From: Geminicoccaceae bacterium
GTDB lineage: Bacteria; Pseudomonadota; Alphaproteobacteria; Geminicoccales; Geminicoccaceae
Assembly (NCBI GenBank): GCA_028279345.1
Contig: JANQNY010000082.1
Span: 1-64,000, forward strand
Length of the DNA: 64,000 bases
Direction: 5' to 3'
Shown: positions 1 through 64,000 of the stretch, one piece after another
Layout of the letters: every line of letters begins with the position of its first letter
Position numbering within the stretch: position 1 is the stretch's first letter
Notes under the pieces: generated by a model
Database searches by the model: none
Seen by the model: the letters and a program-made list of their open reading frames with translations, nothing else
What the model was told of the DNA's origin: nothing
Translations under genes and position numbers: made by a program

Positions 1-1418
1 TCGGGACCGCCCACCAGGATGCACGGCACGGGGCTCAGCGTGTGCGCCGTGTGCGGCTCGCCGGTCTCCGCGACCCCCATGATCTCGCAATTGCCGTGAT
101 CGGCGGTGACCAGGACCGTGCCTCCGACCTCGGCGGCCGCTTCGAGCGCGTGGCCGAGGCATCCGTCGACGGTCGCCACTGCCCGGATAGCGGCCTCGAG
201 CACACCCGTGTGGCCGACCATGTCGGGGTTGGCGAAGTTGCAGAGGATGAAGTCGTACTGGCCGGACGCGATGGCTTCGGCGAGCCGCTTGCCGACCTCG
301 GGTGCCGACATCTCGGGCTGCAGGTCGTAGGTTGCCACCTTCGGCGACGGCACGAGCGAGCGCTCCTCGTTCTCGGAGGGCGTCTCCTCACCGCCGTTGA
401 AGAAGAAGGTCACGTGAGGGTACTTCTCGGTCTCGGCCAGACGGAGCTGGGTCTTGCCGGCCCTGCTCACGACCTCGCCCAGAATGTCGTCGAGGCTCTC
501 GGGCGGGAAGAGGACCCCCATGAAACGGTCGAGCCCGGCGCCATACTCCGCCATGGCGAGGGCCGGTCGCCGCGTTTCGTAGTCGCCACGAGGGAACCCG
601 TCGAAGTCGGGATCGAGAAGCGCCAAGAGGATCTGCCGCACACGGTCGGCGCGGAAGTTGGCGCACAATACGCCGTCACCCGGCGCCATGCCTGGATAGC
701 CGTCGACGACGGTCGCCTTGATGAACTCGTCGCCTTCGCCGCGCGCATAGGCATCGCGGATCGCCGTCAGGGCGTCGGTCGCGTGGTATTCGGCTTCGGC
801 CTTGACGATCGCGCGGAAGGCCTGGCCCGTCCGCTCCCAGCGTCGGTCTCGGTCCATCGCGTAATAGCGGCCGATGACGGTGCCGAAGCTCACGCCCAGC
901 GTGCCGCCGAGCTTCTCGAGAAAGCTCTCGAGAAAGCGCGCACCGCCTTGAGGTGCGGTGTCGCGACCGTCGGTGAACGCATGGATCAAGACCTCGATGC
1001 CCTCGGCGGCTAGCGCGTTGGCGAGCTCGGCGATGTGATCTTGATGTGCGTGAACGCCGCCGGGGGACAGGAGGCCCATCAGGTGGCAACGGCCGCCGGT
1101 CTCCTTGAGCGCCCCGACGAAGCGGCGGAACGCCTCCATGTTCTTGGCCTTGCCGCCCCCGAGGCCGTCGTGGATTCGCTGCAGGTCCTGCATGACCACG
1201 CGGCCGGCACCGAGGTTCATGTGGCCGACCTCGGAGTTGCCGAACTGCCCCTCCGGCAAGCCCACATGTGGCCCGTCGGTGCGCAGATGCGTGTGCGGGC
1301 ACTCGCGCCAGATCCGGTCGAAGGTCGGCGTCTCGGCCTGGAGCACGGCATTGTCGGTGCGCTCCTCGCGCCAACCCCAACCGTCGAGGATGACGAGGAC
1401 GACGGGTCGTTTGGCCAT
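1..1418 (-). CDS. gpmI: 2,3-bisphosphoglycerate-independent phosphoglycerate mutase (3' end outside window)
   Basis: Cytosolic glycolytic and gluconeogenic enzyme that interconverts 3- and 2-phosphoglycerate with two Mn ions and a phosphoserine intermediate. The frame opens with MAKRPVVLVILDGWGWREE, with metal ligand Asp12 in LDGWG, and has the catalytic Ser62 in QFGNSEVGH exactly where the family has it. TADHGNCE near the visible end is the metal-binding motif of the phosphatase-like domain. The start is the ATG at 1416-1418. About 472 residues are present; the family is about 510, so only the C-terminal tail is cut by the window edge. The next gene upstream on the same strand is the quinone oxidoreductase, 77 bases away. 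Confidence 0.97.
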   Translation of the reverse strand, partial: MAKRPVVLVILDGWGWREERTDNAVLQAETPTFDRIWRECPHTHLRTDGPHVGLPEGQFGNSEVGHMNLGAGRVVMQDLQRIHDGLGGGKAKNMEAFRRFVGALKETGGRCHLMGLLSPGGVHAHQDHIAELANALAAEGIEVLIHAFTDGRDTAPQGGARFLESFLEKLGGTLGVSFGTVIGRYYAMDRDRRWERTGQAFRAIVKAEAEYHATDALTAIRDAYARGEGDEFIKATVVDGYPGMAPGDGVLCANFRADRVRQILLALLDPDFDGFPRGDYETRRPALAMAEYGAGLDRFMGVLFPPESLDDILGEVVSRAGKTQLRLAETEKYPHVTFFFNGGEETPSENEERSLVPSPKVATYDLQPEMSAPEVGKRLAEAIASGQYDFILCNFANPDMVGHTGVLEAAIRAVATVDGCLGHALEAAAEVGGTVLVTADHGNCEIMGVAETGEPHTAHTLSPVPCILVGGP

Positions 1419-1495
1419 GCGGCGTTCATCCCTTGAGTGTAGCTCGAACCCTAGCAGTGCATGCGCGTATCAGAAAGCGCGTGCTCGCGAAGCTT

Positions 1496-2473
1496 TCAGC
1501 CGATCTCCAAGACCACCTTGCCCGTGGTTTTCCGGTCTTTGAGCGCGTCGAGCGCCTGCTTGACATCCTCGAGCGCGAAGCGGGCCGAGATGTGCGGCCG
1601 CAGCTTGCCCGCTCGCGCCCAGGCGAGCAGCGTCTCCAGGCTCGCGCGCAGCCGACGCGGGTCGAAGTGGCGGTAGCTGCCCCAATAGAAGCCGACCGCG
1701 GCGATGTTCTTCACCAAGAGGTAGTTGGCCCTGATCTCCGTCGGTGTGCCGGCGGCGGAGCCGATCACGAGGTAGCGGCCCTCCCAAGTGAGCGTGCGCA
1801 GGCTGGCATTGCCCAGCTCGCCGCCCACCGGATCGAAGCAGACGTCGACGCCTCGGCCGTGCGTCAGCTCCAGCACGCGGTCGCGCACGTCCTCGCTGGA
1901 GGTGTCGATCGTGGCCCAAGCACCGTATTCGCGCGCCAGCTCGAGGCGTTCTGCGCCGCGCGCGGTGGCGATGACCTTGGCGCCCATCGCGCGGCCGACC
2001 TCGACCGCCGTGAGGCCGACGCCGCCCGCGGCACCGTGCACGAGCAACGTTTCACCGACCTCGATCTGCCCACGCCAAGCGAGTGCGCCGTGCGCCGTGC
2101 CATAGGCGATCGGAAAGCCGGCGGCCATGTCGAACCCCATCACCCCGCCGATCGGCAGGACGTCCGCGGCGCGCGCCCGGACAACTTCGGCGAACCCCCC
2201 GTGGTTCACCACCGCGAGCACCCGCTTGCCGACCTCCAGCTCGCCGACGCCGTCGCCGACCGCGCGGATCGTGCCCGCGAGCTCCATGCCCGGGACGAAC
2301 GGGACCGGCGGCTTTTCCTGATAGGAGCCGCGCGTCATCAGGAGGTCGGCGAAGTTGAGCGCGGCGGCCTTGACGTCGATCGTCACCTCGCCGGGGCGAG
2401 GCGTCGGTGGTTCGAGCGTTGCGAGCTCGAGCGCCTCCGGGCCCTCCAGGCGCGGGCAAAGCACCGCACGCAT
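1496..2473 (-). CDS. NADPH:quinone oxidoreductase, zinc-independent MDR family
   Basis: Medium-chain dehydrogenase/reductase of the quinone oxidoreductase (QOR) group, expected to reduce quinones or enones with NADPH in the cytosol. The N-terminal GroES-like part includes ALNFADLLMTRGSY and PFVPGMELAG. The Rossmann part has VHGAAGGVGLTAVEVGRAMGA. The catalytic Zn ligands of alcohol dehydrogenases are absent, as in QORs. I start at the ATG 2471-2473 (MRAVLCPRLEGPE), which fits the family N-terminus and has a GAGGGG stretch upstream; an in-frame ATG two codons earlier is also possible. Length 325 residues, normal. It is divergent from the RNA methyltransferase at 2547. Confidence 0.9.
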   Translation of the reverse strand: MRAVLCPRLEGPEALELATLEPPTPRPGEVTIDVKAAALNFADLLMTRGSYQEKPPVPFVPGMELAGTIRAVGDGVGELEVGKRVLAVVNHGGFAEVVRARAADVLPIGGVMGFDMAAGFPIAYGTAHGALAWRGQIEVGETLLVHGAAGGVGLTAVEVGRAMGAKVIATARGAERLELAREYGAWATIDTSSEDVRDRVLELTHGRGVDVCFDPVGGELGNASLRTLTWEGRYLVIGSAAGTPTEIRANYLLVKNIAAVGFYWGSYRHFDPRRLRASLETLLAWARAGKLRPHISARFALEDVKQALDALKDRKTTGKVVLEIG

Positions 2474-2546
2474 CAGCATCCCCCCTCGTCGTGCATTCTG
2501 AAAGCGCAGCCTTGGCGCCGCTGCGCCGCGCTGGCAAGAACGCGTC

Positions 2547-3098
2547 ATGCGCGAACCCGACATCCGCGGTTATTTCGGCATCGGCGCCGAACGCATCAGC
2601 AAGGCGATGAACCTCGGTACGCTGATCCGCACCGCGCACGCCTTCGGCGCCAGCTTCGCCTTCACCATCGATGCCACCGAAGCGGTCCGTCGGGCCAAAT
2701 CGGACACCTCGCGCGCTGCCGGCGGCATGCCGATCTACGAGTTCGGCGGCATCGATGACCTGGTACTGCCCGCACGCTGCAGGCTCATCGGCGTCGAGCT
2801 AACCGACGATGCCATTGCGCTCCCCACCTTTCGCCATCCGCCACAGGCCGCGTATGTGCTCGGCGCAGAGCGCGGCAGCCTCAGCCCGGCGCTGGTGGAA
2901 CGGTGCACCCACGTCGTCCGTATTCCGACACGTTTCTGCGTCAATCTCGGCGTCGCCGGTGCGATCGTCATGTACGATCGGCTCCTCTGTCTGGGCCGTT
3001 TCGCCGACCGTCCGGTCGCCGTCGGCGGTCCCGTGGCACCGCGGGCGCCGCACGTGCATGGCCGCCCGCGGTTGCGCCGCGGCGAGGCGAGTGGATGA
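2547..3098 (+). CDS. TrmH/SpoU-family RNA methyltransferase
   Basis: Small SPOUT methyltransferase of 183 residues. The SpoU pattern is visible: NLGTLIRTAHAFGA near the N-terminus, an Ala/Tyr-Val-Leu-Gly-Ala-Glu-Arg-Gly strand (AYVLGAERGSLS) and the knotted motif IPTRFCVNLGVAGAIVMYDRL. These form the S-adenosylmethionine-binding trefoil knot and the 2'-O-ribose methylation site in the family. The C-terminal 30 residues are basic and low in complexity. Which RNA is modified cannot be told from the sequence. It reads in the same direction as the IalB-rlmN-sppA group that follows 80 bases later. Confidence 0.88.
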   Translation: MREPDIRGYFGIGAERISKAMNLGTLIRTAHAFGASFAFTIDATEAVRRAKSDTSRAAGGMPIYEFGGIDDLVLPARCRLIGVELTDDAIALPTFRHPPQAAYVLGAERGSLSPALVERCTHVVRIPTRFCVNLGVAGAIVMYDRLLCLGRFADRPVAVGGPVAPRAPHVHGRPRLRRGEASG

Positions 3099-3180
3099 TC
3101 GGCGCCTCGACGCACTTCCTATCGGGCCACGGCTTTTCTATATGACGCGCGGGTTCGCCGGCGTCGTGCAGTGAGGTTTG

Positions 3181-3696
3181 ATGATTCTCCGACTTCTACC
3201 GTTGTTCCCGGCAGCCCTGCTGCTCTCGATCGCGCCGACGGCATTGGCCATCGAGCAAACCTTCATCGCCGCCTACCGTGATTGGAGCCTGTTCACCTAC
3301 GACGACGGCGAGCAGGAAATGTGCTATATCGCGAGCGAGCCGAAGGAGCAGGACGGCAACTATGAGCGACGCGGAGCGCCGCTGATCGTGGTCACTCGCT
3401 TGCCCGCCGAACCGGACAATGATCAGGTCAGTGTGCAGCCGGGCTACAGCTACCAGGACGACAGCGACGTCGAGGTCGTGGTCGACGGCGCCGACCGCTT
3501 CTTCCTGTTCACGAGCGGCGAGTACGCATGGACGCGCGGGCCGGCCGAGGACCAGGCGTTGATCCGTGCCATGCGGTCGGGCCTGGAGATGACCGTCCGC
3601 GGTACGTCCACCAGGGGCACTTGGTCGAGCGACACCTACTCGCTTCTGGGGTTCACCGCCGCGATCGGCGCCATGGACAGCCGGTGCCGGCCCTGA
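3181..3696 (+). CDS. Invasion-associated locus B (IalB)-like secreted protein
   Basis: About 171 residues with a clear Sec signal peptide (hydrophobic core [19 protein letters not shown]). The body ([25 protein letters not shown]...) matches the IalB fold: a short beta protein with a conserved early Cys after the 'W' region and a late Cys (SRCRP). In alphaproteobacteria this gene commonly sits just before rlmN; here its end overlaps the inferred rlmN start by 13 bases. Start is the ATG at 3181 with GAGG four bases upstream; a TTG one codon earlier is less likely. Function is periplasmic or outer-membrane and not well defined outside Bartonella. Confidence 0.85.
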
Positions 3697-4790
3697 GCCG
3701 ATCGGCCTCGCTGGACGGTCCCGTAGGCCTCGATCGGCCGTCCCTGACTCAGGTACTTACCGAGGCAGGTGTGCCCGAGCGGCAGCAGCGGATGCGGACG
3801 TCTCAGATCTGGGGCTGGCTCTACAAGCGGGGCGCCCCGTCCTACGACGCGATGACCGACCTCCCGGCGAGCTTGCGCGACGCGTTGGCGGTGATGTTGC
3901 CGTGGCAGCGGCCAGTGGTGTCGAGCCTTCAGAACTCGGCCGACGGTACGATCAAGTGGCTCGTCCGCCTCGCCGACGGGCGCGAGGTGGAGATGGTTTA
4001 CATCCCCGAGGAGGATCGGGCGGCGCTCTGCATCTCCACGCAGGTCGGCTGCACACTCGCCTGCACCTTCTGCCACACCGGCACGATGAAGCTGGTCCGC
4101 AACCTCACCGCCGGCGAGATCGTCGAGCAGGTGCGCCTCGCCAAGGACACGCTCGCCGACTGGGACGACCGGGCGCCGCGCAAGCTCACCAACATCGTCG
4201 TGATGGGCATGGGCGAGCCGCTGTTCAACTACGAGAACCTGCGGGCCGCCTTGCGGATCGCGATGGACGGCGAAGGCATCGGCATCTCGAGGCGACGGGT
4301 CACCCTGTCGACCTCGGGCGTCGTGCCGCGCATCGCCGAGGCCGGCGCGGACCTCCGCTCGCGCCTCGCGATCTCGCTTCATGCGGTCACCGACGATCTC
4401 AGAGACGATCTCGTACCGATCAACCGCAAATGGCCGATCGCAGAGCTGCTAGCGGCCTGTCGTGCCTATCCGCACGACGGTCGCGCGATCACCTTCGAAT
4501 ATGTGATGCTCGCGGGCGTCAACGACAGCGACGCCGACGCCCGGGCACTCGTGGGCCTCCTCAAGGGCTTTCCAGCCAAGGTCAACCTCATCCCCTTCAA
4601 CCCCTGGCCCGGCTCGTCCTACCAGTGCTCATCCTGGCGCCGTATCGAGGCGTTCGCCCAGATTCTCGAGCGGGCCGGGCACGCCTCGCCCGTTCGCACG
4701 CCCCGCGGGCGCGACATTCTGGCGGCCTGCGGTCAGCTCAAGACCGCGAGTGAGCGCACGCGCAAGACCGTCGCAGCGGGTGCTGCCTGA
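3684..4790 (+). CDS. rlmN: 23S rRNA (adenine2503-C2)/tRNA (adenine37-C2) methyltransferase RlmN
   Basis: Radical-SAM enzyme that methylates C2 of A2503 in 23S rRNA and A37 in some tRNAs. The 4Fe-4S cysteines are Cys123, Cys127 and Cys130 in [15 protein letters not shown]. The mechanistic Cys pair is Cys116 (ALCISTQVG) and the one near the C-terminus (AACGQL). The [10 protein letters not shown] and [10 protein letters not shown] segments are diagnostic. Upstream reading frame is open to 3528, but the family N-terminus and spacing favour the GTG at 3684, giving 368 residues. The stop overlaps the sppA start as ATGA, so the two are translationally coupled. Confidence 0.96.
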
Positions 4791-6529
4791 TGCGCTTCCT
4801 CGGACGCTGGCTCGTCCGCCTGCTGGCCATCGTCGGTGCCGTAGGCCTCATCGTCGTGCTGGTCGTCGTGTCCGTCGGCTGGCGCATCAGTGAACGCCTC
4901 GCCGAGGGGATCGTGTCGGTGCCCGAGGCTTTTGTGCTGACGGCCGACTGGCGCGGGGGCGTGCCGGAAAAGGCGCCCGGCCTCACGCCTTTGGTTCAAC
5001 TGGGCATCGACCGCGGCCTCGGCCTGCCCGAGGCGCTCTGGGCGCTGGACCGCGCGGCGGAGGACCCGAGGGTCAAGGGCCTAGTGGTCCGCACCGACGG
5101 TTCGGGCTTCGGGCTCGCGCAGGCCTGGGAGCTACGCGCGGCCGTGCAACGCCTGCGCGACGCCGGCAAGTTCACCGCCGTCTATGCCGATTCCTTGGGC
5201 GAGCTGCAGGGCGGCATGGTCGGCACCTACGTCGCGTCGGCCTTCGAGCGTGTGCAACTGCAGCCGCTGGGTGTGCTCGGCTTCACCGGTCTGTCGAGCG
5301 AGCAGGTCTATCTGGCGCGTCTCCTGGATGAGCTGCAGATCGACTTCCAGGTCGTGCAGCGCGATGCGTTCAAGACGGCGCTCGAGCCGCTGGTGCGCGA
5401 CGGACCGTCGCCCGCGGCGGCGGCCACCACCGGCCGACTGCTCGACGGGCTCTTTGACCTCTTGATCACCGGTATCGCCGAGGCCCGCGGGCTCGATCGT
5501 GCCGAGGTCCAGGCAGCCCTCGATCGTGGCCCGCTCTTGGGAACGGAAGCCGAAGAGCTGGGCCTCGTCGACGCCATCGACCACTTCGAAGCGCTCGGGC
5601 CCGTGGTCGACACGGCCGCCGGTACGGACGAGCGCGTCGAGCTCGCGAGCTACGCGCGAAGCGAAGGCTTCGCCCTTGGCGAGGCCGGCTATGTGGTCGG
5701 CTTCGTGCATGCCGTCGGACCCATCCTGCGCGGGGAGAACGACGCCCTGCGCGATCTCGACATCGCCGCCGACAGCCTGGCGGCGGCGATCGACGAGGCG
5801 CGCGAGGCGAACGTCGATGCGCTGCTGTTGAGGGTCAGCTCGCCCGGCGGTTCGGCGGTCGCGTCGGAGACCGTTGCCGCGGCGGTGCGTCGGACCAAGG
5901 CGGCTGGCATTCCGGTCGTGGTTTCGATGGGCGATGTCGCCGCTTCCGGCGGTTACTGGATCAGCATGGACGCCGACCTGATCGTCGCGGCGCCCGCCAC
6001 GCTTACCGGCTCGATCGGCGTGGTCGCGGGCAAGCCGGCGCTTCGCGCCTTCCTCGACGATCTAGGCATCGACGTCGCGATCGAGCGGCGGGGCGCCAAC
6101 GCAGGCTTCAACTCGCTGATTGACCCCTGGGACACCCGCGCCCGCCAGCGTGTGGCTGCCCTGATCGATGACCTCTACGAGCATTTCCTGGAGGGCGTCT
6201 CCGCCGGCCGCGGCATGGATCTCACGCAGGTGCGCAGCCTCGCTGGTGGCCGGGTCTGGCTGGGCACCGAGGCGCAGGCGAACGGCCTCGTCGACCAGCT
6301 CGGCGGCTTCGTCGAGGCGCTCGATGTAGCGCGCGAGCGCACCGGTGCGGAGACGGACGACGCGGTGGCCCTTCAGCGCTTCCCCCAGCCCCGTCCGCCC
6401 TTGGCCGTGGCGCTCGAAGGTCTCGACCGCTTCATGCGTATCAGCGCTGATTTGGATCTCTGGTGGACACGGCTCAACGCCCCACCGGGCCTCCGCTTCG
6501 AGGCTTCCAACCTGCCAAGCGCGCCTTAG
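4790..6529 (+). CDS. sppA: Signal peptide peptidase SppA, 67K (double-domain) type
   Basis: Inner-membrane serine protease that degrades cleaved signal peptides. One N-terminal membrane helix (VRLLAIVGAVGLIVVLVVVSVGW) is followed by two tandem ClpP-like domains. The nucleophile is the Ser of MGDVAASGGYWIS, about residue 386 in the second domain. The general-base Lys is in RDAFKTALEPL, about residue 195 in the first domain, the split dyad of E. coli-type SppA. TGSIGVVAGK follows as in the family. 579 residues is close to the usual 600. It starts inside the rlmN stop codon and converges with the nitronate monooxygenase gene, with only 4 bases between the two ends. Confidence 0.94.
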   Translation: MRFLGRWLVRLLAIVGAVGLIVVLVVVSVGWRISERLAEGIVSVPEAFVLTADWRGGVPEKAPGLTPLVQLGIDRGLGLPEALWALDRAAEDPRVKGLVVRTDGSGFGLAQAWELRAAVQRLRDAGKFTAVYADSLGELQGGMVGTYVASAFERVQLQPLGVLGFTGLSSEQVYLARLLDELQIDFQVVQRDAFKTALEPLVRDGPSPAAAATTGRLLDGLFDLLITGIAEARGLDRAEVQAALDRGPLLGTEAEELGLVDAIDHFEALGPVVDTAAGTDERVELASYARSEGFALGEAGYVVGFVHAVGPILRGENDALRDLDIAADSLAAAIDEAREANVDALLLRVSSPGGSAVASETVAAAVRRTKAAGIPVVVSMGDVAASGGYWISMDADLIVAAPATLTGSIGVVAGKPALRAFLDDLGIDVAIERRGANAGFNSLIDPWDTRARQRVAALIDDLYEHFLEGVSAGRGMDLTQVRSLAGGRVWLGTEAQANGLVDQLGGFVEALDVARERTGAETDDAVALQRFPQPRPPLAVALEGLDRFMRISADLDLWWTRLNAPPGLRFEASNLPSAP

Positions 6530-6533
6530 GATC

Positions 6534-7613
6534 TCAGCTCAGACTGGCCTGCGTCTCGTCCCACAACGAACCGACGAGTTCCCTCGCGGACACCGTCTGC
6601 GCGAGCCTTGCCGACTGGCCGGCCCAGGCTTGGATACCGTCGAGGGTTCCCGAGTTGGCGGCTGCGCTGCGCATCGCCTGGGTGAGGTGGCGTTGGATCG
6701 GGTAGGGTGCTGGCGTCGGCGCATCTGGTGCCGTCGCCGCGAGCGCATAGCGCGTTCGGAGGCTGCGGCCGAGACGCCCGGAAAAGGCGCGTGTTGTGAT
6801 CGTCTCCTCTGGTGTCGCGTTGCCGATGGCGTCTGCCCAGACCGCAGAGAGCTGCGCTTCGGGTGTGCGCAGGAAGCCTGTGCCGATTTGGACCGCGGAA
6901 GCACCGAGCAGCAGCGCCGCTGCCACACCGCGCGTGTCCGCGATGCCCCCCGCGGCGACGACCGGCAGGCGGACGGCGTCCTTCACCGCCGGCACGAGCG
7001 AGAACAGCCCCACCATGTTCCTCTCGGCGTCCGACGCGTCGAATGCGCCTCGATGGCCGCCCGCCTCCATGCCTTGCGCCACGACGACGTCGGCGCCCGC
7101 GTCTTCGGCCTCGCGCGCTTCGGCAACGGTCGTGGCCGTAGCGAACCATCTGATCTTGTTGGCCTTCATGCGCTCGACGACGTCCGGAGGATAGACACCC
7201 ATGATCGACGACATGACGGCGGGGCCGGCCTCAATCATGGCGTCGCACTGGCTTCCGAAATCCGGCGCCGGAACCTCGGCCGCGTCCGCCGGGACTTCCG
7301 GTCCCCATCGCGCGAGAAATGCACGGACGGCGGCCTCGTGCGCGCCGTCCCGTCGTGGGCTGGGATCCGGAATCCAGGTGTTCAACTGAAAAGCGCCGTT
7401 GGACTTCGAGCGCACTTCACGAACCCACTCAGCGATGCTCTCCGGGGTCATCAGCAGGGCACCGCATGCGCCCATGCCTCCCCCATTGGCGACCGCGATG
7501 GAGAGCGCCGGCGGGCAGGCCCCGGCCATGGGCGCCAGGAGAACCGGCGCGCGGAGCCCGAAGCCATCCGCAAACGACCGCGCGCGAGAGAGGGCTGCCT
7601 TGGCGTCGAGCAT
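6534..7613 (-). CDS. Nitronate monooxygenase-like FMN flavoprotein (2-nitropropane dioxygenase family)
   Basis: TIM-barrel flavoprotein. Features are LLAPMAGACPPALSIAVANGGGMG at the N-terminus, the AQGMEAGGHRG loop with the catalytic His region, VVAAGGIADTRGVAAALLLGASAVQIGTGFL for phosphate binding of FMN, and a C-terminal acid-rich helical tail. Members oxidise alkyl nitronates or act as NADH:quinone reductases; the substrate is not determinable here. Start chosen at ATG 7611-7613 because GGAAGAG precedes it at good spacing; an ATG five codons upstream (7628) is in frame. 359 residues, normal length. Confidence 0.9.
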   Translation of the reverse strand: MLDAKAALSRARSFADGFGLRAPVLLAPMAGACPPALSIAVANGGGMGACGALLMTPESIAEWVREVRSKSNGAFQLNTWIPDPSPRRDGAHEAAVRAFLARWGPEVPADAAEVPAPDFGSQCDAMIEAGPAVMSSIMGVYPPDVVERMKANKIRWFATATTVAEAREAEDAGADVVVAQGMEAGGHRGAFDASDAERNMVGLFSLVPAVKDAVRLPVVAAGGIADTRGVAAALLLGASAVQIGTGFLRTPEAQLSAVWADAIGNATPEETITTRAFSGRLGRSLRTRYALAATAPDAPTPAPYPIQRHLTQAMRSAAANSGTLDGIQAWAGQSARLAQTVSARELVGSLWDETQASLS

Positions 7614-7988
7614 GGTTCTCTTCCGCATTCGTGGCTTGCACCCGTTTGGGCAGCCAGCTCAGCGGAGAGCATAGACCCAAGCGGCTCGAATGCTGAGGGC
7701 TCGCCGATCGCTCGGGCCGGCTCTCGCCCCTATGAGTGGCCAGCGACGTTCGACGAGCTGCACCGTTTCACCCGCATCGGCGTCGGCTTCGATGGCTGCT
7801 GGCCCCGCCGAACTTGCTCTACTCAACCTTTGGCCCCGACGCCGACGCCATTGCTTACGCGCACGGCGCCGTCGGCTTTTGACAGAGAGGCAGCGTCCAC
7901 GCACGCACCGCGTCGAAGGCCGCTCTTCCAACGACTCAGCCCCCAGCTGTTCGCCATTGGGACTCGGTTTCTCTTCAACCGGCATTCT
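7614..7988. other. Intergenic stretch without a supported gene
   Basis: About 375 bases between the nitronate monooxygenase start and the DUF1801 stop. The upstream promoter of the flavoprotein should lie near 7630-7700. No frame has a start with a ribosome-binding site plus a recognisable product. A plus-strand frame around 7735-7800 reads ATFDELHRFTRIGVGFD, which faintly recalls the N-terminus of Hsp20 proteins, but nothing Hsp20-like follows. Confidence 0.5.
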
Positions 7989-8381
7989 TCACAGACGCCT
8001 TTCCAGCTTACCCTTGCGCTTGGCGATGTTCTTGTAGTCCCACTGAATGACTTTCGCTTCCTCAATCCATCGCTTCAGTAATACTCGGTCAATTTCCGTG
8101 AGCGACGTGTAACGAATCTCGGCAGCCTTGAAGCTGCCTTCTCGGGAGAGCCCCGGCGTTTCGAACGACTGACCACTCCAAAACAGCAAGCGAATACAAT
8201 GTTTCAGCCTGCTGTATCCGACGATCGGATTCCCCTCCAAGAACCAGACGGGATGCGCATGCCAAATCTTGCTTTCAGCTCCGGTAAGATTGCGATCGAG
8301 CTCGGCCCTGAGCGCATCGCAGATTTCCTTTTCCTTCTCGCTTTGCGCGTTGTTGAAGGCTTCGATCGTCTGGTGTTTCAT
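7989..8381 (-). CDS. DUF1801 (YdhG-like) domain protein
   Basis: 130 residues from ATG 8379-8381 (MKHQTIEAFNNAQSEKEK), with AGGATGAGG just upstream. The pattern matches the DUF1801 fold: N-terminal helices, KIWHAHPVWFLEGNPIVGYS, LLFWSG, then SFKAAEIRYTSLTEIDRVLLKRWIEEA. Members are small cytosolic proteins of unknown biochemical role. Base composition is visibly lower in GC than the flanking genes, and it stands alone on both sides, which suggests fairly recent acquisition. The open frame extends to 8516, but the extra 45 residues are Arg/His-rich and unlike the family. Confidence 0.8.
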   Translation of the reverse strand: MKHQTIEAFNNAQSEKEKEICDALRAELDRNLTGAESKIWHAHPVWFLEGNPIVGYSRLKHCIRLLFWSGQSFETPGLSREGSFKAAEIRYTSLTEIDRVLLKRWIEEAKVIQWDYKNIAKRKGKLERRL

Positions 8382-8545
8382 GGCCTCATCCTGATGCGGC
8401 CGGCGGTTTCTTCGACGCGCGCAGCCGATGCGCCAAGGACAGTCCGCGTGCCAACGGGATTGAGCATTTTGAGCGGGCGGCCGTGTGCGCCGGTGGTGAA
8501 CGACCGTCGTGCACAACCCCGCCTGGCGTTACGTCCCTCGTCCCC

Positions 8546-8845
8546 TCAATAGGGAAAGTTCGGCCGGTCCTCGCCATAGTGCTCGGCCAGATAGTCGAGG
8601 ATGGTGTCGAGCTCGTCGGGCGGAATCTCATGCATGCCCTGCTCCTCGCGCATCCACACCATCAGGTCCGCCCAATGCTCGCGGGTCATGCCCTGCTGGG
8701 CGACGAGCCGCTCCGAGTGGCAAGCGGTGCAGTTGTAGAAGGTCTCCTCTACCCCGGGTGCCACCTTGAGCACGCCGAACTCGTCCGCTCGGGCGCCGCC
8801 GCCAAACGCCACGAGCGCGCTCAAGGTCAAGGCCAGACGAAGCAT
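8546..8845 (-). CDS. sorB: Sulfite:cytochrome c oxidoreductase cytochrome c subunit
   Basis: 99-residue periplasmic monohaem cytochrome c. A Sec signal (LALTLSALVAFGGGARA) is followed by the haem motif CTACH at residues 39-43 in VEETFYNCTACHSERLV. Met residues near 53-66 are candidates for the distal ligand. The GMTREHWADLMVWMREEQGM...LDTILDYLAEHYG pattern is typical of SorB-like subunits that accept electrons from the molybdenum subunit SorA. It starts 16 bases after the sorA stop, so both form one operon on the minus strand. Confidence 0.88.
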   Translation of the reverse strand: MLRLALTLSALVAFGGGARADEFGVLKVAPGVEETFYNCTACHSERLVAQQGMTREHWADLMVWMREEQGMHEIPPDELDTILDYLAEHYGEDRPNFPY

Positions 8846-8861
8846 GGCGACGCGCCTGGCG

Positions 8862-10112
8862 CTACAGCAGCCGCAGGCCGATGCGATGCATCGTGTTGTT
8901 CAGATAGCCCTTCGGGTTCCAGTCGATCGCGAAGGGTTGCATGACGCCATCGCTGTCCGTCGCCCGTGCCCAGACCTCGTAATAGCCGGCCATGGGGAAG
9001 TCGACCTCCGCCCGGAAGTTCTGCCAGGCGCCGTCGTTGATCGGCGCGCTCAGCTCCGCGGGGAACCAAGTGGCGCCGAAGTCGATCGAGAGGTCGACCC
9101 GCTCGACGGTGCGATCGCCGGACCAGGCGTGGCCCCTGACCTCGACATCGGGGTTGGCGAGTTCGCTGCCGGTGGCGGGGGCCGTGATCAGCGACTTCAC
9201 CGGCATGCGCTCCATGATGACGAAATCCTCGTCCGCCACCTCCTCGCCGGGGGCTACCGGACGGTTCGGGACGCGGTAGGACTGCCCCGTCATCTTGGCG
9301 CCGTCGTGAACGACGTCGCGCAGCCAGATCCGGGTGAGCCACTTCTGCGAGCACGAGCCGGGCCAGCCCGGCACGACGAGTCGCAGGGGCGCGCCGTGCT
9401 GCCGGTGGATCGGTGCACCGTTCTGCTCGAAGGCGATGAGGACGTCGTCGGTGAGCGCCTTCTCGATCGGGACGCCGCGGCTGATCGGCAGCTTGTCGGG
9501 ATCGCGCGAGAGATGCTCGTCAGCGCCCTCGTGCGCCGTGTAGATCACGCCGGGCTGGACGCCTGCGGCCTCGAGCACGTCGCGAAGCCTGACGCCGGTC
9601 CATTCCGAGCAGCCGACGGCACCGTAGGTCCACTGGTTGCCCGAAGCGGGCGGCTCGAAGAAGGCGCGGCCATTGCCGCCACACTCGATGACGAGCGCCA
9701 TCGTCACCACCTCGAAGCGCTCCTTGAGTTCGTCGATCGAGAGCGTCATCGGGTTGTCGACGAGGCCGTCGACGGTGAGCGTCCAGCCGTCGGGCGAGGT
9801 GTTTTCGGGCGGCAGGCCGTTATTGCGGATGAAGTGCCGGCTGGTCGGCGTGATCGGATCGTCCAGAAGATAGGGCGGCGTCTCTGCGTTGAGCGGCCGA
9901 TCGCCGAGCATGACGAGGCCGTCCTTGCCGGCGAGCAGGTCCTCCTGGGCGAAGGCCGCGGGCACGAACCCCCGGCGCAGGTTGGCGCCGAACGGGATCG
10001 CTGCGCCAACCATGGCGCTCAGCGCCGTCAGGCCGGCACCTCCAAGCAGCCGACGACGGTCGGTGTCGAGCGAGGGCGCGGACGTGCCCGTGGGCGTGCG
10101 AGTGGCACTCAT
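8862..10112 (-). CDS. sorA: Sulfite dehydrogenase molybdopterin subunit
   Basis: Periplasmic molybdenum enzyme of the sulfite oxidase family that oxidises sulfite to sulfate and passes electrons to SorB. The N-terminus carries a Tat signal (DTDRRRLLGGAGLTALSAMVG). The Mo-ligand Cys is at about residue 144 in ALVIECGGNGRAFF. HGAPLRLVVPGWPGSCSQKWL and the C-terminal Mo-co dimerisation domain (VRGHAWSGDRTVERVDLSIDFGATW) are present. Start is the ATG at 10110-10112, six bases after AGGGAG; an ATG two codons upstream directly abuts that site. 416 residues, full length. Implies capacity to detoxify or respire sulfite. Confidence 0.93.
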   Translation of the reverse strand: MSATRTPTGTSAPSLDTDRRRLLGGAGLTALSAMVGAAIPFGANLRRGFVPAAFAQEDLLAGKDGLVMLGDRPLNAETPPYLLDDPITPTSRHFIRNNGLPPENTSPDGWTLTVDGLVDNPMTLSIDELKERFEVVTMALVIECGGNGRAFFEPPASGNQWTYGAVGCSEWTGVRLRDVLEAAGVQPGVIYTAHEGADEHLSRDPDKLPISRGVPIEKALTDDVLIAFEQNGAPIHRQHGAPLRLVVPGWPGSCSQKWLTRIWLRDVVHDGAKMTGQSYRVPNRPVAPGEEVADEDFVIMERMPVKSLITAPATGSELANPDVEVRGHAWSGDRTVERVDLSIDFGATWFPAELSAPINDGAWQNFRAEVDFPMAGYYEVWARATDSDGVMQPFAIDWNPKGYLNNTMHRIGLRLL

Positions 10113-10176
10113 GGTCATCTCCCTGATCCCGTCGACGCTTCCGTTTGGCGCCGTTTCCAGATGGTTAAACTGGCAA

Positions 10177-10211
10177 GCAACGCGCCGATGTCGAGCCCCC
10201 GTCGGCGTTGC
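10177..10211 (-). terminator. Weak imperfect hairpin between the CDF transporter and sorA
   Basis: GCAACGCGCCGA at 10177-10188 can pair with TCGGCGTTGC at 10202-10211 with a two-base bulge. It lies upstream of the sorA start and downstream of the CDF gene on the minus strand. No T-run follows on either strand, so intrinsic termination is doubtful. Confidence 0.2.
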
Positions 10212-10245
10212 TCTGCTGCAGCGCGCGGTGGCGGCCCAGACCCGC

Positions 10246-11133
10246 TCAGCCCGTCAGTGAGTTCCCGGGGCCAGCGCACGCCTCATGCTCGACCTGCACC
10301 GTGACGTGCTCCACCTTGAAGCGTTCTGCGAGCCTGGTGCGGATGAGCTGGACCATGTGATCGGGCGACACCTCAGGTGCGGTGCGCGCATGCAGCGTCA
10401 CCATCGGCGCGTGCTCGGTGAGCGACCAAGCGTGCAGGTGATGCACGTTTTGCACGCCAGGAATGCTCGTCTCCAAGTCGTTGCGGATCGCCTGAACGTC
10501 GAGGCCCGCGGGCGCGCCTTCGAGCAGGATGTGGCCGCTGTCGCGAACCAGCCGAACAGCGCTCACGAGGATCAAAAGCGCGACCAGAAGCGAGAGGAGC
10601 GGGTCGATCGGTGACCAGCCGGTGAACAGGATCACCAGACCGGCGATGATAGCCGCGACCGAGCCCAAGAGGTCGCCGATGACGTGCAGTAGAGCGCCTC
10701 GGATGTTGAGGCTGGTGCGGTCGGCGCCGTGCAGCAGCACGAAGGCGCCGATATTGACGAAGAGCCCGATCGTGGCGATGAGCAGCATCCAGCCACCCAG
10801 CACCTTTTCCGGCTCGGCGAGACGCTCGAACGCCTCGAACGCGATCCAGACGACGATGACGATGAGCGCCAGGCCGTTGACGAAGGCCGCAAGCACCTGG
10901 ACGCGACCGAACCCGTAGGTGCGTGTGACATCCGCAGGCCGTCGCGCGACGCGGAACGCCAGCCATGCAAGGGTAAGCGCCACCGCGTCGGTCAGCATGT
11001 GCCCCGCGTCGGCGAGCAGCGCCAGCGAGCCGGTGAGGAGCCCGCCCACGGCTTCGACGATCATGTACCCGCCGATTACGAACGCTGCGGCAAGCGTGCG
11101 TCGTTCGTTCCGGTCGGCATGACCCTCCCGCAT
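10246..11133 (-). CDS. Cation diffusion facilitator family transporter (ZitB/CzcD type)
   Basis: Inner-membrane Zn/Cd/Co:proton antiporter of 295 residues. Six membrane segments can be seen, with the transport-site signatures LLADAGHMLTDAVALTLAW (HxxxD on helix II) and LLHVIGDLLGSVAAIIAGLVI (HxxxD on helix V). The C-terminal cytoplasmic domain (VQNVHHLHAWSLTEHAPMVTLHARTAP) has the metal-sensing His of the family. The start ATG (11131-11133) shares one base with the TGA of the nicotinamidase-like gene, and GGAGG lies just upstream inside that gene, so the two are coupled. Confidence 0.94.
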   Translation of the reverse strand: MREGHADRNERRTLAAAFVIGGYMIVEAVGGLLTGSLALLADAGHMLTDAVALTLAWLAFRVARRPADVTRTYGFGRVQVLAAFVNGLALIVIVVWIAFEAFERLAEPEKVLGGWMLLIATIGLFVNIGAFVLLHGADRTSLNIRGALLHVIGDLLGSVAAIIAGLVILFTGWSPIDPLLSLLVALLILVSAVRLVRDSGHILLEGAPAGLDVQAIRNDLETSIPGVQNVHHLHAWSLTEHAPMVTLHARTAPEVSPDHMVQLIRTRLAERFKVEHVTVQVEHEACAGPGNSLTG

Positions 11134-11873
11134 CAGGCCTCCAGCTTGACCTCAGTCGCGAGGACCGCGCCCCGCGCCGCCATGAAGTAGAGACCCATGT
11201 GGTGGGTCGCCTCTTGCGGGTGGGCGGCGTGGGGTGGCAGCCCAAGCTCAGTCGTCGTTTCCAGCGGCAGGTCGTAGGTGGCGCAGCCTTCGTCGACGAC
11301 CACGTGCTGGAGCGTCGGCATCAGCCGATGGTTGCGCGCCGACAAGAGCGTGAGCACGAAGTCCATCACGCAGATGTCGGTGCAGATGCCGATGACGAGC
11401 ACGGTTTCGAGCCGATGGACGTTGACCCAGTCGACCACCTTGTTGTGGTGCATGCCGTGGTGGCTTCCGTGCTCGATGGCGCCGACGAAACCGTTGATGC
11501 AGTCCTTGCGAATCAGGGTGGCGTTCGGGTCGTCCTCCAGCCACGCCAGTTCCGGTACCAGATGCTCCTCGCCCGTCCCGCGTTCGCAATGGGGCGGGTA
11601 AGGCGGCTCGGGTACGCCCGGCTCGTGGGTGTCGAGAAAGACGAGGATCGGCCGGTGCGCGTCGGCAAAGCCGCGCGCCAGCGTGTTGGCCGTCGCCACC
11701 ATTCGCGTCACCTGGGCGTTGTGGGTGGTCGGCGCGAGATTGCCGGCGCCGACCGTGCAGAAGCCGTGGATCGCATCGATGACGACCAGCCCGGTCGTGG
11801 CGAGCGAGACGGTACAGGGTGCAAGCGCCACCGGCAGCTCGCGACGCATCAGCTCAAGCAGGGCATCGCTCAT
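11133..11873 (-). CDS. Isochorismatase-fold hydrolase, plant-type nicotinamidase-like
   Basis: 246-residue cysteine hydrolase. The catalytic triad is Asp of VVIDAIHGF, Lys of LIRKDCINGF, and Cys of VIGICTDICVMD. The segment LDTHEPGVPEPPYPPHCERGTGEEHLVPEL carries metal-binding Asp/His positions and resembles plant nicotinamidases more than the short bacterial PncA type. The likely reaction is nicotinamide to nicotinate plus ammonia for NAD salvage; other amides are possible. GGGAGG precedes the ATG. Coupling to a metal-efflux gene is unusual, and its meaning is unclear. Confidence 0.82.
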   Translation of the reverse strand: MSDALLELMRRELPVALAPCTVSLATTGLVVIDAIHGFCTVGAGNLAPTTHNAQVTRMVATANTLARGFADAHRPILVFLDTHEPGVPEPPYPPHCERGTGEEHLVPELAWLEDDPNATLIRKDCINGFVGAIEHGSHHGMHHNKVVDWVNVHRLETVLVIGICTDICVMDFVLTLLSARNHRLMPTLQHVVVDEGCATYDLPLETTTELGLPPHAAHPQEATHHMGLYFMAARGAVLATEVKLEA

Positions 11874-11933
11874 TGCATCCTCCCGATATTCGAGAGTCCT
11901 GACATGACAGGCCGAACCCGCATCCGCAACGCG

Positions 11934-13421
11934 TCAACGGCGCCAGAAGGCTGGCGTCAACAGCACCAGTACGGTGAACATCTCGAGGCGGCCCAACAAC
12001 ATGCCCAGCGAGAGGAGCCACTTAGCGGCATCGGGCAGGCTGTCGTAGTTGCCGGTGGGGCCGATGATCGCGCCCAGCCCCGGGCCGACATTGGCGAGCG
12101 CCGAGATCGAGCCCGACATCGCCGTCAGGTAGTCAAGCCCGGTTAGCGACAGCGCCAGCGCCAAGACGGAGAAGCTGAGGGCGAAGAGGAAGAAGAAGGC
12201 CATTACCGAGATTGCCGCCGCGTCGGGCAGCGGCCGGCCATTGTAGGTCGTGAGGATGACGCCGCTCGGCTGGATCAGCCGCAAGACCTGAGTCCTGGCG
12301 ATCGCATAAAGAACGGCGAACCGGAAGACCTTGATGCCCCCGGTCGTCGAGCCCGTGCACCCACCGACGCACATGAGAAAGAAGAACAGCGTAACTGGTA
12401 GGGCGCCCCACAGGTTGTAGTCGGTGGAAGCGTAACCGGTGCCGGTGATCACTGCGGTGGCGTTGAAGGCGGCGTGGAGTAGCGCGTCGAACGGCGCCTG
12501 GCCGTCCGTGGTGACGAGGTCGGCGGTCAGTACCGCCCAGCTCGCCGCGACGATGCAGAGGAACCACACCACCTGAGTGTCCTTCCACAATAACCCAGGC
12601 TTGCCGGAGAGTGCTTGGATATAGAGCACGAATGGAATGGCGCCACTGAGCATGAAGACTACCGACGTCCATTCGATGAACGCACTGTCGAAGCCGGCGA
12701 TCGAGGAATCGCGCGTGGAGAAGCCGCCGGTGGCGACCGTCGTCATGGCGTGGTTGGCGGCATCGAACACGGTCATGCCGCCGGCCCAGTAGCTAAAGCC
12801 GCAGGCGAGCGTCAGCGCGAAATAGACGAGCCCGATCGCCGATGCGAGCTCGCCGGCGCGGCTGAAGATCTTGTCCGAGCGGTCGCTGCTCTCCGCGCGG
12901 AAGAGCTGCATGCCGCCGACCGACAGGAGCGGCAGCACGGCAACGCCCATGACGATGATGCCGATGCCGCCGAGCCACTGCAGGATCGAGCGCCAGAGCA
13001 GGATGCCCGGCGGCGCCAGGTCGAGGCCGACCATCACGGTGGCGCCGGTCGTGGTGATCCCCGACATCGCCTCGAAGAAGGCGTCCACCGGGGGCATGCC
13101 GAGATCGGCGTAGAGAAACGGCAGCGAGGCGAAGAAGGTGAGCACCGTCCAGACGCTGGTCGTGAGGATGAACGCCTGCCGCGTGCTGATGTCGGTGACC
13201 TGCGCCGTGCGCGTCGAGAGGATGAGGCTGATGCCGACGAACAGCGTGATTCCGGTAGCAATGAGAAAAACGAGCCAGTCGTCGTTGGCGACCACGAGGT
13301 CGGCCACCATCGGCGGCAGCATGAAGAGCGCGAGCACGGTCAACAGGACGCCCGTGACCAGAAGGATCGGGCGCATGTCGAAGATGCCGGTGCTGCGCCT
13401 GAGGACGATTACTTCGCTCAC
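11934..13421 (-). CDS. trkH: TrkH-family potassium uptake membrane subunit
   Basis: Channel subunit of the Trk system. The four pore-loop repeats are visible in order: MSGITTTGATVM, MTTVATGGFSTRD, ATAVITGTGYASTDYN and ALANVGPGLGAI, each with the selectivity Gly, and there are about ten hydrophobic segments. I start at the GTG 13419-13421 (VSEVIVLRRSTGIFDMRPILL), because the frame upstream runs into the preceding synthetase gene. An ATG at 13376 is the alternative. 495 residues, normal. No trkA neighbour is in the window. It lies 16 bases after the acyl-CoA synthetase stop on the same strand. Confidence 0.93.
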   Translation of the reverse strand: MSEVIVLRRSTGIFDMRPILLVTGVLLTVLALFMLPPMVADLVVANDDWLVFLIATGITLFVGISLILSTRTAQVTDISTRQAFILTTSVWTVLTFFASLPFLYADLGMPPVDAFFEAMSGITTTGATVMVGLDLAPPGILLWRSILQWLGGIGIIVMGVAVLPLLSVGGMQLFRAESSDRSDKIFSRAGELASAIGLVYFALTLACGFSYWAGGMTVFDAANHAMTTVATGGFSTRDSSIAGFDSAFIEWTSVVFMLSGAIPFVLYIQALSGKPGLLWKDTQVVWFLCIVAASWAVLTADLVTTDGQAPFDALLHAAFNATAVITGTGYASTDYNLWGALPVTLFFFLMCVGGCTGSTTGGIKVFRFAVLYAIARTQVLRLIQPSGVILTTYNGRPLPDAAAISVMAFFFLFALSFSVLALALSLTGLDYLTAMSGSISALANVGPGLGAIIGPTGNYDSLPDAAKWLLSLGMLLGRLEMFTVLVLLTPAFWRR

Positions 13422-13437
13422 TTGTGCACCTTGGAGC

Positions 13438-15039
13438 TCATACGCCGCCGTCGACCGCCAGCATCGCGCGAAGATCGCGGCGCAGCACTTTGCCGGTGGC
13501 CGTGAGCGGTAGGCTCTCGCGGAACACGACCCGGCGCGGCGTGGCATGCCGGCCTACGCCGTCTCGGACCCGTTCCTGCAGCACCTCGGCGAACTCGTCG
13601 CTGCCGGTGACGTCCTGGCGGGGCACCACGCAGGCGACCACCGCCTCGCCGCGCGCGTCGTCGGGGACGCCCACGACCGCGACCTGCGCCACGTCGGGGT
13701 GCTCGCCGATGACGGCCTCCACCTCGGCTGGGCCGATCCGGTAGCCCGCGGCGTTGATGAGATCGTCGTCGCGGCCGAGGAAGGTGACGTAGCCATCGGC
13801 GTCCATCCGGCCGACATCGCCCGTGATGAGCCAGTCGCCGCGGAACTTCGCTTGCGTCGCCGCCGGATTGTCCCAGTAGCCGAGGAAGATCACCGGGTCC
13901 GGTCGGTGGACGGCGATCAGTCCCGGCTCGTCCCAGGCCATGACGCCGCCGTCGTCGTCGACGATGGCGACGATGTGCCCCGGCACGGCGCGCCCGATAG
14001 CACCCGGCCGTCGTGCGAAGGATGAGGCCATGCCCGAAATCAACAAGTTGGCCTCGGTTTGCCCGTAGAACTCGTTGACGTCGCAGCCGAAGCTTCGCCG
14101 TACCCAGTCGGTTAGCTCGTCGCCGAGCGGTTCGCCGCCGCTACCGATGCTGCGCAGTCGAACGCTCGAAAGGTCGGGCTCGGCGCGTCGCAGCAAGCGC
14201 AGCGCCGTCGGTGGAAAGAAGACATTCCTGATCTCATGCTCCGCGAGGAAGCGCGCGACACGATCGGGATCGAACTTTCCGCCCGGTCCGGCCACCACGG
14301 GGATACCGAGGTAGAGGCTCGGCAGCAGCACGTCGAGCAGGCCGCCGATCCAGGCCCAATCGGCGGGCGTCCAGAACCGGTCGCCCGGTTGCGGCAATCC
14401 CTCGTGCGGCATCTCCACGCCCGGCAGGTGACCGAGGAGCACGCGATGGGCGTGGACGGCACCCTTGGAGGCGCCCGTCGTACCCGAGGTGTAGATGATG
14501 AGCGCCGGGTCCTCACTGTGCGTCACCTCGTGCGCGCACCAGGGTTCGGTCTCGTCCATGCGCTGCTGGAAGGTCGACGAATCCACGTCGAACACGCGCT
14601 CCAGCTCGGGAAGGTCGGGCTCGAGCGCGCGCACCCGCTCGGCGCCTTCGCGGTCGGCGATGACGAAGCGGACGCCCGCATCCTTGAGGCGGAAACGCAG
14701 CGCCTCCAAGCCGAACGCGCTGAACAGCGGGAGCGCGATGCAGGCGGTCTTGTAGACCGCAAAGTGGGCAAGCGCCGTTTCCGCGCGTTGCGGCATCAAG
14801 ATCGCGACCCGGTCCTCGGGCGCCGCGCCCTCATCGAAGAGGATGTTGGCAAGCCGATTGGAGAGCACGTCGAGCTCGCCGTAGGTGAAGCGGCGCGTGG
14901 GTGCCGTATCGCGGGCGTCGATCAACGCGAGCTGGTCGGGCGCGTGGCGCTCGAGGATCGCGGTCGCGATATTGAAGGCGTTGGGCACGTCCCAGCGAAA
15001 GCCCGCCATCCACGCCGCATAACCCTGCTCAGCGCTCAT
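13438..15039 (-). CDS. AMP-forming acyl-CoA synthetase (medium-chain/acetyl-CoA synthetase-like)
   Basis: ANL-superfamily ligase of 533 residues that activates a carboxylate with ATP and CoA. Motifs in order are IIYTSGTTGASKGAVHAH (P-loop-like A3), EFYGQTEANLL (A5), LITGDVGRMDADGYVTFLGRDDDLI (A7-A8 hinge) and PLTATGKVLRRDLRA with the catalytic Lys (A10). The N-terminus MSAEQGYAAWMAGFRWDVPNAFNIA resembles the AcsM/xenobiotic-type enzymes. ATG 15037-15039 is preceded by GAGGA at 4-5 bases; an ATG four codons upstream is possible. The acyl substrate is not resolvable from the sequence. Confidence 0.92.
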   Translation of the reverse strand: MSAEQGYAAWMAGFRWDVPNAFNIATAILERHAPDQLALIDARDTAPTRRFTYGELDVLSNRLANILFDEGAAPEDRVAILMPQRAETALAHFAVYKTACIALPLFSAFGLEALRFRLKDAGVRFVIADREGAERVRALEPDLPELERVFDVDSSTFQQRMDETEPWCAHEVTHSEDPALIIYTSGTTGASKGAVHAHRVLLGHLPGVEMPHEGLPQPGDRFWTPADWAWIGGLLDVLLPSLYLGIPVVAGPGGKFDPDRVARFLAEHEIRNVFFPPTALRLLRRAEPDLSSVRLRSIGSGGEPLGDELTDWVRRSFGCDVNEFYGQTEANLLISGMASSFARRPGAIGRAVPGHIVAIVDDDGGVMAWDEPGLIAVHRPDPVIFLGYWDNPAATQAKFRGDWLITGDVGRMDADGYVTFLGRDDDLINAAGYRIGPAEVEAVIGEHPDVAQVAVVGVPDDARGEAVVACVVPRQDVTGSDEFAEVLQERVRDGVGRHATPRRVVFRESLPLTATGKVLRRDLRAMLAVDGGV

Positions 15040-15159
15040 GGGTCCTCGCAACGCAAAACGAAGCTGCGAGAGACACCCGCCGGCACCGCTTCGTCAATCG
15101 GGCAAGGCGCCCGTCTAGACCCTTGTCGAACGATCACGGCCCACGTGAGCGGTGGCGAC

Positions 15160-15885
15160 CTAGACGCACCAGCGCGCGAGCGCCGCGTGGTGTGGCGCCG
15201 CCGCTTCCGCCAGACGCAGCTCCGCTGCGTCGAGCGGTCGATGTGGGCGCGAAGGGCTGAAGCCGGTGCTGCGATGGATAGCGTCGTACCAGTGCGACGC
15301 CCAGAGCCCGTCGCAGGGCCGCGGCCCTGCTGGCCAGGCTAGCATCGCCGGGTCGAAGGGGATATCGAGCGCCGCACACAGGCGTCTGAGCGCAGGTTCG
15401 GGGGCTCTGCGAACGGCATCGGCGTCGACCACCGGCGGTGCCTGGCCCAGGCGATCGGCCATGCGTTCGAACAGCTCGTGCTGGCGGACGAAGCCCAGAT
15501 CGTCGAGCGTCGGTCGCCGCCGCTTGGCGTCGTAGCTGGCGATCACCGCTTCGGGCGCTCTGATCAGAAAGGCGTTGCGGACCCGCTCCATCCAGTCGAG
15601 CGGGAAGCCTTCGACCATGTGGTGGGTCATGTGCTTCTGGTAGAAGACGCGCGCGCCTGCGGGTTGCTGCAGGCAATGCGCGGCGACGACGTGTGGGTCG
15701 GTCTCGTAAGCGTTGAGAACCTCGTCACGTAGCGGATGGTCGATGCCCGTCGCCCCCAGATAGGCCGCGTAGAAGGGCTCGTCCCAGACCTGCGTGTCGG
15801 CGCGGTTGTCGAAGCTGTACATGAGCGCGGTCGACAGGTTCCGCGGTCCCGACCACATGGCGATGGTGACGCCGTCGTCGCTCAC
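15160..15885 (-). CDS. Sulfotransferase-like P-loop protein, partner of the class IV aminotransferase
   Basis: 241 residues. The N-terminus VTIAMWSGPRNLSTALMYSFDNR is the PAPS 5'-phosphosulfate loop of sulfotransferases, followed by VWDEPFYAAYL, RVFYQKHMTHHMVEGF and RNAFLIRAPEAVIASY (3'-phosphate-binding region with Arg/Ser). Start is the GTG at 15883-15885, whose last bases overlap the TGA of the aminotransferase (GTGA). Plants carry a fused protein, BCAT-like with a sulfotransferase-like half, so this couple looks like the unfused form. Whether it binds PAPS or another nucleotide is unknown. Confidence 0.82.
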   Translation of the reverse strand: MSDDGVTIAMWSGPRNLSTALMYSFDNRADTQVWDEPFYAAYLGATGIDHPLRDEVLNAYETDPHVVAAHCLQQPAGARVFYQKHMTHHMVEGFPLDWMERVRNAFLIRAPEAVIASYDAKRRRPTLDDLGFVRQHELFERMADRLGQAPPVVDADAVRRAPEPALRRLCAALDIPFDPAMLAWPAGPRPCDGLWASHWYDAIHRSTGFSPSRPHRPLDAAELRLAEAAAPHHAALARWCV

Positions 15886-16802
15886 CGTCGCGTGTCCTCG
15901 TCGACGAGCGCTCGGTAGAGCTCGCGCAGCCGACGGGTTACAGGTCCGGCCTCGCCCGCGCCGATCACGCGGCCATCGATCTGGGTCACGGGCGTCTGCG
16001 CGCCGAAGGTGCCCGTGAGGAAGGCCTCGTCGGCATCGTAGGTTTCGACCAGCGAGAAGTTGCGCTCGAACACCGGGATGGCGTTGGCCCGGCACAGCTC
16101 GATCACCTTCCGCCGCGTGATCCCGTTCATGCAGTAGTCGCCGGTCGACGTCCAAACCTCGCCACGGCGGACGATGAAGAAATTGCACGAGTTCGTCGTG
16201 TTCACGAAGCCGTGCGGGTCGAGCATCAGCGCCTCGTCGGCGCCGGCCTTCTGCGCGTGAATGCCGGCTAGGATGCAGTTGAGCTTGGAGTGGGAATTGA
16301 GCTTGGGGTCCTGGGTGATCGGCAGGCCACGTACGATCGGTACCGTGAAGAGATGGATGCCGCGCGCGAAAGCCGCGCCGCTCGGGCGGCTGTGCTCCAG
16401 GATGATGACCACCGTCGATCCCTCGCGGGAGAGCCGCGGGTCTTGAAACGGTCGCGCCTTCGGGCCGCGCGTCACCATCAGCCGCGCATGCGCGTCGTCG
16501 GTTATGGCGTTGGCCGCGGCCGTCGCACCGAGGGCCGCCTCGAGCTCGGCGCGGGTGAGTCCGATGTCGAGGTCGATCGCCTTCGCCGCCTGAAAGAGGC
16601 GGTTCAGATGCTCGGCTAGGAACGCGAAACGGCCGTTGTGGAGGCGCAGCCCCTCCCACACGCCGTCGCCGAGCATGAAGCCCGCGTCGTAGACCGAGAC
16701 CTTGGCGTCCGCTTTCGGCACGAGCGCCCCGTTGACGTAGACGATCAGCGTCTCGTTGCGGGGATCGTCGTCGGCATCGTGGGTGGAGGTGGTGCTCGCC
16801 AT
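15882..16802 (-). CDS. Class IV PLP aminotransferase (branched-chain/D-amino acid type)
   Basis: 306 residues. The class IV pattern is complete: VYVNGALVPKADAKVSVYDAGFMLGDGVWEGLR, LAEHLNRLFQAAKAIDL, the PLP Lys in PKLNSHSKLNCILAGIHAQ, and DEALMLDPHGFVNTTNSCNFF with phosphate-binding residues. It probably transaminates branched-chain or related amino acids, but exact specificity cannot be read. Start is ATG 16800-16802 with AAGGACAGG upstream. Its stop overlaps the start of the P-loop partner. It is divergent from an SDR gene, with about 70 bases between for both promoters. Confidence 0.9.
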   Translation of the reverse strand: MASTTSTHDADDDPRNETLIVYVNGALVPKADAKVSVYDAGFMLGDGVWEGLRLHNGRFAFLAEHLNRLFQAAKAIDLDIGLTRAELEAALGATAAANAITDDAHARLMVTRGPKARPFQDPRLSREGSTVVIILEHSRPSGAAFARGIHLFTVPIVRGLPITQDPKLNSHSKLNCILAGIHAQKAGADEALMLDPHGFVNTTNSCNFFIVRRGEVWTSTGDYCMNGITRRKVIELCRANAIPVFERNFSLVETYDADEAFLTGTFGAQTPVTQIDGRVIGAGEAGPVTRRLRELYRALVDEDTRR

Positions 16803-16871
16803 CGGCCCTGTCCTTGGCAGTCGTCGACGCTTAGGCTCGCCGCCTAAGGTTGTCGATCGGGAGCCGAGTGT

Positions 16872-17669
16872 GTGAGCGACAACAGGTCGAGTGGCGCGTC
16901 CTATGGGCTCGCGGGGCGGGTGGCCTTCGTCACGGGGGCCGGTTCCGGCATCGGCCGGGCGATTGCGCTTCGCTTCGCCCGCGAAGGTTGTCGCGTCGGC
17001 GTGTTGAGCCGCGATCCGGGCCGAGCCGCGGCGACCGCGGCCGCTGTCGAGGCGGAGGGGGTGGTGGCCGCCCACGTCGCCTGCGATGTCGCCGAACGGG
17101 CGGCCGTCGCCCCCGCCTTTGCGCAACTCGAAGCGGTGCTCGGCCCGCCACATATTCTCGTCAACAACGCCGGCATCATCCGCTTCGGCAAGCTGCTCGA
17201 GATCGACGAAGGCGACTGGGATCGGGTGTTCCGGGTCAACACCGACGGTGCGCTCTGGAGCTGTCGCGCAGTGGTGCCGGGCATGGTCGCGCGCGGCTAT
17301 GGGCGCGTCGTCAACATGGCGTCCTGGATGGGCAAGCAGGCGGCGCCGCTCTACGGCGCCTATGCGGCGAGCAAGTTCGCGGTGGTGGGGCTCACCCAGG
17401 CGCTTGCCGCCGAGGTCGCCGGCACCGGCGTCACGGTCAACGCGGTCTGCCCGGGACTCATCGTCGAGACCGAGATGCGTCGCCAGAGCGAGGCGGTCAT
17501 GGCCCGGCGCGGGCTGCCGTCAGCGGCGGAGCGAGTAGCGACGATCCCGCTCAAGCGCCCCGGCTATCCCGACGACGTCGCCAACGTCACCGCCTTCCTG
17601 GCGTCCGACCAGAGCGACTACATGACCGGCGAAGCGGTCAACGTCACCGGCGGGCTGTGGATGGGCTGA
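16872..17669 (+). CDS. Short-chain dehydrogenase/reductase (FabG-like)
   Basis: 265-residue classical SDR. The cofactor motif is TGAGSGIGRAIA at about residues 21-32, with an Arg at the end of strand 2 (SRDPGR) suggesting NADP(H). NNAGIIRFG follows, then catalytic Ser (NMASWMG) and YxxxK in YGAYAASKFA. The substrate is an alcohol/ketone of unknown identity. The start is GTG 16872. It converges with the cyclase gene, 7 bases after its stop. Confidence 0.9.
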   Translation: MSDNRSSGASYGLAGRVAFVTGAGSGIGRAIALRFAREGCRVGVLSRDPGRAAATAAAVEAEGVVAAHVACDVAERAAVAPAFAQLEAVLGPPHILVNNAGIIRFGKLLEIDEGDWDRVFRVNTDGALWSCRAVVPGMVARGYGRVVNMASWMGKQAAPLYGAYAASKFAVVGLTQALAAEVAGTGVTVNAVCPGLIVETEMRRQSEAVMARRGLPSAAERVATIPLKRPGYPDDVANVTAFLASDQSDYMTGEAVNVTGGLWMG

Positions 17670-17676
17670 CGTGGGC

Positions 17677-18876
17677 TTAGAGGTCGTCGAGCGTATAGAG
17701 CCGCTGCGCGCGGGCGACGCCCCTGAGCGCGTAGCGGCCAAGGCCGACGAGCTGTTCCTGCAGGCCCGGTGCCGCGTCGTGGAAGGCGGCCGAGACGACG
17801 AGGTCGCGGTCGACCGACTTGCACATCTCACAAAGTCGCGTGGCCTCGTTGGCGGCCGGGCCCACGACCGTGAAGTCGAGACGCGAGCGGGAGCCGATAT
17901 TGCCGTAGAACAGGAGGCCCGAGTGCAGCGCCACGCGCAGCCGGCTCACCGGCAAGCCCTGCGCCGCCCGTCGCTCGCTGAGCGTGCGGGTCTCGGCGAG
18001 CGCACGGGTCGCCGCTTGCAGGGCGCGCGCCGGCGCCGAGACATGGCGCTCGCGGTCGAAGAAGGCGATCATGCCGTCGCCTGTGAACTTCAAGACTTCC
18101 CCGCCGGCACCCTCGATCGTATCCGCGACCCGCTCTGCATACGCGTTCAGGAGGTCGATGACCTGCTCCTGCGGCTGGGTGTCGGTCAGGCGGGTGAAGC
18201 CGGCGAGGTCGCTCGCCCACAATACGGCATCGAGGGCATGGGCAACGCCGCGCTCGATGGCGCCCGCCAGAACCCGGCGGCTGACGTCGCGCCCGAGATA
18301 GGTGCCCAGCAGCGTCTCGATACCATTGCTGAGCGCCATCGCCTCGAAGGCGAGCTGCAGGCCCGGCATGAGCACGTGGAGCGTCTGGATCTGCGCGTCG
18401 GTGAAGCCCCCCGGCTGGTCGGTCGCCCAGGACGACATCATGCCTTGCCCGGCGCCTGGCCGTTTGAACATCGTCTTGAGGGCGATGTAGTCTGTCGCGC
18501 CCAACGCCCTGAGATCCTCGAAGATGGGGAACTCCTGCTCCACGCCGTCTGTGTCCAGGCGACGGCGCAGCACCGTGCGACGACTGTTGAGCAGCGCGTT
18601 GAAGGGACTGTTGACCCAGTCTTCGCCGTAGGCGCCGGGGGCCAATGGACGCGCGAACGCCTCCTGGCCCGGTGCGCCCTCCTTCCGGGTCCACCGATAG
18701 CCGAGGGCCTCCACCAGCGGGTCGAGGCTCGCGAAGGCGACGGCCGAGCGCACCAGCGGGATGCGCCCGCGCTCCAGCCGCTCGCAGAAGCCGGCAAGCA
18801 GCTCTTCACCGGACAACGCGCTAATGCTCCGCGAGCAGAGCCAGCGGTAAATCTCTAACTGCCTGTTGGTGTCCAT
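17677..18876 (-). CDS. Class III adenylate/guanylate cyclase
   Basis: About 399 residues from ATG 18876 (MDTNRQLEIYRWLC); a GTG at 18927 would add 17 residues. The N-terminal half is a helical region with a WxxPF..L segment common to soluble alphaproteobacterial cyclases. The C-terminal catalytic domain has both metal-binding Asp residues (WASDLAGFT and FTGDGMIAFF), the substrate-recognition Lys (EVLKFTGDG) and Asp (SRLDFTVVGPAANEATRL), so cAMP is the expected product. No membrane helix is seen, so it is probably cytosolic. The window also encodes two Crp-like proteins, at 43-44 and 49 kb. Confidence 0.9.
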   Translation of the reverse strand: MDTNRQLEIYRWLCSRSISALSGEELLAGFCERLERGRIPLVRSAVAFASLDPLVEALGYRWTRKEGAPGQEAFARPLAPGAYGEDWVNSPFNALLNSRRTVLRRRLDTDGVEQEFPIFEDLRALGATDYIALKTMFKRPGAGQGMMSSWATDQPGGFTDAQIQTLHVLMPGLQLAFEAMALSNGIETLLGTYLGRDVSRRVLAGAIERGVAHALDAVLWASDLAGFTRLTDTQPQEQVIDLLNAYAERVADTIEGAGGEVLKFTGDGMIAFFDRERHVSAPARALQAATRALAETRTLSERRAAQGLPVSRLRVALHSGLLFYGNIGSRSRLDFTVVGPAANEATRLCEMCKSVDRDLVVSAAFHDAAPGLQEQLVGLGRYALRGVARAQRLYTLDDL

Positions 18877-18927
18877 CGGCACCGATGTTGCCGCAGCACC
18901 TCGCCGCCCGCCAGTGTCGTTCGACAC

Positions 18928-19172
18928 ACTGTGATCGTGTGCGAGGCCGCGTTGCCACCAGGTTCTTTGGTCGTCGCCACCTGATCAGTTCAAGCACGCT
19001 TATGTCAGCAACCACCATTGGCATTCCACGCCATCAATTCAACTGAAACGAGATTAGATAGAGATTCTAATTCGCGCTTAGATTATTCATGATTTTGACA
19101 GCAATCTTGATCAAGAAGTCCTTATAACATATTAGAATTATCTACGGCGTAATTTCTTTAAACAGGTGAGAA
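18928..19172 (+). promoter_or_regulatory. AT-rich leader upstream of the unknown membrane protein
   Basis: From about 18990 the composition drops sharply to AT-rich, contrasting with all neighbours. TTGACA lies at 19095-19100 and TATAAC at 19123-19128, but the 22-base spacer is longer than a standard sigma-70 promoter. TAGAAT at 19133-19138 is another -10-like hexamer. GATTCTAATT near 19060 and TTAGAAT near 19132 are inverted copies. AGGTGAG precedes the ATG at 19173. This is a regulatory region by position and composition; no factor can be named. Confidence 0.4.
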
Positions 19173-20183
19173 ATGAGCAAGTTTGCGCTCAGTCGTGGTG
19201 AATTAACGCAGGTTATCGCCCTTTTCGTTGCGGGCATTATCGCCTTCGCAGTGCTTGGCGAGGTGGCGGGATGGCCAAGCGGCGAGGGCGGCTGGCCGAT
19301 AGCTCTACTGGCAGCGGCCATCCTGGCCGGAATGGGACCGGTCTCGCGCCTGATCGACGCCGCCGAGGCGAGCAAAGCCACCGTCACGTTGCCCGGTGGG
19401 CTGAGGCTCGAGTTCGCCCAAGCGGTCGTGCATGCGCCCGCGGGCGATCTACCGACCAATCTCGTCGCGCCCGAGGTAGAAATTGCCGATTCGGCGCGCC
19501 AGGAGCTCAACCGGGTGGCTGGCCTCGCGGCAGACCAGGAGGTCGTGGTCGTGGACCTGGAGGCGGGACGCGCTTGGTACCGGTCGCGCCTGTTCGCTTT
19601 GGGAGCGACCGCGACGCTGCTCGAACGGCCGCTGGCTCTCGTTGTCGTTGGGAGGCGGGCAGGCTCCACAAGGCAATTGGGAGGCTGGATTCTGCCGCGC
19701 GATCTGCTGCAGGCCTTCATCGACAACGACGCCAGATTGGCATGGCATTGGCAACACGCCCGAGCCTACCTAACCATGCTGCAGGTTGGCCAAAAAGCCG
19801 GTGGCACCAAGTTTCCGCAGTTCCAAAACTACCAAGCCCAGTACGGGCTCACCGGAGATCGGCTGATCATGCGGATCCTCGTCGAGCAGATGCGAGATCC
19901 GGATCAGACGGAGTCTGCACGGGGCACCTCGCTTACCGTGGAGAACCCCGAGCGACCGGAGTGGGTGACGTTGGCTGATGCCGAGCGATTGCTCGAAAGC
20001 GGCCTCGTCACCGAGTCTATCGAGTTGACGGAACCCGCCAACGAGCAGGAGCGGGTGCTGATCAGGTGTGAGCACGGCTACCTGATGCGGACCAAGAATG
20101 CGCGCTACGTGGACATGTTGGACACGCGAAAGGCGCAACGGCACCTGCTCGAGCAGTTCGTCGAGCAGGCACGCCGGGCCTAG
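19173..20183 (+). CDS. Membrane-anchored protein of unknown function
   Basis: 336 residues that I do not recognise. Two hydrophobic segments at the N-terminus (about residues 12-30 and 40-56) suggest a membrane hairpin or anchor. A soluble region follows with a strand-rich segment EVVVVDLEAGRAWYRSRLFALGATATLL and LALVVVGRRAGSTRQLGGWILPRDLLQAFI. The C-terminal 90 residues (WVTLADAERLLESGLVTESIELTE...RCEHGYLMRTKNARYVDML) are predicted mixed alpha/beta and charged. ATG 19173 has a good AGGTGAG. It is single, preceded by an AT-rich leader, and converges with the DUF899 gene. Confidence 0.7.
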   Translation: MSKFALSRGELTQVIALFVAGIIAFAVLGEVAGWPSGEGGWPIALLAAAILAGMGPVSRLIDAAEASKATVTLPGGLRLEFAQAVVHAPAGDLPTNLVAPEVEIADSARQELNRVAGLAADQEVVVVDLEAGRAWYRSRLFALGATATLLERPLALVVVGRRAGSTRQLGGWILPRDLLQAFIDNDARLAWHWQHARAYLTMLQVGQKAGGTKFPQFQNYQAQYGLTGDRLIMRILVEQMRDPDQTESARGTSLTVENPERPEWVTLADAERLLESGLVTESIELTEPANEQERVLIRCEHGYLMRTKNARYVDMLDTRKAQRHLLEQFVEQARRA

Positions 20184-20189
20184 GCCGGC

Positions 20190-20762
20190 TCAGGCGTAGC
20201 GGTACTTTGGTTGCCAGCCGGTGGCACCTTCCGGGAACAGGTCGAAGAGATGCCAGATGCAGGCGAACTGATCGCCGGGCCCGAAGTGGGTATTGCTTAC
20301 CCGCACGATCGCGTCACCGCGCCGCTGAAAGGCCGAGACGCCGGGCTGCCAACCAGCCTCGGCACTACCGTAGCCCATATCGCTCGCGAAGTTCGTGCCC
20401 CGATGGCTCGCCATTGGGAAGCGCCAGCCGCGCGACGTCGCGAACTCTGCTTGCACGTCGGGCGGGTCCGGGCTCGTGACGACGAACGCGGCGCGGTCGG
20501 CGAGGTGGGGATAGACCCCGTTGAGGCCGTCTGCCCAGAGCGTGCAGTAGGGGCAGGCGCGACCCATGTTGTGGATGACCAAGAGGTCCGTCTTGTCGCC
20601 AAACAGGTCACTCAGGCGCACTGCACTGTCTGGTGTCTCGAAGGTGTAGTCGGCGACGGTTTCGCCTTCGATGCCGGCCTGCAACTCCCGGATTTCGTCG
20701 CGGAGCCCGCTCATCCGCGCGCGCAGAGCCTCGATCGCATCGCGTTGCTCGGCATAGGTCAT
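20190..20762 (-). CDS. DUF899 thioredoxin-like protein
   Basis: 190 residues of the DUF899 family. The thioredoxin-like core shows LSDLFGDKTDLLVIHNMGRACPYCTLWADGLNG, with a C-P-Y-C redox motif, followed by FVVTSPDPPDVQAEFATSRGWRFPM and a late WHLFDLFPEGATGW. An N-terminal coiled-coil-like segment (RDAIEALRARMSGLRDEIRELQ) precedes it. The reaction is not known; a cytosolic redox role is inferred from the CxxC. The start ATG overlaps the TGA of the ArsR gene by four bases (ATGA), a common ArsR-DUF899 arrangement. Confidence 0.88.
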   Translation of the reverse strand: MTYAEQRDAIEALRARMSGLRDEIRELQAGIEGETVADYTFETPDSAVRLSDLFGDKTDLLVIHNMGRACPYCTLWADGLNGVYPHLADRAAFVVTSPDPPDVQAEFATSRGWRFPMASHRGTNFASDMGYGSAEAGWQPGVSAFQRRGDAIVRVSNTHFGPGDQFACIWHLFDLFPEGATGWQPKYRYA

Positions 20763-21145
20763 GGGTCGTCCTCCTCGTTGTCTGGTGATCCGCCGGGCTC
20801 GGTCGTGGCGAGCACTTCGGCGAGCGCGTCGAACTGGGTCTGCCAGTAGCGTGTGGCCTGGTTGATCCAGAGCGCCGCCTCGAACAGCGGCCCCGCATCG
20901 AGCCGGCAGCGGCTGATGCGGCCGGTGCGCTCCTGATGCACGAGGCCGGCCGCGACCAGCACCTGGATGTGCCGAGAGACCGCCTGCAGCGAGATGGCGA
21001 ACGGTTCGGCCAGCTCCGAGACCAGCGCCGGGCCACCGTCGAGCCGCTGCAGTATCGCCCGCCGGACCGGGTCCGACAGCGCGAAGAAAACCCGGTCGAG
21101 CTCCGCCTCTGTGCCGCCACTAGCCTCACTCTCTCCGCTCAACAT
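20759..21145 (-). CDS. ArsR-family transcriptional regulator
   Basis: 128-residue winged-helix repressor or activator. LDRVFFALSDPVRRAILQRLDGGPALVSELAEPFAISLQAVSRHIQVLVAAGLVHQERTGRISRCRLD is a standard ArsR HTH plus wing. No metal-binding CVC motif is present, so it belongs to the non-metal subgroup that often controls adjacent SRPBCC or DUF899 genes. It leads an operon with DUF899. No Shine-Dalgarno sequence is evident before ATG 21143-21145, so leaderless translation is possible. A candidate operator sits directly upstream. Confidence 0.9.
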   Translation of the reverse strand: MLSGESEASGGTEAELDRVFFALSDPVRRAILQRLDGGPALVSELAEPFAISLQAVSRHIQVLVAAGLVHQERTGRISRCRLDAGPLFEAALWINQATRYWQTQFDALAEVLATTEPGGSPDNEEDDP

Positions 21146-21150
21146 GCTAA

Positions 21151-21173
21151 TTGATTATCAACTTCTATGTTGA
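21151..21173. promoter_or_regulatory. Candidate ArsR operator: overlapping palindromes
   Basis: TTGATTATCAA at 21151-21161 is a near-perfect 11-base palindrome. Overlapping it, TCAAC-TTCTAT-GTTGA at 21158-21172 forms a perfect five-base-arm inverted repeat. The site is five bases upstream of the ArsR start codon and within the divergent region shared with the methyltransferase, so autoregulation is plausible. Confidence 0.5.
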
Positions 21174-21272
21174 GTGTCAATCGGAGCGTTGACCATGATG
21201 AGGGCTTCGGCCTGCTTCCCAGTGCGCGTATCGTCCCAACCCGATGTTCGCCATCCGCGGCGGAGCGCAGCG

Positions 21273-22055
21273 ATGAGAACGGTGGAAGACGATGAGACAG
21301 GCGCCTTCTATGCGGCGATGGCGCCCGTTTACGAGCTGTTCTTCCACGACTGGACAGGTGCTGTCGTCGAGCAGGGCAGGACACTTGACCGTCTGATCGC
21401 GATGACGATCGGTGCCGGGCCAAAGCGCATTCTCGACGCCACGTGTGGCGTCGGAACGCAGGCGATCGGGCTGGCGCTTTGCGGCCACGACGTGCTCGGC
21501 ACGGATATCAGCGGCCCGGCACTGGCGCGCGCGGCAGCCTCCGCGCGGCGGCTCGATGCGCCGTTGTCCACGCGGCAAGCGGACCTCCGGAGCCTCGCCA
21601 GCGCAGTGCCCGAGCGGTTCGACGTCACCGTCGTCTTCGACAACTCGCTCGCCCACCTGCTGAGCCAAGCCGAGCTCTGCGAAGCGCTTCGTCAGCTCGC
21701 GGCGAGACTGGTCCCGGGCGGTCTCCTGCTTGTCGGCATCCGGGACTACGACGTGTTGCGCGTCGAGCGACCGCGCTTCACCTCAGAGCGGATCATCGAC
21801 GACCGTGACGAGCGCCGCGTCGTTTTCCAGGTTTGGGACTGGGTGGAGAACGGCGCACACTACGATCTGACGCAATATCTGGTGCAGCATGGAGCGGGCG
21901 GTGTCGATGCGCACGCCATGAAGTGTCGTGTACGCGCGCTCTCGCGACAGGACCTCGTCGACGCCTGCGCCGCTGCCGCACTCACGGATGTCGTGTGGCA
22001 CGAGCCGGCCGACACCGGCTTCTATCAGCCGATCCTTGCAGCGCGGCGGAAATGA
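21273..22055 (+). CDS. Class I SAM-dependent methyltransferase
   Basis: 260 residues from ATG 21273 (MRTVEDDETGAFYAAMAPVYELFFHDW). Motif I is ILDATCGVGTQAIGLALCGHDVLGTDISGPAL; acidic motif DLRSLASAVPERFDVTVVFDNSLAHLL and LVPGGLLLVGIRDYD follow. The AMAPVYELFFHDW opening resembles glycine/sarcosine-type N-methyltransferases, but the substrate is unproven. The frame is open back to 21174, but that part is outside the family pattern. Its TGA overlaps the ATG of the following keto-acid cleavage enzyme, so they are co-translated. Confidence 0.85.
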   Translation: MRTVEDDETGAFYAAMAPVYELFFHDWTGAVVEQGRTLDRLIAMTIGAGPKRILDATCGVGTQAIGLALCGHDVLGTDISGPALARAAASARRLDAPLSTRQADLRSLASAVPERFDVTVVFDNSLAHLLSQAELCEALRQLAARLVPGGLLLVGIRDYDVLRVERPRFTSERIIDDRDERRVVFQVWDWVENGAHYDLTQYLVQHGAGGVDAHAMKCRVRALSRQDLVDACAAAALTDVVWHEPADTGFYQPILAARRK

Positions 22056-22783
22056 TGTTGCAGGCATGCTTGAACGGCGGTCGGTCGAAAGCGGAGGCGG
22101 CGGGCGTTCCCGTCAGCCACGCTGAGCTCGCCGCCGATGCTGCAGCCGTGCGGCGGGCCGGCGCCGATGAACTGCATCTCCATCCGCGCAACGCCGACGG
22201 ACACGAAACGCTCGATCCGGAGGAGATCGCTGGATGTCTGCGGGCCGTGCGCGCCGCCGTGCCCGGTATGCCCGTCGGCGTCGGCACGGGCGCCTGGATC
22301 GCGCCGGGCGGTGCCGCTCGGCTCGAGCTGATCGCGCGCTGGACGGAATTGCCCGACTACGCCTCGGTGAACCTCTCGGAGCCGGACGCGCCCGAAACCA
22401 TGCGGCTACTGCGGTCCAAAGGCGTCGGGATCGAGGCGGGGCTCTGGACGGCCGTCGACGCCGAGCGCTTCGTCCGCCTGCCGGACCAAGAGCCGTGCGT
22501 GCGGGTGCTGATCGAGATGACCAGCGACGATCCGGTGGCGGCCGAAGCGGAGTATCAATCGGTCCGCCGCATCTTGGTCGGCGCCGGCATCAAGTTGCCG
22601 ATCCTCTTGCATGGTGAAGGCGGCAGCGTCTGGCCCATGATCGAGCGCGCTGCCCACGAAGGTCACGACACGCGCGTCGGCTTCGAGGATGGACTTCTTC
22701 TGCCGGACGGTCAGCCGGCAGACAGCAACGCGCAACTTGTGCGGGCGGCGATCGAGCTTAGCCTCGGGGTTTCAGAGACATAG
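22052..22783 (+). CDS. Short beta-keto acid cleavage enzyme (BKACE, DUF849)
   Basis: 243-residue TIM-barrel Zn enzyme. MLQACLNGGRSKAEAAGVPVSHAELAADAAAVRRAGADELHLHPRNADG includes the HxH metal ligands; PVGVGTGAWI, YASVNLSEPDAPE and PILLHGEGGSVW follow. BKACEs condense a beta-keto acid with acetyl-CoA to give acetoacetate and a new CoA ester, as in lysine fermentation. This compact subtype is about 40-60 residues shorter than Kce, and its substrate is unknown. It overlaps the methyltransferase by four bases. Confidence 0.85.
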   Translation: MMLQACLNGGRSKAEAAGVPVSHAELAADAAAVRRAGADELHLHPRNADGHETLDPEEIAGCLRAVRAAVPGMPVGVGTGAWIAPGGAARLELIARWTELPDYASVNLSEPDAPETMRLLRSKGVGIEAGLWTAVDAERFVRLPDQEPCVRVLIEMTSDDPVAAEAEYQSVRRILVGAGIKLPILLHGEGGSVWPMIERAAHEGHDTRVGFEDGLLLPDGQPADSNAQLVRAAIELSLGVSET

Positions 22784-22880
22784 ACACGGCGTCCGTGCCA
22801 CGTCGGGACGCTCGACGAAGCTGAGTTCGACCAACGAGGCGGAGCGGCCGCAGATTGTGCAAACGAGGGAAGCAGGATTC

Positions 22881-23465
22881 ATGAGGTTCATGCTGCTCAT
22901 CGCCATCGGCGCGCTCGTCGGCTGCACGACACAGGAGGTTCAACGCGACATCGATAATGCGCTATCGATTGGCCAGAGCCCGCCGCGGCCGGAGGCGCCG
23001 CTCGATGTGTCGATCGCACTCACCTCAGGCACCCCCCAGGAGATGATGCGGGCGGCCGTCGAGACCTGCCTCGTCGAGTTCAGGGATCTCAACAACGCGG
23101 TCGCCATCTTCCAAGAGGCGGGCTGGCAGACGACGCCCTTCGGTAATCCAGGCGCGTACGAGCTCGGCAAGGATGAGGTCACCGGCTCCTTGGACGCGAG
23201 CGACGGCACCTCCGACGGATGCCGGTTCGAAAGCTCGGCCGTGAGCATCGATCAAGCGCGCGCCATCGGCCAGGGGCTCGTCGATCAGTACTTCGAAGGC
23301 TCCTACCAGGCGGGCTCGCCCGAGGGTGCCACCGGCACCTGCGATGGCTTCACGATCTTCCCGGGGCGCGGCCTGATCGTCATCTCCTACGACGGGCTAG
23401 GCCAGGACCCGACCTGTCCCGACCCCAACGGCAGCTCGATCATCGTCAGCACGTCCTCGAGCTGA
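22881..23465 (+). CDS. Putative secreted lipoprotein of unknown function
   Basis: 194 residues from ATG 22881, with AGCAGG upstream. The N-terminus MRFMLLIAIGALVGCTTQEV is a lipoprotein signal with LVGC as lipobox, so Cys15 is the expected lipidated residue. The mature part has four further Cys (TCLVEF, DGCRF, GTCDGF, PTCPD) and a beta-rich pattern with no motif I recognise. It resembles nothing catalytic. It stands between the BKACE gene and the convergent ABC transporter operon. Confidence 0.75.
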   Translation: MRFMLLIAIGALVGCTTQEVQRDIDNALSIGQSPPRPEAPLDVSIALTSGTPQEMMRAAVETCLVEFRDLNNAVAIFQEAGWQTTPFGNPGAYELGKDEVTGSLDASDGTSDGCRFESSAVSIDQARAIGQGLVDQYFEGSYQAGSPEGATGTCDGFTIFPGRGLIVISYDGLGQDPTCPDPNGSSIIVSTSSS

Positions 23466-23477
23466 CCCACGAACACC

Positions 23478-24472
23478 TCAAGCCGCGTCGTTCAGGTGGC
23501 ACGCCGACCAGCGACCCGGCGCGACCTCTTTAAGCGCCGGACGCTCGTCCTTGCAGCGCTGCCACGCGTGCGGGCAGCGGGGGTGGAAGTGGCAGCCGGT
23601 CGGCGGGTCCAGCGGTGAGGGGATCTCGCCCTTGATCGGCTGGTAGTCCCTGGGCCGCGCCTCGAGCCGCGGGACTTCCTCAAGGAGCGCTTGGGTGTAG
23701 GGGTGGTTGGGTGCCCGGAATAGCTCGTCGGTCGGCGCCATCTCGACGACCCGGCCCAGGTACATGATGACGATGCGGTCGGAGATGTGCTCGACCACCG
23801 ACAGGTCGTGGCTGATGAACAGATAGGTGAGGCCCAGCTCGTCGCGGAGCTTCATGAAGAGGTTCAAGACCTGCGCCTGGATCGAGACGTCGAGGGCCGC
23901 CACCGCCTCGTCGCAGACCAGGAACTCGGGATCGACCGCAAGCGCTCGCGCGACGCCGATGCGCTGTCGCTGGCCGCCGGAGAACTGATGCGGATAGCGG
24001 CCGGCATAGCTCGGATCGAGACCCACGCGCCTCAGCGTTTCGGCGACGTGGCCCTCCTGCTCGGCGCGGCTCACGAGGCCGTGCACCAGCGGCGCTTCGC
24101 CGACGATGTCGGCCACGGTCAGGCGCGGGTTGAGGCTCGCGAACGGGTCCTGAAAGATCATCTGCACGGCTAGCTGGGCCCGGCGCCGCTCTTCGCCCCT
24201 GAGTTCCGCCTCGCGCTTGCCGTGCCAGCGGACGGTGCCGTCGGACGCTTCGAGCACGCCGGCGACGATGCGGCCGAGGGTGGACTTGCCGCAGCCGCTT
24301 TCGCCGACGAGGCCAAGGACCTCCCCGCGCTCGATCGTGAAGCTGACGCCGTCCACCGCGCGCACTACCTGCTCGCGATAGTCGGCACCCAAGAGGTTGG
24401 CGATGCGCTCGGCGAAGTCGATCGGCTTGACGAAGCGCTTGGAGACGTCGTCGAGCGCCATGACAGGCGTAC

Positions 24473-24476
<4 letters not shown>
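23478..24476 (-). CDS. Peptide/oligopeptide ABC transporter ATP-binding protein, DppF/OppF type
   Basis: Second ATPase of a peptide/nickel-type importer. Walker A is [16 protein letters not shown], signature [16 protein letters not shown], Walker [16 protein letters not shown] and switch His in FISHDLSV. The oligo_HPY C-terminus ([15 protein letters not shown]) carries the cysteine cluster often binding Fe-S. Start is the TTG at 24474-24476, which overlaps the stop of the DppD gene (TTGA); ATG 24461 is the alternative. About 332 residues. Last gene of the four-gene operon. Confidence 0.93.
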
Positions 24477-25443
<967 letters not shown>

Positions 25444-25447
<4 letters not shown>

Positions 25448-26391
25448 CGTCGAAGCCTCGGGTTCAAGACGTCCCTGAGCTGATCGCCCACGATGTTGAT
25501 GGCGACGATGGCGACCAGCAGCGCCAGGCCAGGAAAGAAGCTGATCCAGTAATCGCCCGACAGCATGTAGCTGTAGCCGTTGGAGATCAGAAGGCCGAGC
25601 GAGGGCTCGGTGATCGGCACGCCGACGCCGAGGAAGGAGAGAGTCGCTTCGAGCGCGATGGCGTTCGCCACCTGCACGGTGCCGATGACGATCACCGGCG
25701 GGAGGCAGTTCGGCAGCAGGTGGCGAAACAGGATGCGGCGGTCGGAGAGCGCCAGACAGCGTGCCGCCTCGATGTACTCCTTGCGCCGCTCCACGAGCGC
25801 CTGGCCGCGAATCGTGCGCGCGTAGTAGGCCCACTGCACGATAATGAGCGCGATCAGCACCTTGTCGACGCCGCGGCCCAGCACGGCGAGCAAGATCAAG
25901 GCGACAAGGATCGCCGGAAAGCTGAGCTGGAGGTCGACGACGCGCATGATGAGCGTCTCGAGCCGGCCCCCGTAGAAGGCGGCGATGAGGCCAAGCGAGC
26001 CGCCGATCAGGATGGCAATCAGCGTGCTCATGGCGCCGATGCCTAAGGAGATTCGGAGTCCGTAGATGATCGCCGACAGCATGTCCCGGCCCTGATCATC
26101 CGTGCCGAGCCAGTAGGTGCTGCCGTCCATCGCCTGGCTCATCGGTGGCAGGCGGCCGTCGAGGATGTTGAGCTGCCTGAGGTCGTAGGGGTCTTGCGGC
26201 GTGATCCACGGCGCAAAGATCGCGGCAAGCGCGATGAGCACGAACAGGGCGAGCGCTACGACGGCGGATGGGCTCTGGCGGAACTCACGCCAGAAGCGGA
26301 CGGCGGGTGGTTCGGCGCGCGCGGCGACGGGGGCAGTATCGACGGCGATGTCGATGGCGGCCGTATCGCGCAGGTCGGTGGCCTCGCTCAC
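25444..26391 (-). CDS. Peptide ABC transporter permease, DppC/OppC type
   Basis: Inner-membrane permease of 315 residues with about six helices. An N-terminal cytosolic leader is followed by SAVVALALFVLIALAAIFAPWI. The LGTDDQGRDMLSAIIYGLRISL motif and the EAA loop EAARCLALSDRRILFRHLLPNCLPPVIV are diagnostic of the DppC group. The start is GTG 26389-26391, overlapping the DppB stop by four bases (GTGA), so all four genes are translationally coupled in the order B-C-D-F. Confidence 0.94.
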
Positions 26392-27365
26392 GCCCGCGTC
26401 TCCGTCAGGCGGACCCGCGGGTCGATCATCGAGTAGGCGAGGTCGACGATGAAGTTGATGAGGATGAAGACGAACACGGTGAGCATCAAATAGGCCACGA
26501 TCACCGGGCGATCGAGGTTGACGATGCTGTCGATCAGGAGCTTCCCCATGCCCGGCCAGGCGAAGACGGTTTCGGTGACGACGGCGAAGGCGATGACGTT
26601 GCCCAGCTCAAGGCCGAGCACGGTGACCACCGGGATCAGGATGTTCTTGAGCATGTGGACGAGGATCACCCGGCGCGGGCGCAGCCCCTTGGCCCGGGCG
26701 AACTTCACATAGTCCATCATCATCACCTCGCGCGTGCCGGCGCGGGCGAGGCGAATGACGAGCGCCGTCTTGTAGAGGGCGATGTTGATCGCCGGCAGCA
26801 GGAGGTGCGTGAGCCCGTCCCAGGTGAGGAAGCTCACCGGCACGCCCCAGAGATCGACCGTCTCACCGCGGCCGCCTGCGGGCAGCCAGCCGAGCACCAC
26901 CGCGAAGAGCATGATCAGCATCAGTCCCTGCCAGAAGTTCGGCAGGGAGAAGCCGAAGATCGAGCCGACCATGATGCCGCGGCCGGCTGCGCTGTCGGAG
27001 CGTAGGCCCGCGATGATGCCGAGCGGAATGCCGACGAAGACGGCGATGAGCATGGCGAACAGCGCCAGCTCCATGGTCGCGGGGAAGCGGTCGAGGATCA
27101 GGCGCATCGCCGGTTCGTTGTGGACGAAGCTGGTTCCCAGGTCGCCGCGCACGAGATTGCCGAGAAAGACGAAGAACTGCTCCCATAGCGGCTTGTCGAG
27201 GCCCAGCCGCGCGATCGCCGCCTGCATCTCGGCCTGGGTCGCGTCTGGGCTGATCATCATGTCGACCGGGTTGCCGATCGCGAAGACGCCGATGAAGACG
27301 ATGAGGGCCATCACCGCCATGACCAGGAGGCTCTGCGTCAAACGCCTGATCATGTAGACGAGCAT
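26388..27365 (-). CDS. Peptide ABC transporter permease, DppB/OppB type
   Basis: 325-residue permease. MIRRLTQSLLVMAVMALIVFIGVF is the first helix; RLGLDKPLWEQFFVFLGNLVRGDLGTSF and the EAA loop TREVMMMDYVKFARAKGLRPRRVILVHMLKNILIPVV are typical. ATG 27363-27365 is the first start; an ATG four codons later is possible. First gene of the dpp-type operon; its promoter should lie in the 124-base gap shared with the divergent DsbD-like gene. No substrate-binding protein adjoins, but a lone one lies at 35.1 kb. Confidence 0.94.
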   Translation of the reverse strand: MLVYMIRRLTQSLLVMAVMALIVFIGVFAIGNPVDMMISPDATQAEMQAAIARLGLDKPLWEQFFVFLGNLVRGDLGTSFVHNEPAMRLILDRFPATMELALFAMLIAVFVGIPLGIIAGLRSDSAAGRGIMVGSIFGFSLPNFWQGLMLIMLFAVVLGWLPAGGRGETVDLWGVPVSFLTWDGLTHLLLPAINIALYKTALVIRLARAGTREVMMMDYVKFARAKGLRPRRVILVHMLKNILIPVVTVLGLELGNVIAFAVVTETVFAWPGMGKLLIDSIVNLDRPVIVAYLMLTVFVFILINFIVDLAYSMIDPRVRLTETRA

Positions 27366-27489
27366 CGCCGTGCGTCCCCCGGCTGGCGCTATTGCCCTCG
27401 GCCGTTCACGCTGTGGCGAGCGACCGAGGCACAGCTTGTGTGAACGCCACGTTCGCTTATCTGCCTAGCACGACTTCCTGAGGTTCGTC

Positions 27490-29520
27490 GTGCGCTTCTG
27501 GACCGCGCTGCTCATCACCTGCCTGCTACCGGCCCTCGCGGCTGCGCAAGTGGTGCGCAGCGAGCAGGTGACGGCGACGCTCATGACCGAGGCGGCGGTG
27601 GCGGCACCGGGCAAGGCCGTGCGCCTGGGGCTCCACTTCGACATCGCCGATGGCTGGCACACCTACTGGAAGAACCCGGGTGACAGCGGCGGCCCCACGA
27701 CCATTGACTGGGCCTTGCCCGAGGGCGTCGAGGCGGGCCCGATCCGTTGGCCCCATCCGGAAGCGCTGCCCTATGGCCCGCTTGTCAATTACGGCTACGA
27801 GCATGAGGTCCTGCACCTCGTCGACCTGACCCTACCGGCGGACTGGCCTGTGGGCATGCCGGTGCGGCTGGAGGCGGCCGGGTTCTGGCTCGTTTGCGCC
27901 GACATCTGCATCCCGGAAGAAGGCTTCTTCACGCTCGACCTGCCGACGGGGCCGGAGGTCGTCGAGGACCCGGCAGTCGCACCGGTCTTCGAGCGGTTCG
28001 CGGCGCAGGTGCCGAGAGCCGCACCCTTCGATGTGTCCGCCACCGGGCCGGAGCCCCTTCGCCTCAGCGTCGCGGCACCGCTCGACGACGGCGTCGAGGT
28101 CCACTTCTTCCCCGATGCGCCGGGCGTCATCGAGGCGGCCGCACCGCAGCGCCTGACCGCCACCGACGACGGCTACGTCCTGACGCTCCAAGCCGTGGAG
28201 CCGGCGGCGTCGCTGAGCGGTGTGCTTGTGACGGCGGAGCAGTTCGGGCCACAGCGATTCACCGAGGCATTCGCGATCGAGACTGCTGTGGAGGTTGTCC
28301 CGGCCACGGCCTCCTCAGCGCTTCAAACGCTGCCGCTGTTGACCGCCATCGGACTGGCACTCGCTGGCGGCCTCTTGCTCAATCTCATGCCCTGCGTGCT
28401 GCCCGTCCTGTCGATGAAGGCCTTGGCACTCGTCGAGGCGGGGGCAGCCGATCGCGGTCGCGCGCGGCTCGAGGGCTTCGGCTACACCGCCGGTGTGCTC
28501 ACGACGTTTCTGATCGTTGCTGCCGCCTTGATCGCTGCCCGTCAGGCAGGGCTGCAGGTGGGGTGGGGCTTTCAGCTGCAATCACCCCTGATCGTGGCGG
28601 CTCTCGCCTATCTCCTGTTCGTCGTCGGCCTCAATCTTTCCGGCCTGTTCGAGGTCCACGTGCCGGTCGCCACCGGCGGCGGCAGCGCCTTCATGACGGG
28701 CGCGCTCGCGGTGCTGGTGGCGACGCCTTGCACGGCACCCTTCATGGCCACCGCGCTCGGCTTCGCGCTCATCCAGCCGCCGCTCGTAACGCTCGCGATC
28801 TTCGTTGCACTCGGGCTCGGGCTCGCGCTGCCGTTCCTGCTCGTGACGCTGAGCCCTGGATTGGCTCGGCTTCTGCCGCGGCCTGGCGCGTGGATGGTGC
28901 GGCTGCGCCAGGGCCTGGCCTTTCCGATGTACGCGTCTGCGGCATGGCTCGTCTGGGTGCTGGCGCGTCAGGCAGGGCCCGACGCCGTGTTGGCGGTCCT
29001 CGCCGGCGCCACGCTGCTCGCCTTCGGCCTTTGGCTCGCGGCACCAGCGGGCGCGAAGCCTAGCCGGCTCGCCTTGGGCACCGGGCTCGCCGCGGCTGCC
29101 CTCGCCCTGGCGCTCCTATCGGTGCCCGCCCTGACGCGCAGCGGCGACGCTGTTGCGGCCACGGCAACGCCTGAGCTCGGCGAGGTCTTCACCGAGGAGC
29201 GTCTCCTGGCGGCACGGGCGGACGGTGGTCCGGTGTTGGTGGAGATGACAGCGGCTTGGTGCATCACCTGCCAGGTCAATGACCGCGTCGCGCTCTCGGG
29301 CGCAGCCTTCGAACAGCTCCTCGAAGACACGGGCACCCGCTATCTCGTGGGCGACTGGACGAATCGCGACCCCATCATCGGTGCCTTCATCGACCGCTTC
29401 GGCCATCCGGGGGTGCCGCTCTACGTCGTCTATCCGGCGGCAGAAGGGCCGCCCGAGGTGCTGCCGCAAGTGCTGACGCCGGGCATCGTCCGCGAAGCGC
29501 TCGAGCGCGCCGCGGGCTGA
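27490..29520 (+). CDS. DsbD/ScsB-like protein-disulfide reductase
   Basis: Inner-membrane electron conduit that brings reductant from the cytoplasm to the periplasm. Signal peptide LLITCLLPALAAAQ, then an N-terminal periplasmic DsbD-alpha-like domain with a CADIC redox motif (FWLVCADICIPEEG). About eight membrane segments follow, with transmembrane cysteines in NLMPCVLPVLSMKA and VATPCTAPFMATA. A C-terminal thioredoxin domain has WCITC (TAAWCITCQVN). 676 residues suits the ScsB-like branch. GTG start at 27490 with TGAGG upstream. Its TGA overlaps the ATG of the DUF3500 gene. Confidence 0.92.
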   Translation: MRFWTALLITCLLPALAAAQVVRSEQVTATLMTEAAVAAPGKAVRLGLHFDIADGWHTYWKNPGDSGGPTTIDWALPEGVEAGPIRWPHPEALPYGPLVNYGYEHEVLHLVDLTLPADWPVGMPVRLEAAGFWLVCADICIPEEGFFTLDLPTGPEVVEDPAVAPVFERFAAQVPRAAPFDVSATGPEPLRLSVAAPLDDGVEVHFFPDAPGVIEAAAPQRLTATDDGYVLTLQAVEPAASLSGVLVTAEQFGPQRFTEAFAIETAVEVVPATASSALQTLPLLTAIGLALAGGLLLNLMPCVLPVLSMKALALVEAGAADRGRARLEGFGYTAGVLTTFLIVAAALIAARQAGLQVGWGFQLQSPLIVAALAYLLFVVGLNLSGLFEVHVPVATGGGSAFMTGALAVLVATPCTAPFMATALGFALIQPPLVTLAIFVALGLGLALPFLLVTLSPGLARLLPRPGAWMVRLRQGLAFPMYASAAWLVWVLARQAGPDAVLAVLAGATLLAFGLWLAAPAGAKPSRLALGTGLAAAALALALLSVPALTRSGDAVAATATPELGEVFTEERLLAARADGGPVLVEMTAAWCITCQVNDRVALSGAAFEQLLEDTGTRYLVGDWTNRDPIIGAFIDRFGHPGVPLYVVYPAAEGPPEVLPQVLTPGIVREALERAAG

Positions 29521-30446
29521 TGGAGGGCCTAGCCCGCGCCTGGCTCGACGGCCTTTCCACCGACCAGGCGCGCGTAGCGCTCCAGCCCTTCGACCGCCGC
29601 CGCGACTGGCACTTCGTGCCGCGCGCGCGACCGGGTCTGGCTCTAGGCGCGATGGATGCTGGCCAGCAGGCCGCTTGCTGGCGCCTTGTGGACAGCGTGC
29701 TCTCCGACACCGGACGCGCCAAAGCCCGCGCCGTCCCGTCGCTGGAGAAGGTGCTGGGAGAGCTGCAGCGCCGGCCCGACTTCCGCGATCCGCTGAACTA
29801 TGCATTGGCGTTGTTCGGCGAGCCGCGCGTTGACGAGCCCTGGGCCTGGCGCTTCGAGGGGCACCATCTGTCGCTGACCGCAACGCGCGTGCCTGGTCAG
29901 GGGACCTCCGTCACGCCCGCCTTCTTCGGTGCCAACCCGGCGGTCGTGCCCGAGCACCATCACGCCCGCGGGCGCGAGGACATGGCGCTGGAGCGAACGC
30001 TGGCCTTCGAGCTGCTCGGCAGCCTGGAGGGCGAGGCGTTCGCACGCTGCCTGATCGCCGCCGAGGCGCCGCGTGACATTCTGACCGGTCCCGGCGCGGA
30101 GCGCCGTTTGGTTCAGGTTGAGGGCGTCGCGTTTGCAGAACTCTCAGTTGGGCAGCAGGCGCTTGGCTGGCGCCTCGTCGAGGCCTTCTTGCGGCATCTC
30201 GAGGAGCAGTCCCGCGTTGCCCATCTGGCGCAGATCACCGAGGCCGGCCTCGCCCGGCTCCACTTCGCCTGGGCCGGCGACACGCGCCTCGGTCACCCGC
30301 ACTACTTCCGGCTGCACGGACCGGTGACGGTGATCGAGTACGACAACGTCCAGAACGGCGCCAACCACGTCCACACCGTCTGGCACGAGCCCGCCGACAT
30401 CTTCGGCGACGACCGCCTGGCGAGGCACCACCGCGCGGCGCATTGA
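29520..30446 (+). CDS. DUF3500 domain protein
   Basis: 308 residues. The DUF3500 pattern is visible: W-H-F-V-P (DWHFVPRARPGLALGAMDAGQQAACWRLVDSVLS), the W-x-F-E-G-H-H-L-S-L segment, TPAFFGANPAVVP, and the C-terminal HFAWAGDTRLGHPHYFRLHGPVTVIEYDNVQNGANHVHTVWHEP. The conserved His/Asp residues suggest metal binding or hydrolase activity, but no biochemical role is established to my knowledge. No signal peptide. One-base stop/start overlap (TGATG) with the DsbD-like gene implies co-expression. Confidence 0.88.
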   Translation: MEGLARAWLDGLSTDQARVALQPFDRRRDWHFVPRARPGLALGAMDAGQQAACWRLVDSVLSDTGRAKARAVPSLEKVLGELQRRPDFRDPLNYALALFGEPRVDEPWAWRFEGHHLSLTATRVPGQGTSVTPAFFGANPAVVPEHHHARGREDMALERTLAFELLGSLEGEAFARCLIAAEAPRDILTGPGAERRLVQVEGVAFAELSVGQQALGWRLVEAFLRHLEEQSRVAHLAQITEAGLARLHFAWAGDTRLGHPHYFRLHGPVTVIEYDNVQNGANHVHTVWHEPADIFGDDRLARHHRAAH

Positions 30447-30670
30447 GATCGTCCGGCGGAAGCGGCGGTGACCTGGCGCCTTACCCGTAGGCCCATCACG
30501 ATGCCGCTCGGTACCCATGTTCCGTGAGTGATGGATCGCGCTTATGTTCGCGCCGGTGAGACGCGGCGCGGTCGCATCAGCTCCGCAAGTGCGCCGACAA
30601 GGCCCTGAAGGACATCATCCGCGCGGCGGGCGTCGATGCGCCGCGAAGGTGGCCGCCGCAACTTCCCAGT

Positions 30671-31984
30671 CTAAGCCGCCAAGAGCTGGTGCGTGAGCCG
30701 TCGGTAGCGCTCCTCGTGGCTCAGCAGCTCGTTTACCGGATCGGCACGGAGCCACCCACCGTAGCGCCAGCCGCCGTCGATCATCGCCTCGAGCGCGTCG
30801 AGCGCTAGGTCAAGCTCGCCGCTGTGGGCGAGGGTGATGACGTCGTAGAAGTAGCGCGCACCCAACGGCCGCTGCGCGGCAGCGGCCGTGGCGACCTCGT
30901 CACGGGCGCCCAGCATCGCCCTGAGGGCGCCCCGCGCGCTCAACAGACGTCGCGATCTCGGGGTCGCTTCGCGCTCCACCTCCAAACGCCGGAGCGCCGA
31001 GCGCGCCGCGGCCTCCGCCCGGCTCCTCTCGCCAAGGTTCCACGCGGCGCGTGCCACAAAGAACGCCGGGCGGTAGTCGTCAGGCATGAGTGAGGCTGCC
31101 CGTTCGGCGAGCACGGCCGTCGCACGCACGTGACCCAGCCCGAAGAAGGTCTGGGCGGCGTAGTAGTGCGTGTCGCCGTCCTGCGGATCGAGCGTGAACG
31201 CCTGCTCGAAGGCGCTTCGGGCGAGCTCGACCTGCCCCGCGGCGCCCGCAACGAAGCCGCGGGCGCGGTGCGAGGCGGCAAGATCGGGACGAGACGCAAC
31301 GGCCCGTCGAGCCGCCGCATCCGCGGCCGGCAGCCGGTGCCGATACGTTTCGTGATGCAGTGCAGCCAGCGCGGTGAGAACGGCGTAGTCGATCTGGACG
31401 GACGCAGCACCAGGGGCCGCCGACACGGCGTTGGAGAGCAAGACATCGATGGCCGAAGCAGCGAGATAGCCGTCATGCCGGGCAAGCCACCGCGCCTCTA
31501 GCACGGCCAAGTAGGCGTCGAGGGGTAGCGGGCTGGGCGCCGCAGAGGGTGTCACCTCTGCCCACGCATCGGGCGCATCGCCTGCCGAGACATCGGTCAG
31601 CACTGGCGCCCGCAGCCGATAGCCACTCTTGGCGACCGTCTCGATCATGCGGCCGATGTCGCGCCGATCGCCGAACGCGCGGCGCAACTCGGCGACTGCC
31701 TGTGTCAGGCTCTCATCACCCACGTGCACATCGGGCCAGACGAAGTCGAGCAGTTCGCCCCGGGTCACGACATGTCCATGGGCATAGGCGAGCGCGATGA
31801 GGACGCGGAGCGCTCGCGGCGACAGCCGCCGCACGGCGACGCCGTCGCTCGCCTCACGGCTTGCCGGGTCGATGCGCCAGCGACCGACGTGAAACGGTAG
31901 ACGCCCTCGTTCTGCGCTATTCGTTGTGCGCGGCTGTCGGTTCGGAATGCCTACCCCGCGCGAGTATGCCCCGCTTGCCATCAT
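30671..31984 (-). CDS. Winged-helix (OmpR/CadC-type) transcriptional regulator with TPR-like repeats
   Basis: 437 residues. Residues about 30-115 form a Trans_reg_C winged helix: FHVGRWRIDPASREAS, LSPRALRVLIALAYAHGHVVTRGELLDFVWPDVHVGDESLTQAVAELRRAFGD, IETVAKSGYRL. The remaining 300 residues are Ala-rich helices with TPR periodicity (SHRARGFVAGAAGQVELARSAFEQAFTLDPQDGDTHYYAAQTFFGLG). No membrane helix or receiver domain is seen, so it resembles cytosolic CadC-like/TPR regulators. The signal and targets are unknown. It is divergent from the peroxiredoxin gene across 226 bases, which makes that gene a possible target. Confidence 0.87.
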   Translation of the reverse strand: MMASGAYSRGVGIPNRQPRTTNSAERGRLPFHVGRWRIDPASREASDGVAVRRLSPRALRVLIALAYAHGHVVTRGELLDFVWPDVHVGDESLTQAVAELRRAFGDRRDIGRMIETVAKSGYRLRAPVLTDVSAGDAPDAWAEVTPSAAPSPLPLDAYLAVLEARWLARHDGYLAASAIDVLLSNAVSAAPGAASVQIDYAVLTALAALHHETYRHRLPAADAAARRAVASRPDLAASHRARGFVAGAAGQVELARSAFEQAFTLDPQDGDTHYYAAQTFFGLGHVRATAVLAERAASLMPDDYRPAFFVARAAWNLGERSRAEAAARSALRRLEVEREATPRSRRLLSARGALRAMLGARDEVATAAAAQRPLGARYFYDVITLAHSGELDLALDALEAMIDGGWRYGGWLRADPVNELLSHEERYRRLTHQLLAA

Positions 31985-32210
31985 CGCCTCTAGTCAACCA
32001 TGCGGCGATTTCTATCGGTCCCTTCGCCGATCTCGGTGATGGAGGGCACACCTTCACGGGCGTGTGATGAACCGTGTTGGCGCCCAAGAAATCTTCAGAA
32101 AACACTTTGGAATCTCTCAGGTCGGCGACGTCGGTTGCCGCGTAGACCATGGCCGTCGGCGCGGCCCTGCCGCGTCGGGATCATGACCACTGCACCCGAG
32201 GAGCAGCTTC

Positions 32211-32870
32211 ATGGCTCTGAGCCTGGGCGATCTCGCCCCCGACTTCGCCGCCGAGACGACACACGGGATCATCCGCTTTCACGCCTGGATGGGTGACGCG
32301 TGGTGCGTCCTCTTTTCCCACCCCAAGGACTTCACACCGGTGTGCACGACCGAGCTCGGCGCCATGGCGCGCTTGATGCCGGAGTTCGAGCGCCGCGGGG
32401 TCAAGGTCATCGGCCTGAGCGTCGACCCGCTGACGTCGCACGAGCAATGGTCCAAGGACATCGAGGAGACGCAAGGGTTTGCCCCGACCTACCCGCTGGT
32501 CGCCGACGCCGATCTCGTCGTCGCTAAGCGCTTCGGGATGTTGCCGGCGGGTGCCGCTGGCCATGCGACCAAGCGTACCGCCGTTGACAACCAGACGGTG
32601 CGCAGCGTCTTCGTCATCGCGCCGGACAAGACGATCCGGCTCATGCTGACCTACCCGATGAGCACAGGCCGCGACTTCAACGAGATCCTGCGCGTCGTCG
32701 ATTCACTTCAGCTGACGGCGACGCATCAGGTCGCGACACCTGCCGATTGGCGCCAGGGCGACGACGTCGTCATTCTCCCGTCGCTCTCAGACGAGGTTGC
32801 CCGCGACGCGTTTCCAAGCGGTTGGAAGGCGCCCCGGCCGTATCTCCGCATCGTGCCACAGCCGCGCTGA
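32211..32870 (+). CDS. 1-Cys peroxiredoxin (Prx6-like)
   Basis: 219-residue thiol peroxidase that reduces peroxides in the cytosol. The peroxidatic Cys is in HPKDFTPVCTTELGAMARL, about residue 45. LSVDPLTSHEQWSKDIEE, FPLVADAD-like PLVADADLVVAKRFGM and the Arg of VRSVFVIAPDKTIRLMLTYPMSTGRDFNEILRVVDSLQ are typical. The long C-terminal arm (VATPADWRQGDDVVILPSLSDEVA) marks the 1-Cys/Prx6 group; no resolving Cys is seen. GAGGAG precedes the ATG. Divergent from the winged-helix regulator. Confidence 0.94.
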   Translation: MALSLGDLAPDFAAETTHGIIRFHAWMGDAWCVLFSHPKDFTPVCTTELGAMARLMPEFERRGVKVIGLSVDPLTSHEQWSKDIEETQGFAPTYPLVADADLVVAKRFGMLPAGAAGHATKRTAVDNQTVRSVFVIAPDKTIRLMLTYPMSTGRDFNEILRVVDSLQLTATHQVATPADWRQGDDVVILPSLSDEVARDAFPSGWKAPRPYLRIVPQPR

Positions 32871-32953
32871 CGCGGCGTGGCCGTGCGAAGGCGTGAACCT
32901 GTCCCGGCCGGTCGGCGGAAACGCTCCGGCCGCCCTTCGGGTGGAACTAGACA

Positions 32954-33778
32954 ATGAACCTTGACCGCGCGCGTACGCGGCTCGATGCCGCGGCGGCCTA
33001 TGACGCCGCCGCCGACCAGTATGACGCCCCAACACTGGGCTTCTGGGTGCGCCACAGCGAGCGTGCCGTCCGGCTCGCGGCACTCCGCCCCGGCGACGCG
33101 GTGCTCGATGTCGGTTGCGGCACCGGCGCATCGGCCCTACCGGCAGCAGCCGCCGTCGGCCCGAGCGGTCGCGTCGTGGCGCTCGACGTCGCGCCAAAAG
33201 TGCTCGAGCGAACCGCCGCCAAGGCCGCGGCCCGCGGGCTCACCCGGCTGGAAACCAGACGCTGCGACATGGCGACGTTGGGCGAGCCAGGAGCGCGGTT
33301 CGACGTGGTCATCGCGGTCTTCTCGATCTTCTTCGTGCCCGACATGGCACGCCAGGTTGCCCGGCTCTGGAACGAGCTCCGCCCTGGTGGTCGGCTGGTG
33401 GTGGCGGTGTGGGCCGCGGACATGGGCGCCCCTATGGCGTCGATCCTCACCACGGTGCTGCGCGACATCCGACACGACCTGCCGTTGGTCGAGCGGCCAT
33501 GGGCGCGTTTGACCGAGCCGGCGAACCTAGCCGCGCTCATGCGCGACGGCGGCACGACCGCACCCCGGATCGAGCGCGCCGATGATCGGCAGCCGCTGGC
33601 TAGCCCAGAGGACGGCTGGACCGTCGCGATGGGCTCTGGCTTCCGGGCACTGATCGAACCGCTCACGGCGTCGGAGCGTGCGTGGGCCACAGGCGAGATG
33701 AAGCGGCGAATGACCGCCGCCGCCGTGCACTCGATCGAGACGAGCGCTCTGCACGCCGTCGCAGTCAAGCCGCGCTGA
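32954..33778 (+). CDS. Class I SAM-dependent methyltransferase (UbiE-like)
   Basis: 274 residues. YDAAADQYDAPTLGFWVRHSERAVRLAALRPGDAVLDVGCGTGASALPAAAAVGPSGRVVALDVAPKVL contains motif I and the Asp that binds the SAM ribose. CDMATLGEPGARFDVVIAVFSIFFVPDM and LRPGGRLVVAVWA follow. It resembles ubiquinone/menaquinone or arsenite-type methyltransferases, but the substrate is unassigned. Same strand as the peroxiredoxin gene, 83 bases downstream, possibly one transcript. Confidence 0.85.
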   Translation: MNLDRARTRLDAAAAYDAAADQYDAPTLGFWVRHSERAVRLAALRPGDAVLDVGCGTGASALPAAAAVGPSGRVVALDVAPKVLERTAAKAAARGLTRLETRRCDMATLGEPGARFDVVIAVFSIFFVPDMARQVARLWNELRPGGRLVVAVWAADMGAPMASILTTVLRDIRHDLPLVERPWARLTEPANLAALMRDGGTTAPRIERADDRQPLASPEDGWTVAMGSGFRALIEPLTASERAWATGEMKRRMTAAAVHSIETSALHAVAVKPR

Positions 33779-33798
33779 CCGGATCGAGCGGCAGCAAG

Positions 33799-33834
33799 AA
33801 AAAAGGAGGCGGCCCCTGGGCCGCCCCGTCCTCC
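33799..33834 (-). terminator. Rho-independent terminator of the hsp20 gene
   Basis: GGCGGCCC (33808-33815) pairs perfectly with GGGCCGCC (33818-33825) over a two-base loop apex, extended by GGA/TCC flanks. On the minus strand the stem is followed by six T residues (plus-strand A at 33799-33804). It lies 17 bases past the hsp20 stop. Read on the plus strand there is no T-run, so it terminates only the minus-strand gene. Confidence 0.85.
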
Positions 33835-33850
33835 CTATAAGCTCACCGGA

Positions 33851-34330
33851 TCAGTGCGTGATCTCGATCCTCCGTTCGGCCGGCGCCGCCTCGGGGCGCT
33901 TGGGCATCGTGATCGTCAACACGCCTTTGTCGAACTTGGCCTCGATCTTGGCCGCGTCGACCATCTCGGGCAGCGGCATCACACGCTCGACCGTGCCGTA
34001 GCGCCGCTCCATGATCTGCAGATTGTCCTTCTGCTTCTCGTAGCTATGCTTCTTCTCGCCCTTGAGCAGCAGCATGCCATTCTTCACGGTGACCTCGACA
34101 TCCTGCTCATCCACACCGGGCAGTTCAGCACTCAGCACAACGGCGTGCTGGTTGTCCTTGACGTCGATCAAGGGCATGACGATCCCGCTGCCGTCGCCAC
34201 CAGCCGTCCAGGGCAGCCCCATGTTCCGACCGAAGAACGTCTCCGCAAGCTTGTCCATCTCGGTCCGGAACGCGCGGAAGGGATCGACATAGGCCGGGCT
34301 CGGAACCTGGCCTTCGCTCGTCTCGGCCAT
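33851..34330 (-). CDS. Small heat shock protein, Hsp20/alpha-crystallin family
   Basis: 159-residue ATP-independent holdase. The alpha-crystallin domain is MPLIDVKDNQHAVVLSAELPGVDEQDVEVTVKNGMLLLKGEKKHSYEKQKDNLQIMERRYGTVERVMPLPEMVDAAKIEAKFDKGVLTITMPK, with the consensus G-V-L at its end; the C-terminal tail lacks a clear IxI/V motif except EIT. Two ATG codons in tandem follow GGAGGTC; the second (34328-34330) has better spacing. Monocistronic, with a strong terminator. Its upstream region is shared with a truncated metallopeptidase reading the other way. Confidence 0.93.
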   Translation of the reverse strand: MAETSEGQVPSPAYVDPFRAFRTEMDKLAETFFGRNMGLPWTAGGDGSGIVMPLIDVKDNQHAVVLSAELPGVDEQDVEVTVKNGMLLLKGEKKHSYEKQKDNLQIMERRYGTVERVMPLPEMVDAAKIEAKFDKGVLTITMPKRPEAAPAERRIEITH

Positions 34331-34341
34331 CATGACCTCCG

Positions 34342-34974
34342 TTGCTGGATGATGATCCCAACGCGCACGACCTTACCACAAAGATAGATTTTACGCTATG
34401 TGAATGTACCCGCGCCGACTACCGCGAACCGCCGCTCGTCCTTCTCACCGGCCGGGTCCAGTCGGCGTGCGGCATGGCGAGCGCCGCGATGGGCCCGCTC
34501 TACTGCCCGTCGGACGAGAAGGTGTACATCGACCTTGGCTTCTATCGGGAACTCGAGACGAAGCTTGGCGCGCCCGGCGACTTCGCGCAGGCCTACGTGC
34601 TGGCACACGAGGTTGGACACCACGTGCAAACGCTGATGGGTATCACCCAAGAGGTGTCGCAGGTGCGCCGCGGGCTCTCAGAAGCCGATGGCAACGCGCT
34701 GTCGGTGTTGACCGAGCTGCAGGCCGATTGCTTCGCGGGTGTCTGGGCGCATCACGCCGATCAGCGGGGGCTCTTGGAGCGTGGCCATGCCGAGGAAGCG
34801 ATTCGCGCTGCGGGCGCTGTCGGCGACGACACGCTGCAGCGGCGTCAGACGGGCTTCATCGTTCCCGACGGCTTCACCCACGGCAGCGCCGAACAGCGCA
34901 TCGACTGGTTCCTAGCTGGTTTTCAGAACGGCACGCCCGGCGCCCGCAACACGTTCGAGCAAGGGGCGGGGTAA
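34342..34974 (+). pseudogene. 5'-truncated YpfJ-type neutral zinc metallopeptidase
   Basis: From about 34418 the frame matches the C-terminal two-thirds of the KPN_02809/YpfJ zinc metallopeptidases: YREPPLVLLTGRVQSACGMASAAMGPLYCPSDEKVYIDL, the HExxH-type AHEVGHHVQTLMG, LTELQADCFAGVWA and GFIVPDGFTHGSAEQRIDWF. The usual N-terminal about 100 residues with a membrane anchor are missing. The preceding codons (LDDDPNAHDLTTKIDFTLCEC) derive from the hsp20 upstream region, and the only in-frame start is a TTG at 34342 without a ribosome site. Active-site residues remain, but expression is doubtful. Confidence 0.75.
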
Positions 34975-34997
34975 GTCCTGCTCCTCGAGCCGGAGCC

Positions 34998-35064
34998 GCC
35001 CACACCCCCGCCCTTCCACCCGATGGCATCGTTCGCTCGCGGGTGGAAGGGCGGGGGTGTGGGC
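34998..35064. repeat. Large perfect hairpin repeat, copy 1
   Basis: A 25-base arm (34998-35022) is the exact reverse complement of 35040-35064, separated by a 17-base loop (35023-35039, ATGGCATCGTTCGCTCG). It lies between the convergent ends of the truncated metallopeptidase and the peptide-binding protein gene. The reverse complement of copy 2 at 46130-46200 aligns along its whole length, including 14 of 17 loop bases. No T-run follows either side, so it is not a simple intrinsic terminator. Confidence 0.9.
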
Positions 35065-35084
35065 AGCCCGGTAATGCGCGACAA

Positions 35085-35106
35085 GCGGCGGCCCGAAGGC
35101 CGCCGC
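35085..35106 (-). terminator. Stable hairpin after the peptide-binding protein gene
   Basis: GCGGCGGCC (35085-35093) pairs perfectly with GGCCGCCGC (35098-35106) around a four-base loop. On the minus strand the loop reads TTCG, the very stable UUCG tetraloop in RNA. It begins seven bases after the stop codon of the binding-protein gene. Only a short T-poor stretch follows, so it may protect the mRNA 3' end or act together with the adjoining large repeat. Confidence 0.55.
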
Positions 35107-35112
35107 GATCCG

Positions 35113-36708
35113 TCAATCGAGCGAAACGCCGAGCGCCAGCGTATACTGGTCCGCGCGCGGCGTATAGCTCAGCTCCTTCTTGAACGCCCAGGGCGTCACC
35201 TCGAAGTGGAGCGGCAGGATGCCGTAGTCGTCCATGACGATCGCGCTGGCCTGCTGCAGCAGCTCGGCGCGCGCCTCGTCGTCGACCGTCTCCAGCGCCT
35301 GCTTCAGGATGGCGTCCATTTCCGGGTTGCAGTAGCGTCCGCGGTTAGTCCCGCCATAGCCGGTATCGGGGTCGCGGCACGCCACCAATGCGCGCAGCGG
35401 CGAGCTCATTTCGCCCGTGCCGGAGCCCCAGCCGGCGAGATAGATCGAGAACTCGTAGTCGTTGCGCCGGGAGAAGAAGACGCTCGCCGTCACCGCGTCG
35501 ACCGTCGTGTCGATGCCCGCTTGCGCAAACATCTGGGCGACCGCCTGCGCGATCTTCTCGTCGTTGATGTAGCGATCGTTGGGGGAACCCAGGACCAGCT
35601 CGAAGCCATCGGCATAGCCTGCTTCGGCGAGCAGCTCGCGCGCCAACTCGGGATCGTAGGGCGTGGCCTGGGCGTCAGGATCGGCACCGAACATCACCGG
35701 CGGCAACAGCTCGCCCGCAGGCTCGGCGACGCCGCCCATGATGCGTTCGACGATGGCCTCGCGATTGATCGCATGGGAGAGCGCCTCGCGCACGCGCTTG
35801 TCCTTGAAGGGGTTGCCGTCGACACCGCTCACGCCCGGCGTATCGTCCTCGAACTGATCCATGTGCAGGTAGATGACGCGGTTCGAGAGGCCCTGGGCCA
35901 CCTCGAGATCGGCGTTGTCGTTGAGCCGCGGCAGGTCCTGCAGGGGCGGCTTCTCGATGAGATCGACGTCACCCGCCAAGAGTGCTGCGACGCGCGGCCC
36001 GTCCGACGTGATCGGACGGAAGATGACGCTTTCGAAGTCGGGTGCCTCACCCCAATAGTCGTCATTGCGGTTGACGACGATCCGGTCGCCCTTGACGAAC
36101 TCGCCGAAGGTGTAGGCGCCCGTGCCGATGGCCTCCGTGCCGTCGTTGAAGGCGGCCGTGGCCGGATACGCGCCGGCATAGTCACAGCCCTCGGGGTCGT
36201 AGGTGAGCCCTTCGGCATCGTCGGGCGCCTTTAGGATCCGCCAGGTCGAGATCTCGACGGGTAAGAGTGGATAGGGTGCCGCCGTATTGAAGACCACGGT
36301 GCTCGGGTCCGGCACCTCCACCGATTCGATCGCACTGGTATAGACCTCGAACGACGATGGGCTGTCGGGCACGTTGGGGATCCGACACAGCGTCCAGATC
36401 ACGTCCTCCGGCCCAAAGCTCGAGCCATCGTGGAAGGTGACCCCATCGCGCAGATTGAACGTCCAGCTCGTGTCGGTCGTTGGCTCCCAGTCAGTCGCCA
36501 GGCCCGGCTGCAGGTTCTGGTTCTCGTCTTGCTGGACGAGGCTCTCGAAGATGTGCCGGCTCATCGCATTGTTGGGGCCCAGATTGTGAAAGTGCGGGTC
36601 CAGCGCGCTGGGCTCGGCGGCGAGGCCGATGGTGAGCGTCTGCGCCTGCGCTGCGCCGCTTAGCGCGAGCGCGGCGGCGGCCGCCATGAGCGTGGTGCGG
36701 TGTTGCAT
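35113..36708 (-). CDS. Peptide/nickel-type ABC transporter substrate-binding protein (SBP family 5)
   Basis: Periplasmic binding protein of 531 residues. Signal peptide MAAAAALALSGAAQAQ, then LTIGLAAEPSALDPHFHNLGPNNAMSRHIFESLVQQDENQNLQPGLATDWE, the DGVTFHDGSSFGPEDVIWTL signature, GTGAYTFGEFVKGDRIVVNRNDDYWG, and RVREALSHAINREAIVERI. It binds a peptide, glutathione or similar ligand, which cannot be specified. Start ATG 36706-36708 follows AGGGGAGAGG. It stands apart from the dppBCDF-type operon at 23.5-27.4 kb, which lacks a binding protein. Divergent from the argE-like gene. Confidence 0.93.
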   Translation of the reverse strand: MQHRTTLMAAAAALALSGAAQAQTLTIGLAAEPSALDPHFHNLGPNNAMSRHIFESLVQQDENQNLQPGLATDWEPTTDTSWTFNLRDGVTFHDGSSFGPEDVIWTLCRIPNVPDSPSSFEVYTSAIESVEVPDPSTVVFNTAAPYPLLPVEISTWRILKAPDDAEGLTYDPEGCDYAGAYPATAAFNDGTEAIGTGAYTFGEFVKGDRIVVNRNDDYWGEAPDFESVIFRPITSDGPRVAALLAGDVDLIEKPPLQDLPRLNDNADLEVAQGLSNRVIYLHMDQFEDDTPGVSGVDGNPFKDKRVREALSHAINREAIVERIMGGVAEPAGELLPPVMFGADPDAQATPYDPELARELLAEAGYADGFELVLGSPNDRYINDEKIAQAVAQMFAQAGIDTTVDAVTASVFFSRRNDYEFSIYLAGWGSGTGEMSSPLRALVACRDPDTGYGGTNRGRYCNPEMDAILKQALETVDDEARAELLQQASAIVMDDYGILPLHFEVTPWAFKKELSYTPRADQYTLALGVSLD

Positions 36709-36846
36709 GCCTCTCCCCTTAACGGCGCGTTCCGCCGGCACGCCTTGACGTGGGGCTCGACGCGGTCACTCTCTTTAGTTCTGGAGCGTGCATGGGGTAG
36801 CTGACAAGCCCGCGCGCGCTGATCCCCGTCGCTGGTGCAAAAGCCG

Positions 36847-38034
36847 ATGCCCGAAGCCACCACCCGCGAAATCTTGGACCACCTGGTCGGTTTCGACACC
36901 ACGAGCCGCAACAGCAATCTGCCGCTGGTCGAGTTCGTCGAGGCGTGGCTCCACCAGCACGGAGTGACCGGCCGCCGCGTCTATGATGCGACCGGCACAA
37001 AAGCCAACCTCTTTGTCACCATCGGTCCCGATCGTCCGGACGGCATCATCCTCTCCGGACATGTCGATACGGTTCCCGTCGACGGCCAGAGCTGGAACAC
37101 GGATCCGTTCACCATCGTCGAGCGTGACGGCCGGTTCTTCGGCCGGGGTACCACCGACATGAAGGGGTTCGGTGCCGTCATCCTCGCCAAGGTGCCGGAG
37201 ATGGTCGGCGCCGGCCTCGAGCGACCGATCCATCTAGCGCTCTCCTACGACGAGGAGGTCGGCTGTCTGGGCGTGCGAACGCTCCTCGAGACGCTCGCCG
37301 CCGAGGACTTCGAGGCCGCGGGCTGCGTGGTCGGCGAGCCGACTTCGATGCAGGTCGTCCTGGGCCACAAGGGCAAGCACAGTTACGACGTGGTCGTCCG
37401 AGGTAGGGAATGCCACTCGGCGATGGCGCCTGGGGGCGTCAACGCGGTCGAGTATGCCGCACGCTTGATCACCAAGATCAGCGACATCGGCCGTAGGCTT
37501 CAGCGCGAGGGACCGTTCGATGCGGCCTACACGGTGCCGCACACGACCGCCCACGTCGGGACCTGCCGGGGCGGGACCGCACTGAACATCGTTCCGAACC
37601 GTTGTGAGCTGCTCTACGAGTTCCGCCATCTCGTGCAGCAACCCGCCGAGCCGCTGATTGCCGAGGTGGAGGCGTTCGCGCGCGATGAGCTGGAACCGAC
37701 GATGCGCGCCGTCGATCCCGACGCGGGCATCGATTTCCGCCTGATCAGCAGTATCCCCGGCTTCGATATGCCTGCGAACCATCCGTTCGTCCGCTTCGTG
37801 GCCGGGCTCGCGGGCGAAGGCACTGCCGGCAAGGTGGCCTACGGCACCGAGGGTGGGCTGTTCGCCGAGCTCTTGGGCGTGCCTGTGGTCGTCTGCGGGC
37901 CGGGCGACATCGAACAGGCGCACAAGCCGGACGAGTTCGTCGAAACGAGCCAGCTGGAGCGTTGCGAGCGCTTCGTCGATGGCCTCATCCGTTCGCTCGC
38001 CGCACCGCGCGGCTCGGCCGCCGATGCCGCCTGA
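36847..38034 (+). CDS. argE: Acetylornithine deacetylase-like M20 peptidase
   Basis: Co-catalytic zinc hydrolase of 395 residues. ILSGHVDTVPVDG carries the first metal His and Asp; GRGTTDMKGFGAVIL, SYDEEVGCLGVRTLL (catalytic Glu and metal Glu) and VVGEPTSMQVVLGHKGKHSYDVVVRGRECHSAMAP (dimerisation domain) follow, with a late His in GDIEQAHKPDEFV. Matches the ArgE-type that releases acetate from N-acetylornithine, though other N-acyl amino acids are possible. ATG 36847 preferred; a GTG four codons earlier is in frame. It overlaps the aspartoacylase-like gene by 11 bases. Confidence 0.88.
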   Translation: MPEATTREILDHLVGFDTTSRNSNLPLVEFVEAWLHQHGVTGRRVYDATGTKANLFVTIGPDRPDGIILSGHVDTVPVDGQSWNTDPFTIVERDGRFFGRGTTDMKGFGAVILAKVPEMVGAGLERPIHLALSYDEEVGCLGVRTLLETLAAEDFEAAGCVVGEPTSMQVVLGHKGKHSYDVVVRGRECHSAMAPGGVNAVEYAARLITKISDIGRRLQREGPFDAAYTVPHTTAHVGTCRGGTALNIVPNRCELLYEFRHLVQQPAEPLIAEVEAFARDELEPTMRAVDPDAGIDFRLISSIPGFDMPANHPFVRFVAGLAGEGTAGKVAYGTEGGLFAELLGVPVVVCGPGDIEQAHKPDEFVETSQLERCERFVDGLIRSLAAPRGSAADAA

Positions 38035-38992
38035 CCCCTCGCCACCGAACACCTATCCCATTGAGCTCGTCCCGCCGGACATCGAGCGCTTTCGCAATGC
38101 CGACGGTCCGTTCCCCTGGGTTAGCACCTGGGCGGCCACGGCACCTGGTCCACACGTCGCGATCACCGCGGTCGTCCATGGCAACGAACCCTGCGGGGCG
38201 ATCGCGCTCGATTGGCTGCTACAGCGGGGCGTTCGCCCCCTCCGGGGCCGCCTCAGCCTCGCCATGGTCAATGTCGACGCCTATCTGCGCTTCGATCCCG
38301 AAGCGCCGACCCAGTCGCGCTGGGTCGACGAGGACCTGAACCGCGTGTGGGACGAGCCGACCCTCGCCGGCGAGCGCCGGAGCCGGGAGCTCGAGCGCGC
38401 GCGGCAGCTCAGGCCGTGGCTCGACGGGGTCGACCTGCTGCTCGACCTGCACTCCATGCAGCACGCCAGCGAACCGCTGACGTTGGCCGGCAGTCGCGTG
38501 AAGGGGCTCCGGCTGGCGCAGGCGACCGGTGTGCCGGCGCTGGTCGTGAGCGACGCCGGTCATGCGGCCGGTCGCCGGCTGAGGGACTATGGCGCCTTCG
38601 ACGATCCGGCGAACGACAAGGCGGCGATCCTCGTCGAGTGCGGTCAGCATTGGGCGGCATCCTCGGCAACGGTGGCGATCGAGACGGCGGTCCGGTTTCT
38701 GCGCGCGGTCGACGCGGTCGCACCGGACTGGCAGGCGGACGCCGTGCCGACCGCGTCGCCGCCGCCCCAGCGGCGCATCGAGGTCACCGAAGCGGTGACC
38801 ATCAAGAGCGGCAACTTTAGCTTCACGCACGACTTCCGCGGGCTCGAGGTCGTCGCCAAGGCCGGCACGGTCATCGCCGAGGACGATGGCGACCCGATCC
38901 GCACGCCTTATGACGGTTGCGTTCTGATCATGCCGAACCGCCGGCTCATGCCCGGGTTCACGGCCGTGCGCCTGGGTCGCTACGTCGACTGA
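38024..38992 (+). CDS. Succinylglutamate desuccinylase/aspartoacylase family (M14-like) hydrolase
   Basis: 322-residue zinc amidohydrolase. Metal ligands are visible in TAVVHGNEPCGAIALDWL (His and Glu) and LLLDLHSMQHASEPL (His), with the catalytic Glu in AAILVECGQHW. Members remove succinyl or acetyl groups from amino acids. The start ATG at 38024 lies inside the argE-like gene. The C-terminal 80 residues (TIKSGNFSFTHDFRGLEVVAKAGTVIAEDDG) form the family beta domain. Two adjacent N-acyl amino acid hydrolases next to a peptide-binding protein suggest scavenging of acylated amino acids. Confidence 0.86.
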   Translation: MPPDPSPPNTYPIELVPPDIERFRNADGPFPWVSTWAATAPGPHVAITAVVHGNEPCGAIALDWLLQRGVRPLRGRLSLAMVNVDAYLRFDPEAPTQSRWVDEDLNRVWDEPTLAGERRSRELERARQLRPWLDGVDLLLDLHSMQHASEPLTLAGSRVKGLRLAQATGVPALVVSDAGHAAGRRLRDYGAFDDPANDKAAILVECGQHWAASSATVAIETAVRFLRAVDAVAPDWQADAVPTASPPPQRRIEVTEAVTIKSGNFSFTHDFRGLEVVAKAGTVIAEDDGDPIRTPYDGCVLIMPNRRLMPGFTAVRLGRYVD

Positions 38993-39058
38993 GCGGCGCC
39001 GAGACGCTGCCGACTGTTGCGGCTCGCGCGACGTCACCGCCCTCGGAAGATCGATGCC

Positions 39059-39964
39059 CTACGCCTTGCGGGGCACCCGGTTGGGCCGAAGTACCGTGAG
39101 TGCGGCTTGCTGCACGCGAAACACCAGCGGTGAAGCGAGCTCGGTGAGTTCGCCGTCCATCGTCGCGACGAGGCGCTCCGGGCGCGTGCGGATGATCAAC
39201 CGCTCCAGGTCCTCGTCGATGATCTCGTTGCGACCGAACCTGCCGAGCCGCGCGTTGAGGAGGGTCAGGAGCGCCTGCCAGCGGCCCGGGTGGCGCTGGG
39301 CGTAGAGCGCCAACTTGCCACTGGTGAGGCTGGTCCGCCGCATCAGGAGTGGACCGGAGCGGACGAAGCGGCCGTTCGCGACGAACACGGCAAGCGTGCG
39401 CCAGCGTTGAAGGCCGCGGCCATCGTCGACGCGCATCGCAATCGGCTTGGCATCGGCGAGCCGTTCGGCGACGTCGAAGGCGACGTCGGGCCAGGTGAAC
39501 AAGTCAGCGTCGCGCACCCCTTCGCGCACGGCGCAGACGTCCGCGGCGAGGCCAAAGGCGCACGCAGAGAGAAACAGGTGATCATTGACCCAAGCGACAT
39601 CGATACGCTCAGGGGTGCCGTAGGCGAGCGCCGTGAGCGCGGTATCGAGGTCCTCGGGCACGTCGAGGTCGCGGGCAAGCAGATTGAACGTGCCCATCGG
39701 CACCACCGCCAAGGCCGTCGGCCCGTTCAACAGCCGCGCAGCGATCGTGCGCACCGTGCCGTCGCCAGCCATCACGAAGAGCGCGTCCGGCACCGTCCCT
39801 GACAGCACGCGCTCCAGGGCGGCCCCGACGTCGGTATCGACCTCAACGCGTTCGAGCTGATGCCCCGCAGCCTCGACGGCGGCCCGGAGCCGTCGCTCGG
39901 CGTCGGCGGGCTCGCGGCGGACCAGCCCGCCGGCACGCGGATTGATGACGGCGCGTGCGACCAT
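39059..39964 (-). CDS. Diacylglycerol kinase-family lipid kinase
   Basis: 301-residue member of the DAGK catalytic family (YegS-like). N-terminus MVARAVINPRAGG; nucleotide-binding GDGT in ALFVMAGDGTVRTIAARLLNGPTALAVVPMGTFNLLARDL; C-terminal beta sandwich with FGLAADVCAVREG and RLVATMDGELTELASPLVFRV. It phosphorylates a lipid or sphingoid base using ATP; the substrate is not resolved. ATG 39962-39964 is preferred; a TTG two codons upstream is in frame. Confidence 0.88.
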   Translation of the reverse strand: MVARAVINPRAGGLVRREPADAERRLRAAVEAAGHQLERVEVDTDVGAALERVLSGTVPDALFVMAGDGTVRTIAARLLNGPTALAVVPMGTFNLLARDLDVPEDLDTALTALAYGTPERIDVAWVNDHLFLSACAFGLAADVCAVREGVRDADLFTWPDVAFDVAERLADAKPIAMRVDDGRGLQRWRTLAVFVANGRFVRSGPLLMRRTSLTSGKLALYAQRHPGRWQALLTLLNARLGRFGRNEIIDEDLERLIIRTRPERLVATMDGELTELASPLVFRVQQAALTVLRPNRVPRKA

Positions 39965-40063
39965 GCCCAACCTGCGTCTCTCCCGGCGGCCTCGCCTTCA
40001 AAAGGGCCTGCACGTCTTCGGTTTCAATGCACTATCTCGGATGGCTGCCACGCGGAGACCCCG

Positions 40064-40750
40064 ATGTCCGATGCCGAGTTTGGTCCACTACTCGATTGGC
40101 CGGGCGCGCTCGTTCCCGCTCGCACGACGCTCATGGGCCGGCACGTCACGCTCGAGCCCCTGGAGCCGAGGCGGCACGGACAGGCGCTGTTCCACGCGGC
40201 GCACGGCGAGCCCGGAGATCCAGGCCTCTGGGCCTACCTCGCCTACGGTCCCTTCCCCGATCAGGCAACGTTCGAGCACTGGCTCTGGCAGCAGGCGGGC
40301 GTGCTCGACCCGATCTACTACGCCGTGGTCCCTCGCGGCAGCGAAGCCGCGGGGCTCGCCACCTTCTTGCGCGTGGAACCGCGGGCCGGCTCGATCGAGA
40401 TCGGGCATCTGGTGTTCACGTCGCGGCTGCAGCGGACGCCGGCGGCGACGGAGGCTATCTACCTGATGGCCGCCTACGCCTTCGACACGCTCGGCTATCG
40501 CCGGCTCGAATGGAAGTGCAACGCGCGAAACACCCGGTCGCGTCGGGCTGCGGAGCGCTACGGCTTCACGTTCGAAGGCATCTTCCGCCAGGCGCGGGTC
40601 GACCGGGGCCGCAGCCGCGACACGGCATGGTTCGCGATCGTCGACGACGATTGGCCGCCGCTACGGGCGGCCTTTGGTGCTTGGCTCGACCCCGCCAATT
40701 TCGATGCGGCAGGTCGTCAGAAGCGCTCGCTTGTGGCGTGTAGGAGCTGA
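40064..40750 (+). CDS. GNAT-family N-acetyltransferase (RimJ/RimL-like)
   Basis: 228 residues from ATG 40064 with GGAGA upstream. TLMGRHVTLEPLEPRRHGQALFHA is the strand-helix opening. IEIGHLVFTSRLQRTPAATEAIYLMAAYAFDTLGYRRLEWKCNARNTRSRRAAERYGFTFEGIFRQARVDRGRSRDTAWFAI covers acetyl-CoA motif A/B and the typical E-W-K-x-x-x-x-N-x-x-S pattern. It acetylates an amino group of a protein N-terminus, amine or drug; the substrate is unknown. Confidence 0.9.
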   Translation: MSDAEFGPLLDWPGALVPARTTLMGRHVTLEPLEPRRHGQALFHAAHGEPGDPGLWAYLAYGPFPDQATFEHWLWQQAGVLDPIYYAVVPRGSEAAGLATFLRVEPRAGSIEIGHLVFTSRLQRTPAATEAIYLMAAYAFDTLGYRRLEWKCNARNTRSRRAAERYGFTFEGIFRQARVDRGRSRDTAWFAIVDDDWPPLRAAFGAWLDPANFDAAGRQKRSLVACRS

Positions 40751-40773
40751 GATGAGCCGAAGGCCCTTTCTGC

Positions 40774-41481
40774 TTAGCGCCGCGACACGTGATCCCATGG
40801 CAGCGGGCGGCGCCTCGTGGGCGCAAGCGCCAGCAGCATCAGGGGGCCGGCTATGAAGCCACCGGCGTGTGCCCACCAAGCGATACCGGCGGCGACGTCG
40901 GGCGTAACGAGATCCGCATAGCCCTGCACCACCTGAAGGAAGAACCAGAAGAGCGCGAAGCCCATGGCGGGCACGTCGACGAACAGCGGAAAGATGATGA
41001 CCGGGATCAGCACCTTGATTTCGGCGCGGGGATAGCTCCAGGCATAGGCGGCGATGACGGCGGCGACGGCTCCCGAAGCGCCGATCGTCGGCACCGTTGA
41101 GCCCGCGTTGAACAGGACGTGGACGACACCCGCGGCTATCCCGCAGGCGAAGTAGAAGGCGACGAAGCGCAGCGTGCCGAAACGGCTCTCCATGGCGCAG
41201 CCGAAGAGCCAGAGTGTCCACATGTTGAGGATCAGGTGCAGCCAGCCACCGTGCAGGAACGTGCTTGTGACCAGCCGGGCGTAGTCGCCCAGGCTCGCGG
41301 TGGTCGCTTGCGCCGGCGGTAGGTAGAGCGCCGGGATCAGCGCGTACTCGGCGATGATCCGGTTCTGCTGCGGCCATGGCAGGCCATGGACATGGAGAAA
41401 TACGCACGCGTTGAGGAAGATGAGCGTGATGACCGCGTAGGGCGGCGTTCGGCAGAAGACCGAATCACGGACTGGGATCAT
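40774..41481 (-). CDS. Rhomboid-family intramembrane serine protease
   Basis: 235 residues with six hydrophobic segments. Signatures are the L1 loop and helix 2 region LVTSTFLHGGWLHLILNMWTLWLFG (HxxxN), catalytic Ser in VPTIGASGAVAAVIAAY, and catalytic His in GIAWWAHAGGFIAGPLML. It cleaves transmembrane substrates within the membrane. ATG 41479-41481 starts MIPVRDSVFC; upstream codons are not membrane-like and are left out. It is divergent from the amidase gene and converges with the GNAT gene. Confidence 0.93.
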   Translation of the reverse strand: MIPVRDSVFCRTPPYAVITLIFLNACVFLHVHGLPWPQQNRIIAEYALIPALYLPPAQATTASLGDYARLVTSTFLHGGWLHLILNMWTLWLFGCAMESRFGTLRFVAFYFACGIAAGVVHVLFNAGSTVPTIGASGAVAAVIAAYAWSYPRAEIKVLIPVIIFPLFVDVPAMGFALFWFFLQVVQGYADLVTPDVAAGIAWWAHAGGFIAGPLMLLALAPTRRRPLPWDHVSRR

Positions 41482-41552
41482 GTTGTGGGATATGGGGTGG
41501 CGTGGAACGCCTGTCGCGGGTGCGCGATGGGCACAGGAGGGGAGCGGCCTCG

Positions 41553-43007
41553 ATGAGTGCAGAGCTGGTAGCACTTAGTGCGCGCGAAGCGGTGCGGCGC
41601 CTCAAGGCCGGTGAGCTCCGGCCGGTCGATTTGGTCGAAGCGGCGCTTGCACGACTGGCGGCCGTGGAACCGTACGTCAACGCGGTACCAACCGTCTGTG
41701 CCGATCGCGCGTTCGACGCGGCGAAGCGGTTGGAGATACGCGGCCGCGACACGCTGCTCGCCGGGTTGCCCATCGTGGTCAAGGACCTGCACGAGGTGGG
41801 CGGCGTGCGGACAACCTTCGGCTCGCCGATCTTCCATGATCACGTGCCGCAGGAGAGCGACCGGGCGGTCAAGCGGCTTGAAGCTGCGGGTGCGGTCATC
41901 CTCGGCAAGGCGAACACGCCCGAGTTCGGTGCTGGCGCCAACACCTTCAACGAGGTCTTCGGCCCTACGCGCAACCCATGGAACACGGCGCTTTCCTGCG
42001 CCGGCTCCTCCGGCGGATCGGCGGTGGCGCTCGCCACCGGCACGGCATGGCTCGCCGACGGCTCGGACCTCGGCGGCAGCCTCCGGACGCCAGCGGCCTT
42101 CAATGGTGTCGTCGGCCTTCGGCCATCACCGGGTCGGGTGCCCTCAGACGACGAGCACAACCGCTTTCAAACGCTCAGCGTGCGCGGGCCGATGGCGCGC
42201 GACGTGCGCGACTGCGCGCTGATGCTCGACGCGATGGCCGGCTTCGACCCTCACGATCCGTTGAGCTTCGAGGCGCCGCGCGTGCCGTTCCGCGACAGCG
42301 CCGAGCAGCCGGCTCCCATGCGGCGTGTCGCCTTTTCGGCCGACCTCGGCGGCATCACGCCAGTGGAGCCCGAGGTAGCCGCCATCTGCGAGCGGGCTGC
42401 GAGGGGTTTCGCCGCCTTCGGTGTCGAGGTGGTGGAAGCGAGCCCAGACTTCAGCGAGGCGGTCGCCGCCTTCACGACCTTGCGGGCCGAGCACTTCGTC
42501 GCCAACCGAGCGCCGCTACTGGAGCGGCACCGAGAACGGCTGAAGCCAGAGATCATCTGGAACATCGAGCACGGCATGGCGCTCGACGCGGCGGCCATTG
42601 GTGCTGCCGAACGGGCGCGCACGGCGATGCACCGCTCGCTGGCGCACTTCCTGGAGGAGCATGATCTGTTCCTCTGCCCGGCCGCCATCTGCGAGCCCTA
42701 TCCGATCGAGCAGCGCTATGTGGCGGAGGTCGGAGGTCACCGGTTCGCCAGCTACATCGACTGGGTCACCTGCAGCTATGCGATTACGCTCACCGGAGCG
42801 CCGGCGCTGTCGCTGCCGGCCGGCCTCACGCGGCGGGGGCTGCCGGTGGGCCTGCAACTCGTCGGTCGCCCCCGTGGCGAGGCGACCTTGCTCGCCGCAG
42901 CCGCACGGCTGGAGGATGCCATCGGGCGCGTTCTCGACGGTGTTATGGACCCGCGAGCCGGCAATGACGGTGGCGCGCTGCCCCCAGACGTCTCGAGAGC
43001 GCCCTAG
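41553..43007 (+). CDS. Amidase signature family hydrolase
   Basis: 484 residues. The Ser-cisSer-Lys triad is Lys of LPIVVKDLHEVGG, the cis-Ser and nucleophile Ser of CAGSSGGSAVALATGTAWLADGSDLGGSLRTPAAFNG. Members hydrolyse amides such as aryl amides, or act as indole acetamide hydrolases; it is not clearly GatA, and no GatC/GatB adjoin. ATG 41553 follows AGGAGGGGAG; the frame is open upstream to 41502 without a better start. Its end overlaps the Crp-like gene end by four bases on the opposite strand. Confidence 0.9.
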   Translation: MSAELVALSAREAVRRLKAGELRPVDLVEAALARLAAVEPYVNAVPTVCADRAFDAAKRLEIRGRDTLLAGLPIVVKDLHEVGGVRTTFGSPIFHDHVPQESDRAVKRLEAAGAVILGKANTPEFGAGANTFNEVFGPTRNPWNTALSCAGSSGGSAVALATGTAWLADGSDLGGSLRTPAAFNGVVGLRPSPGRVPSDDEHNRFQTLSVRGPMARDVRDCALMLDAMAGFDPHDPLSFEAPRVPFRDSAEQPAPMRRVAFSADLGGITPVEPEVAAICERAARGFAAFGVEVVEASPDFSEAVAAFTTLRAEHFVANRAPLLERHRERLKPEIIWNIEHGMALDAAAIGAAERARTAMHRSLAHFLEEHDLFLCPAAICEPYPIEQRYVAEVGGHRFASYIDWVTCSYAITLTGAPALSLPAGLTRRGLPVGLQLVGRPRGEATLLAAAARLEDAIGRVLDGVMDPRAGNDGGALPPDVSRAP

Positions 43008-43669
43008 ACCTTCCAGGCGCGCAGGCGCGCGAGATCGACGGCGAGCCGGCCACGCGTACATGCGACAAGGATGCCGACACGCTCGAGGCGCACCAACGAA
43101 CGGCGGACATCGGCCGCTTCGACGTCCAGCAGCTGAGACCAGGCGGCGACATCGGGCTTCAGCTTGAGCCGCGCCAAGCCATCCGGCCCAGGACGGCCGG
43201 CGCTCGTCGCCAGCGTCTCGGCGATCCGCTTGTCGAGGCATTGGCGCGCTTGGATGTGCGCCGTCGGCGTCGTCAGGATATACGTCACGTTCTGAGCGAA
43301 GGGCGCCGATCGGGCCATCGCCGCCAGCACTGCGTCACGGCTGATCTCTGCCGCGACCACCTTTGTCAGCGCGATCGTATCGAACGTCGAGGCCGCGCCG
43401 CGAAAGAGCGTCCGCAAGCCGTAGGTTGCACCAGCATCGAACTCGACGCTGCGCCCATTCTTGACGTGCTTGAACCGAACGTCCCCCGAGGTAACGGTCA
43501 CACAGTGATCGAGGGCGTCGCCGATGCGGACGAGCGCATCTCCAGGTTTGAGCCGCCGCCATCGCGCGCCGGCACTGAGCTCCAAAACGGTGTCGACATC
43601 TACGTTGTGTACGAGCGTGCAGCCCCCGAGAGTCAGCTCTACGAGGTCGCTGAAGCGAGAATGGCACAT
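43004..43669 (-). CDS. Crp/Fnr-like cyclic-nucleotide-binding regulator, degenerate DNA-recognition helix
   Basis: 221 residues from ATG 43667-43669 (MCHSRFSDLVELTLGG). The N-terminal half is a cNMP-type beta roll (RRLKPGDALVRIGDALDHCVTVTSGDVRFKHVKNGRSVEFDAGATYGLRTLF), the middle a dimerisation helix, and the C-terminal half a winged helix (VAAWSQLLDVEAADVRRSLVRLERVGILV). The canonical cAMP-contacting FGE..A.L....R-S/T pattern and the R-E-T-V-S-R recognition sequence are not preserved, so ligand and site are probably different. It is divergent from msrA by 132 bases. Confidence 0.75.
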   Translation of the reverse strand: MCHSRFSDLVELTLGGCTLVHNVDVDTVLELSAGARWRRLKPGDALVRIGDALDHCVTVTSGDVRFKHVKNGRSVEFDAGATYGLRTLFRGAASTFDTIALTKVVAAEISRDAVLAAMARSAPFAQNVTYILTTPTAHIQARQCLDKRIAETLATSAGRPGPDGLARLKLKPDVAAWSQLLDVEAADVRRSLVRLERVGILVACTRGRLAVDLARLRAWKV

Positions 43670-43801
43670 TTGTCTTGTTCCCGCGAATTCCCAGTACGGG
43701 TTGTGCCCCCCTTTAGCTGCATCGTGCCGGATGTGTTGGTCGAGGCAAGTGGTCTTTAGCGTGCGACGTACCCATATCCGCAACAACGCGGAGGATGTGC
43801 G

Positions 43802-44458
43802 ATGCTTGGATGGTTCCAGAAGCCACGGCTGCCGTCCGGAGGCGATGCCTTACCCGGTCGCGACCAGCCTATTCCCACGGCGGACCATCACGCGGTCAGT
43901 GGCGCCGCACTGCACCCACCCTTTGCCGAGGGAGCGCGCGAGGCGGTCTTCGGCCTCGGCTGTTTCTGGGGCGCGGAACGCATCTTTTGGCGCGAGCCTG
44001 GCGTCCTCGTCACGGCGGTGGGCTACGCGGGTGGCACGACGCCAAACCCCACCTACGAGGAGGTTTGCTCGGGGCGGACGGGCCACACCGAGGTGGTCCG
44101 CGTGATCTATGACCCCACGCAGACGACGTTGGACCGCCTGCTGCAGCTCTTCTGGGAGGGTCATGATCCGACCCAGGGCATGCGTCAGGGCAATGACGTA
44201 GGCACACAGTACCGCTCGGCGATCTATCTGGACGATCCCGCAGATCGATCGCGCGCCGAAGCCAGCCGCGATCGTTATGCCGCCGCCCTCGCGGCGCGCG
44301 GCCTCGGTGACATCACCACCGAGATCCGCTCTGGCGCTCCGTTCTTCTACGCGGAGGCCTACCACCAGCAATACCTGCACAAGGTACCCCACGGCTATTG
44401 CGGCCTTGGCGGAACCGGGGTCGCGTGCCCGGCCGGGCCCGCCGTGGCGACGTCCTAG
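43802..44458 (+). CDS. msrA: Peptide methionine (S)-S-oxide reductase
   Basis: 218 residues. Catalytic Cys54 lies in [74 protein letters not shown] and [20 protein letters not shown] complete the family. Late Cys residues near positions 199 and 208 can act as resolving Cys. It repairs methionine sulfoxide using thioredoxin. The 45-residue N-terminal extension matches the longer MsrA forms and has no signal peptide. ATG 43802 is the only reasonable start. Confidence 0.95.
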
Positions 44459-44614
44459 CGGCAGATCGCCACCCGGAAGAGCGACCTATGAGGCATCTGT
44501 GCAACTCTACCGAGAAAATTTGATAGCTAGGTTGACTAAGTAGGTCGAACCCCTTGACCAAGCGGAATAAAAAGGCGAACCGCCTTGTCGTACTCCACCT
44601 CGCGGGTGAGGACG

Positions 44615-45166
44615 ATGGCGGTTTTGCGTGGCTCCTGCGGCAGGCGGCATCTCCTGGGCGCCGGTGCGTTCATGGCGGGCTTGGCGCTCTTGCCAGCGGC
44701 CGGTTGGTCCAGGGTCGATCAGCGAAGGCTCAAATTCCGCCACTTGCACACGGACGAGCGCCTGGACGTGGTCTACTTCGACCACGGACGCTACCAACCT
44801 TCGGCTCTACTAGCGGTTGATCGATTTATGCGGGATTGGCGGCAGGCGAGGGCCATGCGCATCGATCACCGTCTGCTCGACTTCCTTCACGACGTCCAAT
44901 TGCGGCTCGGCGGCTTCGCCGAAATCGAGGTGCTGTCCGGGTATCGCACGGCCGAAACCAACGCCATGCTGCGCCGCCGGTCGCGTGGCGTCGCCAAGCG
45001 CAGCCTCCATCTGGTCGGCAAGGCCGTGGATCTGAACTACACCGTCGCTCCGCTGCACACGGCCCGCGCGAACGCGATCGACTTGGCGAGCGGTGGTGTG
45101 GGCTATTATCCGCGGTCGAACTTCATCCATCTGGATACCGGCCCGGTTCGCGCCTGGGGCGGCTGA
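44615..45166 (+). CDS. YcbK-like DUF882 protein (peptidase M15-like), Tat-exported
   Basis: 183 residues. A twin-arginine signal (GSCGRRHLLGAGAFMAGLALLPAAG) precedes the M15_3 fold: RHLHTDERLDVVYF, VDRFMRDWRQ, EIEVLSGYRTAETNAMLRRRSRGVAKRSLHLVGKAVDL with the Zn-binding His/Asp and a late HLDTGPVRAWGG. These proteins are predicted murein peptidases or cell-wall modifiers. ATG 44615 follows GGTGAGGAC; a TTG at 44585 would lengthen it by ten residues. No clear operon partner; upstream 44459-44614 holds AT-rich promoter-like sequence near 44515-44545. Confidence 0.88.
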   Translation: MAVLRGSCGRRHLLGAGAFMAGLALLPAAGWSRVDQRRLKFRHLHTDERLDVVYFDHGRYQPSALLAVDRFMRDWRQARAMRIDHRLLDFLHDVQLRLGGFAEIEVLSGYRTAETNAMLRRRSRGVAKRSLHLVGKAVDLNYTVAPLHTARANAIDLASGGVGYYPRSNFIHLDTGPVRAWGG

Positions 45167-45236
45167 TATCGAACCCTCGTGGTGTCGCTGGCGTTGCGTG
45201 ATGCGCCGCGCATCGCGTGCGTCGAAACCGCCCGGC

Positions 45237-45252
45237 TGACATTCGACTGTCA
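45237..45252. promoter_or_regulatory. Inverted repeat TGACA-N6-TGTCA upstream of the DUF533 gene
   Basis: TGACA at 45237-45241 and TGTCA at 45248-45252 form a perfect five-base-arm inverted repeat, about 54 bases before the DUF533 start. The size fits a dimeric regulator site, but it is a single instance and no regulator is identified. Confidence 0.3.
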
Positions 45253-45305
45253 ACTCACCATGCTACCTCCACTCAATAACAGGGAAACAGGGAGGATATT
45301 GAGCG

Positions 45306-46106
45306 ATGGTGAATTCGGCGAATCTGATCGGCGAGCTTCTCGGCGGCTTGATGAACCCGCAAACGACACAACGCTTGCAGCACGCGCTTGGCAGCAGCGG
45401 TCTGGGTGCGTCTGGCAACCCGCTCTCCGGTATTTTGAACCAGCTCCAGGCCTCCGCGGGTCCGGCGCAAGCTGGCCAGCCGGCTGCCCCGGGCGGCGGG
45501 CTGATGAAGATGGCCATGCAGGCGTTGGGCGGGTTGCAGCGCAGCCCCGCTGCAGCAGGCGGCGCCGGTGCGCTCGCCGGCATGCTGCTCGGCGGTGGCA
45601 AGGGTGCTATGCGCGGCGGCGCTCTGGCTCTCCTCGGCAGCCTCGCGGCCTCGGCGCTGAGCCAGAGCGGCCGGCAGGCGCCACCGGCATCGCGCGCGCA
45701 GCTGCCCGGCAGCATGCGGGCGCTCGAGGTCGATCCGGCGGAGGATACCGCGCTCACCCAGCAGGCAGACCTCATCCTCGAGGCGATGGTCAACGCCGCC
45801 AAGGCCGATGGCCGCATCGACGAGCAGGAGCTGGAGCGCATCCAAGGCAAGATGGCCGAGGACGGCATCGACCAGGCGGAACTGGAGCAATTGCGCCGGC
45901 TCGTGCACGCGCCGATGGATCTCGACGGCTTGGCTGCCAAGGTGCAGGACCCGCAGACAGCGGCCGAGGTCTACGCCGCTTCCGCGCTCTCCATCACGAT
46001 CGATACCGACGCCGAGCGCGCGTATCTGCAGAACCTTGCCCAGCGCACCGGTCTCGATGACGCGACGGTCGCCCAGCTCCACCAGTTGCTGGGGGTGCGC
46101 GCCTGA
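45306..46106 (+). CDS. DUF533 / TerB-like inner-membrane-associated protein
   Basis: 266 residues. The N-terminal part is Gly/Ala/Gln-rich with a hydrophobic segment GALAGMLLGGGKGAMRGGALALLGSLAASAL. The C-terminal half matches DUF533/TerB-like helices: LILEAMVNAAKADGRIDEQELERIQGKMAEDGIDQAELEQLRRLVHAPMDLDGLAAKVQDPQTAAEVYAASALSITIDTDAERAYL, with the acidic Asp/Glu pattern proposed for metal binding in TerB. GGGAGG precedes the ATG. The role is unknown. A large hairpin repeat follows 24 bases after the stop. Confidence 0.85.
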   Translation: MVNSANLIGELLGGLMNPQTTQRLQHALGSSGLGASGNPLSGILNQLQASAGPAQAGQPAAPGGGLMKMAMQALGGLQRSPAAAGGAGALAGMLLGGGKGAMRGGALALLGSLAASALSQSGRQAPPASRAQLPGSMRALEVDPAEDTALTQQADLILEAMVNAAKADGRIDEQELERIQGKMAEDGIDQAELEQLRRLVHAPMDLDGLAAKVQDPQTAAEVYAASALSITIDTDAERAYLQNLAQRTGLDDATVAQLHQLLGVRA

Positions 46107-46129
46107 GATCCGTTCCGGCGTAGCCGGCG

Positions 46130-46200
46130 CCACCCACGCCCCCGCCCTTCCGCCCGCAAGCGTACGATGTCATCGGGCGGAAGGGCGGGGGCGTGGGTGG
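46130..46200. repeat. Large perfect hairpin repeat, copy 2
   Basis: A 27-base arm (46130-46156) is the exact reverse complement of 46174-46200 around a 17-base loop. Read on the minus strand, the loop is ATGACATCGTACGCTTG, 14 of 17 identical to copy 1. Compared with copy 1, stem positions change in pairs (CACAC/GTGTG to CACGC/GCGTG, and CCACC/GGTGG to CCGCC/GGCGG), so pairing is kept. It again lies between convergent gene ends. Confidence 0.9.
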
Positions 46201-46238
46201 TTACGGCCAGCAAGTCGCGGCTCTAAGCCCAACCCTGA

Positions 46239-47420
46239 TCAGAGATGCCGGTCGACAAAGCGGACGAGGCGCCTGAGCGCCTCGTCGAGCTTCTCGTGGC
46301 TCATGGCGAAGCAGAGGCGGATATGTGCCTCATTGCCCGGGCCGAACGTGTAGCCCGGGGCTGTGCCCACCTTCTCCTCGGCGAGCAGCCGTTCGCAGAA
46401 ACGGAGGCTGTCCGTAAGGCCCTTGATCTTGGGAAAGGCGTAGAAGGCACCGTCCGGCACGCGCAGCTCGATCTTGGGGTGCTGGCCTAGTCGGCGGCGG
46501 ACGATCTCGAAGCCTTCGCGGTAGCCCTCGCGCAGCTCGCGGACGATCGGCTCACCTGTCTCGCCCAAGGCAGCGATGCCGCCGAACTGGGTGAACGAGG
46601 GGGCGCCCGTGTTGAGCGCCATCGACCAGGTCGAGAGCTGGCCTTCGAAGCCTGCGGGGGCCACCAGCCAGCCGAGCCGCCAGCCTGTCATCGCCCAGGC
46701 CTTCGAGAAGCCGTTGATCGAGATCACCGGGTCGTCAGGTGCGGCCACCTCGAGGAAGGACGGCGCCACATCGCCGGTGAAGACGGTGCGGTGATAGACC
46801 TCGTCGGCGAAGACGACGACGCCGCGCTCACGGCAGAGGTCCATCAATCGGCGGACATCGGCGGGCGGCAGGATGAAGCCGGTCGGGTTGCAGGGCGAAT
46901 TGATGTAGAGCGCCTTGGTCCGACCTGGCTCGATGGCTTCTGCTACCTTGTTGATGTCCAGCGCCCAATGGCCTTCGTGCGCTTCTTGGCGAACGAAGCT
47001 GACCTGCACGCCCATCATCTCGAACACGCTCAGGATGTTGGGCCAGTGCGGCGTCACCACCACGGCGTGATCGCCGCGGTTCAAGACCATCTGCGCCGCG
47101 AAGGCGACGGCCAGCATCGTCGAGCCCGGCACGACCAGCCGGCCCTGATCGATCTCGACGCCGTAGAGCCGTTCCAGATACGTCTTGAGCGCCGCCAGCA
47201 GCTCGCGGCGGCCGCGCGGGATATTGTAGAAGGTCTCGCCGCGGTCGAGCGCCTCGATCGCGGCGCGGCGCAGCGGCTCGGGCGTCGGCGTGTCGCCCTC
47301 GCCTACCCAGAGCGGCAGCACCTCCGGATCGCCGAAGCCCTGGATGACGACCTTGCCGATCCCGCTCGGCTCGAGGTCGACGAACTCGGCGCGCAGCAGC
47401 GTCTCGGCGCTCGGCATCAT
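46239..47420 (-). CDS. Class I/II PLP-dependent aminotransferase
   Basis: 393 residues from tandem ATG at 47418-47420 (MMPSAETLLRAEF), after AAGGA. The fold I pattern is LPLWVGEGDTPTPEPLRRAAIEALDRGETFYNIPRGRRELLAAL, INSPCNPTGFILP, VVFADEVYHRTVF, the PLP Lys in INGFSKAWAMTGWRLGWLV and Arg in HIRLCFAMSHEKLDEALRR. It transaminates an amino acid (aspartate/aromatic-like); specificity unresolved. Divergent from the FAD reductase gene. The frame extends a further 19 codons upstream without family match. Confidence 0.92.
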   Translation of the reverse strand: MMPSAETLLRAEFVDLEPSGIGKVVIQGFGDPEVLPLWVGEGDTPTPEPLRRAAIEALDRGETFYNIPRGRRELLAALKTYLERLYGVEIDQGRLVVPGSTMLAVAFAAQMVLNRGDHAVVVTPHWPNILSVFEMMGVQVSFVRQEAHEGHWALDINKVAEAIEPGRTKALYINSPCNPTGFILPPADVRRLMDLCRERGVVVFADEVYHRTVFTGDVAPSFLEVAAPDDPVISINGFSKAWAMTGWRLGWLVAPAGFEGQLSTWSMALNTGAPSFTQFGGIAALGETGEPIVRELREGYREGFEIVRRRLGQHPKIELRVPDGAFYAFPKIKGLTDSLRFCERLLAEEKVGTAPGYTFGPGNEAHIRLCFAMSHEKLDEALRRLVRFVDRHL

Positions 47421-47528
47421 GGGATCCTTCGGATCGGGAGCATGGTCCTCGATCGGTATTGGCCGGGCCCGTGTCAAGGCTGTGGATATGGCCTATGGGA
47501 GAGCCAGCAGTAGCGTTGAGGTGTGCGC

Positions 47529-48770
47529 ATGGCCGAACCCGCCAGCGGTCCCATCGTCATCGTCGGTGCCGGCCAAGCCGGGATGCAGCTCGCCATGAGC
47601 CTGCGGCAGCTCGGCTCCGAGGCGCCGGTGACCCTCATCGGCGAGGAAGCCTTCCCGCCCTACGAGCGGCCGCCGCTCTCGAAGGCGTTTCTCGCCGGCG
47701 AGCTGCCGCGCGAGCGGCTGTTCTTCCGAAGCCCCGAGGCCTATGCCGAGCGCGGCATCGAGCTCAAGCTCGGCACCCGCGCGGTGGCGCTCGACCGCAA
47801 CGGTCGGACGGTGCAACTCGCCGATGGTGGCGTGCTGCCATACGGCAACTGCGTGCTCGCCACCGGCGGCCGCGCGCGTGCGCTGCCCCTGCCGGGCGCC
47901 GAGCTAGAGGGCGTGGTGAGTTTGCGCAGCATCGACGACGCCGACACCCTGCGTGCACGCGTCGAGCCGGGCGGCGGCGTCGCCGTCATCGGTGGCGGCT
48001 ATATCGGCATGGAGATCGCCGCGAGCCTCACCAAGCTCGGCGCGCGCGTCACCGTGATCGAGGCACTGCCGCGCGTCTTGAGCCGCGGCATCGCGCCGCT
48101 CGTCGCGGATCACATGGCGAGCCGCCACCGGACCTCGGGCGTGACGCTTCGGACCGGCACCGGCGTCGCGGGCTTCGAAGGCGACGCACATGTGCGCGCC
48201 GTGCGCCTTGTCGACGGCAGCGCGGTGGAGGCGACGCTGGTCGTCGTCGGCGTGGGGGCGGCGATGAACGACGAGCTGGCGGCCGCCGCCGGCCTCGCCA
48301 CCGACGGCGGCGTGATCACGGACGCGGGCGGGCGCACGGCCGATCCGCACATCTTCGCCATCGGCGATGTGAGCGTCCAGGACCACGGGTTTCTTGGACG
48401 CCGCGTCCGGCTGGAATCGGTGCAAAACGCGGTCGACCAAGCGAAGGCCGTCGCCAAGACGCTCGCGACCGGCGAGATGACGGCGATGGCCGAGGTGCCG
48501 TGGTTCTGGACTCATCAGTTCGACATGATGGTCCAAATGGTTGGCGTGGCGGGCGACGAGCTCGACTGGGTCGTCCGCGGCGACCCCGACGCCAACGCTT
48601 TTGCTGCCTACGGCCTCGCCAACGACGTCATCACCGCGGTGCAGGCGGTCAACAGCGGCACCGACTACGCCCTAGGCCGCCGCCTCGTCCGCGGACGCGT
48701 GCAGCTTGCGCCCGCACGCCTCGCCGATCCGGCGACGGACCTCAAGTCCTTGGCGCCACGGAGGGGGTAG
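47529..48770 (+). CDS. FAD-dependent ferredoxin/rubredoxin reductase-like oxidoreductase
   Basis: 413 residues. FAD GxGxxG is IVIVGAGQAGMQLAMSLRQLG at the N-terminus, NAD(P) GxGxxG is VAVIGGGYIGMEIAASLTKLGARVTVIEA in the middle, and the second FAD motif is HIFAIGDVSVQDHG. FPPYERPPLSKAFLAGE is typical of ferredoxin-NAD reductases of Rieske oxygenase and P450 systems. ATG 47529 follows TTGAGG by seven bases. The next gene, a Crp-type regulator, begins directly after its stop, so they form one operon. Confidence 0.92.
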   Translation: MAEPASGPIVIVGAGQAGMQLAMSLRQLGSEAPVTLIGEEAFPPYERPPLSKAFLAGELPRERLFFRSPEAYAERGIELKLGTRAVALDRNGRTVQLADGGVLPYGNCVLATGGRARALPLPGAELEGVVSLRSIDDADTLRARVEPGGGVAVIGGGYIGMEIAASLTKLGARVTVIEALPRVLSRGIAPLVADHMASRHRTSGVTLRTGTGVAGFEGDAHVRAVRLVDGSAVEATLVVVGVGAAMNDELAAAAGLATDGGVITDAGGRTADPHIFAIGDVSVQDHGFLGRRVRLESVQNAVDQAKAVAKTLATGEMTAMAEVPWFWTHQFDMMVQMVGVAGDELDWVVRGDPDANAFAAYGLANDVITAVQAVNSGTDYALGRRLVRGRVQLAPARLADPATDLKSLAPRRG

Positions 48771-49433
48771 GTGGCTGACGATGCGAAGCGGAAGGCGCAG
48801 GGACTGGCTGCCGTTCCTGCGGCGATCGTCTCGCTTCTCGACGTTGAGGGGCGTCCCTTCAGAGCGCCGGTGGGGACCATCGTCTTTCGGCCGGGGGAGG
48901 TCTGCGCCGGCTACATCCTGGTCCAGTCGGGGCAAATCCGTGTGGCCCTGACGGGGGCGACCGGCCGCGAGGCGACGCTCTATCGAGTGGGGCCAGGCGA
49001 GCTGTGCGTGCAGACCTTTCAATGCCTCGTCGGCGGCGAGCGCTATACGGCCTCAGGCACGGTCGAGCGGGAGGTGGAAGGACGCATGCTCAGCCAGGCG
49101 GCTTTCGAGCGGCAACTGGCTCGCAGCGAGCCCTTTCGTCGTTTTCTGATGGAGCAGGTGGCGCAGCGCTTCGCGAGCCTAACCCAAGCCGTCGAACTCA
49201 CGGCGTTTACGCCCCTGCCTGCACGGCTCGCGGCAGCCTTGCTCCGGCACGCCGAGGACGAAACGGTGGCACTCACCCACGCCGCCCTTGCGGCCGAGAT
49301 TGGCAGCGCGCGCGAGGCAGTTAGCCGCCACCTCGAACACTTCGCCAGGGATGGCCTTGTTGCGCTTGAGCGCAACCGCGTTCGTCTCTTGTCCGTTGCC
49401 CGTCTGAGGCGAACCGCCGAAGGCACCGGGTAA
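48771..49433 (+). CDS. Crp/Fnr-family transcriptional regulator
   Basis: 220 residues, GTG start immediately after the reductase stop. Effector domain: TIVFRPGEVCAGYILVQSGQIRVALTGATGREATLYRVGPGELCVQTFQCLVGGERYTASGTVERE, with Cys residues near positions 44, 84 and 89. Those residues could sense redox state; no N-terminal Fnr Cys cluster. HTH: LAAEIGSAREAVSRHLEHFARDGLVALERNRVRL, with a normal recognition helix. Directly followed by a DUF2892 membrane protein, an arrangement seen with sulfide- or NO-responsive regulators, so a thiol-based sensor is inferred. Confidence 0.9.
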   Translation: MADDAKRKAQGLAAVPAAIVSLLDVEGRPFRAPVGTIVFRPGEVCAGYILVQSGQIRVALTGATGREATLYRVGPGELCVQTFQCLVGGERYTASGTVEREVEGRMLSQAAFERQLARSEPFRRFLMEQVAQRFASLTQAVELTAFTPLPARLAAALLRHAEDETVALTHAALAAEIGSAREAVSRHLEHFARDGLVALERNRVRLLSVARLRRTAEGTG

Positions 49434-49506
49434 CATAGTCACCGACAGGCGTGTCGGATCCCGCGATCCTTTGCCCATCGAGGGAACCGCAACGGAAGGT
49501 AAGGGC

Positions 49507-49704
49507 ATGTTCCGGACCAATGTCGGCAGCGTCGATCGCATCCTGCGCGTCGTCGTCGGCCTCGCGCTGATCGCCATCGTCTTCGTCGGCCCGCAGACGC
49601 CATGGGGCTGGATCGGTCTCATTCCACTCGCGACCGGTCTTTTCCGCATGTGCCCGGCCTACAGGCTCTTGGGCTTGAACACCTGCGGTACGAAGGCGGT
49701 GTAG
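49507..49704 (+). CDS. DUF2892 (YgaP transmembrane domain-like) protein
   Basis: 65 residues from ATG 49507 (MFRTNVGSVDRILRVVVGLALIAIVFVG), with AAGGTAAGGG upstream. Two membrane helices separated by a short PQTPWGW turn and a C-terminal FRMCPAYRLLGLNTCG matching the rhodanese-associated membrane domain of YgaP. These stand-alone proteins often accompany Crp/Fnr-type or ArsR-type sulfur regulators. Role in sulfur handling is inferred from the family and context. Confidence 0.88.
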   Translation: MFRTNVGSVDRILRVVVGLALIAIVFVGPQTPWGWIGLIPLATGLFRMCPAYRLLGLNTCGTKAV

Positions 49705-49711
49705 CCCAACG

Positions 49712-49918
49712 GTGACGGAGACCCGCGCGAGCCACCTCTTGGACAAGGCGGTTCACAGGGTCGTGGTCGGCCCCTTCATGTCGATCGCGGGGCGCGTCGC
49801 CGACGCCGCCGTAGTTCAGGAGCCCGAGAACTGCGATTTCAAGATCCTCAGCCTCAAGGGCAATCTGTCGTCCGAGCGCTGGGCGACGCTGCACGCCGAT
49901 CCGAACTGGCGGGGCTAG
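49712..49918 (+). CDS. Small open reading frame of unknown function
   Basis: 68 residues from a GTG eight bases past the DUF2892 stop (TETRASHLLDKAVHRVVVGPFMSIAGRVADAAVV...). The composition is not the Arg/Pro-rich kind typical of antisense shadows, and the C-terminal part (CDFKILSLKGNLSSERWATLHADPNW) looks protein-like. I recognise no family. No clear ribosome-binding site. It could be a real short gene or the remnant of a longer one. Confidence 0.35.
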   Translation: MTETRASHLLDKAVHRVVVGPFMSIAGRVADAAVVQEPENCDFKILSLKGNLSSERWATLHADPNWRG

Positions 49919-49956
49919 GCCGGTCGGACGAGGGCGCCTTCACGGACGTCCATCTC

Positions 49957-51078
49957 CTAGTAGGCAAACAGCCTTCGAAGCTCGTCAGCGTCGTTGCCGT
50001 GGTGCATGAGGCCCAGCATCAGGAGCAGCCGGGCCTTGCTGCCCATCAGGTCGCCCGCGAGGATGGCACCGGCGTCTACGAGGGTCTTGCCACCGCCCTG
50101 ATCGCCGTAGATCGGCTCGACGGCGCCATAGTAGACGCGGCTCGAGATCACCACCGGTACGTCTTTGCCGAGTGCGTACTGGATCGCCTCGTACATCTTG
50201 GCGTCGACATTGCCGGCGCCGACGCCGTCGACGACGAGGCCCGCCGCACCCGTATCGATGGCGTGACGCACGAAGCGGCCGTCGGCACCGGCATAGTCCG
50301 AGATGAAGGGCACGTCCGGCAACTCGGTCGGTAAGGGCTCTGGAAGCGGCACCCGCACTCGGCGCACCCGGTCGTTGAAGCGCTGCACCTTGCCGCCGTA
50401 GACATACCCTAGATAGCCCTTCTCGCCCGACGTGAAGGCCTGCACGTTGGTGGTTTGCATCTTGCGCGCATCACGGGCCGAGTTGACGTAGCGGTTGAGC
50501 GTCACGGTCACGCCCCAGTCGTGGGCTTGGGGCGAGAGGACCTGGGTCACGGCATCGAGGAGGTTGCCGGGGCCGTCGGGGCTCACGCTGGAAGCAGCGT
50601 TCAGCGCACCGGTGAAGACCACCGGCTTGTCCGTCTGGAGGGTCACGTCGAGGAAATAGGCGCCCTCGGCCATCGTGTCGGTGCCGTGGGTGATGACGGC
50701 ACCTTGGATGTCATCCTGCACCAGAACCCGATCGACGGCAGCGCTGAGGCGCGCCCATTGCTCGGGCGTCATCTGTGAGGAATCGATGTCGCTGACATCG
50801 AGAACGCCGATGTTTGCAAGCTTGCCCAGGTCGGGAGCAGCGTCGACGAGGTCCTTCCCCGACAGCGCCGGGATCGCGCCGCCTGTCTTCGGGTCGATCC
50901 GTTCGGCGATGGTGCCACCGGTCGCGATAATCGCGACCGAGGGCAGGCTCGGATCCTTGGTGGCGAAGTCGAGCTGCTGATCACGTTGCTGTGCTGCACT
51001 GACGCCCAACGGCAGAATGCTCATCGCCAATAAGAAGGCCCACCCAAATCGCCCTTCGGCCATCCCCAGCGTCCGCAC
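49957..51078 (-). CDS. Type II (periplasmic) L-asparaginase/glutaminase
   Basis: 373 residues from GTG 51076-51078, preceded by GAGGAGGT at five bases; ATG 51063 is the alternative. Signal peptide FGWAFLLAMSILPLGVSAAQQ. Catalytic Thr of VAIIATGGTIAERID, the second Thr/Asp/Lys group in VITHGTDTMAEGAYFL, and VVFTGALNAASSVSPDGPGNLLDA. The C-terminal GAILAGDLMGSKARLLLMLGL is typical. It releases ammonia from asparagine in the periplasm, so it may serve in nitrogen scavenging. Confidence 0.93.
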   Translation of the reverse strand: MRTLGMAEGRFGWAFLLAMSILPLGVSAAQQRDQQLDFATKDPSLPSVAIIATGGTIAERIDPKTGGAIPALSGKDLVDAAPDLGKLANIGVLDVSDIDSSQMTPEQWARLSAAVDRVLVQDDIQGAVITHGTDTMAEGAYFLDVTLQTDKPVVFTGALNAASSVSPDGPGNLLDAVTQVLSPQAHDWGVTVTLNRYVNSARDARKMQTTNVQAFTSGEKGYLGYVYGGKVQRFNDRVRRVRVPLPEPLPTELPDVPFISDYAGADGRFVRHAIDTGAAGLVVDGVGAGNVDAKMYEAIQYALGKDVPVVISSRVYYGAVEPIYGDQGGGKTLVDAGAILAGDLMGSKARLLLMLGLMHHGNDADELRRLFAY

Positions 51079-51186
51079 GTCACCTCCTCGCCGACGACAA
51101 GCCATAAAACAGGCACTCGAGACGACGAGGGCGGACCGCCAGCGTCGTCTGCTTCTAGCAAGGGTGCTGCAGGCTGCTGACGACTC

Positions 51187-51606
51187 TTAATAGGTGAGCC
51201 GCGGCTCCAGGCCCTTGGCCTGATCGACCCAGCCGGCACAGTCGCCAGCATTCGGCAACGCCTGCACAATCGATTTGGCGCCGTTGGATTCCTTGAGCTT
51301 GGCGTGCAGGTTCTCAGGCCTGCGCGTGGCCAGCTCTTTGACCGTGTCGATCCCGGCATGCTCGAGCAGGTCGCCCCACTTGGTCCCGATCCCGCGCACG
51401 CGCATTAAATCGGCACGGTTGGCGAGCTTGAGCACCGTCTCCGCAGCGACGCCGGTCTTCTGGGCCAGTGCGGTGCGATCGGCGCGACCGGCAGCGGCCG
51501 TCAAGAAAGCTGGCGTCGTCCCGCAGCCCGCGTCGCGCAGGGCCTTCGCTTCACTGCCGGCAATACCCCGGATCTCTTCGATCGGATAATCGAGTTCCGC
51601 CATCAT
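51187..51606 (-). CDS. DUF4332 helix-hairpin-helix protein
   Basis: 139 residues from tandem ATG at 51604-51606, after GGGGAGGAACG. The two helix-hairpin-helix-like units are YPIEEIRGIAGSEAKALRDAGCGTTPAFLTAAAGRADRTALAQKTGVAAETVLKLANRADLMRVRGIGTKWGDLLEHAGIDTVKELATRRPENL. This is the DUF4332 pattern, related to DNA-polymerase or ribosomal-protein-type HhH folds and possibly nucleic-acid binding. No partner is evident; it sits between radC and the asparaginase, all on the minus strand. Confidence 0.85.
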   Translation of the reverse strand: MMAELDYPIEEIRGIAGSEAKALRDAGCGTTPAFLTAAAGRADRTALAQKTGVAAETVLKLANRADLMRVRGIGTKWGDLLEHAGIDTVKELATRRPENLHAKLKESNGAKSIVQALPNAGDCAGWVDQAKGLEPRLTY

Positions 51607-51661
51607 CGTTCCTCCCCAAATAATCGAATTGGGGGGATCAATGACGTGGCGCGCCACCCTG

Positions 51662-52498
51662 TCAATGGGGGCCTAGATGGCCGAGCGTGCGCAAGCTCTT
51701 CACACCCCGGGCGGCGACGATGATGTGGTCGTGCAGCGTCACGCCGAGCACCGCGAGCGCGGCGCGCACCTGCTTGGTGGTCTCGATGTCGCTCGCCGAC
51801 GGCGTCGGGTCGCCGGAGGGGTGGTTGTGCGCGAGGATCAGGGCAGACGCCTGCAGCTCGAGGGAGCGCCGCGCCACCTCGCGCGGGTAGAGCGGCGTGT
51901 GGTCGACGGTGCCGCGGTGCATGGTCTCGTCGCGAATGAGGTTGTTCTTGCGGTCGAGGAACAACAGCCGCAGCGTCTCGACGCGCTCATAGCGCATGTC
52001 GACGCCGAGATAGGCCACGAGCGCCTTCCAAGACCCGATGTTGATGGGCTCGTCGAGCGGCTCGCGTAGCACGCGGCGTAGCGTTGCCTGCGTCGCCTTC
52101 AGCATGGAAACGGCGGTCTCACTGACACCTTCGACCGTGCGAAGCTGGAAGGTTGTGGCACTCAGCGCCGCACCGAGGGAGCCAAAACGGTCGACCAGCC
52201 GTTCGGCGACGGCGCGCGCCTCATCCTGCGCACCGGAGAGAAACAGCAGCACCTCGAGCATGTCCGTGTCGTCGAGGTCGCTGCCGGCATCGCCGGTGAG
52301 CCGGGCCAGAAGGTGGTTCGCGCCGACCATGGAGAACGCGCGGTCGGGTGCGAAACCGTTGATGCGCTCCTCGGCGAAGCCGGCATCGTCCATGCCACGC
52401 GATGGCCAGGAGCCTGCGGGCGCTTGCGCCGCAGCCGCCACGGCAGCATCCGCATCGACGATGGCACGAATGACGGCTCGACTAGCAGTGCGCGGCAT
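51662..52498 (-). CDS. radC: RadC-family JAB/MPN domain protein
   Basis: 278 residues, GGAGG before ATG 52496-52498. UPF0758 layout: helix-hairpin-helix-like part (DTDMLEVLLFLSGAQDEARAVAERLVDRFGSLGAALSATTFQLRTVEGVSETAVSMLKA) then the JAMM metal site ALILAHNHPSGDPTPSASDIETTKQVRAAL with His-x-His and the distal Asp. Historically linked to DNA repair, but direct function is disputed. The N-terminal 70 residues are longer than usual. Upstream lies a perfect palindrome at 52518-52530. Confidence 0.92.
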   Translation of the reverse strand: MPRTASRAVIRAIVDADAAVAAAAQAPAGSWPSRGMDDAGFAEERINGFAPDRAFSMVGANHLLARLTGDAGSDLDDTDMLEVLLFLSGAQDEARAVAERLVDRFGSLGAALSATTFQLRTVEGVSETAVSMLKATQATLRRVLREPLDEPINIGSWKALVAYLGVDMRYERVETLRLLFLDRKNNLIRDETMHRGTVDHTPLYPREVARRSLELQASALILAHNHPSGDPTPSASDIETTKQVRAALAVLGVTLHDHIIVAARGVKSLRTLGHLGPH

Positions 52499-52517
52499 GG
52501 CGTTCCTCCAGGATCAA

Positions 52518-52530
52518 CAACTAATAGTTG
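52518..52530. promoter_or_regulatory. 13-base palindrome upstream of radC
   Basis: CAACTAATAGTTG is a perfect palindrome around its centre base, 20 bases before the radC start, and extends to a partly symmetric ATCAA...TTGAT. It lies in a short AT-rich stretch (52530-52590), where the radC promoter must be. It is not the alphaproteobacterial LexA box pattern GTTC-N7-GTTC. Confidence 0.4.
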
Positions 52531-52565
52531 ATAAAGATCCATGAAGGCAAGATTTACATTTTTAG

Positions 52566-53414
52566 CTAAATTCTTAGTAAATCAAGGCGATCCGCGATCG
52601 CTCTAGCATAGGATTGCCCGAATAGACGAAGATGAACAAGCAGCGGGTAAAGCTGATAGATCGCGCGTCGCGTGGGCTCGAAGCCGGGCGCCAGCGGCCT
52701 CTCTGAAGCGTACGCGGCGAGCGAGGCGCGGTCGAAGGGGCCGAACAGGAGCGCGAAGGCGAGCTCGATCTCGGGGTGACCGTGATAGATCGCGGGGTCG
52801 ATCAGGGCGACCGGGCTGCCCGCCTTGGCGAGCACATTGCCGCTCCAGAGATCGCCGTGCAGCAGCGACGGATGCGGCGGCTCGTCGAGGAACTCCTCGA
52901 GGCGCGCCCCTAGCGTGTCGAGCCGTCGGTGCAGCCCCGCGTCCAGCACGCCTTCGGCCCCGGCCATCCGGGCGGGCTCTGCCAGCCGCTCAGCGCGGAA
53001 GAAAGCGATCCAGCGGTCGGCCGCCGGGTTGGGCTGTGCGAGAGCACCGATCACTGTGTCATACGCGTAACCGAAGCTCGGTCGTGGCTGGGCGTGCAAC
53101 GTTGCGACGTCGCGCGCGAGCCGGGCTCGGCCTGCGCCATCCAGGCCGCTGCCGTCATGGTCCACCCACTCCAGCACCAGCTCGCTCTCGCCGGCATCGA
53201 GAACGCGCGGCACGGCGACACCTGCCGATGCCAGGTCGCCGAGCATTCGTGCCTCGATCGCGAGCTGACCGGGAATACCGCGACGACCGGACTTGACGAC
53301 CACGCGCCGGCCGTCGGCGAGGTCAGCGGCGCGGACGTCGAACAGGCAGCCGCCGCCAAGCCGGCGAACGGCGACCACGCGCTGACCGAGGAGACGCCCG
53401 CCGGGTTCAGCCAA
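52566..53414 (-). CDS. Fructosamine kinase / aminoglycoside phosphotransferase-like kinase
   Basis: 282 residues in the protein-kinase-like fold. LGGGCLFDVRAADLADGRRVVVKSGRRG has the ATP-binding Lys; VLEWVDHDG is the hinge; SLLHGDLWSGNVLA the catalytic loop with Asp and Asn; VALIDPAIYHGHPEIELAFALLFG the metal-binding Asp. This matches the Fructosamin_kin family (FN3K-related), which phosphorylates ketosamines for protein deglycation. Start is inferred as the TTG at 53412-53414, overlapping the phosphatase gene stop; a GTG at 53378 is also possible. Confidence 0.85.
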   Translation of the reverse strand: MAEPGGRLLGQRVVAVRRLGGGCLFDVRAADLADGRRVVVKSGRRGIPGQLAIEARMLGDLASAGVAVPRVLDAGESELVLEWVDHDGSGLDGAGRARLARDVATLHAQPRPSFGYAYDTVIGALAQPNPAADRWIAFFRAERLAEPARMAGAEGVLDAGLHRRLDTLGARLEEFLDEPPHPSLLHGDLWSGNVLAKAGSPVALIDPAIYHGHPEIELAFALLFGPFDRASLAAYASERPLAPGFEPTRRAIYQLYPLLVHLRLFGQSYARAIADRLDLLRI

Positions 53415-53889
53415 GCCGTTCGCGGAGCACGGGGAGCAGGCCGAGCATCCCACGCTCGATGAGTTCGAAGGTCTCGCGATAGGCCTCCCGCGTGCCGGCG
53501 TACCAGGGGTCCGGCACCTCGGCGCCGCGCAGCTCGGGAACGAAGGCCAGCATGGGCACGATCTCGGCCCGCGCATCCGCCGGCGCCAGCCGCCTCAACG
53601 CGCGCTCGTGGCCCTGTGTCATCGGCACCAGCCAATCGCTGTCGCGGAAATCGCCGGTCCGCACCTGCCGCGCCCGACGGTTGGGCGGCTCGACGCCACG
53701 GCGGCGCAGCTCGGCGACGGCCAACGGATGCGGCGGATTGCCGAACTCTTCCGCGCTCACGCCACAGCTGTCGGCGACGACTGGCAGGTCGCCCGCATGG
53801 TGGCGCAGGATCGCCTCGGCCATCGGCGAGCGGCAGATATTGCCCGTGCAGACGAAGACGACGCGCTGTTGAGGCCGCGCCTCCGCCAT
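53407..53889 (-). CDS. Low molecular weight protein-tyrosine phosphatase
   Basis: 160 residues. Active-site loop VCTGNICRSPMAEA with Cys14 and Arg20, and the general acid Asp in EVPDPWYAGTREAYRETFELIERG. Cytosolic phosphatase that acts on tyrosine phosphate or small phosphoesters. ATG 53887-53889 shares one base with the phaZ stop codon. The following FN3K-like kinase starts inside its 3' end; phosphatase-kinase coupling of this kind has been noted for deglycation genes in bacteria. Confidence 0.92.
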   Translation of the reverse strand: MAEARPQQRVVFVCTGNICRSPMAEAILRHHAGDLPVVADSCGVSAEEFGNPPHPLAVAELRRRGVEPPNRRARQVRTGDFRDSDWLVPMTQGHERALRRLAPADARAEIVPMLAFVPELRGAEVPDPWYAGTREAYRETFELIERGMLGLLPVLRERLG

Positions 53890-55064
53890 CAGGCGGCCTC
53901 CAGGAAATCGTCCAGATGGGGCGCTACGGCGCTGAAGAACCGCTCGCCGGTGAAGACCTCGTGGTGCTGGCCACCTTCCACCGTGAGGCGGCGCGCACCG
54001 CCGTGTGGGACGTGGTCCACCGCAGCGTGGGTGTGGCCCCGGCCGACCAGCTCGTCGGCGGTCATCTCGACGGTGAGGAGCTGAACACCGGCGAGCGCCT
54101 CGAGGTCGATGCGCCGACCGTTGGCCTGGAGGCGGCCTGTTGCCAGCGCGTTCTGGCGGTAGACGGCTTCGATCGTGTCGATGAAGATCTCTGCCGGAAC
54201 GTCGGCGAGGCTGTGCAGGTCGCGATGCTCGCGCTCACGCAGTCCGGGCTCGCCGGCGGCGAGTTCGTTGAACAAGCCGAACGTGCTTTCGACATAGAGC
54301 GACGGATTGGCGAGCGTGTACGCCCAGAGCTGCAGCAAGCCCGGATAGACCCGGCGCCCGGCACCCGGGAAGCGGTGCGGCACGATCGAGGTGAACTGGT
54401 TCTCCAGGCTGGTCCGCCGGTGAAGCCGCAAGAGCGAGCTCAGCGGATGGACGCCGACGCTAGTGTCGAAGGGCCCCGCCAACAGCACCAGGGCTGCCGG
54501 CTTTGCGCCCGCTCGCGCGGCCAGAGCGGCTCCGGCGACGGCCGCCGTCACGGACTGCGAGAGGCCGAGGACGACGGCACCCGGCCCGGCTCGGCGGACC
54601 ACCGCCTCGACCACGGCGATTTGATCGGCGAGATGGAAGCTCCCCTCACCCTTGGGAACCTGCCGCGCATCGGTCCAATCGAGTGCGAGCACCGGGCGGT
54701 GGCTCACCAGCCGCACGATCAACGGGCTCGTGATGCCAGCCACATAGCCCGAGCACGGCGGCACAAAGACCACCGGCGCCGGCGCGCCCCCGCTGCTGCG
54801 AAACCGCCAACAAGTGGCAAATGGCCCTTCGGCATGGGCTTGCACATCGAGCGGTCCGCGTACGTCGAGGCGGACGAAATCCCCCAAATCGGCCTCGACG
54901 GGCTCGCCCGAACGCGCGAGGCGAAGCCCCAGCTCCTGCAAGGCGCGCTGTATGGGAACGATCGTTTCCGCCGGCTGCATCATCCATGCGCTGAGGTCGA
55001 AAACCGGCTGAAGCGCTTGGCGTTGCCATTCGTAGCATTCGTAGAGCACAGCGCACTTCCCCAT
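53889..55064 (-). CDS. phaZ: Intracellular polyhydroxyalkanoate depolymerase with Ser in the nucleophile position
   Basis: 391 residues of the intracellular PhaZ family. The N-terminus AVLYECYEWQRQALQPVFDLSAWM is diagnostic. VVFVPPCSGYVAGITSPLIVRLVSHRPVLALDWTDARQVP is the oxyanion region. The nucleophile elbow reads VVLGLSQSVTAAVAG, so Ser169 stands where characterised PhaZ proteins have Cys (CQP). The Asp/Glu region is LLTVEMTADELVG and the His is in GGQHHEVFTGERF. It mobilises stored PHB granules. Followed by the phosphatase gene with a one-base overlap. Confidence 0.87.
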   Translation of the reverse strand: MGKCAVLYECYEWQRQALQPVFDLSAWMMQPAETIVPIQRALQELGLRLARSGEPVEADLGDFVRLDVRGPLDVQAHAEGPFATCWRFRSSGGAPAPVVFVPPCSGYVAGITSPLIVRLVSHRPVLALDWTDARQVPKGEGSFHLADQIAVVEAVVRRAGPGAVVLGLSQSVTAAVAGAALAARAGAKPAALVLLAGPFDTSVGVHPLSSLLRLHRRTSLENQFTSIVPHRFPGAGRRVYPGLLQLWAYTLANPSLYVESTFGLFNELAAGEPGLREREHRDLHSLADVPAEIFIDTIEAVYRQNALATGRLQANGRRIDLEALAGVQLLTVEMTADELVGRGHTHAAVDHVPHGGARRLTVEGGQHHEVFTGERFFSAVAPHLDDFLEAA

Positions 55065-55120
55065 TCCCGCGTTCTCTGTCGTGGCGCAGGCAGCACGTCG
55101 CTGGCAAGCACGGAATCCCG

Positions 55121-57763
55121 TCAGGCGGCTTCCAGCGCATCGCGAACGGCCGCCACCGCGGCGTCCAGCGCTGCCCCATCGGGCCCACCTCCCTGCGCGA
55201 AGTCGGGCCGCCCGCCGCCGCCCTTTCCACCGAGCGCGCCCACGCCGGCCCGGACGAGATCGACGGCGCTGACCCGTGCCGTGAGATCGTCGGTGACCGC
55301 GACGACGATCGCCGCCTTGCCTTCGTTCGCCGAGACGAGGACCGTCACGCCCGAGCCGAGCTTGGCCTTGAGGCCATCGGCGATGCCGCGCAGCTCGCGT
55401 GCGGGCACGCCGTCGAGCGTTCGCGCGCAGAGCTTCACGCCCGCCACCTCTTGTACCGTCTCGGCCTCGGCAGAACCGCCGCTCGCGAGCTTGGCCCTTA
55501 GCGCCTGCAACTCGCGTTCAAGGCGTCGCCGGTCCTCCATCAGCGCTTTGAGCCGCTCGGGGACATCGCGCGGGCTTGCCTTCAAGAGATCGGCCGCGCG
55601 CGCGAGCGTCGCCTCCTCCTCGGCATAGGCGGCGAGCGCGGTGGCACCGGTGAGCGCCTCGACCCGTCGAATGCCGGCAGCGACTGCGCTGTCGCCCTGC
55701 AGCTTGAACACCGCGACATCACCCGTGCGCTGGGCGTGGGTGCCGCCACAGAGCTCCATCGAGTAAACGTCGCCGGCCGGTGTCTCGCCCATCGTGACGA
55801 CGCGCACCTCGTCGCCGTACTTCTCACCGAAGAGCGCCATCGCGCCTGCCGCGACAGCCTCGTCGCGGCTCATCAGCCGCGTGCTCGTACCCGCATTCTG
55901 GCGCACATACTCATTGACCTCGGTCTCGATCGCCTCGAGTTCGCTACCGCTCAGCGGCTTTGGATGGCTGAAGTCGAAGCGCAAGCGGTCGGGTGCGACT
56001 AGGGAGCCGCGCTGCGCCACGTGCGCGCCCAGATGGCCACGGAGCGCCGCATGCAGGAGATGCGTGGCCGAGTGCGCACGACGCAGCGCATCGCGGCGGC
56101 CAGAGTCGACCTGCAGCTCAACCGGCTCGCCCGTGCGCACTGCGCCCTCGGTCACCCGACCGAGGTGGAGCCAGAGATCGCCCAGGACCTTCTTCGTGTC
56201 GTCGACCTCGATCCGGCCCGCGGGCGCCACGACGACGCCCGTGTCGCCCTGCTGGCCGCCGCTCTCACCGTAGAAGGGCGTCTGGTTGGCAATGAGGACG
56301 ACACGTTGGCCTTCCGTCGCCGCGTCGGTGCGCGCGTCATCGACCAGGAGCGCTTGAACCACGCCTTCCGCCCGCGTCGTCTCGTAGCCGAGGAACTCGG
56401 TGGCGCCGAGCTCGTCCTTGAGGTCGAACCAGAGGCCTTCAACCGCCGCCTCGCCCGAGCCCTTCCAGCTCGCGCGCGCCAGGGCCCGCTGGTCGGCCAT
56501 CGCCGCCTGGAAGCCGTCGATATTGACCGACATGCCCTTGGCGCGGAGCGCATCTTGGGTGAGATCCAGGGGAAAGCCATAAGTGTCGTAGAGCTTGAAT
56601 GCGACCTCGCCGGCGAGCATGTCGCCTTGCTGCATCGCCCGCGTCTCCTCGTCGAGCAGCCTGAGGCCGCGCTCGAGCGTGCGCCGGAAGTTCGTCTCTT
56701 CGAGCTTCAAGACCTCGGTGATGAGTGCTTCGGCGCGGCCGAGCTCAGGAAAGGCCTGGCCCATCTCTTGAACCAGCGTGGGCACGAGCCGGTAGAGCAG
56801 CGGGTCGGCGGCACCCAACAGGTGCGCGTGGCGCATCCCCCGTCGCATGATCCGCCGGAGCACGTAGCCGCGCCCCTCGGGAGCGGGCATCACGCCGTCG
56901 GCAATGAGAAAGGATGCCGCCCGAACATGGTCCGCGATCACCTTGTGCGACGGCTTGTGCTCACCCTGAGCCGGCGTACCGGTCAGCGCCTCGCTCGCAC
57001 GGATCAGCGCTTGAAAGAGGTCGATCTCGTAGTTGTCGTGGTGGCCCTGCAGGACGGCGGCAATGCGCTCGAGACCCATGCCGGTGTCGATCGACGGACG
57101 GGGCAGGTCGACGCGCTCCTCGCGCGTGATCTGCTCGTACTGCATGAAGACGAGGTTCCAGATCTCGATGAAGCGGTCGCCGTCCTCGTCCGGGCTGCCG
57201 GGTGGACCGCCCGGGACCTCGGGGCCGTGGTCGTAGAAGATCTCCGAGCACGGTCCGCAGGGGCCGGTGTCCCCCATCGCCCAGAAATTGTCCGAGGTGG
57301 CGATGCGGATGATGCGCTGCTCGGGCAGCCCCGCGATTCGCCGCCAGAGGTCGAAGGCCTCGTCGTCCTCGGCATAGATCGTGACGAGCAGCTTCTCCGC
57401 GGGCAGCCCGTACTCTTTCGTGACAAGCCGCCATGCCAGGTCGATGGCGCGCTCCTTGAAGTAATCCCCGAAGGAGAAATTCCCCAGCATCTCGAAGAAG
57501 GTGTGGTGCCGCGCGGTGTATCCGACATTGTCGAGATCGTTGTGCTTGCCACCGGCGCGGACGCACTTCTGCGAGGTCACGGCGCGCGCGTAGTCGCGAT
57601 GCTCGACGCCGGTGAAGACGTTCTTGAACTGCACCATGCCGGCGTTGGTGAAGAGCAGCGACGGGTCGTTGTGCGGCACGAGCGACGACGACGGCACGAC
57701 CGCGTGCCCCTCTCTCTCGAAGAAGTCGAGAAAGGCGCTGCGAATGGCGTTGACGCTGGGCAT
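55121..57763 (-). CDS. alaS: Alanyl-tRNA synthetase
   Basis: 880 residues, full length. Class II motif region ATG start [52 protein letters not shown]; motif 2 [41 protein letters not shown]. The editing domain has the HxxxH of [14 protein letters not shown] and the Cys...His of [16 protein letters not shown]-Ala domain DHHA1-like at the end ([17 protein letters not shown]...[15 protein letters not shown]). Charges and proofreads tRNA-Ala. It follows recA by 24 bases, the usual alphaproteobacterial order. Confidence 0.98.
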
Positions 57764-57787
57764 GGCGAGCGTGGTCTCCGCGACGGC

Positions 57788-58843
<1,056 letters not shown>

Positions 58844-58875
58844 GGTGGTCGCTCGGCGGTGGTTGAGGGCAGGGC

Positions 58876-58903
58876 GTTATAGCCGGCGCCCGCGGCCTGC
58901 AAA
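58876..58903 (-). promoter_or_regulatory. Candidate recA promoter
   Basis: On the minus strand TTTGCA (plus 58898-58903) and TATAAC (plus 58876-58881) are separated by 16 bases, close to a sigma-70 consensus, about 33 bases upstream of the recA start. No LexA operator is evident around it. Confidence 0.45.
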
Positions 58904-58943
58904 AGGCTAAGCGGCGGGCGCACCGCTGGCCGAACGCCCATGG

Positions 58944-59222
58944 CTAGGGCGCAGGCTCGCCGCAGCAGTCGACGTGCGCGCCGCCTCCGAGGGTCGGGAT
59001 GGTGATCGACCAGGGATAGCGCTCGCCGTCGGCCATCCGGTCGTGGCATGGCCCGGCGGTCGACGGCCAGGTCTTGGCCCCATCACAGAGCCGCGGCTCC
59101 GGAGGATCCGCTTTGGCAGGGCCCGATCCCGCACCCGGATCTGCCCATTCGGCGCGTCGCTCAGCGGACAGCTTCCCAGAGGCGGAAGACAGCGTCGCCT
59201 TGTCGCCCGCGAACTCGATATC
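58944..59222 (-). pseudogene. Remnant of a small secreted Cys-rich protein gene (YPW..CC family)
   Basis: The minus-strand frame ending at TAG 58944-58946 reads about 90 codons of protein-like sequence. It begins EFAGDKATLSSASGKLSAE and ends LCDGAKTWPSTAGPCHDRM then ADGERYPWSITIPTL...CCGEP. The C-D-x-M-x-D-x-x-Y-P-W pattern with terminal Cys resembles the C-terminal half of lysozyme-inhibitor-like COG3650 proteins. An in-frame stop closes it at 59223, and no usable start exists, so the gene is probably frameshifted or truncated. It lies between recA and the VPLPA-CTERM gene. Confidence 0.45.
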
Positions 59223-59376
59223 TCAGACTGGCTCGCTCCTGCGGCAGCTGACGGCGAGCTCGGCTTGTGGGCGGTGGCGCCTCTGATGGGGGTCTTGGTG
59301 CGGGCGCCGCCACCCGCTCTAGCGGCTCGCCAACGGATCGCCGCCACTCATGGTGGCGATCCCGTCGTGTCGGTCG

Positions 59377-60048
59377 TCAGCGTGCGCTGCGCCGCCGCCA
59401 AACGCCCAGCCCGACAAGCGCGGCACCCAGAAGCGGGAGGCTCGCCGGGAGGGGCACCGCGGTCAGCGAGACGTTATCGACCAGCGCGCCGAAGCTCGTC
59501 TGGAAACCGCGGGCCGCGAAACCGAGGGTGTAGGTGCCGGCGTCGTCGACGGTGATATTCGCAAAATGTTGCGCCCAGCCCGGCTGCGACCACGACGTCT
59601 CATTGTGGACGGCGATGTCGCTCCCCTCCCAGATGACCGCGAGGATGTTGTCGTACGGGATGACGGTGCGTGGCTGATACCAGTAGGAGAGGAGGTAGTC
59701 GCCGGCGTCCAAGTCCAGCGACTGCGTCATTGTCGAGTTGCCGCCGACTCGCGGATGGCTGTCCAGTTCGACGTAGTAGTCGCCCGACTGGGGATCGGCG
59801 TGCCCGATGGTGCGGCGCGTCTGGATCTCGATGCCGTTGCCGTCGGCAGTGGTCCAGCCAGGCAGCGTCGTCCACACATCCCAGCTACGGCCGCCCGCCC
59901 GACCCGGCATCGCGTCGAACGCGTTCCCGTTGATGAGGCCGAGGCCCGTCGGCGCGAGCTCGAAGTCGCCATTCTCGATGAGGTTCGCTGCGGCCGGGCC
60001 GGCGAGCAGCGACGCAGCAAAGCACAGGGCGACGGCGGTCGCGCGCAT
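59377..60048 (-). CDS. VPLPA-CTERM sorting domain protein
   Basis: 223 residues from ATG 60046-60048, after AGGGGGAG. Sec signal TAVALCFAASLLAGPAAA; N-terminal NLIENGDFELAP motif of DUF642/carbohydrate-binding-like folds; many aromatic residues; C-terminal tripartite signal VPLPASLPLLGAALVGLGVWRRRSAR (sorting motif, membrane helix, Arg cluster). VPLPA-CTERM proteins are processed by an exosortase and placed at the cell surface, often with exopolysaccharide. No exosortase gene lies in the window. Confidence 0.88.
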   Translation of the reverse strand: MRATAVALCFAASLLAGPAAANLIENGDFELAPTGLGLINGNAFDAMPGRAGGRSWDVWTTLPGWTTADGNGIEIQTRRTIGHADPQSGDYYVELDSHPRVGGNSTMTQSLDLDAGDYLLSYWYQPRTVIPYDNILAVIWEGSDIAVHNETSWSQPGWAQHFANITVDDAGTYTLGFAARGFQTSFGALVDNVSLTAVPLPASLPLLGAALVGLGVWRRRSAR

Positions 60049-60282
60049 GATGGGCTCCCCCTGGATTCGATGTAGAGGTACTTTAACAAAACTGTTTGAA
60101 CGGTGTTCGGTGAAGCAGGCGTGAAGATACTCCAGGGCGCGCGGCATCCAGGGTCCACCTCGCCTGTCGGGAGGCTTCGAATCGTCGAGCAACGACCGCG
60201 GCGGCGTTAACGGACCTGCAACTGCGATGGACTAGGGTCGCGCTCTGCGGTGGAGCAGCTTGCGCAGGTGGGGTTGCCTTCG

Positions 60283-60615
60283 ATGTACGATGAACGCCGG
60301 CGCGAGCCACGCTATGTGGTCGACGGTCTAAGGGCCGAGCTCGACGGCCAGCCGAGCGAGATCCTCGATATCAGCGCCAGCGCCCTGAGGCTCCTGCGGT
60401 CACCGGCCGGCGGCCAATGCGCGGCCGAGGTGCGGCTCCGCCTCAGCGCCGAGGCCGGTTTCCCCGCCGTCGACCTCCGATCGCATGCCACCCTCATCCG
60501 CTTCACGCCGGACGCGATGGTCTACGCCTATCGGGCCGAGATCGCCGAGTGGCCTTTCCTGCTGAAGGCCTTCGACACCTTTCAAGACCTGTCGCTGCCG
60601 GCCCTCGAGGCCTGA
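60283..60615 (+). CDS. PilZ domain protein
   Basis: 110 residues from ATG 60283 (MYDERRREPRYVVDGLRAEL). RRREPRY matches the RxxxR c-di-GMP motif, and EILDISASALRLL stands for the D-x-S-x-x-G motif, but the Gly is replaced, so ligand affinity may be altered. The rest is the PilZ barrel (GGQCAAEVRLRLSAEAGFPAVDLRSHATLIRFTPDAMVYAYRAEI). The next gene starts two bases after its stop, so both form one operon. A GTG at 60250 could add 11 residues. Confidence 0.82.
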   Translation: MYDERRREPRYVVDGLRAELDGQPSEILDISASALRLLRSPAGGQCAAEVRLRLSAEAGFPAVDLRSHATLIRFTPDAMVYAYRAEIAEWPFLLKAFDTFQDLSLPALEA

Positions 60616-60617
60616 GC

Positions 60618-61748
60618 GTGGACCGCGCGCACCTGCAGGCGCTCCTGGCCGCCGGACCGTCGCTGCGGCTCGACGTGCTGGCGATCTCGGCGCGCCTCGT
60701 GGCTGCGGGACGAGACGACGAGCTGCTCTTCGAGATGCCCTTTCTCAATCGGTCCGTGCTGTTGAAGCACGTCGACGCGCGCGAGGGAGGGCGCTGTGCC
60801 GGCACGCTTCGGCCGATCCACATGCTGATCTACCTGCCCTATGACCCAGACTGTCCTGGTGAGGGTGGCGAAACCCTCCTCTACAGCCGGCAGGCGCTCG
60901 CACAGCTGGCGACGGCGCGGATCGGCGTCATCGACGAGGCTTCGACAGCGCTCCGTCACGACGCGGCGGTCCTGGAGCGTCTCGACGCGCTGCCCTCGCT
61001 CAACCCGTTTCTGCTGCGGGGTGTCGCTGAGCCGGCGATCCCGCAGAGCTATCTAGAGCTCGAGAGCGAGGCCGTGGCGCGCCTGCAGCAGCGCCTGGAG
61101 CGCCGTATCCGCCCGCTCATAGTGGCGGCGCTCGGCCGGCCCGAGGAAGAGGTCGGTGCGGACCTCGACCGCATGGTCGAGGGCTTCCTCTCGGCGGCCG
61201 AACGCCATCACCTCCGGAGCTTCGCCGGCGCGCTGCAGCTCGAGCCGGCGGAGGCCGAGACGGTGCTCGAGGCCTGGACCGGCATTGCGTTCTTCGAGGA
61301 CGAGATCGTTCGGCTCAAGCCGCGGGTACAGACCTTCGCCGAACAGCTCATCGCCGCATCGAAGCCTCTCAAATGGCTGCCGGCGACCGAGCACGGCCGC
61401 TTGGCCGAGCGCCTAGCGGCCGTGCGTGCGGCCATGCGTGACGCATGGCTCGAGCTGCGCAGCATCTTGGAGTGCTACCAGCGGAGCTATGACGCGCTGG
61501 TGTTCGACGCGGCACCCGAAGCGTTCGTCGCGTTCCTGCGCGACAGCCCGGCGCACTACTGGCGCCTCGGCGAACTCTGTGCGTACTACGAGCAGGCGGT
61601 CCGGACATGGACTGATGGCACGGTCGCCGATGCCGAAGGTCGCGTGCCGCTCGAGGCCCTGGACGACGTGGTCGGCTTTCTCGAGCAGGTATTCCCGGGC
61701 GCCGGCGGGACGCCGCCGACCGCCAAGGCGGCCGGCGCGCTCCACTGA
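60618..61748 (+). CDS. Protein of unknown function coupled to PilZ
   Basis: 376 residues from GTG 60618. I do not recognise the family. It is predicted mostly helical and acidic, with no signal peptide or membrane helix. The N-terminal third contains a strand-rich core (DELLFEMPFLNRSVLLKHVDAR and LRPIHMLIYLPYDPDCPGEGGETLLYSRQALAQLA); the rest is a long helical region (ESEAVARLQQRLERRIRPLIVAALGRPEEEVGADLDRMVEGFLSAAERHHLRSFAGALQLEPAEAETVLEAWTGIAFFEDEI). Tight linkage to PilZ suggests a role in c-di-GMP output or motility; this is inference. Confidence 0.7.
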   Translation: MDRAHLQALLAAGPSLRLDVLAISARLVAAGRDDELLFEMPFLNRSVLLKHVDAREGGRCAGTLRPIHMLIYLPYDPDCPGEGGETLLYSRQALAQLATARIGVIDEASTALRHDAAVLERLDALPSLNPFLLRGVAEPAIPQSYLELESEAVARLQQRLERRIRPLIVAALGRPEEEVGADLDRMVEGFLSAAERHHLRSFAGALQLEPAEAETVLEAWTGIAFFEDEIVRLKPRVQTFAEQLIAASKPLKWLPATEHGRLAERLAAVRAAMRDAWLELRSILECYQRSYDALVFDAAPEAFVAFLRDSPAHYWRLGELCAYYEQAVRTWTDGTVADAEGRVPLEALDDVVGFLEQVFPGAGGTPPTAKAAGALH

Positions 61749-61763
61749 CTCTATGCGAGCGCC

Positions 61764-63773
61764 TCAAGCGGCTTTCTGGCTACTCGGGTCGACGATCTCG
61801 ACGATGTTGTCCATGATTCCGGCGAGCGAGTAGTCCTTGGGCGTGTAGACCCGGGCGACGCCCATCGCCAGGAGCGCCTTCTCGTCCTCGGGCGGGATGA
61901 TGCCGCCGACCACCAGCGGCACGTCACCGATGCCCTGCTGGCGCATGCGCTCGAGGCAGTCGCGCACCAGAGGCAGGTGCGAGCCGGAGAGGATCGACAG
62001 GCCGATGACGTGGACGCCCTCCTCGAGCGCCGCGCCTACGATGCGCGCCGGCGTGAGGCGGATGCCCTCGTAGACGACCTCCATGCCACAGTCTCGAGCT
62101 GTCACGGCGATCTGCTCGGCGCCGTTCGAGTGGCCATCGAGGCCAGGCTTGCCGACCAGCATCTTGATCCGCCGGCCAAGGCGCACCGACACCTCCTCGA
62201 CCTTCGCGCGGACCGGATCGAGCGTGTGCGCGGCCTGCCGCGAGGTGACGCCGGCGACACCGGTAGGCGCTCGGTACTCACCGAAGACGCGGCGGAACAC
62301 GTCGCCCCATTCGCCCGTTGTGACGCCCGCATGTGCCGCCTGGATCGACGGCTCCATGATGTTGCGCCCTTCGCGTGCGGCCGCCTCCAGCTCGGCGAGC
62401 GCCGCTTCGACGGCAGCACCGTCACGCTTGGCACGATGCTCTTGCAGCCGCTCGATCTGCTCCTGCTCGGCCGTCGCATCGACGGCGAGGTACCCACCAT
62501 CGACACCCTCGACGAGCGGGCTGGGCTCGCCGCTCTCGTACTTGTTGACGCCGACCACGATCTGCTCGCCCGAGATGATGCTCGACAGTCGCTTGGCACC
62601 GCTCTCGACGAGCTTTTGTTTCATGTAGCCGGCCTCGACGGCTTCGAGCGCGCCGCCCATGGCGTCGATGCGCGCCAACTCGTCGCGCGCCTCCTGCTTG
62701 AGCTCCTCAACCTTGCGGGTGACCTCGTGGCTGCCGTCGAAGAGGTCGCCGAACTCGAGAAGATCAGTCTCGTAGGCGACGATCTGCTGCATCCTCAGGG
62801 ACCACTGCTGGTCCCAGGGTCGCGGCAGGCCCAGCGCCTCGTTCCAGGCCGGCAGCTGAACGGCGCGGGCCCGGGCGTTCTTCGAGAGCACGACCGCGAG
62901 CATCTCGAGCAGGATGCGATAGACGTTGTTCTCCGGCTGCTGTTCGGTGAGCCCCAGCGAGTTCACCTGCATGCCGTAGCGGAAGCGCCGGTACTTCTCT
63001 TCCTCGATGCCGTAGCGCTCGCGGCAGATTTCGTCCCAGAGCTCGGTGAACGCGCGCATCTTACACATCTCGGTGATGAAGCGGATGCCGGCATTCACGA
63101 AGAAGCTTATGCGACCCACGACTTGCGGAAACTCGTCCGCCGGCACCGTGCCGGCCTGCTTGATCGAATCGAGCACGCACACACCGGTCGCAAGCGCGAA
63201 AGCGAGTTCCTGCACCGGCGTCGCCGCTGCCTCCTGCAGGTGATAGGAGCAGACGTTGGTCGGGTTCCACTTGGGCACGTCGCGATAGGTGAAGGTCACG
63301 ACGTCGGTGATCAGCTTCATCGAAGGCTTGGGCGGCAGGATGTAGGTGCCGCGCGACAGGTATTCCTTGATCAGGTCGTTCTGCACGGTGCCCTGAAGCT
63401 GCTTGCGATCGGCGCCCTGCTTGTCGGCGACGGCGATGTAGAGCGCCAGGAGCCAAGGTGCCGTGGCGTTGATCGTCATCGACGTGTTCATCTGCTCGAG
63501 CGGGATGCCGTCGAACAGGGTCAGCATGTCGGTGATCGACGTAATCGGCACGCCCACCTTGCCGACTTCGCCCGTCGCTAGCGCATGATCGCTGTCATAG
63601 CCGGTCTGCGTCGGCAGATCGAAGGCGACCGAGAGGCCTGTCTGACCACGCTCCAGGTTGGTGCGATAGAGCCGGTTCGACGCCGCGGCGGAGCTGTGGC
63701 CCGCATAGGTGCGGAAGAGCCAGGGCTTGTCGCGTGTCGGCTTGGCGGTCGAGGCGGGTTGGTCGGCGGCCAT
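61764..63773 (-). CDS. ecm: Ethylmalonyl-CoA mutase (MeaA-type B12 mutase)
   Basis: 669 residues fusing the acyl-CoA mutase TIM barrel and the cobalamin domain. Barrel: RTYAGHSSAAASNRLYRTNLERGQTGLSVAFDLPTQTGYDSDHALATGEVGKVGVPI. B12-binding DxHxxG is in MLVGKPGLDGHSNGAEQIAV, followed by GIRLTPARIVGAALEEGVHVIGLSILSGSH and VVGGIIPPEDEKALLAMGVARVYTPKDYSL. This layout matches ethylmalonyl-CoA mutase (MeaA), which converts ethylmalonyl- to methylsuccinyl-CoA for C2 assimilation. GGAGGATCC precedes ATG 63771-63773. Methylmalonyl-CoA mutase large subunits differ in length and order. Confidence 0.87.
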   Translation of the reverse strand: MAADQPASTAKPTRDKPWLFRTYAGHSSAAASNRLYRTNLERGQTGLSVAFDLPTQTGYDSDHALATGEVGKVGVPITSITDMLTLFDGIPLEQMNTSMTINATAPWLLALYIAVADKQGADRKQLQGTVQNDLIKEYLSRGTYILPPKPSMKLITDVVTFTYRDVPKWNPTNVCSYHLQEAAATPVQELAFALATGVCVLDSIKQAGTVPADEFPQVVGRISFFVNAGIRFITEMCKMRAFTELWDEICRERYGIEEEKYRRFRYGMQVNSLGLTEQQPENNVYRILLEMLAVVLSKNARARAVQLPAWNEALGLPRPWDQQWSLRMQQIVAYETDLLEFGDLFDGSHEVTRKVEELKQEARDELARIDAMGGALEAVEAGYMKQKLVESGAKRLSSIISGEQIVVGVNKYESGEPSPLVEGVDGGYLAVDATAEQEQIERLQEHRAKRDGAAVEAALAELEAAAREGRNIMEPSIQAAHAGVTTGEWGDVFRRVFGEYRAPTGVAGVTSRQAAHTLDPVRAKVEEVSVRLGRRIKMLVGKPGLDGHSNGAEQIAVTARDCGMEVVYEGIRLTPARIVGAALEEGVHVIGLSILSGSHLPLVRDCLERMRQQGIGDVPLVVGGIIPPEDEKALLAMGVARVYTPKDYSLAGIMDNIVEIVDPSSQKAA

Positions 63774-63873
63774 GACGATGGGGATCCTCCAGCGATGGCG
63801 CCGTTCATGGCGCGTTGCAGCAAATTTTGTGTGCAACTGCGATAACACCTATTGTGCCGTCCCGTCAAAGGTG

Positions 63874-63883
63874 TTTAGCTAAA
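63874..63883. promoter_or_regulatory. Palindrome TTTAGCTAAA upstream of ecm and the HTH gene
   Basis: TTTAGCTAAA is a perfect ten-base palindrome in the 145-base region between the divergent ecm and HTH genes. The same ten bases occur at 52561-52570, at the end of the FN3K-like gene, upstream of radC. A shared regulator is possible but unproven. Confidence 0.35.
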
Positions 63884-63918
63884 GGTCCAATCACGTTACG
63901 GCATTGACACCGGATGTT

Positions 63919-64000
63919 ATGAACAGACGAAGTGTTGAACAGGTGATTCAGAAGTTCGGCTCGCAGCAGCGAGTCGCGGAGCTTTTGGGCATCTGGCAAA
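63919..64000 (+). CDS. Start of a helix-turn-helix regulator (partial)
   Basis: 27 codons visible from ATG 63919: MNRRSVEQVIQKFGSQQRVA then ELLGIWQ. EQVIQKFGSQQRVAELLGIWQ has the helix-turn-helix rhythm of Cro/YdaS-like DNA-binding proteins (K-F-G-S-Q...V-A...L-G-I). The ATG lacks a good ribosome site; TTGACA at 63904-63909 lies too close to be its promoter. Truncated by the window end; the rest is not visible. Confidence 0.5.
   Translation, partial: MNRRSVEQVIQKFGSQQRVAELLGIWQ

Follow-up and report, generated by a model that had tools for sequence, protein, structure and literature searches.

Introduction

The roles of the lysine, of the acidic residue at pyridine N1 (Asp or Glu) and of the phosphate-binding residues in fold type IV PLP enzymes are described in passages of PMC10003956. 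PMC4783884 mentions an aminotransferase-like protein 1 from a sea cucumber.

For the two genes studied herein, the fold, the sulfotransferase family and one crystallised lysine-less relative were already known. The relative is deposited as 7z79 ("aminotransferase-like protein from Variovorax paradoxus"), and 9j32 is its N174K mutant. In the open-licence literature of PubMed Central, no publication was found for 7z79 or 9j32, and no paper was found on the gene pair, its function, the family-wide loss of the lysine or the exchange of the sulfotransferase for an importer. The closest described sulfotransferase domains are those of CurM and the olefin synthase (4gbm, 4gox), which sulfate a polyketide-bound beta-hydroxyl to drive elimination. 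In plants, the branched-chain aminotransferase-like proteins At3g05190 and At5g27410 of Arabidopsis are presumably fusions of both halves; neither was found in the same open-licence literature.

The window is the whole analysed stretch of 64,000 nucleotides from a Geminicoccaceae bacterium. The original prediction, made from the letters of this DNA, was that a PLP transaminase is coupled to a sulfotransferase-like nucleotide-binding partner in a joint reaction, for example on a sulfated or phosphorylated amino acid derivative. That interpretation is partly supported by the data below. The pairing and the sulfotransferase are confirmed, the transaminase assignment is not, and the prediction did not foresee a further finding, namely that among nine genomes with only the aminotransferase-like gene, seven have an ABC importer in place of the sulfotransferase.

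Gene pair in the window

The window carries both genes on its minus strand, and the pair was confirmed to be real. The predicted GTGA overlap was found as described (Table 1). The two domains are encoded by two genes in different reading frames and not by one chain. The aminotransferase-like protein, referred to as the partner of the sulfotransferase, matched PF01063 with 139.9 bits (cut-off 28.5), and the sulfotransferase matched PF19798 with 243.8 bits (gathering cut-off 23.2). The genome of the window has a single match to each of the two genes, the partner being searched at E <=1e-60. Among the relatives fetched for the aminotransferase-like protein, the nearest came from a Geminicoccaceae bacterium (L002, 79% identity). 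A CoA-ligase-like gene lies downstream (13438-15051) and an SDR gene lies upstream on the other strand (16872-17669); both were named by eye and are absent from the recurring neighbours.

Table 1 Features of the gene pair in the window and their conservation among relatives.
Feature	Coordinates	Strand	Details
Aminotransferase-like protein (PLP fold type IV), without catalytic lysine	15882..16802	-	306 aa; ATG at 16802, TGA at 15882
Sulfotransferase, PF19798 Sulfotransfer_5	15160..15885	-	241 aa; GTG start at 15885, stop at 15160
GTGA overlap common to both genes	15882..15885	-	four bases shared
Arg68, cofactor-phosphate arginine, kept	16599..16601	-	all covering relatives (87/87 to 89/89)
Asn169 codon, at Schiff-base lysine position	16296..16298	-	alignment to archaeal BCAT 5cm0; Asn in 88/88 covering relatives
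Thr202 codon, at pyridine-nitrogen glutamate position	16197..16199	-	Thr/Ser in 88/88 relatives
Gly227-Ile-Thr229, cofactor-phosphate loop, kept	16116..16124	-	Gly and Thr in 87/87 relatives counted
5'-phosphosulfate-type loop W11-SGPRN-x-STA20	15826..15855	-	kept in 44/44 covering rows of 50; Thr19 is Ser in one
Lys84 to His89, likely catalytic region	15619..15636	-	K84 in 50/50, H88 in 45/50, H89 in 47/50
3'-phosphate-type motif, Arg109 to Ser117 (spacing of 8)	15535..15561	-	both residues in 50/50 rows

Co-occurrence and gene order

Relatives of the sulfotransferase were fetched from genome_contigs as the best 80 of 367 confirmed. The partner was on the same strand and within 1 kb in 61 of these 80, and 36 of the 61 close pairs (36/80 relatives) share an exact 4-nt overlap. 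The partner comes first in 59 of the close pairs and the sulfotransferase in only two (L072, L073). At one Oceanibium locus (L016) the two genes are 7.5 kb apart, and at 18 of the 80 loci the partner was not called in the fetched stretch, one of which (L032) has a partner fragment at the contig edge. When the genomes behind the 19 loci without an adjacent called partner were considered, 17 were searchable and all 17 contained a partner gene (E <=1e-40, best matches 52-76% identical).

Similarly, the two genes were counted in two genome samples. In the phylum sample of 299 genomes, PF19798 was found in 22, the partner (E <=1e-60) in 25 and both in 22 (Fisher p 2e-30, ignoring relatedness). The corresponding numbers for the class sample of 250 genomes were 24, 30 and 23 (Fisher p 2e-25, again ignoring relatedness). 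The samples overlap; the distinct genomes comprise 41 with the sulfotransferase, 40 with both genes and nine with the partner only. G344, which is 87% complete, is the single sulfotransferase genome without a partner across the two samples. The pair genomes are spread over 21 family labels, and in nine of the 40 the genes are unlinked, being on different contigs or far apart (G083, G183, G205, G208, G226, G238, G334, G367 and G474).

The co-occurrence is thus far beyond chance. The proposal that the pair is a functional unit is borne out by 22/22 and 23/24 sulfotransferase genomes with a partner, in many families and even when the genes are unlinked, and the pairing is not limited to close relatives. 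The recurrence of the pair in bacteria was found as co-occurrence, in 40 of 41 sulfotransferase genomes, and not as fusion: no in-frame bacterial fusion of both halves was seen among the loci examined.

Motifs and fold of the sulfotransferase

The AF2 model of the window sulfotransferase had a pLDDT of 95.5. When it was compared with solved structures, all of the best 50 matches listed were sulfotransferases, with the olefin-synthase domain 4gox (Z 14.1, rmsd 3.8) and tyrosylprotein sulfotransferase 1 (Z 13.9, rmsd 4.2) at the top. With the family profile, CurM (E 1e-8) and the olefin-synthase domain (E 3e-6) were the only solved chains recovered at E 0.01. The 5'-phosphosulfate loop and the Arg...Ser spacing of 8, which we take to be the PAPS-site motifs of known sulfotransferases, are both conserved (Table 1). 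The alignment of 50 rows includes two distant members (25%), and the six rows that do not cover the loop start later in the gene calls or are gapped. The sulfotransferase keeps the PAPS-type motifs and the predicted fold, as was expected of the nucleotide-binding partner, and the putative PAPS-binding residues are not lost in most homologues.

These motifs suggest PAPS as the donor. APS kinase (PF01583) was found in 21 of the 22 pair genomes of the phylum sample vs 271 of 299 genomes overall (some weak; 268 over the cut-off), which makes it too common to discriminate PAPS supply. It is absent from one pair genome, G032, which is listed as 100% complete and was searched twice, while a congener (G451) has one. 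PAPS supply is thus not universal among pair genomes.

Lost and kept residues of the aminotransferase-like protein

The aminotransferase-like protein was compared with 88 relatives, namely 86 covering rows (the window's own copies were left out) together with L108 and L117; two further partial rows do not cover the site. The active-site lysine region aligns without gaps, reading IKSLNYLN in the archaeal branched-chain aminotransferases vs LNSHSKLN in the window protein. Neither the Schiff-base lysine nor the pyridine-nitrogen glutamate is retained in any relative that covers these sites (Table 1). This includes all nine partner-only loci, which carry Asn at the lysine site. The tyrosine four residues past the lysine (position 173) is also replaced, by Lys in 46 and Arg in 42 of the 88, and His171 is kept in 86, with Leu in the other two. 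The residues around the cofactor phosphate remain: besides Arg68 and the Gly227-Thr229 loop, Thr265 is kept in 86 of 87 relatives and is Ser in one. Residues invariant in all 53 aligned rows include W49, R53, N98, H105, R107, R112, Q120, N169, S172, N204, T218 and S219, and the polar ones suggest a working site.

The AF2 model of this protein (pLDDT 90.4) was also compared with solved structures. The best 50 matches listed were all aminotransferases or aminotransferase-like proteins, with Z of 31.7-40.2 over 276-299 residues. All 19 NCBIfam models listed (BCAT, DAAT, ADC lyase) scored below their curated cut-offs, for example 243.6 vs 363 bits. Family libraries score the gene as a branched-chain or D-amino-acid aminotransferase; the lost lysine makes that doubtful for every relative examined. 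The label of PLP transaminase does not hold in view of these replacements, and since both residues are gone throughout the family, ordinary transamination of a sulfated amino acid as the joint reaction is unlikely. As a description of function, the name "aminotransferase" should be avoided for this lysine-less protein.

ABC importer in partner-only genomes

Nine genomes carry the aminotransferase-like gene without the sulfotransferase. In five of them (G247, G335, G371, G407 and G482), a binding protein, two permeases, an ATPase and then the aminotransferase-like gene follow one another on one strand; in G222, one opposite-strand gene lies between the binding protein and the permeases. Permeases and ATPases were named by eye; in G482, NCBIfam and Pfam identified the ATPase and the binding protein. 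The five remaining binding proteins share 44-72% identity with that of G482.

The binding protein was then searched (E <=1e-40) over the 40 pair genomes, the nine partner-only genomes and G344. It was found in seven of the nine partner-only genomes (the six above and G492), never more than about 5 kb from the partner gene, vs one of the 40 pair genomes, where it is unlinked (G463; Fisher p 3e-6). G344 had no match at this threshold, and the partner-only genomes G280 and G505 gave no match to either the sulfotransferase or the importer at the thresholds applied. From this distribution, the sulfotransferase and the importer appear to substitute for each other as partners of the same lysine-less protein.

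In the tree, read by eye, importer-linked rows occur in three places among the sulfotransferase-linked rows. Five of the seven form one clade in which two sulfotransferase rows (L057 and L070) are nested. L106 stands beside L109, and L105 falls among Rhodobacterales-type sulfotransferase rows on a long branch, so that its placement is unsure.

Arg109 of the binding protein, which we take to be the carboxylate-binding arginine, is invariant in six aligned sequences. The TDSP aspartate in AncCDT-1, a solved relative, presumably holds the alpha-amino group; it aligns with Phe193, which is invariant in the same six binding proteins. Judged from this replacement in the alignment, a plain alpha-amino acid is an improbable ligand for the importer.

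Neighbouring genes

Neighbour clustering at the first loci gave no third conserved gene, and only the two genes recur widely. Other recurring neighbours were present at 17 loci at most and were judged clade-specific by eye. The neighbour classification covered 117 proteins, of which 113 were from the 232 non-redundant neighbours and four were added by hand (three from L058 and the L109 sulfatase). No family among these 117 had more than four members, and the counts of two each for sulfatase and M24 include one hand-added protein.

A sulfatase motif was present in only two of the 1607 called genes in 123 loci, which is a lower bound as some genes in AT-rich loci escaped the gene finder. One lies 8 bp from the sulfotransferase in L016 and the other 99 bp from the partner in L109 (G505, partner-only); both are over the choline-sulfatase cut-off. 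The L016 cluster also holds an amino-acid ABC transporter, and NCBIfam equivalogs for cis-3-hydroxyproline and trans-3-hydroxyproline dehydratase lie directly ahead of its sulfotransferase and partner. AcnX-like genes below the curated cut-off are present in L109, and prolidase-like neighbours were seen in Caulobacterales-type loci, Leucothrix and G214. The dehydratase, AcnX-like and prolidase-like genes made the hydroxyproline pathway a candidate for the general role.

Two candidate pathway links were counted genome-wide and rejected. The trans-3-hydroxyproline dehydratase was found in 8/40 pair, 2/9 partner-only and 8/31 genomes with neither gene, and is thus no commoner with the pair, which argues against the hydroxyproline pathway as a general role. 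Choline-sulfatase was found in 16/40, 5/9 and 6/31 genomes, respectively; this difference is confounded by family, being concentrated in one, and choline-sulfatase was rejected as a general companion.

Discussion

The exchange of the sulfotransferase for an importer is most simply accounted for if both provide the same compound to the lysine-less protein. We tentatively favor the reading that the two genes form a metabolic module, in which this carboxylate-bearing compound would be processed by lysine-independent chemistry, and consider it a serious possibility, if somewhat short of an even chance. The sulfotransferase would move the sulfuryl group from PAPS onto a small carboxylate-bearing metabolite. 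The aminotransferase-like protein, unable to form the usual lysine-PLP internal aldimine, would then act on the sulfated product. Its kept anion (phosphate) cup may hold sulfate, phosphate or loosely bound PLP/PMP, and the new conserved polar block Asn169-Ser-His171-Ser172-Lys/Arg173 may take part in this chemistry. Where the sulfotransferase is lacking, the dedicated ABC importer would bring in this compound or a close analogue. The co-occurrence, the residue changes, the distribution of the importer, and the sulfatase and cysC genes near members of the two families speak for such a module. The lack of APS kinase in G032, the two partner-only genomes with no match to sulfotransferase or importer, the unlinked binding protein in the pair genome G463, and the failed or weak links to trans-3-hydroxyproline dehydratase and choline-sulfatase count against it.

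The exchange of partners could also mean different substrates. If the importer-linked and sulfotransferase-linked proteins serve two unrelated uses, their mutual exclusion would be historical; the small number of partner-only genomes (nine) and the clade that unites most importer-linked rows (five of seven) and encloses two sulfotransferase rows fit such a history. However, L105 and L106 place importer-linked rows at two further positions in the tree, and the active-site block does not differ between the groups, so that we regard separate uses as quite unlikely. The lysine-less protein could instead be a pseudoenzyme that binds PLP or an anionic metabolite and, as a scaffold or regulatory subunit, controls the sulfotransferase or, in its absence, the importer. 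The family-wide loss of both hallmark PLP residues, the 4-nt overlap at 36 of 80 loci and the single, 87%-complete genome with a sulfotransferase and no aminotransferase-like protein in the two samples are in line with a subunit. Two unrelated partner types would be odd for one, however, the genes are unlinked in 9 of 40 pair genomes, and the new polar residues invariant in 53 rows (N98, H105, R107, R112, Q120, N169, S172, N204, T218 and S219) look like an active site. A regulatory role is possible, though we consider it rather unlikely.

Catalysis itself may take more than one form. A lysine-free PLP/PMP enzyme would bind its cofactor non-covalently, with His171 or Lys/Arg173 as acid-base and Ser/Thr202 in contact with the pyridine nitrogen. 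The His-containing ColD/E1 sugar dehydratases are a precedent for acid-base work by histidine without lysine. The kept phosphate cup (Arg68, Gly227-Thr229, Thr265), a fold almost identical to that of PLP aminotransferases among the best 50 matches listed, and the N174K mutant that the depositors made of the solved relative all speak for a cofactor. Yet neither the lysine nor the histidine is universal, as position 173 is divided between Lys and Arg and two of the 88 relatives have Leu at position 171, and such an enzyme appears unlikely. An ordinary PLP transaminase acting on a sulfated or phosphorylated amino acid agrees with the PF01063 score and the aminotransferase fold, but the change of lysine to Asn and of glutamate to Thr/Ser throughout the family, with scores below the curated cut-offs for all 19 NCBIfam models listed, makes it very improbable.

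Under the favored reading of a metabolic module, the strict pairing and the exchange between sulfotransferase and importer turn an orphan into a testable pathway and point to an undescribed metabolic step. The importer ligand would name the substrate of the whole family, perhaps also that of the plant proteins that we take to be fusions. A more specific proposal, which we put forward as speculative and on balance unlikely, is that lysine-free enzymes of the aminotransferase fold handle a sulfated non-amino-acid carboxylate, made via the sulfotransferase in some bacteria (possibly also in plants, via the fusion) and imported by the ABC transporter in others. If this is true, some bacteria would take up a sulfated metabolite that others make, and new chemistry would have arisen in an old fold.

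Comparison with known systems

The CurM and olefin-synthase sulfotransferase domains are among the best fold matches of the window sulfotransferase, together with the tyrosylprotein sulfotransferases. Unlike these domains, the window sulfotransferase stands alone as a protein of 241 aa and has an aminotransferase-like partner. More distant PF19798 members are present on plasmids of Dolichospermum (L102) and Streptomyces (L103), with 74.1 and 59 bits, respectively, and about 30% identity. They are located 0.6 and 3 kb from cysC (APS kinase), and no aminotransferase-like gene is annotated in the stretches examined. We take their settings to resemble cylindrospermopsin-type and NRPS clusters.

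The archaeal branched-chain aminotransferases 5cm0, 5e25 and 5mqz share the fold, the phosphate-binding residues and the Arg53/Arg107 positions with the window protein. However, their catalytic lysine, their pyridine-nitrogen glutamate and the tyrosine four residues after the lysine are all replaced in it. The closest structure to the window model is 7z79, which is 50% identical over 299 residues (Z 40.2, rmsd 1.6); its mutant 9j32 matches with Z 39.0. The TRG-x-K-x-x-P-x-QDPR and NSHS blocks are common to 7z79 and the window protein, whereas 7z79 has TGTLAG, as in the importer-linked L098, where the window protein has TGTFGAQ. N174 of 7z79 aligns with Asn169 of the window protein, so that both carry Asn at the lysine position.

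Taxonomic placement

On the tree, three rows carrying the labels Actinomycetota, Planctomycetota and Gemmatimonadota sit amid alphaproteobacterial ones. The discordant labels of these three loci (L073, the Enemella evansiae TN21-6 record; L041; L053) are probably due to contamination or misbinning.

Gene neighborhoods

Nine Caulobacterales-type loci carry the aminotransferase-like gene and, separated from it by 14-61 bp, a gene for an M24 Xaa-Pro-type peptidase. In Leucothrix pacifica, the sulfotransferase is preceded by a TauD-like dioxygenase, an M24-like peptidase and a PALP-type PLP enzyme, and the partner gene is located at another site in the genome.

Choline-sulfatase-like genes were observed at two loci. 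The Oceanibium sediminis cluster, whose locus end cuts through the aminotransferase-like gene, also contains the sulfotransferase, cis-3-hydroxyproline and trans-3-hydroxyproline dehydratases, a GntR-like gene and an amino-acid ABC transporter. In genome G505, the choline-sulfatase-like and aminotransferase-like genes are divergently oriented, with adjacent genes for AcnX-like subunits and a cystathionine-gamma-synthase-like gene; neither the sulfotransferase nor the importer was found in this 70% complete genome.

Features of the fetched loci
Feature	Locus and positions
M24 Xaa-Pro-type peptidase gene	L055, L012, L035, L046, L009, L051, L022, L066, L047
Leucothrix pacifica sulfotransferase	L058:4480-8759
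Oceanibium sediminis cluster	L016:6885-16707
G505 aminotransferase-like gene neighborhood	L109:7945-14254
Distant PF19798 members, pair genomes G067 and G226	L099:5656-9772; L100:7126-10160
PF19798 sulfotransferase, Dolichospermum plasmid	L102:7986-9914

PAPS supply and comparison with known systems

APS kinase was not detectable in G032, a pair genome; it is present in the congener G451.

The distant PF19798 members (about 25-30% identity) each adjoin a Rieske oxygenase gene and a gene that matches arylmalonate decarboxylase weakly, in L100 below the Pfam cut-off. L099 additionally carries an aldehyde dehydrogenase and, at greater distance, a dimethylglycine-dehydrogenase-like gene named by eye. 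The setting looks like quaternary-amine catabolism. On the Dolichospermum plasmid, cysC, amidohydrolases, a 2OG-Fe oxygenase and a MATE transporter lie near the sulfotransferase, a setting that resembles the cylindrospermopsin cluster.
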